A stretch of DNA of 27,898 nt from IMG/VR virus record IMGVR_UViG_3300045579_000014, positions 1 through 27,898 of that record. One strand, 5' to 3'. The notes beneath the pieces are model-generated. The model made no database searches. It had not been told where the DNA came from and saw only the letters and a program-made list of their open reading frames with translations. Each line of letters opens with the position of its first letter. The stretch's first letter is position 1. A program made the position numbers and the translations under genes. Below, one piece after another: positions 1 to 27,898 of the stretch. This DNA is from a virus.

Positions 1-459
1 ACTCTATCAGCTAAGAATGGTAGAACATTTCAACAATTAGTTGTATCTTACAAAAACGATAAAGGTATGGCTCAAGCTAAAAAGCTAGTGTCATTTGCAA
101 ACCCTGATCTATTCAAAGCAGCTAAGTCTTGGACTAAAGATCAGATTATCAATGTCAAAACAGTTAAGAATGACAAGACTGGTTATTGGGATTGGGTAGG
201 ACTAGAAGGAGAAACTGTGGCAGAATCTAAACCAACAGCATCAGCAACAAGAGTAACTGGATCTAACTATGAAACTAAAGAAGAACGTGCAGCTAGACAG
301 GTATACATTATCCGTCAATCTTCACTAGCTACAGCTGTAGACTTATTAGGTCAAGGTGCTTCAACCGATACAGTTATTGAAACAGCTAAAGTATTTGAAA
401 CTTATGTATTGGGTAACACAGGTTCATTTGACGATTTACCTGATGATATTCCTGAATAG
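1..459 (+). CDS. ssDNA-binding protein (gp2.5-like), 5' end outside window
   Basis: The reading frame is open from base 1 through the first Met at 67, so the gene starts before the window and 152 residues are visible. The role inferred is coating of single-stranded DNA during phage replication. The visible part mixes aromatic and basic residues (FQQLVVSYKN, YWDWVGLEGE), as in an OB-fold protein, followed by a polar linker, a helical segment and an acidic end (FDDLPDDIPE). An acidic C-terminal tail is the classic protein-docking tail of ssDNA-binding proteins, including T7 gp2.5. The gene sits directly before an exonuclease and endonuclease I, the usual replication neighbourhood. Identity rests on tail, composition and context; no sequence match could be run. 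Confidence 0.65.
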   Translation, partial: TLSAKNGRTFQQLVVSYKNDKGMAQAKKLVSFANPDLFKAAKSWTKDQIINVKTVKNDKTGYWDWVGLEGETVAESKPTASATRVTGSNYETKEERAARQVYIIRQSSLATAVDLLGQGASTDTVIETAKVFETYVLGNTGSFDDLPDDIPE

Positions 460-467
460 GAGTTAGT

Positions 468-842
468 ATGAAAAAGTGGGAAGTCTGGATTATAAGGGCA
501 TTGCTAGCCTCTGGAATTATATTATGTTTACTTTCATGGTCAATGTTCTTTACCAGACTTGACGCTAAAGAATTAAAATATCTGCACTATCATTATAATG
601 ATAATGTAGTTATTACTCTATCAAATGTAGATTGTATGATTCCTGAGATAAAAGATTTATATCCATGGGCTGCAATAGCTACACGAGTAGATGGTAATAG
701 ATTAATTGCATGTTACAAAGGCGAGGGAGACATGATTGAAATCCAATGGTATAAAGGAGATAAGTCTGTTTTCCCTGCTAATGTATTTTTAGTAGATCCA
801 AATCAAGATAAAACTTATAAGAAAGTGATACCTAACAGTTAA
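468..842 (+). CDS. Membrane-anchored conserved phage protein of unknown function
   Basis: A 124-residue protein with one clear N-terminal hydrophobic segment at about residues 7-28, preceded by MKKWE. It reads as a signal anchor with the rest of the protein probably in the periplasm. The soluble part (about residues 35-120) contains an IQWYKGDKSVFPANVFLVDP region that resembles a small protein I recall from other T7-like marine phages, but I know no function for it. Two cysteines (about 57 and 83) could form a disulfide if exported. The ATG follows AGGAG by a few bases, and the stop codon overlaps the exonuclease start by one base, so the two genes are probably translationally coupled. Confidence 0.75.
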   Translation: MKKWEVWIIRALLASGIILCLLSWSMFFTRLDAKELKYLHYHYNDNVVITLSNVDCMIPEIKDLYPWAAIATRVDGNRLIACYKGEGDMIEIQWYKGDKSVFPANVFLVDPNQDKTYKKVIPNS

Positions 843-1558
843 TGATAGCCCTTATTGATCAAGATTTATTATGCTATAGATGCGCTGCTAGTGCCGAGAA
901 TGATGACCTCGGCATTGCTATATATAGGATAGACGAACTACTAGATAACATTCTTAATAAGACTGAGGCTACTAGTTACAGAGCATTCTTAACTAGCTCA
1001 TCTAATTTTAGAAAACAAATCTATCCTGAATATAAAGCTAATCGTACTCAACCTAAACCTAAACATCTAAGAGATCTGCAAGTATACAGCTTAGAGAAAC
1101 TTAATGCTGAATACGCACCTGATGGACTAGAAGCAGATGATGCTTTAGCAATTAATCAAAAGTATTTAGGTGTAAATATAGAAGATACTATCATATGTTC
1201 TCTTGATAAAGACTTATTACAAGTACCAGGGCATCACTTCTCTTGGGAGATTAATGGTAAAGGTTGGTCTAGACCTGATACATTTATAGAACAATCAGAA
1301 CTAGAAGGTTTAAGATTATTCTATAAGCAATGTCTTAAAGGAGATACATCAGATAATGTTAAAGGTATAGAAGGATTAGGCGAAAAGAAAGCAGCTAAGA
1401 TACTTGCTGATTGTACATCTCAACAAGAAATGTTTAACATTGTAAGAGATTTGTACGGAAACGATGAAGAGTTTATCATGAATGCAAGTGTGCTATGGAT
1501 TCTTAGATCATTAGATGACAACTGGAAGGATAGGTTTGATGCCCTCATTCAAGAGTAA
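842..1558 (+). CDS. 5'-3' exonuclease, FEN/T7 gp6-like
   Basis: A 238-residue flap-endonuclease-family exonuclease. It would remove 5' ends and primers and degrade host DNA during replication and recombination, using two metal ions. The acidic metal ligands are visible: D6 in ALIDQD, the EADD cluster at 97-100, SLDKD at 120-124 and GDTSDN at 168-172. The helix-hairpin-helix DNA-binding motif GIEGLGEKKAAKIL lies at about 175-188. Between them, FRKQIYPEYKANR (56-68) is the basic arch region typical of the family. It is somewhat shorter than T7 gp6 (about 300 residues). Its ATG overlaps the stop of the previous gene by one base, and endonuclease I begins inside its 3' end. Confidence 0.92.
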   Translation: MIALIDQDLLCYRCAASAENDDLGIAIYRIDELLDNILNKTEATSYRAFLTSSSNFRKQIYPEYKANRTQPKPKHLRDLQVYSLEKLNAEYAPDGLEADDALAINQKYLGVNIEDTIICSLDKDLLQVPGHHFSWEINGKGWSRPDTFIEQSELEGLRLFYKQCLKGDTSDNVKGIEGLGEKKAAKILADCTSQQEMFNIVRDLYGNDEEFIMNASVLWILRSLDDNWKDRFDALIQE

Positions 1559-1922
1559 GTTAGAAGAAAAAGTATGGGCAACACTTAAACGTGAGTATCC
1601 TTCAGTAAAGTATGAACCTAACAAGTTTAAGTTTATACAACCTGAAATAGAAAGAACTTATATACCTGATTTCAAGACAGGTCGTAGTAATATATTCCTC
1701 GAAGCCAAGGGTAAGTTAGACTTAGAAACAAGAAAGAAGATGATCTGGTTTAGGGATTCTAATCCTAATATCAGAATTATATTCTTATTTCAGAACCCTG
1801 ATAATAAGATTACTAAACGAAGTAAAACAACCTATGCTATGTGGGCTACTGATAATGGCTTTGAATGGCTAGACTTTAGAAAGGATTGGCTTAATGCTTA
1901 TAAGCAACTGTGTAAAAAATGA
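1539..1922 (+). CDS. Endonuclease I, Holliday-junction resolvase (T7 gp3-like)
   Basis: A junction-resolving endonuclease that debranches replicating DNA and helps degrade host DNA. With the start at 1539 (MPSFKSKLEE) the protein has 127 residues. The nuclease residues align with T7 gp3: E9 in KLEEKV (T7 E20), D44 in YIPDF (T7 D55), and E55 and K57 in FLEAKG (T7 E65, K67). I chose ATG 1539 over ATG 1515 because a purine-rich ribosome site (GGAAGGATAGG) lies just before it and because the family starts close to the FxSxLE motif. The gene overlaps the last 20 bases of the exonuclease. T7 gp3 is a dimer of about 149 residues, so the length fits. Confidence 0.9.
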   Translation: MPSFKSKLEEKVWATLKREYPSVKYEPNKFKFIQPEIERTYIPDFKTGRSNIFLEAKGKLDLETRKKMIWFRDSNPNIRIIFLFQNPDNKITKRSKTTYAMWATDNGFEWLDFRKDWLNAYKQLCKK

Positions 1923-2088
1923 TGATGGTAGTTATGACTTTGATTTCCATGTGGACCCTAATGAAGCTGCATTCCTTATGGATCACGCTATTAAAGATTT
2001 AATCCATCACGGAATTATTCAAGTTAATTTAGACGAAGCAGAACAAGAGTTTGAGATTCATAAAGAACAAGGAGGAAGTGTACAATGA
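1894..2088 (+). CDS. Small acidic conserved hypothetical protein
   Basis: A 64-residue acidic protein with no membrane segment. The core NDDGSYDFDFHVDPNEA followed by a predicted helix (AAFLMDHAIKDLIHHGII) resembles small phage proteins seen near endonuclease I in marine T7-like phages; function unknown. The only ATG, at 1894, lies inside the end of the endonuclease gene without a clear ribosome site, so translation may depend on coupling or start at a rarer codon nearby. The 3' end carries a strong ribosome site (AAGGAGGAAG) for the next small gene, whose ATG overlaps this stop. Confidence 0.6.
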   Translation: MLISNCVKNDDGSYDFDFHVDPNEAAFLMDHAIKDLIHHGIIQVNLDEAEQEFEIHKEQGGSVQ

Positions 2089-2198
2089 TTCAACTAAGAT
2101 ATCTGAAAGAAGGCAATAGCCCTTTACTCTTACAGTATAGACATAACTTTATATTGTTTACAACTAGATGGAAAGCAGTTACTACAAAGGTACAATAA
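2085..2198 (+). CDS. 37-residue hypothetical protein
   Basis: A small ORF, MIQLRYLKEGN onwards, 37 residues, basic, with a central LLLQYRHNFILFTTRW stretch. It has a very good ribosome site (AAGGAGGAAG, 2069-2078) seven bases before the ATG, its start overlaps the previous stop as ATGA, and its stop lies one base before the next ATG. Tight spacing plus the ribosome site argue that it is translated. I do not recognise the family. Confidence 0.6.
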   Translation: MIQLRYLKEGNSPLLLQYRHNFILFTTRWKAVTTKVQ

Positions 2199-2199
2199 T

Positions 2200-2946
2200 A
2201 TGAGTAAGATTCTTTTATTAGATATAGAGATGGCCCCTAACGTAGCTCACGTATGGGGTATATGGGATCAGAACATTGGTATCAATCAATTACAAGAGTC
2301 CTCTTATGTCATGTGCTATGCAGCTAAATGGCTAGGGGATAAAAAGATGGTGTTTGATTCTGTTAAGAAGTCTGGTGAGAAAAAGATGTTAGAAGGTATT
2401 CATAAACTTCTTGATGAGGCAGATGCAGTTATACACTACAATGGTAAGAGATTTGATATTCCATCTCTTAATAAAGAATTCTTACTACATGGAATGTTTC
2501 CTCCTGCACCATTTAAAGAGATTGACTTACTTACTGTAGCTAAAGGTAGGTTTAGATTTGTATCTAACAAGCTAGACTATGTAGCTCAACAACTAGGTTT
2601 AGGTAAGAAGACTGAACATAGTGGTCATGAGTTATGGGTACAATGTATGGCAGGTATCCCTAAAGCTTGGAAGATTATGGAAGAATACAATCGTAATGAT
2701 GTTATACTTCTTGAGAAAGTATATAACAAGTTTAAACCTTGGATTAAGAATCACCTTAATCGTAATCTAATAGAAGGTACAGACTTATGTTGTCCTACTT
2801 GCTCATCTAAAAATTTCCAGCGAAGAGGATATAACATGACTTCGGCAGGCAAATATCAACGATATCAATGCCGTAGCTGTGGTAATTGGTTCAGAGATAA
2901 CAAAAACTTAAAAGAAAAAGGTCAACTAAAGGTGGTAAATATATGA
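2200..2946 (+). CDS. DEDDy 3'-5' exonuclease with C-terminal zinc ribbon
   Basis: A 248-residue protein with two parts. Residues 1 to about 185 form an RNase H-fold 3'-5' exonuclease: Exo I motif D8-x-E10 (LLLDIE), Exo II region HYNGKRFDIP with D86, and Exo III motif Y163-N-R-N-D167-V, the DEDDy pattern. It would remove nucleotides from DNA 3' ends, for proofreading, repair or processing. Residues about 196-229 form a zinc ribbon: two cysteine knuckles C198-x2-C201 and C224-x2-C227 around a basic stretch (FQRRGYN), likely binding nucleic acid. The polymerase itself is not in the window, so whether this acts as a separate proofreader cannot be decided here. The stop overlaps the next ATG. Confidence 0.85.
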   Translation: MSKILLLDIEMAPNVAHVWGIWDQNIGINQLQESSYVMCYAAKWLGDKKMVFDSVKKSGEKKMLEGIHKLLDEADAVIHYNGKRFDIPSLNKEFLLHGMFPPAPFKEIDLLTVAKGRFRFVSNKLDYVAQQLGLGKKTEHSGHELWVQCMAGIPKAWKIMEEYNRNDVILLEKVYNKFKPWIKNHLNRNLIEGTDLCCPTCSSKNFQRRGYNMTSAGKYQRYQCRSCGNWFRDNKNLKEKGQLKVVNI

Positions 2947-3164
2947 TGCCTATAGCCTGGTTAGTTAAAGAATACGATAGTAAAGGAACTTTAGTTTGGC
3001 AAGGTTTACTAATGAGTGAGCCTACTGAATTATCTTGGATGAAAGATTTAAAAAGTAAGCAACATAACCTTGAAATCATTCCTCTTATTCCTGATGAAAA
3101 GAATATTAAAAGGATTACAAATGTTAAGAAATATGATTCTAGTAGGTTTGTTGTTGGCTTGTAG
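2943..3164 (+). CDS. Small hypothetical protein
   Basis: A 73-residue soluble protein starting MMPIAWLVKEYDSKG with no recognised domain. The early part (WLVKEYDSKGTLVWQGLLMSEP) reads like a two-stranded beta hairpin, followed by a charged C-terminal half. Its ATG overlaps the exonuclease stop, and its 3' end overlaps the lipoprotein gene by 44 bases. Function unknown. Confidence 0.6.
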   Translation: MMPIAWLVKEYDSKGTLVWQGLLMSEPTELSWMKDLKSKQHNLEIIPLIPDEKNIKRITNVKKYDSSRFVVGL

Positions 3165-3297
3165 TGGGTGTACACAATTTGCTGCATCTGTCTCAGGGAC
3201 TTTTGTAGGAAACATAGCATCAGATAGAATGCTTAAAGAACTAGACAAGGATAAAAAAGATGATACTAAACAAAAGATTCCTAAGAAAACTTTATGA
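3121..3297 (+). CDS. Small predicted lipoprotein
   Basis: With the start at 3121 the protein has 58 residues: a short basic start (MLRNM), a hydrophobic core ILVGLLLA and a lipobox (LLLAC; a second Cys follows in CSGC). After the Cys comes a polar stretch and a highly charged tail (LKELDKDKKDDTKQKIPKK). It would be exported and lipidated, residing in the envelope. I prefer ATG 3121 to the in-frame ATG 3070 because it has a purine-rich site (AAAAGG) in front and gives a normal signal peptide. The size and lipobox recall Rz1-type outer-membrane spanins, but it lies in the replication arm far from the holin, so that reading is weak. It overlaps genes on both sides. Confidence 0.6.
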   Translation: MLRNMILVGLLLACSGCTQFAASVSGTFVGNIASDRMLKELDKDKKDDTKQKIPKKTL

Positions 3298-3598
3298 TTG
3301 TTATAAAGAGCTACCACCATTCTGTAGTCTTAGGATGCCTCCTGCTCGCAAGGTAACTTTTGAAGTCATTGACGAAACTGATTACATGGGTATGTTTATT
3401 CCTTACCCTATGCGAATTCAAATCTCTACTTCTAATGAGACATTCTATCAGATATCTGAAACAATACTTCATGAAATGATACACCTTTATTTGTTTTATA
3501 ATAATCATACTGACTATAATCAGCATGAACAAAAGTTTAATGAGATTGCTGATAAAGTTTGTGAATATTTATTACTAAGTCGTGAACATTTTGGTTGA
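3260..3598 (+). CDS. SprT-like zinc metallopeptidase
   Basis: A 112-residue protein with the zincin motif HEMIH at residues 71-75 (two His ligands, catalytic Glu) and a likely third ligand His89 in YNQHEQKF, the arrangement of SprT/Spartan-like domains. Before it is a beta-rich region (RKVTFEVIDETDYMGMFIP and MRIQIS) typical of the fold. Cellular Spartan proteases cleave DNA-protein crosslinks; for phage versions the substrate is not known, so removal of proteins from replicating DNA is only an inference. The start overlaps the lipoprotein gene by 38 bases. The stop codon lies inside the -35 box of the next promoter. Confidence 0.75.
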   Translation: MILNKRFLRKLYDCYKELPPFCSLRMPPARKVTFEVIDETDYMGMFIPYPMRIQISTSNETFYQISETILHEMIHLYLFYNNHTDYNQHEQKFNEIADKVCEYLLLSREHFG

Positions 3599-3623
3599 CA
3601 AGTATATAATAAATTGTTATAAT
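3595..3623 (+). promoter_or_regulatory. Consensus sigma70-type promoter with extended -10
   Basis: TTGACA at 3595-3600, a 17-base spacer and TATAAT at 3618-3623, preceded by TG one base upstream (TGTTATAAT). Both boxes and the spacer match the bacterial consensus exactly. It lies in the only real gap of the left arm, 20 bases before the DUF3310 ATG (3643), with a ribosome site AAGGAG at 3631-3636. It would let host RNA polymerase transcribe the DUF3310 to ribonucleotide reductase block. Confidence 0.85.
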
Positions 3624-3642
3624 ATTAGGTAAGGAGATAACT

Positions 3643-4011
3643 ATGAGTGCATTAGATAAACAAGTAGCAGGAAAGCATTATAAAGAATTAAAAATCCAAC
3701 CTATTCAATATATTACAGCTAACAATTTACCCTATATCGAGGGTAATGTAGTTAAATATATTACTAGGTGGAGACATAAAGGTGGTATAGAAGACTTGAA
3801 TAAAGTTATTCATTACGTTGAACTATTAAAGGAGTTAGAAGTTGGCAAGTCAGAACGATCACACAGGAGCGAGACTAGTCTCAAAGACATTATCAAAAGA
3901 GGGCCAAGAAAATTGGGATCTTATATTTGGAAAGCGTATGAAAGAACAAAAGCTTTCTTCCGAAGATCTAAACAATCTAAACCAGGATACCCGGGCAGCT
4001 ACATATTCTAA
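3643..4011 (+). CDS. DUF3310 family protein (T7 gp1.7-like)
   Basis: Residues about 10-67 match the DUF3310 pattern as I know it: HYKELKIQPIQYI, then EGNVVKYITRWRHKGG and IEDLNKVIHYVELLKE. The family includes T7 gene 1.7, which has nucleotide kinase activity, so a role in nucleotide metabolism is plausible and fits the neighbouring ribonucleotide reductase. The frame runs on for about 55 more residues that are rich in K, R and S, do not resemble the domain, and overlap another ORF with its own ribosome site. The true end could be uncertain if a frameshift is used. Ribosome site TAAGGAG precedes the ATG. It is the first gene of the transcript from the promoter at 3595. Confidence 0.8.
   Translation: MSALDKQVAGKHYKELKIQPIQYITANNLPYIEGNVVKYITRWRHKGGIEDLNKVIHYVELLKELEVGKSERSHRSETSLKDIIKRGPRKLGSYIWKAYERTKAFFRRSKQSKPGYPGSYIF
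3829..3834 (+). promoter_or_regulatory. Shine-Dalgarno site for nested TTG start
   Basis: AAGGAG seven bases before TTG 3842. It lies within the DUF3310 coding frame and supports independent initiation of the overlapping ORF. Confidence 0.55.
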
Positions 4012-4033
4012 TGGTCGGTCATCAGAAAGTTAA
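3842..4033 (+). CDS. Small protein from TTG start, overlapping DUF3310 gene
   Basis: A 63-residue polar, soluble ORF beginning at TTG 3842 (MASQNDHTGARLVSKTL), read one frame away from the DUF3310 gene and overlapping its last 170 bases. A well placed AAGGAG supports the non-ATG start. Its composition (mixed charges, EGQENWDLIFGKRMKE) looks more like a natural protein than the Arg/Ser/Lys-rich tail read in the DUF3310 frame. The stop lies two bases before the next ATG at 4036. Alternatively the two frames could be joined by ribosomal frameshifting. No function is known. Confidence 0.55.
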   Translation: MASQNDHTGARLVSKTLSKEGQENWDLIFGKRMKEQKLSSEDLNNLNQDTRAATYSNGRSSES

Positions 4034-4035
4034 TT

Positions 4036-4221
4036 ATGCAACGTACTTTTCAAGAATTATGCGAAGATCTTAAGAAATTTGACGAGACAACGCTCTTAGA
4101 GCTTCTTGATATTTCTTCTGAAGAACTTGTCGATAAGTTTCAAGACAAGATAGAAGAAAATCTAGATAGATTACTAAAAGAAACAGATAACGAACTAGAG
4201 GAATATGATACTTATGAGTAG
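4036..4221 (+). CDS. Small acidic conserved phage protein
   Basis: A 61-residue, strongly acidic, helical protein (FQELCEDLKKFDETTLLELLDISSEELVDKF). Similar small acidic proteins occur beside ribonucleotide reductase in marine podoviruses as I recall them; the function is unknown. Its last 17 bases overlap the ribonucleotide reductase gene and carry a GAGGAA sequence that may serve as the reductase ribosome site, which suggests coupled translation. Confidence 0.7.
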   Translation: MQRTFQELCEDLKKFDETTLLELLDISSEELVDKFQDKIEENLDRLLKETDNELEEYDTYE

Positions 4222-6088
4222 TTTACCAAGTGTTTACCAAGAAGTAATAGCAATGAGCAGGTATGCTCGTTTTATACCTGAAAAAAATCGCAGAGAAACT
4301 TGGAAAGAAACAGTTACACGTCTTACTAATTACCTTAAAACTAAGGTTAATTTAATTGACGATGAGTGGACAGAATTACATAATGCAGTTTTAAACTTAG
4401 AAGTTATGCCTTCTATGCGTTTACTTATGACTGCTGGGGAGGCTTGTGAAAGAGATAATATCGCTGCTTATAACTGTAGCTATCTTGCTGTTAATAATAA
4501 ACGTGCTTTTAGTGAAGCTCTATATATACTCATGAATGGTACTGGCGTTGGATTCTCTTGTGAACGTCAAGAGATTTCTAAACTTCCAGAGATTCCAGCT
4601 GAATTAAAGTATGTAGATGACATTATATCTGTAGAAGATAGTAAACTAGGTTGGGCTAAAGCCTTTAAGAAACTCTTATCTTCCTTGTGGGAAGGTGATA
4701 TCCCTACGTTTGACTTTAGTAAAGTACGTCCAGCTGGTGCTAGACTTAAAGTATTTGGTGGTCGTGCTAGTGGCCCTGAACCATTAAAGAAACTATTTGA
4801 CTTTGTAGTTGAAACGTTTAAGCAAGCTAAAGGTCGTAAACTTACATCTATAGAAGTACACGATATTATGTGTATGATTGGTGAGATTGTAGTAGTTGGT
4901 GGTGTTAGAAGATCAGCACTTATTTCTCTATCTAACTTGACTGATCGCAGAATGCGTGAAGCTAAAATGGGAGCATGGTATAATGATTATCCACACAGAG
5001 GCCTTGCCAATAACTCTGTCGCCTACACAGAAAAACCCGACAGTGAAACTTTCATGGAAGAATGGCTCAGCTTGGTTAAGTCCAAGTCAGGTGAACGAGG
5101 AATCTTTAATCGTATTGCTGCTCAAAATCAAGCAAACAAGTGGGGAAGACGAGATCCATCTCTCAGCTACGGAACCAATCCATGCTCAGAAATTATCCTC
5201 CGTGATAAACAGTTCTGCAATCTTACGGAAGTGGTTGTACGGGAAGGTGATACCAGAGCTACCCTTATTCATAAGGTCAGACTTGCGACAATTCTCGGAA
5301 CTATCCAATCAACCTTAACTAACTTCCAATTCTTATCCTCTGAATGGAAGAAGAATACTGAAGAAGAACGCTTACTTGGTGTCAGCTTAACTGGTATTAT
5401 GGATGCTAAGATTACAAGTAATCCTGATCCTAAATTATTAGAGGAACTAAGAGATGTCGCTAGGAAAACAAATGAGATCTATGCTAAACAATTTGATATA
5501 CCATGTTCTACTTCTATCACTTGTGTTAAGCCTTCAGGGACTGTATCGCAGTTGGTTGATTCCGCTAGTGGTATCCATGCTCGTCACAACGACTTTTATA
5601 TCCGACGCATACGCATGGATAAAAAGGACCCGATCTACAATTACCTCAAGAACGCAGGTGTCTCAGTAGAAGACGAAGCTTTCCGTCCTGATAGTACAGC
5701 TGTATTTAGTTTCCCTATGAAAGCTCCTAAAGGTGCTATTCTTAGAAATGATAAGACAGCTATAGAACAATTAGAAAACTGGTTAATTTATCAACGTCAC
5801 TGGTGTGAACACAAGCCATCAGTAACTATCTCTGTTAAGGATGAAGATTGGCCTGAAGTAGGTGCTTGGGTATGGAAACACTTTGATGAGATTAGTGGTG
5901 TATCATTCTTACCACACTCTAATCATACATACCAACAAGCTCCTTATGAAGATTGTACTGAAGAACAATACAATGAACTTCTAGCTAAAACCCCTAGTGT
6001 AATTGACTGGGAAGCTTTTATTGAAGTTGAAGATAACACCACAGGTCAACAAACATTGGCTTGCACCGCAGGAGGTTGTGAGATATGA
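4205..6088 (+). CDS. nrdJ: Class II (B12-dependent) monomeric ribonucleotide reductase
   Basis: A 627-residue enzyme that reduces ribonucleotides to deoxyribonucleotides using adenosylcobalamin, feeding phage DNA synthesis. Catalytic residues align with the Lactobacillus leichmannii enzyme: C91 in NCSYL (C119), N325, C327 and E329 in NPCSEI (N406, C408, E410), C338 in FCNLTE (C419), and the C-terminal redox pair C620/C625 in ACTAGGCEI (C731/C736). CVKPSGTVSQL is the phosphate-binding loop region. It is shorter than the bacterial enzyme (739) but carries all key residues. Class II enzymes need no oxygen and are common in marine phages. The start may be ATG 4205 or ATG 4214, both in frame. Codon use changes inside the gene (about 4975-5345 and 5455-5690). 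Confidence 0.95.
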   Translation: MILMSSLPSVYQEVIAMSRYARFIPEKNRRETWKETVTRLTNYLKTKVNLIDDEWTELHNAVLNLEVMPSMRLLMTAGEACERDNIAAYNCSYLAVNNKRAFSEALYILMNGTGVGFSCERQEISKLPEIPAELKYVDDIISVEDSKLGWAKAFKKLLSSLWEGDIPTFDFSKVRPAGARLKVFGGRASGPEPLKKLFDFVVETFKQAKGRKLTSIEVHDIMCMIGEIVVVGGVRRSALISLSNLTDRRMREAKMGAWYNDYPHRGLANNSVAYTEKPDSETFMEEWLSLVKSKSGERGIFNRIAAQNQANKWGRRDPSLSYGTNPCSEIILRDKQFCNLTEVVVREGDTRATLIHKVRLATILGTIQSTLTNFQFLSSEWKKNTEEERLLGVSLTGIMDAKITSNPDPKLLEELRDVARKTNEIYAKQFDIPCSTSITCVKPSGTVSQLVDSASGIHARHNDFYIRRIRMDKKDPIYNYLKNAGVSVEDEAFRPDSTAVFSFPMKAPKGAILRNDKTAIEQLENWLIYQRHWCEHKPSVTISVKDEDWPEVGAWVWKHFDEISGVSFLPHSNHTYQQAPYEDCTEEQYNELLAKTPSVIDWEAFIEVEDNTTGQQTLACTAGGCEI

Positions 6089-6216
6089 TGATTAACTTTG
6101 AAATAATTGGAGGTTTAAGTCTAGGATTTGAGTTTATAGCTGACGAGTATTTCAACTATTTACTCATAGATTTACTCTTAGTTAGAATACAATTTTCAGC
6201 AGAAAGAACAGAGTGA
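6085..6216 (+). CDS. 43-residue conserved phage protein
   Basis: A small ORF, MMINFEIIGGLSLGFEF onwards, 43 residues. The start ATG overlaps the reductase stop as ATGA, and GGAGG lies upstream at 6071-6075. The pattern FEIIGG..LGFEF followed by LLIDLLLVRIQF resembles tiny proteins I recall from many marine T7-like and cyanophage genomes, of unknown function. Its stop overlaps the GTG start of the next gene. Confidence 0.7.
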   Translation: MMINFEIIGGLSLGFEFIADEYFNYLLIDLLLVRIQFSAERTE

Positions 6217-6584
6217 AGATCTGTATTTTAGGTAGTCGTAGTATTGATAAAGCTGAGGTAGTCTTCCCTGTTATAGAGAAGTTTATTGAAGATCATACTA
6301 CTGGTAAAGTTGTTATATTATCTGGTGGTGCTAAAGGAGTTGATCAGCTGTCTAAGAAGTATGCTGAAGCTCACGGAATTGACTTTATTGAGTTCCTACC
6401 GTATCACTTACTAGATAATATACCATTCAGTAGTAAGTATTTCTTCATCCGTAATAAACAGATGATAGATAATGCTGATAAAGTTTTAGTATTTTGGGAT
6501 GGAAAGAGTAAGGGTACAGAATATGGTATCAAGTATACTCAGAAAAAGACCAAACCAATAATGGTAATTAAGGTCCCTATTTAG
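6213..6584 (+). CDS. SLOG-domain (YspA/DUF2493-like) nucleotide-binding protein
   Basis: A 123-residue Rossmann-like protein. Visible motifs are GSRS at 7-10, SGGAKGVD at 37-44, RN at 80-81 and VFWDGKSKGT at 93-102, the ligand loop pattern of the SLOG superfamily (DprA, LOG, YspA). Members bind nucleotides or nucleotide-derived signals, and some act in nucleotide salvage or as sensors linked to effectors; the ligand here is unknown. The GTG start at 6213 sits inside the stop of the previous gene (GAGTGA). It is the last gene of the left arm, and its TAG stop lies in the loop of the hairpin at 6572-6595. Confidence 0.8.
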   Translation: MKICILGSRSIDKAEVVFPVIEKFIEDHTTGKVVILSGGAKGVDQLSKKYAEAHGIDFIEFLPYHLLDNIPFSSKYFFIRNKQMIDNADKVLVFWDGKSKGTEYGIKYTQKKTKPIMVIKVPI

Positions 6585-6595
6585 TAATAGGGGCC
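6572..6595. terminator. Likely bidirectional terminator hairpin between convergent arms
   Basis: GGTCCCTATT (6572-6581), loop TAGT, then AATAGGGGCC (6586-6595) form a 10-base-pair stem with one G-T pair. On the + strand T-rich DNA follows loosely (TGTATTATCTTTAATTGTTTT); on the - strand only TTAATTACC follows. The hairpin is strong, but the U tracts are imperfect. Both convergent genes end inside it: TAG 6582-6584 (+) and TAA 6583-6581 (-). Confidence 0.6.
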
Positions 6596-6997
6596 TGTAT
6601 TATCTTTAATTGTTTTAGCTTTACCTGTATCAATAGCTTTTTTTGCCATTTCTACAATTTCTTCTTTAGACTTAGCTTTCTTAGCTATTTCTCTTCCTAT
6701 AGCATCGTTAGCATAATCCATATCTTTTTCAGCTTGACTCTGATTATAAGTGATATTCTCATTAAGAACTGATATAGTTTTAGCTACTGGTTCAGAATAT
6801 TGTTGAGAAGCAAGGGCTGAGAATGTAATATGACGCATTGCATCAGCCTTACCCCCAAGCTGTGATTCTTTACCATAGGTCTCTACACTAATATCTTCAG
6901 CAAATTCTTTATTAGGAGCCATACCTGTTACCTCAGCTCCTATAGCTTTTACAGCTCTAAAAATTTTACTTAAAGATTCGTCAAACTCAAAGTTCAT
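6581..6997 (-). CDS. Small DUF6973-like protein at end of virion operon
   Basis: A 138-residue protein. The pattern KADAMRHITFSALAS (50-64) followed by EKDMDYANDAIGREIA (90-105) resembles the D-A-x-R-H ... D-x-x-N-x-x-G-R arrangement I associate with DUF6973-type domains found at the ends of bacterial toxin-like or wall-linked proteins. His56, Asp92/Asp94, Asn97 and Arg102 would be the conserved residues. Catalysis has not been shown to my knowledge. It is the last gene of the late operon, its start overlapping the stop of the transglycosylase virion protein by four bases. A cell-wall or ejection role is an inference from position. It could also be an injected effector. Confidence 0.5.
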   Translation of the reverse strand: MNFEFDESLSKIFRAVKAIGAEVTGMAPNKEFAEDISVETYGKESQLGGKADAMRHITFSALASQQYSEPVAKTISVLNENITYNQSQAEKDMDYANDAIGREIAKKAKSKEEIVEMAKKAIDTGKAKTIKDNTGPYY

Positions 6998-9609
6998 AGT
7001 ATAGATGCTACGTAGTCTTTAGTTTCTGTAGGTAGTTTGGTAAACCAAGCTTCCCCATGTTTTTTAACAGTAGACTTAACTTTATCAGGTCCCCAATTAT
7101 AAGCAGCTAATGCTTTTGCTGCATCACCATTAAACTCTCTTAACATAGCTACAAAGTAGTCACGGCCAAATCGTTTATACTCAGCCTCTGAATTATTTTG
7201 TAATGGTCTTACTCCATAACCAGGATCTACACCAGTAGCTGGCATTACTTGAGTAATACCTTTAGCTCCTTTAGGTGACTCTACTAATTGACGAGTAGTT
7301 GGATTAGTATGTAATCCTTTAGACTCTTTATCAATTAATCTAGTAACTATTTGATCAACCTCTCCAGCGTTTGCTGTTGAAATAATCTTAGGAACAAAAG
7401 CAGTATTAATTAAATCTGCTTTTTTATTTGCACCACCTCCTGGGGTGGATGCGAAATTGTTAAGAGTATTCCCAGGAGAATACATTTTATCTTGTTCATT
7501 GTGAAGTTGTTTAGCAAATGTTGTTGCCTCCTCTGCAGTTCTAAACTTACCTAGATGCTTACCTGTATCTAAGTATCGTTTAATTGCTTCGTTTTCAGTC
7601 AAAATCTTACCATCATCAGAAACGGTAGGTACAAGAATTTCTGTATTTCCCATTCTAAATGACATACTTCTGACTGTGCTTATAGTACCATCAGCGTTTT
7701 TCACTACTGGTCTATTCTTAAGGTCAATATTACCTTCTTCAACTGGTTTCACTTTCATTGATAATTCACTTACATTCTTAGTAAAGATGTCTTGATAATA
7801 TCTTGTATAGAATTCATTAGACACTTCATTAGGACTCTTACCTTGTAATGTAGAGTATGCTTTTAATGCTGTATTAATACGGCCAACATAGTTAGTATTA
7901 AACTCTTCTGAGCCTCCTGTAGCAATAAGTGTTCCGTCCCAGTTTTGACTGATACGAACTTTCTCATTAGGATTTTCAGTTCTATATTTCATAAAGTTAT
8001 TATAGATGACTCTGTTATATTCATCAACACCTTTTAAGAGTTGAGATGCTTGATAGCCATCAATGTATTTAGCTGCCTCTTTAAACTTAGGATCACCTAT
8101 TTGTTTAAACATTTCTTCCATAGCACCAAATTGTTTCTTTTGTTGGATATTGCGGTCTTTAGTAGATAAGAAATCAGAGTCAAAATTAATATATGCAATG
8201 TAATTATCTAAAGATTGTTTAAATACAGGAACAAAAGTAGCATCACCTTTACTAATATTATTAGCTGATGAGTTTAAATAACCACCATTGATAGAAACTT
8301 TTTCACCATTTTGAAGAATAATAGTACCTTTTTGAAATACAGTATCAACAGTTTCTTGATTTTTAGGATTACTATCACCTTTTTGCATTTTTTGTAATGA
8401 CTTCTCAAGAACTAAATTAGCCCAATTAATAAAAGTATTTTCTGTTTTAGGATTAAGATTAAATTTATTTAGAGCTGGCGCAATATCACTAATAACTTTC
8501 AAATAGACAGGATCTATACCTTGATTACGTAACTCTAATTCTGATAATTTAGTATTAATCTTAGAGTTAGTTTCAAGAATATCAGCGTAGTTTTTACCTG
8601 TAGAATCATTCTTAAGAGCTGTAACTACACCATCAATCTGTTTAGTATAAAACTCAGCTGCTTCTTTGATCTCAGGTTTGTTATAGAATCTGCCAAATTT
8701 AGTGTTGAAATCTAGCTTCATTTGATTAGCTAACAAGTCTAATGTTGTAATCTTTTTATCTAAAGGAAGATTAGGATCTTTCATTAAAGTATTAAATTGA
8801 GACAACCCAGATCTATAAGAATCATTAACTACAGACCAATGAATACCGTTGTTTACAATCTCTTGTAATTGTATTTCATTAATATTTTTAGTAGTAGTAG
8901 CTAAACGTTCTATACCTTTAGCTGTACGTTCATCATTCATAGCTTTAGTTACTTCTCTATCTAAAGCACCATAATCAAGATACTTTTGACCATCTTCACC
9001 TACAATTTCAGGAGCTCTAAGTAAGTATTTTTCACCTAGTTCTCTTAAGTTACGTCTTTCTTCTTCTACTGTTTTTCTTTGTGATTCATACAAAGCAGCA
9101 TCTAATTTAATAGTTTGTTGGATATTATTTAAGTCAAGAGTTTGTTGAGCCTTAGATAGAATCTCTCTACTAAATCCAGGGTTCTTTGCTAAAGCTTCAC
9201 GAGTAACTTGATTAATTCTAGATGTAAATTCATAGTCATTAATCTTATGTTGATCTCTAGCTGTTTGTAAAAAGTTTACTTTGTCATTTATAGACTTAAC
9301 AATACCAGGAATTTCAGATTCTTTTAGGGAAGGATCATTTAATCTATCTTGCATAGTTTTAATATCAAGATTAGTTTGTGCAAGGTAAGTAGGACTTTGT
9401 TTTTGATAGTCTTCAATATCCTTTTTAATAGATTGTTCTATATCACTAGTAGCACTATACTTCATAACTTCCCCTGCTACTTCTGAAACAAATCCTAAAG
9501 TCCCAGCTAATTGAGATACATCATTATTTATTAATCCAGCTCTATCTGATACAGGATTAGCTGCATAGCTAGGTAGATTCATTGTTTGTGAAAAGCGTTC
9601 TCTTGCCAT
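6994..9609 (-). CDS. Internal virion protein with C-terminal lytic transglycosylase domain (gp15-like)
   Basis: An 871-residue structural protein. Residues 1 to about 600 are mostly charged, helical and rich in N, K and Q, as in T7 inner-core proteins that form the ejection channel. Residues about 629-710 form a module (DLKNRPVVKNADGTISTVRS, later PTVSDDGKIL and TGKHLGKF) that I recall from many unrelated phage virion proteins. Residues about 752-871 are an SLT-type lytic transglycosylase: catalytic E762 in DKESKG, GITQVMPAT at 784-792 and AAYNWGP at 835-841. It would cut peptidoglycan locally during DNA entry. In T7 this activity is in gp16, at its N-terminus. Overlaps both neighbours. Confidence 0.85.
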   Translation of the reverse strand: MARERFSQTMNLPSYAANPVSDRAGLINNDVSQLAGTLGFVSEVAGEVMKYSATSDIEQSIKKDIEDYQKQSPTYLAQTNLDIKTMQDRLNDPSLKESEIPGIVKSINDKVNFLQTARDQHKINDYEFTSRINQVTREALAKNPGFSREILSKAQQTLDLNNIQQTIKLDAALYESQRKTVEEERRNLRELGEKYLLRAPEIVGEDGQKYLDYGALDREVTKAMNDERTAKGIERLATTTKNINEIQLQEIVNNGIHWSVVNDSYRSGLSQFNTLMKDPNLPLDKKITTLDLLANQMKLDFNTKFGRFYNKPEIKEAAEFYTKQIDGVVTALKNDSTGKNYADILETNSKINTKLSELELRNQGIDPVYLKVISDIAPALNKFNLNPKTENTFINWANLVLEKSLQKMQKGDSNPKNQETVDTVFQKGTIILQNGEKVSINGGYLNSSANNISKGDATFVPVFKQSLDNYIAYINFDSDFLSTKDRNIQQKKQFGAMEEMFKQIGDPKFKEAAKYIDGYQASQLLKGVDEYNRVIYNNFMKYRTENPNEKVRISQNWDGTLIATGGSEEFNTNYVGRINTALKAYSTLQGKSPNEVSNEFYTRYYQDIFTKNVSELSMKVKPVEEGNIDLKNRPVVKNADGTISTVRSMSFRMGNTEILVPTVSDDGKILTENEAIKRYLDTGKHLGKFRTAEEATTFAKQLHNEQDKMYSPGNTLNNFASTPGGGANKKADLINTAFVPKIISTANAGEVDQIVTRLIDKESKGLHTNPTTRQLVESPKGAKGITQVMPATGVDPGYGVRPLQNNSEAEYKRFGRDYFVAMLREFNGDAAKALAAYNWGPDKVKSTVKKHGEAWFTKLPTETKDYVASIL

Positions 9610-12600
9610 TATGGATTTTCCCTTCCGTGTATCAAATTAAGTAAATTGAATGTTGACTCATTCTCTTTATCTTTTAATAAGTTTTCTAATTTTTGATTAT
9701 TTTTATCGTACTCACCATTCATTTTAGTCCAAGTATATTCAATTAGACTACGTTTAAGAGTTTTTCTAGTCTCTTTATCTAGTTCTAAAACCTGATCTCC
9801 AATTTCTTTAAGTGTTGTTTTATTCCATTTTACACTATCTTTGTCATGTAACACTGATAAGAAGCTATTCATTAATTGACGTTTCTTAGACTCAAGTTCA
9901 GGATCATTTTTAAGTTCAGGATCAGAGATAATCTTAATAATTTCTCTGTGAATATTAGACGCCATGTCTTTTATCTCAGTAGGTCTATCTTTCTTAACCT
10001 TACCAGCTGCCCAGATATCATCTTCTTTAGTAGTTGTAAAGCCAATAATTTGAGCAAAGGCTTCAGCACGAGTAGCATTTAGACCTAAGGGTTTACCTTG
10101 CTTAGTAATTTTGTCTTCAATAGATAGCATTAATTGAGCTTTAGCCCAGTTATCCATACCTGAAGCAAAGCGTGAAGCTTCTAGTACTGTTTTACTAAAG
10201 TTTTGTTCAGATATATCTTTAGTTACAAACCAAGAATTAAGAGTATTAATAGTATCAGGAATACGACCAATAGCTGACATAGCTGGGAATCTAAATCCAC
10301 TAGTATCACCATTTAACATTTTAACCATCTCTACCATTAAGTCAATATATGGAATACCTAAACCAGACTCACCGTATGGATTAAGGTCTTTAGAAAAGTT
10401 AATGTTAGGATCTATATCATCACCAGCCATAGCTTTAAAGAATCCATTCATAACCCTGTCATATGCACCTTGTCTTAATTCATTTCTTAATTTAAGAATA
10501 TCTGGATCTTGTGTAGCTATTAAAGCATCAGAGATTAGTTTACCGCCAATTACACCGTATGAGCCCCATAGTAATCCTCTAGCTGCTAATAGTTTAGCTC
10601 TATCAGCTCTTGAGAGAATACTACCGCCTTCTTGGAAACCAAGTAAGAATTGTTTTTGTGTGATTGCAGCAAACTGCATCAAGAATGATAAAGCACCACG
10701 TTGGTAGGGTAAAGATCCAGCTCTACTCATAGAACCTGATAATCTCCAGGCTTCATATGAAATCTCTTCACGACCTTTAGGAGTATTCCAGTTTTTACCA
10801 GGATTTTGTTCTTTCCAGAAATCCTTAGCTTGTAACCACATAAATAGTCTATTAGATAGTTCAGCTGCATCAAAGCCAACAGCTCTAGCTAACTTAACTG
10901 TAGCTGAAGGAACAGCTGTAACTCCAGCCATACCCTTTTCTAATGGTGTTTCAACTAAAGGTCTAGTCGAATCTGTTAGAATCTGATTAACTAATAAGTT
11001 TTGGTCAACTGATTGTAGTAAACCTGACTCTTTAATAGCTTTAACTGTAGCATCAAATTCAGCTTTATCTACTAAATTTTTTACAGAGTCTTGTGCAAAC
11101 TTGTTTACAGCACCTTTATAAGGCTTAAGCATTTTAGCTTCATCAAGTAAAGCTAGTCTAGTTGCAAGCATTAAAGCTACATTCTTAGATCCTTGGATAG
11201 GATTAGCTACAACCATTTCAAAGATAGGTTGAGTTTGTACAAACCATTGTCTAGGTACGTTAAGGGTAATATAGAATAAAGATGCTATACGTTGAGGTGC
11301 ATTGATAATCATATTTTTATTACCAATCTCACGCAATACATTACCAGGTAGTTTATATTTCTCTAATACATCAGCAGCTACAACAAGAGCACTAGGAATA
11401 GAATCAGACCAGTCAGCAAATGAAGTAATTGTGCTATAGTGTTCAAACTCTGCTTTAGCCTTTTCAAACTTAGCTTTCTCAGCTGCAGACATAGCTCTCG
11501 GTAATGGTTCAATTAACTCAATACGTGGTGGGAATTCACCTTCTCTAACTCTTGGTAAAAACTCTTTATAATTCTTAATAAAGTAAGTTTCAAATACATT
11601 CTTATAAGAACGTAAAGCATCCATACGAGCTAAACTTTGAGATGTCTTAATTAAAGCTGTGAGTGGATCTTCAATACGAGCAGGGCCTTGTAGTGATGGT
11701 AGTCTTTCACCACGGCGTAGAGCATTACGTACCACTTCACCATGAACTTCATAGAGAGATACACGATCACCTAATGATTCTTCACGAGCCTTACGTAAAG
11801 ATACTGTATGATCTGGTAGTCTAGCTTCAAACTCTTTAAGTAAAGCATCAGCTTCATACTTAGTAGTAGCAGCTGCAACAGATCTAGAGTAGTTCTCTAG
11901 TTTAGTCTTGTCCATGATCTGATACCCATTAACATTAAGTTCTTTAGGTACAGCATCAATAAAGAAGTGTTCTCTGTAAAGCACTGGAGAATATCCAGGA
12001 ATTCTTCTAATAAGTTTTTGTGGGAGGATATCAAGTTTTACTCTATCTCCAACTAAACCATATTCATAGATCTTACCAGTAGCTGTATCCGTAAAGGCTT
12101 TTTCTAAAACTACTAGTTGTTTACCACCAATGTTATATACTCCATCAGTTTTAGATCTATCTAATTCAAATTCCACAGGAAGATCTAATGTAAGATCCCA
12201 TACTGATTTAGGAGGTAGGTTACCCTCACCAACGAATGCAAAGTCTTTTCTAGCAGCACCAATGTACTTACCATCTTTATATAGACCATCAACATAGCCT
12301 TTACCAATTAATTCATTTCGTCTAGCTCTATCTGTTAAAGCTAAATCAAAGTAATTAATTTGTCTCCAGTAAACTTGTTTCTCAAATAAAGTATCAAGTT
12401 GTTCTGTAGATAGTTTAGGGAACTTTAATCTAAGTTCTGTTTTAGTAAACAACTCTCTACCTGCTTCTTGAGCATCATAAACAACAGTAGCTAGTTCATT
12501 TTTAAGTTTACCATCGCCTAGTTTCTGTTTAACTAGATTGAGTGTTTGAGATGATAAATAAGAAGCTCTTTCAGCTTGTCTACCTAAACCTTGTTCAATC

Positions 12601-14435
12601 CAAGGAGCAAACTTACCAGAAGGAGTAATCCATTTACCAAAAGTAGTTTGAGCTATTTTAGAAATATCTAACTTATAACCAAAGTCTAGAACTGTTTGTA
12701 CAGCTTGAGGTCCATTTAAAGCATTAGCTAGTAGATCATATTCTTTATTATATTCCCATTCAACAGCGAACTGCTTGTTATCCATAACATCTGCTGTAAA
12801 TTTAGGATCAGCACGTAATGAATCAGGAGTATATTTTTGACCAGTAAGTCTATCAGTAATATAAACAGAACCTCTTTCTTCTTGTGGAAGAGAGTCTAGT
12901 TGTTGTTTAAGATTGTCATAAGCATTAATAACACTTTCTCTAGAGTTAAAGAAGTAGTTACTATCTCTACCAAAGACAGCTTTAACTTGGAATAATGTAT
13001 CAGCTACATTAACAAGAGAGTTAGCTTGCATGTATGTAGGAGATGTAGATTCATTAATAATCTTGGTAACAGCACTAATATCAGATCTACGTTGTTCTAC
13101 GTCAATAACGTTAGGATCAAACTGTGTGTTCTCTAAAACGTTTTCTAGATCTTTATTAAGTTTAATAATCTCTTGATGCAAACTAGGATTGTTTCTAACA
13201 TCTGGAGACTTCTCTGTAGTTTTAGGTAAGACATACTTATGAATTAATACACCAGGATCTTCCGCACCTAAAGATAAGGCAGTTTGTCCTGTTTGATCTT
13301 TAATACCTGCTTCTATAAGAGGAGCTGCAACAGCTGGATTAGCTTCTACGGTATTATCAAGAGGACTATCAGGGCGAATATCAATAGTTTCATCTCTCTT
13401 AGTAAACTTCTTAGTAATAGCTTTACCACCTTTGAATAAAGGGCCTCCAAAGATTAGCACAGCATCTGTCAGAACTTGTACTTGTCCTGGTTTAGTCTTA
13501 CCAGATTGAGCTGCTTTCTCGTCTAGTTTTTGAATAACAGTACCAATACCACCAGTAATACTATTAATTACTGAACCTTCATATTCTTTTTTAACAGCTT
13601 CAAACTCAGACTCTAAACCTAGTTTCTTAACAACAGTTTCTATTCTTAAATCAGACCAAGATGTAACAGGACTTGTAGCTGCCCATTCTTCCCCTTTAGC
13701 AATAGCATTTTGCCAATCAACATTCTCTTTATTAATAGCTTGCTTAGTTAGGTTAGTAAAAGCATGACCACGAGATTCAAGGAAAAAGGGTAAAGAACTA
13801 AAGAAATTAGCAAGACCTAAGAGTTCACCGCCCACATCTTTAGCAATCTGACTTGGAGCTAGGGTTTTACCCCAATCAATATTACCATTTGGTTTTCTAA
13901 TGATAAGACCTGGAGTTAGTCCTTCATAGATTTTTGGCATATTGTCGAGAACGGTATCAAAGAAAGATTCTTTACTTAGATCCTCTTTACGTGAAGCCAT
14001 ATCAGTTTTTTTATTTTGTAAAAGATTTACATTAGTATCTTGAGATGCATCATCTAGGTGTGTATCTCCTATTGGTAAAGATGCAATACGCTGAACATAC
14101 TTATCTTTAATATCAGAAGATATATACCCTGTAGTAGAGTATATAGATAACATCTTAGTCTTTTGTTCTTTAGGAACATTAGGATCATTAATAAGTCCTA
14201 GAACTGCTTCTTTATTATTAGAGTCTTGTTCAGACATCCACATTTTTTTAGCATCTTCTAAAGATTGAGAATACCCTTGCTGTGTTAGTTCTCCATACAT
14301 TTGAGTATAGTTATTAACTGGATCTGTTCCATAAGAACCAGCTGCATAGAAAGCATCATCATTAGCCTGTACTTCGGGTACTGGCTTAGTTGTTACTTCT
14401 ATTTCAGGTAATACAAAATCTTCAGAGAATTCCAT
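9609..14435 (-). CDS. Giant internal virion protein (gp16-like DNA ejection protein)
   Basis: A 1608-residue protein, the largest in the window, between a gp14-like and a gp15-like gene, the position of the long internal core protein in T7-type phages (T7 gp16 is 1318 residues). It begins with acidic low-complexity sequence (LPEIEVTTKPVPEVQ), then long charged helical regions. Hydrophobic helices appear near residue 1050 (ASLFYITLNVPRQWF) and near 1250 (LSFLMQFAAITQKQFLLGF), which could insert in membrane during ejection. No transglycosylase motif is seen here, consistent with that domain being in the neighbouring gene. The ATG is preceded by a weak AGGATAA. The stop overlaps the next gene's start codon (TAATGG). 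Identity comes from length and context. Confidence 0.75.
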   Translation of the reverse strand: MEFSEDFVLPEIEVTTKPVPEVQANDDAFYAAGSYGTDPVNNYTQMYGELTQQGYSQSLEDAKKMWMSEQDSNNKEAVLGLINDPNVPKEQKTKMLSIYSTTGYISSDIKDKYVQRIASLPIGDTHLDDASQDTNVNLLQNKKTDMASRKEDLSKESFFDTVLDNMPKIYEGLTPGLIIRKPNGNIDWGKTLAPSQIAKDVGGELLGLANFFSSLPFFLESRGHAFTNLTKQAINKENVDWQNAIAKGEEWAATSPVTSWSDLRIETVVKKLGLESEFEAVKKEYEGSVINSITGGIGTVIQKLDEKAAQSGKTKPGQVQVLTDAVLIFGGPLFKGGKAITKKFTKRDETIDIRPDSPLDNTVEANPAVAAPLIEAGIKDQTGQTALSLGAEDPGVLIHKYVLPKTTEKSPDVRNNPSLHQEIIKLNKDLENVLENTQFDPNVIDVEQRRSDISAVTKIINESTSPTYMQANSLVNVADTLFQVKAVFGRDSNYFFNSRESVINAYDNLKQQLDSLPQEERGSVYITDRLTGQKYTPDSLRADPKFTADVMDNKQFAVEWEYNKEYDLLANALNGPQAVQTVLDFGYKLDISKIAQTTFGKWITPSGKFAPWIEQGLGRQAERASYLSSQTLNLVKQKLGDGKLKNELATVVYDAQEAGRELFTKTELRLKFPKLSTEQLDTLFEKQVYWRQINYFDLALTDRARRNELIGKGYVDGLYKDGKYIGAARKDFAFVGEGNLPPKSVWDLTLDLPVEFELDRSKTDGVYNIGGKQLVVLEKAFTDTATGKIYEYGLVGDRVKLDILPQKLIRRIPGYSPVLYREHFFIDAVPKELNVNGYQIMDKTKLENYSRSVAAATTKYEADALLKEFEARLPDHTVSLRKAREESLGDRVSLYEVHGEVVRNALRRGERLPSLQGPARIEDPLTALIKTSQSLARMDALRSYKNVFETYFIKNYKEFLPRVREGEFPPRIELIEPLPRAMSAAEKAKFEKAKAEFEHYSTITSFADWSDSIPSALVVAADVLEKYKLPGNVLREIGNKNMIINAPQRIASLFYITLNVPRQWFVQTQPIFEMVVANPIQGSKNVALMLATRLALLDEAKMLKPYKGAVNKFAQDSVKNLVDKAEFDATVKAIKESGLLQSVDQNLLVNQILTDSTRPLVETPLEKGMAGVTAVPSATVKLARAVGFDAAELSNRLFMWLQAKDFWKEQNPGKNWNTPKGREEISYEAWRLSGSMSRAGSLPYQRGALSFLMQFAAITQKQFLLGFQEGGSILSRADRAKLLAARGLLWGSYGVIGGKLISDALIATQDPDILKLRNELRQGAYDRVMNGFFKAMAGDDIDPNINFSKDLNPYGESGLGIPYIDLMVEMVKMLNGDTSGFRFPAMSAIGRIPDTINTLNSWFVTKDISEQNFSKTVLEASRFASGMDNWAKAQLMLSIEDKITKQGKPLGLNATRAEAFAQIIGFTTTKEDDIWAAGKVKKDRPTEIKDMASNIHREIIKIISDPELKNDPELESKKRQLMNSFLSVLHDKDSVKWNKTTLKEIGDQVLELDKETRKTLKRSLIEYTWTKMNGEYDKNNQKLENLLKDKENESTFNLLNLIHGRENP

Positions 14436-14449
14436 TAGTTTATCCTAGA

Positions 14450-14998
14450 TTAACTAAAAATGTTTTCAAATGTTTGAAACCCACCTGTTTGTTTAAACAC
14501 ATCTCCAGCTATACCACCTATTTGGTTCCAGCCTTTAGCTTCACCCATAGCTGTGTAAGCTTCTGTACCAGCTTCACCGATAGCTCTACCAAAGTCTCCT
14601 TGTTGTCTAACTCCACTTATATTACTAGCTTCTTGAGTAGATACAGCACCAATAGCACCAACTGAAGAAGAAGTACCTGTTATACCTAAACCACCACCTG
14701 TAGTTTCTGTTAGAACTTGAGCACGTCTAATACGAGCTTCTCTTTGTTGTTGAATCATCGCACGTCTAGCATTAATATCATTAAGTCTAGTTTGTAATTG
14801 TGTTTGACGAGTAGTAGCTTCAGCTGCTTGAGTTGTAGCTTTTCTTTGTTGCATAAAGCTAGCAACCCCTACTATAGGACTAACTACATTACCAATAGCA
14901 GATGCTGCTTTTATAATAGGACCTGCAGCTTTAACAACAGAACTAACTGCTGCTACTGCACCACCATATCCTACTTTTCTTGTATTTTTATGTTTCAT
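14450..14998 (-). CDS. Internal virion protein, gp14-like
   Basis: A 182-residue basic protein, close to T7 gp14 (196). An Ala/Val/Ile-rich segment (about residues 14-45: AAVSSVVKAAGPIIKAA onward) could be a membrane-inserting helix pair. A Gln/Arg-rich coiled region follows (RQTQLQTRLNDINARRAMI, then QREARIRRAQ), and the C-terminal part is Gly/Ser-rich. T7 gp14 is the first ejected protein and forms the pore in the outer membrane. The position just before the giant ejection proteins and after the tail tubes supports this. Assignment rests on length, composition and order. Confidence 0.75.
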   Translation of the reverse strand: MKHKNTRKVGYGGAVAAVSSVVKAAGPIIKAASAIGNVVSPIVGVASFMQQRKATTQAAEATTRQTQLQTRLNDINARRAMIQQQREARIRRAQVLTETTGGGLGITGTSSSVGAIGAVSTQEASNISGVRQQGDFGRAIGEAGTEAYTAMGEAKGWNQIGGIAGDVFKQTGGFQTFENIFS

Positions 14999-14999
14999 A

Positions 15000-15305
15000 T
15001 TATAACTCCAGTTTATATAATAATTTAGTACCTTTATCAGTCTGAGCTAAATACCCAGTATCTTTAAATCCAAAAAACCTATTAAATTTTGCTTCTTTTT
15101 CTGAATCACAGAGACTATATATTTCTGTGAATCCTTTATCCTTTAAACATTTAAGAATAACTTTCCAGATTTGTTTGTATCTTTTACACTCCTGAACACT
15201 CCACTTTTTAAACTCCAAGTGCATGATCGTTTTCTGTAAGAATGGTTCATAACTTAAACCGACAAATCCATTGTCTTCTTCTTTATATATTACTTTTAAA
15301 CTCAT
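15000..15305 (-). CDS. GNAT-like protein at gp13 position
   Basis: A 101-residue protein. The C-terminal half, with CDSEKEAKFNRFFGFKDTG and then a final strand KLLYKLEL, matches the end of GNAT acyltransferase folds (a helix leading into FxGF, then the last beta strand). The N-terminal half is shorter than a full acetyltransferase, and I do not see a clear acetyl-CoA loop (Q/RxxGxG/A), so it may be a degenerate or structural member. It sits between tail tube B and gp14, where T7 has gene 13, whose product is needed for virion assembly. Start codon overlaps the tail-tube stop by one base. Confidence 0.6.
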   Translation of the reverse strand: MSLKVIYKEEDNGFVGLSYEPFLQKTIMHLEFKKWSVQECKRYKQIWKVILKCLKDKGFTEIYSLCDSEKEAKFNRFFGFKDTGYLAQTDKGTKLLYKLEL

Positions 15306-17554
15306 TACGGCTTACTTGTAGCTACTGCAGTTACTCCCCAACCTAGAATTTGCATATCTTTTCCAGCTTCAGATTGAATCTTTAAACTAACTGTTTTGCC
15401 TGAACCTCTGAGTTTATTCTTTGTTACAATAACTGAATCACCATAATCAAAAGGATCACCTGCACCGCTTGGAATATAGTTTCTTAGTAATCTGTAAGCT
15501 TGGAATTGATTACCCCACTTACCACTGTTAGCTGAGTTAGCCCAATTCCATTGAGCTTGCACTAAACAAGATGAAGGATTGTCAATTTCTAGATTAGCTC
15601 CAACTGTTGTAAAGCCATCTTCAGTTCTGTTAAAATAAAAGAACACATAGGGTACTTGTTTATTTCTAATAATATCACCAAAGAGTTCGTAACCAGTTAC
15701 TAGATAACTAGAATAACTTACTCCCGTACCTGAACCAGCTATTTCCCAATCTGTAAAACTTCTATTTACAAATTTAGATATTGTAAAGGAAGCTCCAACT
15801 AAAGTTAAAAAGCTAAACTGTGTTGTTCTTGAAGCAATTAGTGGTTCTGTAATGATGACCTTATCAGTAGAAGTTACAATAACTTCATCTGTTCCTACTA
15901 AAACATCTGAATCAGTAGTTGTTACTGAGTAACCTGGAATATCCACATAGTCAGCTATATAGGGTGAATTACTAGCTAAACTAGAAAATTCATTTACATA
16001 GAAAGCTTCTAATGTTAAATCTAAAACAAGCTCTTTATTATATTTATTAATATAGTTACTAGTACTATATGTATCAGTATCATTGTAAAGCCATCTAACT
16101 CTATTTTCTTTCTCATCATAGAAACCTTTACAGAAGTTCTTACCAACTGTAGGTATCTCTAAAAATAAAGATTGAATTGTTGTTAATGAAATTGATTTAG
16201 CTGTAAATCTACCAGATGCTGCATCAGGAGTAAGTAAATAAATACCTGCTTTAGACCAGTAAACAAAGTTACCATTAACATTTACAATTGACTTAGCATT
16301 TGTAACACCATTAGTCGATACTTTACTTGTTTGGAAAGAAGTAGCAATAAAGCCACCAGTATCTCCGTAAACTTCCCATACACCATTATCAGCAAATACT
16401 AATAAAGAAGATTGTGATGATACAATTTTTATAATTTGAGTAGCTTCTGGAAGTTGGATTGTACCTCCATCAGTTGTAACTAGATCATTAATCTCAGCAT
16501 CTGTAGGATCGGCTTCTTGATAACAGACACCTAACTTATCATCACCAGTAACAATAGAAGTAAAGAATATATAACCACTATAATTAGGTGATCTAGAGTC
16601 TCCACTTGTAATAGATGAATTAACTCCAGAGTAAAAAATACGGCTAGCATAAGAAGCAATAGTTGAAAAAGAACCATTCTCTTTATCTAAGGGTAACCCA
16701 GTTAAACCTGAATTTGCTTGTCGTTCAGTGCCTCTATTAAAAGCATCAATAATATAGCTACCTTTAGCTACTTGGAAGTTAGACTGTGAATTATTTTCCA
16801 TAGTCTGACCATCATACTTCTCGTAATCTCCTGAACTTGGATTGGTTATCTTACCATTTATCCAAGCATCTGCATTAGATGGATACTGACCAATCTGAGT
16901 AAAGGTTCTATCAATAGCATCTGCACCCGTACTTGTTTGAATTGTAGGGGCCCAACCTTGATTTCTTAAGTTATATTTGTGTAGAGTACTTAATGAAGTA
17001 GGACGCTGATTAACAAGTAAGCTATCATTTACACCCCAAATATCTCGAACTTCTACAATAATATCGGTTTGAGTTACTGTATCTGTAGATGAATTATAAG
17101 AAAGAAGTATAGGGTAAGTTAAATCTTCTGAAACAATAACTAATTTATTATTAATTGTTGCTGTTTCAATATCAGCTGTATTAAGACCAGCTAAGGTGAT
17201 TGAAGAACCACCATTAAGGAAGTTAGCACTAGGAGCATTAGTAAGTAAATCAATAAACCAAAGTTTATTAAGAATACGAATAACACCAATAGCTACTGTG
17301 GTATTACCGCCAGGTACATCCCACTTATGAAAAGATTGTTTACCTGTTTGAAGGGCTGCTGTAGAAAAGCCTGTAGCTTTGAGAGAGTAACCACCTTCGT
17401 AGTCTAAACCTAGACGTCTAGATCTAGAACCATTACGGTTAAGGACAAAGTTACGTTCATCTATAGAAGCATTTTCAGGGAATGTAAGAGGACTTGCCTC
17501 TGTAATTAAACCCTTTGTAAATGATCTATAGATCTTCTCATTACCTACAGCCAT
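15305..17554 (-). CDS. Tail tubular protein B (gp12-like)
   Basis: A 749-residue beta-rich tail nozzle protein (T7 gp12 is 794). The start, KIYRSFTKGLITEASPLTFPENASIDERNF cut into its motifs (SFTKGL, TEASPL, NFVLNRNGSRSRRLG), is the typical N-terminus of this family. The rest is rich in Ser, Thr, Asn, Gly and aromatic residues with many beta strands, such as NGVWEVYGDTGG. It forms the distal tail tube and attaches to tail tube A and the fibres. It comes after tail tube A with four small genes between, and is followed by gp13/gp14 equivalents. Confidence 0.9.
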   Translation of the reverse strand: MAVGNEKIYRSFTKGLITEASPLTFPENASIDERNFVLNRNGSRSRRLGLDYEGGYSLKATGFSTAALQTGKQSFHKWDVPGGNTTVAIGVIRILNKLWFIDLLTNAPSANFLNGGSSITLAGLNTADIETATINNKLVIVSEDLTYPILLSYNSSTDTVTQTDIIVEVRDIWGVNDSLLVNQRPTSLSTLHKYNLRNQGWAPTIQTSTGADAIDRTFTQIGQYPSNADAWINGKITNPSSGDYEKYDGQTMENNSQSNFQVAKGSYIIDAFNRGTERQANSGLTGLPLDKENGSFSTIASYASRIFYSGVNSSITSGDSRSPNYSGYIFFTSIVTGDDKLGVCYQEADPTDAEINDLVTTDGGTIQLPEATQIIKIVSSQSSLLVFADNGVWEVYGDTGGFIATSFQTSKVSTNGVTNAKSIVNVNGNFVYWSKAGIYLLTPDAASGRFTAKSISLTTIQSLFLEIPTVGKNFCKGFYDEKENRVRWLYNDTDTYSTSNYINKYNKELVLDLTLEAFYVNEFSSLASNSPYIADYVDIPGYSVTTTDSDVLVGTDEVIVTSTDKVIITEPLIASRTTQFSFLTLVGASFTISKFVNRSFTDWEIAGSGTGVSYSSYLVTGYELFGDIIRNKQVPYVFFYFNRTEDGFTTVGANLEIDNPSSCLVQAQWNWANSANSGKWGNQFQAYRLLRNYIPSGAGDPFDYGDSVIVTKNKLRGSGKTVSLKIQSEAGKDMQILGWGVTAVATSKP

Positions 17555-17556
17555 TA

Positions 17557-17766
17557 CTACTCCTTAGCTTCTAGTTTAGCTTTTTTAGTTTCTTGTTTCT
17601 CTAAATATTTATTGATAGCTGTTTCAGCAAAGAGTTCATTCGTAAAGATACCTGTTAATTCTTCTGGTAACTCTCCACCTGAACCAAATTGAATCTTGTA
17701 TTGAGCTGAGACTTTATCTCTATATACTTGTATTTCTTTTCCGTTAGGAGTTGTAAATGTTTTCAT
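17557..17766 (-). CDS. Small hypothetical protein
   Basis: A 69-residue protein: a beta-rich first half (TFTTPNGKEIQVYRDKVSAQ, KIQFGSGGELPEEL) followed by a charged helix (NKYLEKQETKKAKLEAKE). Similar short proteins with a GGxLPExLxGxFT motif occur beside tail genes in other phages as I recall; function unknown. Its ATG overlaps the stop of the upstream gene by one base, and its stop lies two bases before the tail tube B start. Confidence 0.65.
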   Translation of the reverse strand: MKTFTTPNGKEIQVYRDKVSAQYKIQFGSGGELPEELTGIFTNELFAETAINKYLEKQETKKAKLEAKE

Positions 17767-18026
17767 TATTTCTTTCTTCTTAAGATAGGATGTTCAAATT
17801 GACCAGCAGTACCAGCTTTATATGGCTCATTAGAATATTCATTTCTATCACCTGGGGTTTCATCATAATCTCTACCACGTTTCATCATAGCATCTTTATT
17901 TACCTGATTTTCTTCTCTAACTTGAACAGTCCTATTAGAAGATTCTTTAATTGAAGCTAAAGCTGAATCTACCATATCTTTATCTTCTTGAGATAACTCA
18001 TCATATCTTTTTAATTTACTAGCCAT
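17766..18026 (-). CDS. Small charged hypothetical protein
   Basis: An 86-residue hydrophilic protein. Residues 1-35 look helical (KRYDELSQEDKDMVDSALAS), and the rest is disordered-looking, rich in D, E, R, N, G and P, ending with a basic RRKK tail. No recognised domain. Its position in the tail-gene cluster suggests a structural or assembly role, with no direct proof. It starts one base after the stop of the next gene upstream. Confidence 0.6.
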   Translation of the reverse strand: MASKLKRYDELSQEDKDMVDSALASIKESSNRTVQVREENQVNKDAMMKRGRDYDETPGDRNEYSNEPYKAGTAGQFEHPILRRKK

Positions 18027-18027
18027 A

Positions 18028-18210
18028 TTATTTACCTTTACTCATTTTCTTTAAAGTTTGTACTAGTCGTGCACGTTGACCCATTTTACCTGGTTTCTTA
18101 GCTGCTTTAGCTAACATACCAGCAGGAATTGTTTTACCTTCTTTTACCCCTAGAGCTTTTCTTAAGGCTCCTGGTTTTTTTATTGCTTTTTGAATCCACT
18201 TTTCTGCCAT
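18028..18210 (-). CDS. Small highly basic conserved phage protein
   Basis: A 60-residue, very basic protein (AEKWIQKAIKKPGALRKALG, later GQRARLVQTLKKMSKGK). I recall near-identical short proteins with WIQKAIKKPGALRK in many unrelated tailed phages, usually within virion gene clusters; the function is not established, and DNA or RNA binding is a guess from charge. A long purine run (GGAAAGAAAGGAAAAAAG) before the ATG is the ribosome site. That same purine run encodes GKKGKK of the overlapping small ORF at 18134-18280. Confidence 0.75.
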   Translation of the reverse strand: MAEKWIQKAIKKPGALRKALGVKEGKTIPAGMLAKAAKKPGKMGQRARLVQTLKKMSKGK

Positions 18211-18280
18211 TCTTTTTTCCTTTCTTTCCGTATTGTTCTGCGTTAATAAATGCTGGAGTATTACTTGTGAGCATTGACAT
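18134..18280 (-). CDS. 48-residue ORF with a capsid-like N-terminus
   Basis: A small ORF starting at 18280, with its A shared with the TGA stop of tail tube A (TGATG), an arrangement typical of coupled translation. Its first 17 residues, MSMLTSNTPAFINAEQY, match 13 of 17 residues of the major capsid protein N-terminus in this window (MSQLTSNTTAFIEAQQY). The DNA of the two starts differs at many third positions, so the similarity is at protein level. After residue 17 it turns into a basic tail (GKKGKKNGRK) and overlaps the 60-residue basic gene in another frame by 77 bases. The last half may be constrained mainly by that other gene. Function unknown. Confidence 0.55.
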   Translation of the reverse strand: MSMLTSNTPAFINAEQYGKKGKKNGRKVDSKSNKKTRSLKKSSRGKRR

Positions 18281-19056
18281 CAATACCCTCCCATCCTAGT
18301 TGTTTTTCCTTTTCGTCCATAATTAGGATATTTAATACCATTACTAATCTTCCAAGCTTCCTGACTCATCTTACGCTTTTGTGATACAGATATCTGTTCA
18401 GCTTTAGGATTAGGAAGTTGTTTTAAAGTTAAGAATGCAGCTGATTTAGCTTCATTAAGTAGATAAGTAAACATCTGAACAGGTAGATCAGGAGTAAATG
18501 TATCTGATAGTGTAAAAGCTACAGATCGTTTACCATGACATTGTGTTTTACTATTTTGTAAAGAAGATTCTACAGCAGAGTTATAAGCATCAAATACCAC
18601 ATAGTCATCATCAAATGATGTAAAGTAAGCTGGAGCTCTATCATCATAGACATTAATCTTAATACCAGTAGAGTCTGTAACAACTGTGATTTTTGAATCA
18701 GTGCTTAGACGTTGATCTGTAATATCAAGAAACTCTTCTGGAGTTTTATAGATGATCTTAGTGAATCTGTTACGAGTTTCTCCAGGTTTCTTACAATCAT
18801 ATTTAATCCATTTAAGATCAATGATTGTTTCAGGGAGTCTCATATGAGTAGGTCTAGCTACTGTACCACTAGTACCTAACTGAAATAATTCATATAGCCA
18901 AGGATAGTCTTTACCATCTACAATGTTGTAGTAAGTAGACTTAACGAGTTGAGCTACTTGTAATGACTCTACACTATCATTAATAGAGTTAACTTCATCA
19001 GAATCCATATCGGACATGATGTCTTGGACAATTTCAAGTAGTGTCATCTTAGCCAT
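18280..19056 (-). CDS. Tail tubular protein A (gp11-like)
   Basis: A 258-residue protein of the gp11 family that forms the gatekeeper ring between portal and tail nozzle (T7 gp11 is 196 residues). The N-terminal part (MTLLEIVQDIMSDMDSDEVN, then ESLQVAQLVKSTYYNI) matches the helical start usual in marine homologues. The middle holds WKITYxTPEEF-like sequence (KIIYKTPEEFLDI). The C-terminal helix QISVSQKRKMSQEAWK and the final YPNYGRKGKT are also typical. It is longer than T7 gp11, as in other marine phages. It lies after the jelly-roll protein gene and before the small ORF that overlaps its stop. Confidence 0.88.
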   Translation of the reverse strand: MAKMTLLEIVQDIMSDMDSDEVNSINDSVESLQVAQLVKSTYYNIVDGKDYPWLYELFQLGTSGTVARPTHMRLPETIIDLKWIKYDCKKPGETRNRFTKIIYKTPEEFLDITDQRLSTDSKITVVTDSTGIKINVYDDRAPAYFTSFDDDYVVFDAYNSAVESSLQNSKTQCHGKRSVAFTLSDTFTPDLPVQMFTYLLNEAKSAAFLTLKQLPNPKAEQISVSQKRKMSQEAWKISNGIKYPNYGRKGKTTRMGGY

Positions 19057-19065
19057 GATGTATTC

Positions 19066-19635
19066 CTATAGTTTAACAGCAGATAAACCTGCTTCTAATA
19101 CTGTAATTGCTGTAGAAGACGATGTAGCATCTCCTCCAACATACATAGAAAGTACTTGTCCTGCTGTAGCTGTTACTAAACCTGATGCTGAAATATGTAG
19201 TTTATCAGCACCATTTGATACTTTAGCAACTGTTAGAGTTCTGCTACTATTAGTGCCATCTAGATTATATTTAAAATTGTATAATGTACCCGAAGCAATA
19301 GCTGCTGTTGTAAATTGGGTCCAGAAGTTAATCATGTAGGTACCAGCTTCTACTAGAGTGATAGTACCACTACCAGCACTAAGTGTTAGGACATTAGTTA
19401 CTCCTGCTGTCCATTCTCCAGTTGGATTTAACTTAGCGAAAGCTGAAGAACCTGAAAGAGTTTGTGTAGTTGCACCTGCATCTATGTAAATTTCACCATG
19501 AACTTTACCAGATGGATATACCCAAGTTCCTGAACCTGAGCCATTAGCTTGATATACTTTTCCTGACGCTGCAGAAACTACACCTTTTGGTTCATGTAAA
19601 TCTGCATCCGCAATTAGTGAGTGCTGTATCGTCAT
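19066..19635 (-). CDS. Jelly-roll (C1q/TNF-like) virion surface protein
   Basis: A 189-residue beta-rich protein. Residues 1-45 (IQHSLIADADLHEPKGV, GKVYQANGSGSGTWVYP) form an attachment segment I recall from phage fibre and decoration proteins. The rest has short strands rich in T, S, A and G with the TGEW...VEAGTYMINFW...F pattern of C1q/TNF-like jelly rolls, which usually trimerise. It probably sits on the virion surface as a head or tail decoration. It is the first gene after the terminator at 19650, so its expression is expected to be below that of capsid. Which structure it decorates cannot be told from sequence. Confidence 0.6.
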   Translation of the reverse strand: MTIQHSLIADADLHEPKGVVSAASGKVYQANGSGSGTWVYPSGKVHGEIYIDAGATTQTLSGSSAFAKLNPTGEWTAGVTNVLTLSAGSGTITLVEAGTYMINFWTQFTTAAIASGTLYNFKYNLDGTNSSRTLTVAKVSNGADKLHISASGLVTATAGQVLSMYVGGDATSSSTAITVLEAGLSAVKL

Positions 19636-19649
19636 TTAGAATTCCTTAT

Positions 19650-19684
19650 AAAAAAAGGGAGAGGCCCTTACTAATGTAAAGGCC
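19650..19684 (-). terminator. Intrinsic terminator downstream of capsid genes
   Basis: On the - strand, GGCCTTTAC, loop ATTA, GTAAGGGCC form a 9-base-pair stem with one G-U pair, followed by TCTCCC and seven Ts. It is in the only sizeable gap (19636-19700) between the decoration gene and the jelly-roll gene. The place corresponds to the T7 terminator that follows gene 10. Confidence 0.7.
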
Positions 19685-19700
19685 ATACCCAGTTTATTGC

Positions 19701-20192
19701 TTAGTCCTTGTTGTAAACATACTCAACAACGATGCGACCAGCACCAGCTGTTAAGTCATCTACTGAAGGAGTAACTTTTAGTTCACCAGCTGCAGCACCA
19801 ATTGTTTTACCAACTAGAGCACCTGCACCAGTAACTACATTACCTGCAGTACCAATTGCTGTTTGAGTTGCCTCAGCTACAGTAATTAGACCGTCAGCAT
19901 CAATTACAGTACCACCAGCTTGATAAAGACCTACGTCTAAATCAGTAGTAGTAGATGTTGAAGTAAATGCTACGTCAACATATAATTTAGCTGAAACGAT
20001 AGTTGCGTTAGCTGGAATAGAAAGTTGAAGACCATTACTTCCGTAGTTAGGAAGATCATTGTAATCAAAATCCCATACAGCTGACTTGATAATACCGTTC
20101 TTTGTTGATTGTTGACCACCAAACTTACCGTTTGTTGTTCTAACGCCGTAGTGTTGAGCTACGCCTCTTTTACCGTCGATTTCAAAACCCAT
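19701..20192 (-). CDS. Putative capsid decoration protein
   Basis: A 163-residue protein rich in Ala, Gly, Thr and Val with predicted beta strands (LQLSIPANATIVSAKLYVDVAF, read as two strands; DLDVGLYQAGG; AGRIVVEYVYN). It lies immediately downstream of the capsid gene, with a ribosome site AAGGAG, and before the terminator, so it should be made at capsid level, as decoration or head-fibre proteins are. The composition and size fit a capsid-surface protein. I do not recognise a named family. Confidence 0.55.
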   Translation of the reverse strand: MGFEIDGKRGVAQHYGVRTTNGKFGGQQSTKNGIIKSAVWDFDYNDLPNYGSNGLQLSIPANATIVSAKLYVDVAFTSTSTTTDLDVGLYQAGGTVIDADGLITVAEATQTAIGTAGNVVTGAGALVGKTIGAAAGELKVTPSVDDLTAGAGRIVVEYVYNKD

Positions 20193-20202
20193 GTTATTCT
20201 CC

Positions 20203-21186
20203 TTAGTATGTAGAACCGCTAGTTAAAATAACACCAAGTGTATCAACACGTTGGGCACCAAAACCGAAACGAGAAGTAACTTGATACTTATCAGCACGTT
20301 CTTCGTTGTCTCTCCAACCTTCAGTCTTAGGAGCACGTCTCCAAGCATGCATGATTGGTTTTGTTGAGTCATCAGATACGCACATAAATACGTTAGCTAC
20401 GTCACCGATCTCTGCTGTATCGTTTGCTAAGCCATATGAAGAAGCATTTAATGCCTCTGTAGCTGTCTTAACTGGTAAACGATTAGAAGTCCAGATGTCG
20501 AAACCAAAGATGTTTTTAACAAATTTGTGATCTTTAGCAAAACCTTCTGTAACAATACCTTCGAACATTGGGTTGTTAGATACGTTAACTAAGTTTTGAA
20601 TGCTATTTAATGTTGCTTCAACGATTGGATCAACAATAGCGATACGACCTGCTGATGGAACATTAGCTTTATCAAATGCTAATTTCATAGCAATGAAGTC
20701 AGATAATGTCATAACGCGTGTAGATGCAGAAGCACCACCAGCTACCCAACGATGTGGACGGCCGTTAACTAAGTTTACGTTAGCGTTAGTTTGAGCAGCG
20801 TTAGCTACAGATAAGAAACGTGATTCGTGGTTTTCACCAAGAGCACGTGTTGATTCCATTGCACGCATAGACATTAATGAGTCTACTTGAGCACCATCTT
20901 CACGGAGGTCGTCAGACACTTTCCATGCATCACCAACGTAATCAGTGATAGAAAGTGTAATGTTACCTGTGTCGATAGGGTTAAAGTTTAATGGTGTATC
21001 TTCAGCTGCATCTTGAATTGTTACAGTACCAACTGTTTTAATGTTTAAAGTAGTGCCAGAACCGAAGTCTGATACATCTCTCCACATACCTTCAGGTAGT
21101 AAGAAATCATGTAAGTTATCAAGAATAAACTGAGAATACTGTTGTGCCTCAATAAAGGCAGTTGTATTGCTAGTTAATTGTGACAT
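20203..21186 (-). CDS. Major capsid protein (gp10-like)
   Basis: A 327-residue HK97-fold capsid protein (T7 gp10A is 345). The N-terminal arm begins SQLTSNTTAFIEAQQYSQF and continues ILDNLHDFLLPEGMWRDVSDF, a pattern typical of marine podovirus capsids. Later segments (LRVSDYVGD-like SITDYVGDAWKVSDDLREDG, NNPMFEGIVTEGFAKDH, and the aromatic end TSRFGFGAQRVDTLGVILTSG) also fit. It follows the scaffold gene by ten bases and precedes a decoration-like gene and a terminator. Codon use contains more C-ending codons (for example AAC, GAC, TTC) than neighbours, as expected for the most highly expressed protein. Confidence 0.93.
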   Translation of the reverse strand: MSQLTSNTTAFIEAQQYSQFILDNLHDFLLPEGMWRDVSDFGSGTTLNIKTVGTVTIQDAAEDTPLNFNPIDTGNITLSITDYVGDAWKVSDDLREDGAQVDSLMSMRAMESTRALGENHESRFLSVANAAQTNANVNLVNGRPHRWVAGGASASTRVMTLSDFIAMKLAFDKANVPSAGRIAIVDPIVEATLNSIQNLVNVSNNPMFEGIVTEGFAKDHKFVKNIFGFDIWTSNRLPVKTATEALNASSYGLANDTAEIGDVANVFMCVSDDSTKPIMHAWRRAPKTEGWRDNEERADKYQVTSRFGFGAQRVDTLGVILTSGSTY

Positions 21187-21195
21187 GTTTTTTCC

Positions 21196-21903
21196 TTAGT
21201 TTGATAAATTTAATTTAACTTTTTCACCAGCTATTTTCCAAGCGTTGACTAAGTCTTTCGTAGTAGCTCCTTGTTTAACTCTAGCAGATAATTGGCTAGG
21301 GTCAATCTTATTATTAAGAGCTTCTGTGTTTACTGTACTATTAGGTTTGCCTGCTACAGGAGCAGATACTCCTTCTAGTCCAGCTAGCTTTAGTACAATC
21401 TTAGGTGAACTGGCTGCCAAGCTATTTAATTGTTGTACAGTTAATCCACTTTCTTTAGCAACAGTATTATAGACTTCTTCAGCTTTTTGACCATACTTCT
21501 CAGTAAACTTTGACGCTACTGATTCAGCATTAGTCTTAGCTGCTCTTTGTCTTTCCTTATGCTCAAGAGTTTGATCAACGATTTGCATTAATTTATCTTG
21601 ATCAAATTCAGATCCAGCAGGGGTAGCCTGTGGTTGAATTCCAGACTTAATTTCATCTAGAAGTTCTTCAGTTGTTCTACGTTTAGCTAGTTCTTCTCTA
21701 GCAGCAGCTAACTCAGACTCTAAAGTTTGAATATGCTTCTGTGCGTGAGGAACTGACTTTAACGCATCTTCTACTGATGAATACTTCTTACCATCACCTA
21801 CTAATTCAGCAGCTTCTGTCGGAATCTGGAATGCAGGTTGTTGGTTATCTTGGTTCTGAACTTCGTTGGTACTTGGTTCAGGTGTTTTATTGTCTTCAGA
21901 CAT
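21196..21903 (-). CDS. Capsid scaffolding protein (gp9-like)
   Basis: A 235-residue, acidic and helical protein directly upstream of the capsid gene, the fixed position of the scaffold in T7-like phages (T7 gp9 is 307). The N-terminus is disordered-looking (EDNKTPEPSTNEVQNQDNQQ), followed by YSSVEDALKSVPHAQKHIQ and a coiled coil LESELAAAREELAKR, then a second helical half ending in KDLVNAWKIAGEKVKLNLSN, a basic amphipathic end expected to bind coat protein. The ribosome site AAGGAG is strong. It overlaps the 75-residue upstream gene by eight bases. Confidence 0.88.
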   Translation of the reverse strand: MSEDNKTPEPSTNEVQNQDNQQPAFQIPTEAAELVGDGKKYSSVEDALKSVPHAQKHIQTLESELAAAREELAKRRTTEELLDEIKSGIQPQATPAGSEFDQDKLMQIVDQTLEHKERQRAAKTNAESVASKFTEKYGQKAEEVYNTVAKESGLTVQQLNSLAASSPKIVLKLAGLEGVSAPVAGKPNSTVNTEALNNKIDPSQLSARVKQGATTKDLVNAWKIAGEKVKLNLSN

Positions 21904-22123
21904 TACTTTCTCCTTTGTCAGGTAATAAAGACTGAAGTTTTAGAAATGCTTTTTGGAAGCCTAATTGATAAGCTTGATATTCAGCCCAAGAAGGAAGAGA
22001 GAAATTCTCTTCATCTATACATTTACGTCTAGACAATTCAACTTGGTCAGTGATATACGCTTTAAGTAAATCGAAAACTTCTTGTTTTGATAAGCTTTTA
22101 GCTTTTTCAGATTTTAAATCCAT
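21896..22123 (-). CDS. Small hypothetical protein with no ribosome site, possibly leaderless
   Basis: A 75-residue, mostly helical protein (LSKQEVFDLLKAYITDQ, YQAYQLGFQKAFLKLQSLL) between portal and scaffold. I do not recognise it; similar short proteins in this slot exist in other phages. The ATG at 22123 has no Shine-Dalgarno sequence (GTTATAATTATCCTATG) and lies six bases after the -10 box of a consensus promoter, so the mRNA would start at or near the A of ATG. There is no other Met in the ORF. It may be translated from a leaderless mRNA, or weakly by readthrough from the portal transcript. Confidence 0.65.
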   Translation of the reverse strand: MDLKSEKAKSLSKQEVFDLLKAYITDQVELSRRKCIDEENFSLPSWAEYQAYQLGFQKAFLKLQSLLPDKGESNV

Positions 22124-22129
22124 AGGATA

Positions 22130-22158
22130 ATTATAACATACAATTACTTAAAAGTCAA
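22130..22158 (-). promoter_or_regulatory. Consensus sigma70-type late promoter for scaffold and capsid
   Basis: On the - strand TTGACT (22158-22153), a 17-base spacer and TATAAT (22135-22130), with an extended -10 (TGTTATAAT), the same nine bases as in the + strand promoter at 3595. It occupies the gap between portal and the scaffold block. It matches the location of the strong gene 9/10 promoters of T7, but in the host sigma70 form. Confidence 0.8.
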
Positions 22159-22165
22159 GTAATAT

Positions 22166-23959
22166 TTACATTACAGGAGGTGCTTCTCCTTCAATCTGAG
22201 GCTCTAAAAGGTCTTCTTCAAGAGGTGTAGCTTGTTCTATTTGCATCTCTTGTTGAACTTGGTTAACAAGCTTTTGAGTTTCAGCTTGTTCAAATATAGC
22301 TGCATTATCTTTAATAAATTCATATTTCTCAAAGCCCATATATTCTTCAACCATCTTTGCAAGACGTTTAGAAGAAACATGTGGAGCAATAGCTTGTCCC
22401 ATAGGACTATTAAAGATACCAAGCATATTCTGAATAAGTTGAGCTCTAGCTGCAAAATGTCTAGCTCCGATAGGACGAAGCTTACCTTTAGCAGTAATAT
22501 CATCTTTAGTAATAGAAATGAAATCAGTTACACCAAGATCATCATCCATTACTCTAGATATCTCAGCTATATCCATATTACGTCTAGCCATCTCTAACAT
22601 AGTATTAAGAATTGGCTCTAAGAACTCAATCTCAAACTTATTAATCTTATGCTGGAATATACGTCCAGCTGCATTCTGTAATTGTTGTACTTCAAATGCT
22701 GTTTTTTCACCAGGACTACGGATACCCATAGCCTCTTTAGGAGCACCAGCCATTTCTTCCATTAGTGCTAGTAAAGCAGCAATCTCATTGTTTACTTGGA
22801 AAGCTGCAGCATTAGGAGCTAACATCTCTACAGCTCCATCTTCTGGAATGTGAATAGTAGTCTCAGGACCCCATTCAAAAGGTTCTACATCTCCCTTAAC
22901 AACCATAGGAGGATGAATAGTAAGATCCATAGCATCGGCTTTTAAGTTCTCCAAATGATCAATACGATATTGTAAACCTACAAGGTTGTCTAACGGACCC
23001 ATACAATATAAATTATCTGGTCTTTCTCTCCAACCTACATGATGTTTTGTATCACGACCTAACCAAGATGGATTCTCAATATTACGGATAATATAACTTC
23101 TATCAATAATAGTAATAATTCTACGCTCTAATAGATCACCTTTAACTTCATCATAAAGGTCTCCTTCAAACTCGAGGATTTCTACTAAACCTGATTGGTA
23201 GTATTCTTGAAGAGATCCAAAACCATCTACACTAAAACCTTCAGCTTTATTAATATCTTCCATTTTAAATGCTGATATATTTCTACGTACGGCTATGGCT
23301 TTTTCAAAAGCTGCTTCATCGTAGTTTAAATCAGGACGATATTTAATATCTTTCTTAAGTTCACCAACAGATTTAACATATCGTGTAAACTTTGGAGACT
23401 CCTTAAAAGTTCTAGCTGTAGGATTAAATACAATATCAAATGGAGATATACGTTCTAGTTTAGGACCTTGATACGTTGTAATCTCTTGATCTGTGTATTG
23501 ATCTCTATGCTTTTCATTTACATAAATAACATCAGCAAAACAATTACCATAGTCAATGTAATCATAAAGAAGTTGAGAAATCGTTTCTCTAAAATTAGAT
23601 TCTCTTAACTTAGTTTTAATATAAGACTCAATAGCTCTACGCTTATTATGAGTAGAAGCTTCTAAATTATAACCTTCCCATTTAACCCAGTCATCATTAG
23701 GGAATAGAGCATCCATGTAGTTGGCATGAAGGTTATCTCTAATTTGAGTAAGCTTAGGAAGTGTTGTTTTATTCTTCCAAGGTAGTTTAGAATTGGTAGT
23801 TTTAGTAGTATCTGTAGCAAATAGATAATTACGAAGCTCTCTCCATTCTGCTTCTTTATCATCACGTTGAATCCACCAATTATTGTAAAGACCAGCTAAA
23901 CGTTTTGCTAGGCCTTCTCTATCCATTAATTGTCTTAGTTGTGCTACTTTCCCTGCCAT
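22166..23959 (-). CDS. Portal protein (head-tail connector, gp8-like)
   Basis: A 597-residue portal protein forming the dodecameric ring at the capsid vertex through which DNA enters and leaves (T7 gp8 is 536). Visible family features are an early WWIQRDDKEAEWRELRNY segment, PWKNKTTLPKLTQIRDNLHA and YMDALFPNDDWVKW, typical of marine T7-like portals, and the later crown/wing region with ALMEEMAGAPKEAMGIRSPG and EKTAFEVQQLQNAAGRIFQ, followed by a Gln/Glu-rich C-terminus. It lies nine bases downstream of the large terminase, with a standard ribosome site. Confidence 0.92.
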   Translation of the reverse strand: MAGKVAQLRQLMDREGLAKRLAGLYNNWWIQRDDKEAEWRELRNYLFATDTTKTTNSKLPWKNKTTLPKLTQIRDNLHANYMDALFPNDDWVKWEGYNLEASTHNKRRAIESYIKTKLRESNFRETISQLLYDYIDYGNCFADVIYVNEKHRDQYTDQEITTYQGPKLERISPFDIVFNPTARTFKESPKFTRYVKSVGELKKDIKYRPDLNYDEAAFEKAIAVRRNISAFKMEDINKAEGFSVDGFGSLQEYYQSGLVEILEFEGDLYDEVKGDLLERRIITIIDRSYIIRNIENPSWLGRDTKHHVGWRERPDNLYCMGPLDNLVGLQYRIDHLENLKADAMDLTIHPPMVVKGDVEPFEWGPETTIHIPEDGAVEMLAPNAAAFQVNNEIAALLALMEEMAGAPKEAMGIRSPGEKTAFEVQQLQNAAGRIFQHKINKFEIEFLEPILNTMLEMARRNMDIAEISRVMDDDLGVTDFISITKDDITAKGKLRPIGARHFAARAQLIQNMLGIFNSPMGQAIAPHVSSKRLAKMVEEYMGFEKYEFIKDNAAIFEQAETQKLVNQVQQEMQIEQATPLEEDLLEPQIEGEAPPVM

Positions 23960-23968
23960 AATTTTTCC

Positions 23969-25501
23969 TTAATAAGAAACACCACCGAAGCGGCTGTGAG
24001 TAACTATATTTTTACCTATTGAAAATGTTCCAACTCTATTCTTAGGTATGATTGCTATTGAGATTGCATTAGCTAAAGCATCTTTTATATCGTCATGTGG
24101 AGGATGAGCCATTACTAACTCTTCTTCTAATGACTGACAATTACCACCTTTGTAGTGCCATATTTGCATGTTATCATACTTAGGTTCTAGTACAGCTGAA
24201 ACACGTTCAAACTTATCACCTAAAGACCTAGTAGGTCTAAATTCATCAATTGAAAGAGGTATACCATTAGGTTTAAGGTAACTCTCTTTTAGTTCTTTTA
24301 CAATTGTTTGTTGAGCTACAGTAATTTCAGCTCTAATCTTTCTAAAGCCCCACTTTTCCCAAGCTTTAACTATATGCTCATAGTAATCTACAATTCTGTC
24401 AGTTTTAAATCTATCTATATCTAGAATGTAGTAATTACCTTGATGATCAACACCAATCGTAACTAAGGCTGTGTAGTCAGCTTTTTTACGAAGAGAGAAA
24501 GCAAAGTCAATAGCAGCATAAATATTAAGCTTCCTATCTCTAATATACCAATCCCCTTCTTTATTCTGAAGTATAGATTTATCAAAATACTGAAACTTTT
24601 CTGAGCTAATCCTTGCAACATCTTCACTATTTGGATTATTATAGTATTGTGAATAAAATTGTGTAGCGTCAATATATTTAGCTTTAATTCGTGCTAGCTC
24701 TTTATCATCAAATCCAAATCGTTTACCATCTGCACGAGTTTGTTTAGGCCAGAGGAACTCTCCATTAGTCTCAACTACTCTTTGAAACAACTCATAAACT
24801 TCTTCTTCGGAAGTAATATCACCATCATCACCATAGATAGTTTCTTTCATAGCCACCATGGTATCATATATGTCTTTTGGATGGTATCTAGTACCTACAA
24901 CCCACTCTCTCGCTCCTGGATTTTCAATGGAAGCAAGTTGAGAATAAGCTGCCTCAACTTTCTCACGACCATCAGCTGTATAAGCGTTCCCAGGTACAAC
25001 AATGTCGTCAAGAACAACAACGTCAGCATGAAAACCTGTGGTATTAGATGTAAGACCAACAGCTTTACAGGTTGCATCTCGAATCCCTTCTAATTTACGT
25101 TGAGGGTGATCAACAGCAATTTCAGAAACTGCCCATTTCTCACGTTTACCTTCTTCTGGATGAATCATCTCAGGCCAGTACCTACGATAAATAGGACTAT
25201 CTATAATCTGTTTAATAGCATATAACTGTTTCTCAGCTAGATCAGCTGTAGCAGAGACATATAGAATCGTTGTTTCTGGATATTTAGTAATCCACCAAGC
25301 AGTTCTATATGCAATCAACTTACTTTTCATGTGTCCACGAGGAAGTAAGACTAATTGGTTGTTCTTAGCTTCAGAACGAGTCCACCATTGAATTAGTTCT
25401 TCATGAACAGCTCCTAACATCAAGTGTGGAGCTACAAGTTTAATAAAGATTGATAAGTCTGCTTCTGCTGACTCTCTAATCTGATCTAATTTATCTTTCA
25501 T
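23969..25501 (-). CDS. terL: Terminase large subunit (ATPase and nuclease)
   Basis: A 510-residue DNA packaging motor (T7 gp19 is 586). ATPase domain: a Walker A-type loop LPRGHMKSK at 53-61 and Walker B DVVVLDDI at 160-167 with the following acidic residue; VGTRYHPKD at 202-210 fits the coupling region. The nuclease domain has the RNase H-like acidic residues D332 in AAIDFAF, E392 in RAEITVA and D471/D474 in HDDIKDALA. It is translated right after a 43-residue basic ORF (stop and ATG adjacent). No obvious small terminase is recognised among its upstream neighbours. Confidence 0.93.
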   Translation of the reverse strand: MKDKLDQIRESAEADLSIFIKLVAPHLMLGAVHEELIQWWTRSEAKNNQLVLLPRGHMKSKLIAYRTAWWITKYPETTILYVSATADLAEKQLYAIKQIIDSPIYRRYWPEMIHPEEGKREKWAVSEIAVDHPQRKLEGIRDATCKAVGLTSNTTGFHADVVVLDDIVVPGNAYTADGREKVEAAYSQLASIENPGAREWVVGTRYHPKDIYDTMVAMKETIYGDDGDITSEEEVYELFQRVVETNGEFLWPKQTRADGKRFGFDDKELARIKAKYIDATQFYSQYYNNPNSEDVARISSEKFQYFDKSILQNKEGDWYIRDRKLNIYAAIDFAFSLRKKADYTALVTIGVDHQGNYYILDIDRFKTDRIVDYYEHIVKAWEKWGFRKIRAEITVAQQTIVKELKESYLKPNGIPLSIDEFRPTRSLGDKFERVSAVLEPKYDNMQIWHYKGGNCQSLEEELVMAHPPHDDIKDALANAISIAIIPKNRVGTFSIGKNIVTHSRFGGVSY

Positions 25502-25633
25502 TTACTTCTTTTTAGGAAAACCCTTTTTCATATTTGCATATGCTTCAGGAGTTATTGTACTCTTCTTTTTAGAACGAGAAGTTCCTTTTTTCTTACGTTG
25601 ATTAATATTGTAATATAAACCTTTTTTTACCAT
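25502..25633 (-). CDS. 43-residue basic conserved phage protein
   Basis: A very basic ORF, start ATG at 25633 (VKKGLYYNINQRKKKGTSRS), ending KKGFPKKK. The KKGLYxNINxRKK and AYANMKKGFPKKK parts resemble tiny proteins I recall in many tailed phages near terminase and structural genes; function unknown. The ATG overlaps the stop of the upstream gene (ATGGTAA), and its TAA directly abuts the terminase ATG. Likely translated by coupling. Confidence 0.7.
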   Translation of the reverse strand: MVKKGLYYNINQRKKKGTSRSKKKSTITPEAYANMKKGFPKKK

Positions 25634-25899
25634 TTTACTTTATCCGCCCAGTATGCAGCTGACATCTTACCTTTAGATATATTACTCGCATGACGAGCTT
25701 TAAAAGATTTCTGTCTAGCTTTTTGTTTAGCAGTTTTAGGATTAGATCCAGCGCCACTTACTCCTTGTTGTCCAAAGCGAATAAGCTTTTCTTTATCTCC
25801 TACTTTAGCTAATACAGCATGACTCTTAGTAGGGTGACCTGGAGTACGTTTAGGTTTGTTATAACCTGAAAACGTCTCACTGCCTTTTTTAATAGCCAT
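25627..25899 (-). CDS. Basic conserved phage protein
   Basis: A 90-residue basic protein. The sequence GSETFSGYNKPKRTPGHPTK, then KLIRFGQQGVSGAG, and KSFKARHASNISKGKMSAAYWADKVKW (cut: KARHASN, SAAYWADKVKW) is a pattern I recall as highly conserved across many phages and assigned only to domain-of-unknown-function families. It has no enzymatic motif I can name. High charge suggests nucleic-acid or capsid contact. It sits just upstream of the terminase. Confidence 0.75.
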   Translation of the reverse strand: MAIKKGSETFSGYNKPKRTPGHPTKSHAVLAKVGDKEKLIRFGQQGVSGAGSNPKTAKQKARQKSFKARHASNISKGKMSAAYWADKVKW

Positions 25900-25901
25900 G
25901 A

Positions 25902-26024
25902 CTATTTCTTTTTGCTTTTAGCAGGTTTAGCCATCATCTTTTTACCTGATTTGCTTGCTGCTTTTTTAGCTGCTGCCATACCTGATTTAGTATAAGCATA
26001 CTTCTTTCCGTTTACCATTGGCAT
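25902..26024 (-). CDS. 40-residue Lys/Ala-rich protein
   Basis: An ORF with start ATG at 26024 (MPMVNGKKYAYTKSG), then an Ala/Lys-rich helix (MAAAKKAASKSGKK) and a basic end. A good ribosome site (AAAGGAGAA) precedes the ATG. The pattern MPxVNGKKYAYT resembles tiny proteins I recall from other phage genomes; function unknown. Too short and biased for a firm family call, but start context and spacing support translation. Confidence 0.65.
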   Translation of the reverse strand: MPMVNGKKYAYTKSGMAAAKKAASKSGKKMMAKPAKSKKK

Positions 26025-26035
26025 AATATTCTCCT

Positions 26036-26474
26036 TTAATTAAAGTTTTTAGTTCCACTACCATTTATTACTAACGCTTGTTTACGAGGTTTACTACCCT
26101 CTTCACAAAAACTAATGTGTATCCAACGATCAAACTCCAAAATAACTTGATCATATGGAATATCACTTGATATAATCTTTTTAATAATGTCTTTAGGTGT
26201 TCCAAAGGATGGACAGATAATATCTGCCGCCAATCCTTTCGTGTGTTGACTTGTCGGTTTGCTTCCCAAGTAGGTTATTAACCAAAATAGACCGATAGCC
26301 ACTATTAACAATAACAGGTTTTCCAAGTAAGGCTCTGACACGTTCTAGTCCTTCAGCTAAAATTTTTAGATTAGTTAAAATCAAAGGGCTAGCTGGAGTA
26401 TTATCTATTCCGTGCCTATCTGCTAGTTCTGATGCTGTTAATTCTTCAAACGTAAAGTGCTTTGTTAACTTCAT
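26036..26474 (-). CDS. Peptidase M15 endolysin split by a +1 frameshift
   Basis: Two overlapping reading frames together make one M15-type (D-Ala-D-Ala carboxypeptidase-like) endolysin of about 145 residues that would cut peptidoglycan peptides at lysis. Frame 1 starts at 26474 (MKLTKHFTFEELTASE) and carries the family start and VNSGYRS...VNNLLG. The zinc ligands lie in frame 2: SQHTKGLAAD (His and Asp) and WIHISF (His). One base too many in the GGG at 26267-26265 separates them; removing one G restores LLGSKPTSQH. It may be an assembly error, a real inactivating mutation, or +1 recoding at CTT-GGG. It overlaps the holin gene by four bases. Confidence 0.8.
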
Positions 26475-26836
26475 TTCTTCTTAATGTGCATAAGTGAACG
26501 TTCACCGAATAGATAGAAACCTACTGCACTTGCAAAGTTATCTACTTCAGGTGTTGCTGTACCGTTAAGATGCATAATAACCCATGTAGAAAGCACAAGA
26601 AGCCCTATTGTAGGTCTCATAAGTCTTATAACAGCTTCTACCCAAGGGTATGATGGGTTACCACCACCAGCTTCATTCATGACTTTAAAGAACTCAAGAT
26701 CAATTTGTTTCATTTGAGTATATTGTTCTATAGTAGCTGGTTTAAAATTATCAGGTGCTACAAATTTGTTAATAAGTGATTTGCCTAAATCGACAGCCAC
26801 TGGTGCAAAAGCAGAGAGTATTGTTATTGGGTCCAT
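26471..26836 (-). CDS. Putative holin (3-TM type)
   Basis: A 121-residue membrane protein next to the endolysin. Hydrophobic segments are at about residues 4-22 (ITILSAFAPVAVDLG), 75-90 (PTIGLLVLSTWVIMHL) and 100-112 (NFASAVGFYLFGERS), with a charged middle. The order matches the three-TM holin type known from gene transfer agents, with a MRPTI and FGERS pair in place of the typical RPF and GERT motifs. It would permeabilise the inner membrane at lysis. Its 3' end overlaps the endolysin start as ATGA-type coupling. The assignment is from topology and position. Confidence 0.65.
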   Translation of the reverse strand: MDPITILSAFAPVAVDLGKSLINKFVAPDNFKPATIEQYTQMKQIDLEFFKVMNEAGGGNPSYPWVEAVIRLMRPTIGLLVLSTWVIMHLNGTATPEVDNFASAVGFYLFGERSLMHIKKK

Positions 26837-26837
26837 A

Positions 26838-27020
26838 TTATTTGAATAAGTTATTTAAAAGTAATACAATGACTGTACCAAAAGCACCAAGCAGGATTTG
26901 TTCTAATCGTTTTAAACGAGCATTAATCTGCTCATAACGCATAGCACAGATTTCTTCGTGTGTACTTAGGCGATGATCTACGTCTTGGATGTCAGGCTTA
27001 ATCATTTCTGTTAGTTCCAT
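26838..27020 (-). CDS. Small XhlA-like membrane protein
   Basis: A 60-residue protein with a charged helical N-terminal part (VDHRLSTHEEICAMRYEQI, then NARLKRLEQ) that can form a coiled coil, and one C-terminal membrane segment (about 42-58, ILLGAFGTVIVLLLNNLF). This is the layout of XhlA/hemolysin-type lysis accessory proteins, which help holins. It lies between the fibre-chaperone gene (10-base overlap) and the holin. Confidence 0.6.
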   Translation of the reverse strand: MELTEMIKPDIQDVDHRLSTHEEICAMRYEQINARLKRLEQILLGAFGTVIVLLLNNLFK

Positions 27021-27487
27021 TTCTGATTAGTAACAATCTTAATAAATTCTTCTAAGTATTCACAAGCAGTAATCTCAGCTTCAAGTCTATCTGCTTCAGC
27101 TACAATCTTAGATCTTTCAGTAACAATCTTAGATGGAATATCTATGTTACGTTCTAGTTTACGAATAACATACCAGTCCGTTTGTGCTAGAAGTTTACCT
27201 GCAGTATCTTTAATCTGTGCAATAAACTGTGATTTAAGACCACGAGTAGTACTCTTGTTTCCTTCAGAATCTGTTTCTTCTTTGTCTTCTAATGCTCTAG
27301 GACTAGTTGGATTACCATCCCACCAAAAGCGATCATCGAGTCTAATTGGATCTGGGACTTCAGAGATCCCAATTGCTTGTTTTTCTTCTAATGTTGTTTG
27401 ATACAACCATTGTGGAGGATAGGTAATTCCATTGTGCGTGAATTGAGCACCTTCCTGTAGTTTCTTTCCGTTTAAATAAAAAGCCAT
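27011..27487 (-). CDS. Tail fibre assembly chaperone-like protein
   Basis: A 158-residue protein directly after the tail fibre. The N-terminal half has FTHNGITYPPQWLYQTTLEEKQAIGI, read as motifs THNGITYP and EEKQAIGI, followed by RFWWDGNP; the C-terminal half is helical (LKSQFIAQIKDTAGKLLAQTD, then WYVIRKLE). This matches the layout of phage fibre-assembly proteins of the XkdW/DUF4376 kind. It would help fold or attach the fibre upstream. Confidence 0.6.
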   Translation of the reverse strand: MAFYLNGKKLQEGAQFTHNGITYPPQWLYQTTLEEKQAIGISEVPDPIRLDDRFWWDGNPTSPRALEDKEETDSEGNKSTTRGLKSQFIAQIKDTAGKLLAQTDWYVIRKLERNIDIPSKIVTERSKIVAEADRLEAEITACEYLEEFIKIVTNQKWN

Positions 27488-27504
27488 AATTTTTCCTTTG
27501 TTAA

Positions 27505-27898
27505 TTATCTTGCTAGTGCGTTTTTAAATGGGTTTTCTGCGAATGCCATGTATATGTATGTTGCACCATTTCCATTATTTCCAGTGCCTGTTTGTCTTTG
27601 TTTAAATCCATTAGATAATATATCTATACCTGCAGAACCTGTACCTTCTGCATCTGATAAATCAGCATAAATAAATATATTACCTAAATTATAAGTAATT
27701 CTACTTGTATCATAAATATACCAATCTTCAGTTGTGGAACTTACTTTAATTAATATATATTTAGGTCTAAATCCTGTATAAACAAACGGACCATCAGCAT
27801 TACCATTACCTGTGTAAGAACCAAACTTACTAAACCCTGCTATTTCTGCCCAAGCATACCCAACATAAGTATATCCTGAACCATTTGTTCCTGTTCCA
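27505..27898 (-). CDS. Tail fibre or surface protein, C-terminal part (5' end outside window)
   Basis: An open frame running in from the window edge and ending at TAA 27507-27505; 131 codons are visible and there is no start. It is Gly, Asn, Thr and aromatic rich and beta-like (GYTYVGYAWAEIAGFSKFGS, GFRPKYILIKVSS) and ends with GNGATYIYMAFAENPFKN, an ending I recall from phage tail-fibre domains (DUF7483-like). The protein probably binds the host surface or carries a receptor-binding domain. The gene stands first in the visible late arm, followed by its likely chaperone. Confidence 0.7.
   Translation of the reverse strand, partial: GTGTNGSGYTYVGYAWAEIAGFSKFGSYTGNGNADGPFVYTGFRPKYILIKVSSTTEDWYIYDTSRITYNLGNIFIYADLSDAEGTGSAGIDILSNGFKQRQTGTGNNGNGATYIYMAFAENPFKNALAR

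Follow-up and report, generated by a model that had tools for sequence, protein, structure and literature searches.

The window, a 27.9 kb virus fragment, comes from a Zobellviridae-like podovirus, as judged by the homology of its major capsid protein (MCP) and by the same order of morphogenesis genes as in annotated relatives. The MCP was 77-78% identical to those of the Methylophilales phages MEP401 and MEP402 and about 51-58% identical to those of classical members of the family; the classical Zobellviridae compared infect Vibrio, Klebsiella and Pseudomonas. On the minus strand, the terminase and portal genes are followed by a small gene, the scaffold and MCP genes, two small genes, the adaptor, the arm copy, basic genes and the gene for the head-closure protein. 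The features of the locus are as follows:

18028..18210, minus strand: overlapping basic gene encoding the WIQKAIKK protein, a stand-alone module whose C-terminal half is fused to the arm in region L093
18137..18280, minus strand (stop codon 18134-18136): arm-copy gene, 48 aa, a capsid-arm copy plus a basic tail (ORF call; homologues in 87 of 97 distinct regions)
18230..18280, minus strand: arm copy, residues 1-17, MSMLTSNTPAFINAEQY (13/17 identical to the MCP start; pN/pS 0.14 in the window's clade)
18137..18229, minus strand: basic tail, residues 18-48, GKKGKK...GKRR (last 74 nt shared with the next gene)
18280..19056, minus strand: head-tail adaptor gene, its stop overlapping the arm-copy start (PHROG 7592 'tail protein', E 1e-87; homologues annotated 'head completion adaptor' or 'adaptor')
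18286..18292, minus strand: ribosome-binding-like motif GGGAGGG, read from the sequence within the final adaptor codons, just upstream of the arm-copy start
20203..21186, minus strand: MCP, HK97 fold (Pfam PF25209, E 1e-11; PHROG 267; structural matches)
21136..21186, minus strand: the copied original, MCP N-arm residues 1-17 (sequence match to the arm copy; predicted helix)
21196..21903, minus strand: scaffold protein, likely partner of the coat arm (PHROG 7931; homologues annotated scaffold)

The arm-copy gene encodes the protein MSMLTSNTPAFINAEQYGKKGKKNGRKVDSKSNKKTRSLKKSSRGKRR (translation of 18137-18280, minus strand), with a predicted pI of 11.6 for the entire 48 residues. Its start, MSMLTSNTPAFINAEQY, shared 13 of 17 residues with the MCP start, MSQLTSNTTAFIEAQQY, and the two starts lie 2,906 bp apart on the minus strand, as the original prediction had described for a 48-residue ORF at 18134-18280 with a counterpart 2.9 kb away. 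At the DNA level, 35 of 51 bases were identical. The codons of the two arms differ, as had also been predicted, because third positions agree at just 7 of 17. The window contains 887 start codons followed by 17 open codons, and the runner-up to the arm copy shared 5 of 16 residues after Met with the MCP start; the best match in 30 shuffled windows was 6 of 16. Chance is therefore ruled out as the source of the likeness.

The arm-copy gene is placed for translation with the late structural operon, and its ATG overlaps the stop codon of the adaptor gene (TGATG). This junction had been noted in the original prediction, in which the upstream gene was called tail tube A; the stop overlap is present, but the name does not hold, as the gene is a head-tail adaptor according to PHROG 7592 and annotated homologues. 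The arm-copy ORF matched no family model in PHROG or Pfam, in line with the earlier remark that no described role was known for such a mimic, and tblastn of the ORF against phage records returned MCP starts only. Searches with two fusion versions gave no matches, for which low-complexity filtering is probably responsible.

The WIQKAIKK protein (18028-18210, minus strand) is the product of a small basic gene scattered over unrelated viruses, with relatives in Pelagibacter and Rhizobium phages and in Thermus virus IN93, which are very different viruses. At the C-termini of the adaptors (18280-18340, minus strand, in the window, and in relatives), a conserved YPNYGRK is followed by basic tails that vary and often end in GRY, GGY or PNY. 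They look like the YGKK beginning of the arm-copy tails, and in some cases like their GY end.

Distribution of the arm copy and exchange of its tails

Queries with the arm-copy ORF, the MCP, the MEP402 homologue and an alignment of copies, together with annotated phage regions, yielded 97 distinct regions downstream of the adaptor, most of them from metagenomic contigs. An arm copy was found in 87, starting near the adaptor stop in 85 (mostly overlapping it) and lying behind an extra gene in two (L027 and L029). Rates that rest on ORF-based searches are biased. As the arm-copy ORF was itself a query in several of the searches, the main rate was taken from the distinct regions retrieved by MCP similarity alone, 42 of 44 of which contain the gene. 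True absences were L037 (MW202697), L101, L106, L193 and six classical Zobellviridae. In a separate set of 59 classical Zobellviridae loci no arm copy was found, with a best score of 29 and a median of 16, while arm copies scored 32-65 in the same register; the shortest and most diverged copies score lower than this and were recognised by motif and position. Most apparent absences in the score scan were such shorter copies (MLTSNTPAFINAQQY and similar). A Shine–Dalgarno-like core precedes 73 of 85 homologue starts, compared with 11% of random positions.

The arm-copy gene is a conserved family of Zobellviridae-like podoviruses, short-tailed aquatic phages, and reaches far beyond one genome. 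The MSxLTSNT-type start looked for at this locus in related phages is kept in them. Direct homologues at the same locus are present in the cultured Methylophilales phages (MEP402 gp39 and MEP401 gp37); they differ from the window gene in their tail and in their TTG start, and are annotated as hypothetical protein only. In L027 and L029, the additional gene between the adaptor and the arm copy encodes a protein beginning MGKFNYDI.

A total of 67 distinct tails followed 35 arm variants, the arrangement of one tag on diverse bodies known from T4-type internal proteins. The tails were 18-55 residues long, contained 31-61% Lys/Arg and had a net charge of +6 to +19. In the tree, tails switch between close relatives while the arm stays, so the tail is an exchangeable module. 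The MAIKEYGG module is the arm tail in L092 and L136; L046, L072 and others carry it as a gene of its own (E 8e-16), and relatives of the module occur in many other viral contigs. The tail of L093 matches the C-terminal half of the WIQKAIKK protein, and that shared by L173, L185 and L194 matches the MKTMKKKPM ORF, which stands alone beside the arm copy in L100, L110 and L184. Judging from these matches, some tails are relatives of stand-alone basic phage genes. The arm-copy gene encodes a two-part protein, in which a conserved copy of the capsid N-arm, about 17 residues long, precedes a strongly basic tail that is interchangeable, and the predicted fusion of a partial capsid-arm duplicate to a basic tail is supported.

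The original prediction had also suggested that the protein could act at the portal/tail vertex or link the tail to the head. Such a protein would fill the arm-binding sites that are vacant where a penton gives way to the portal, or bridge the portal/adaptor and the shell. The gene lies directly behind the adaptor gene with an overlapping start in nearly all relatives, and the adaptors themselves end in basic YGRK-type tails like the YGKK start of the copies' tails. However, this adjacency, the sole pointer to the vertex, is a weak guide to location, and L027 and L029 have an intervening gene. The tails have no portal-specific features and are swapped for basic modules of unrelated viruses. 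We consider a position at the vertex unlikely. The copy may compete for an arm-binding site, another role raised in the prediction.

Two stand-alone Lys-rich ORFs were found near the terminase gene of the window (25502-25633 and 25902-26024, both minus strand). The ORF at 25902-26024 weakly resembles the arm-copy tails of L139 and L142, and the related slot in L046 and L072 holds a MAIKEYGG-type module, which is fused to the arm in L092. A peptidase/endolysin-like gene at 26036-26474 (minus strand) is split over two frames in the window. It is a single frame in 18 relatives, where the halves are joined over 18 or 21 nt, and the window has 19 nt; this points either to an error of assembly or to a mutation that disrupts the gene in this contig.

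Constraint on the arm and its capsid counterpart

Simple pairwise counts gave a pN/pS of 0.14 for the arm codons in the window's clade, outside the WIQKAIKK overlap, 0.31 for the arm over all copies and 0.16 for the MCP arm itself. The tail, which overlaps the WIQKAIKK gene in the window's clade, gave 1.36 and shows no constraint in its own frame. Protein-level selection on the arm, as originally proposed, is supported by these counts: the arm lies upstream of the gene starting at 18210 and is under purifying selection there. At positions where copy and MCP have an identical residue, the codon is identical as well in 362 of 678 cases, compared with 332 expected from codon usage. Because pN/pS is low and codon sharing is hardly above expectation, the likeness of the arms is attributed to constraint on the protein and not to recent DNA copying; recent gene conversion between MCP and copy was rejected on the same codon counts. 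A neutral relic of a chance partial duplication would fit the window's tail, which mostly overlaps another gene and is unconstrained in its own frame, but not the arm outside the overlap, nor the retention of the gene in 42 of 44 MCP-selected regions and of a ribosome-binding motif at 73 of 85 starts. This origin is contradicted by the substitution pattern of the arm and is very improbable.

The MCP sequence begins MSQLTSNTTAFIEAQQYSQF. Single-chain AlphaFold modelling of the MCP reached a pLDDT of 43 with 51 close sequences and of 70 with a broader alignment, and the model matched the capsids of cyanophage A4, T7-like phages and P22 structurally. Residues 1-28 were modelled with low confidence, and a helix was predicted at residues 9-24. 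A search of solved structures with the single MCP sequence gave no match, and with the MCP profile a weak match to the cyanophage A4 MCP. According to the model, the MCP has an HK97 fold and the copied stretch is its N-arm. The arm-copy protein shares only these first 17 residues and has none of the fold domains, and the likeness ends at Tyr17.

Across 43 distinct MCP/copy pairs, F11 and Y17 were invariant (43/43), and N7, T8, A/S10, I/V12 and Q16 nearly so. Glu13 was present in the MCP of all 43 pairs, compared with Asn or His at that position in 40 of the 43 copies. Position 13 tolerates change, since the MCP of L193 itself carries His13. The MCP arm and the copy of the same phage were slightly more alike than random pairs (9.02 vs 8.50 of 15; 0 of 5000 permutations, in a test that ignores phylogeny). 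For example, TANT occurs in the MCP and the copy of MEP402, and TGNT in those of L186. Because phylogeny is not taken into account and not all pairs track, the tendency of arm copies to follow their own MCP is counted as suggestive only.

Both arms might bind a shared third partner, such as a host chaperone, the portal or the terminase, rather than coat or scaffold, and their likeness would then reflect that partner. Diverged copies (e.g., MLTTDTSFINKEKY in L085) retain only T, F, I/V and Y, which amounts to a short motif. Most copies, however, retain much more of the arm, the arms tend to follow their own MCP (phylogeny ignored), and there is no candidate partner. We regard a shared partner of this kind as improbable.

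Possible docking of the arm copy in the phage head

The coat N-arm of P22 is a helix inside the procapsid. With its acidic residues it holds on to the helix-loop-helix at the scaffold C-terminus, and upon maturation it reaches into the adjacent subunit (PMC9965877). The coat N-arm of 80alpha is likewise in contact with the scaffold C-terminus, and CpmB of SaPI1 competes there (PMC5644958, PMC12749128). By analogy with these systems, the arm copy may be a docking tag that carries a basic, DNA-binding tail into the phage head, a reading that we hold tentatively, at somewhat less than even confidence. The free arm peptide would take the place of a coat arm, or would bind the same partner and ride on the scaffold, and either route would put the basic tail inside the head. 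There the tail could touch the packaged DNA and either neutralise it or hold it at the wall; that the tails bind DNA is inferred from their charge only. The arm would be conserved because it must fit, and many tails would be acceptable because the tail needs mainly charge.

Several observations argue for a docking tag. The arm is conserved at the protein level with independent codons, the likeness stops at Tyr17 and is followed by 67 tails of net charge +6 to +19 that are swapped between close relatives, and some tails correspond to stand-alone basic genes elsewhere. In addition, the copied stretch is the N-arm, which in P22 and 80alpha lies inside the procapsid bound to the scaffold C-terminus, and the T4 internal proteins share the layout. 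Against a docking tag, the close relatives L037, L101, L106 and L193 manage without an arm copy. As 40 of 43 copies have Asn or His in place of the Glu13 of the MCP, the copy would be an imperfect substitute for scaffold binding, and this change mildly favours docking on the coat over docking on the scaffold.

The same contact would allow a different function, in which a soluble arm competes with the coat for the scaffold C-terminus and tunes nucleation or aids scaffold release without being a virion component. In both P22 and 80alpha it is the coat N-arm that meets the scaffold, and competition by SaPI1 CpmB at the coat/scaffold contact alters capsid size (PMC5644958, PMC12749128). Comparison of scaffold C-termini in these phages revealed a conserved SARV..GA(S/T)TKDLV.AWK.AGEKVK with several Lys/Arg. 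However, competition for the scaffold leaves unexplained the basic tail on every copy and the borrowing of tails from stand-alone basic genes, and the acidic Glu13 is lost in most copies; we consider such a regulator rather unlikely. Returning to the docking tag, we suggest, a shade more tentatively than the docking itself, that a phage lineage turned its coat N-arm into a detachable tag on a separate gene, joined it to unrelated basic tails and so set DNA-binding peptides on the inside of its own head wall.

Comparison with known systems and significance

The cargo-loading peptides of encapsulins are short peptides that dock cargo on the inner face of an HK97-fold shell, as proposed here for the arm copy. 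Unlike the arm copy, they are not known to be derived from the shell protein's own arm, and no virus genome is involved. The internal proteins of T4 resemble the arm-copy protein in that they are small and carry one conserved N-terminal, capsid-targeting sequence on diverse bodies, and this tag directs them into the prohead (PMC3012670). In contrast to the tag proposed here, no origin as a coat N-arm copy is reported for the T4 tag (PMC3012670), and T4 bodies include folded anti-restriction proteins, whereas the arm-copy tails are all short and Lys-rich. CpmB of SaPI1 is likewise a second protein competing at the coat N-arm/scaffold contact, which the arm copy may share (PMC5644958, PMC12749128); CpmB takes the scaffold's side of the contact, while the arm-copy protein mimics the coat's side and is the phage's own. 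The fusellovirus protein VP2 is small, is part of the virion and has homologues in unrelated viruses (PMC9608457). The WIQKAIKK protein resembles VP2 at its N-terminus, although the Pfam match (PF25632, 16.9 bits) lies under the cut-off of 27 for membership, and VP2 has no capsid-arm tag.

Layouts of tag plus cargo and competition at the arm/scaffold contact are already known. In a limited search of the open-licence literature, no published description of such a capsid-arm copy was found, and we know of no phage gene described so far that copies the coat side of this contact. Since the cultured phages MEP401 and MEP402 carry homologues, mass spectrometry of virions is straightforward. If the proposal is true, a natural competitor would make the coat-arm/scaffold contact testable, and a 17-residue tag would be available for loading cargo into capsids. 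It could also explain small Lys-rich genes in some phage structural operons, and it would mean that cargo can be addressed to an HK97-fold shell in a new manner, with the shell protein's own arm as the address.
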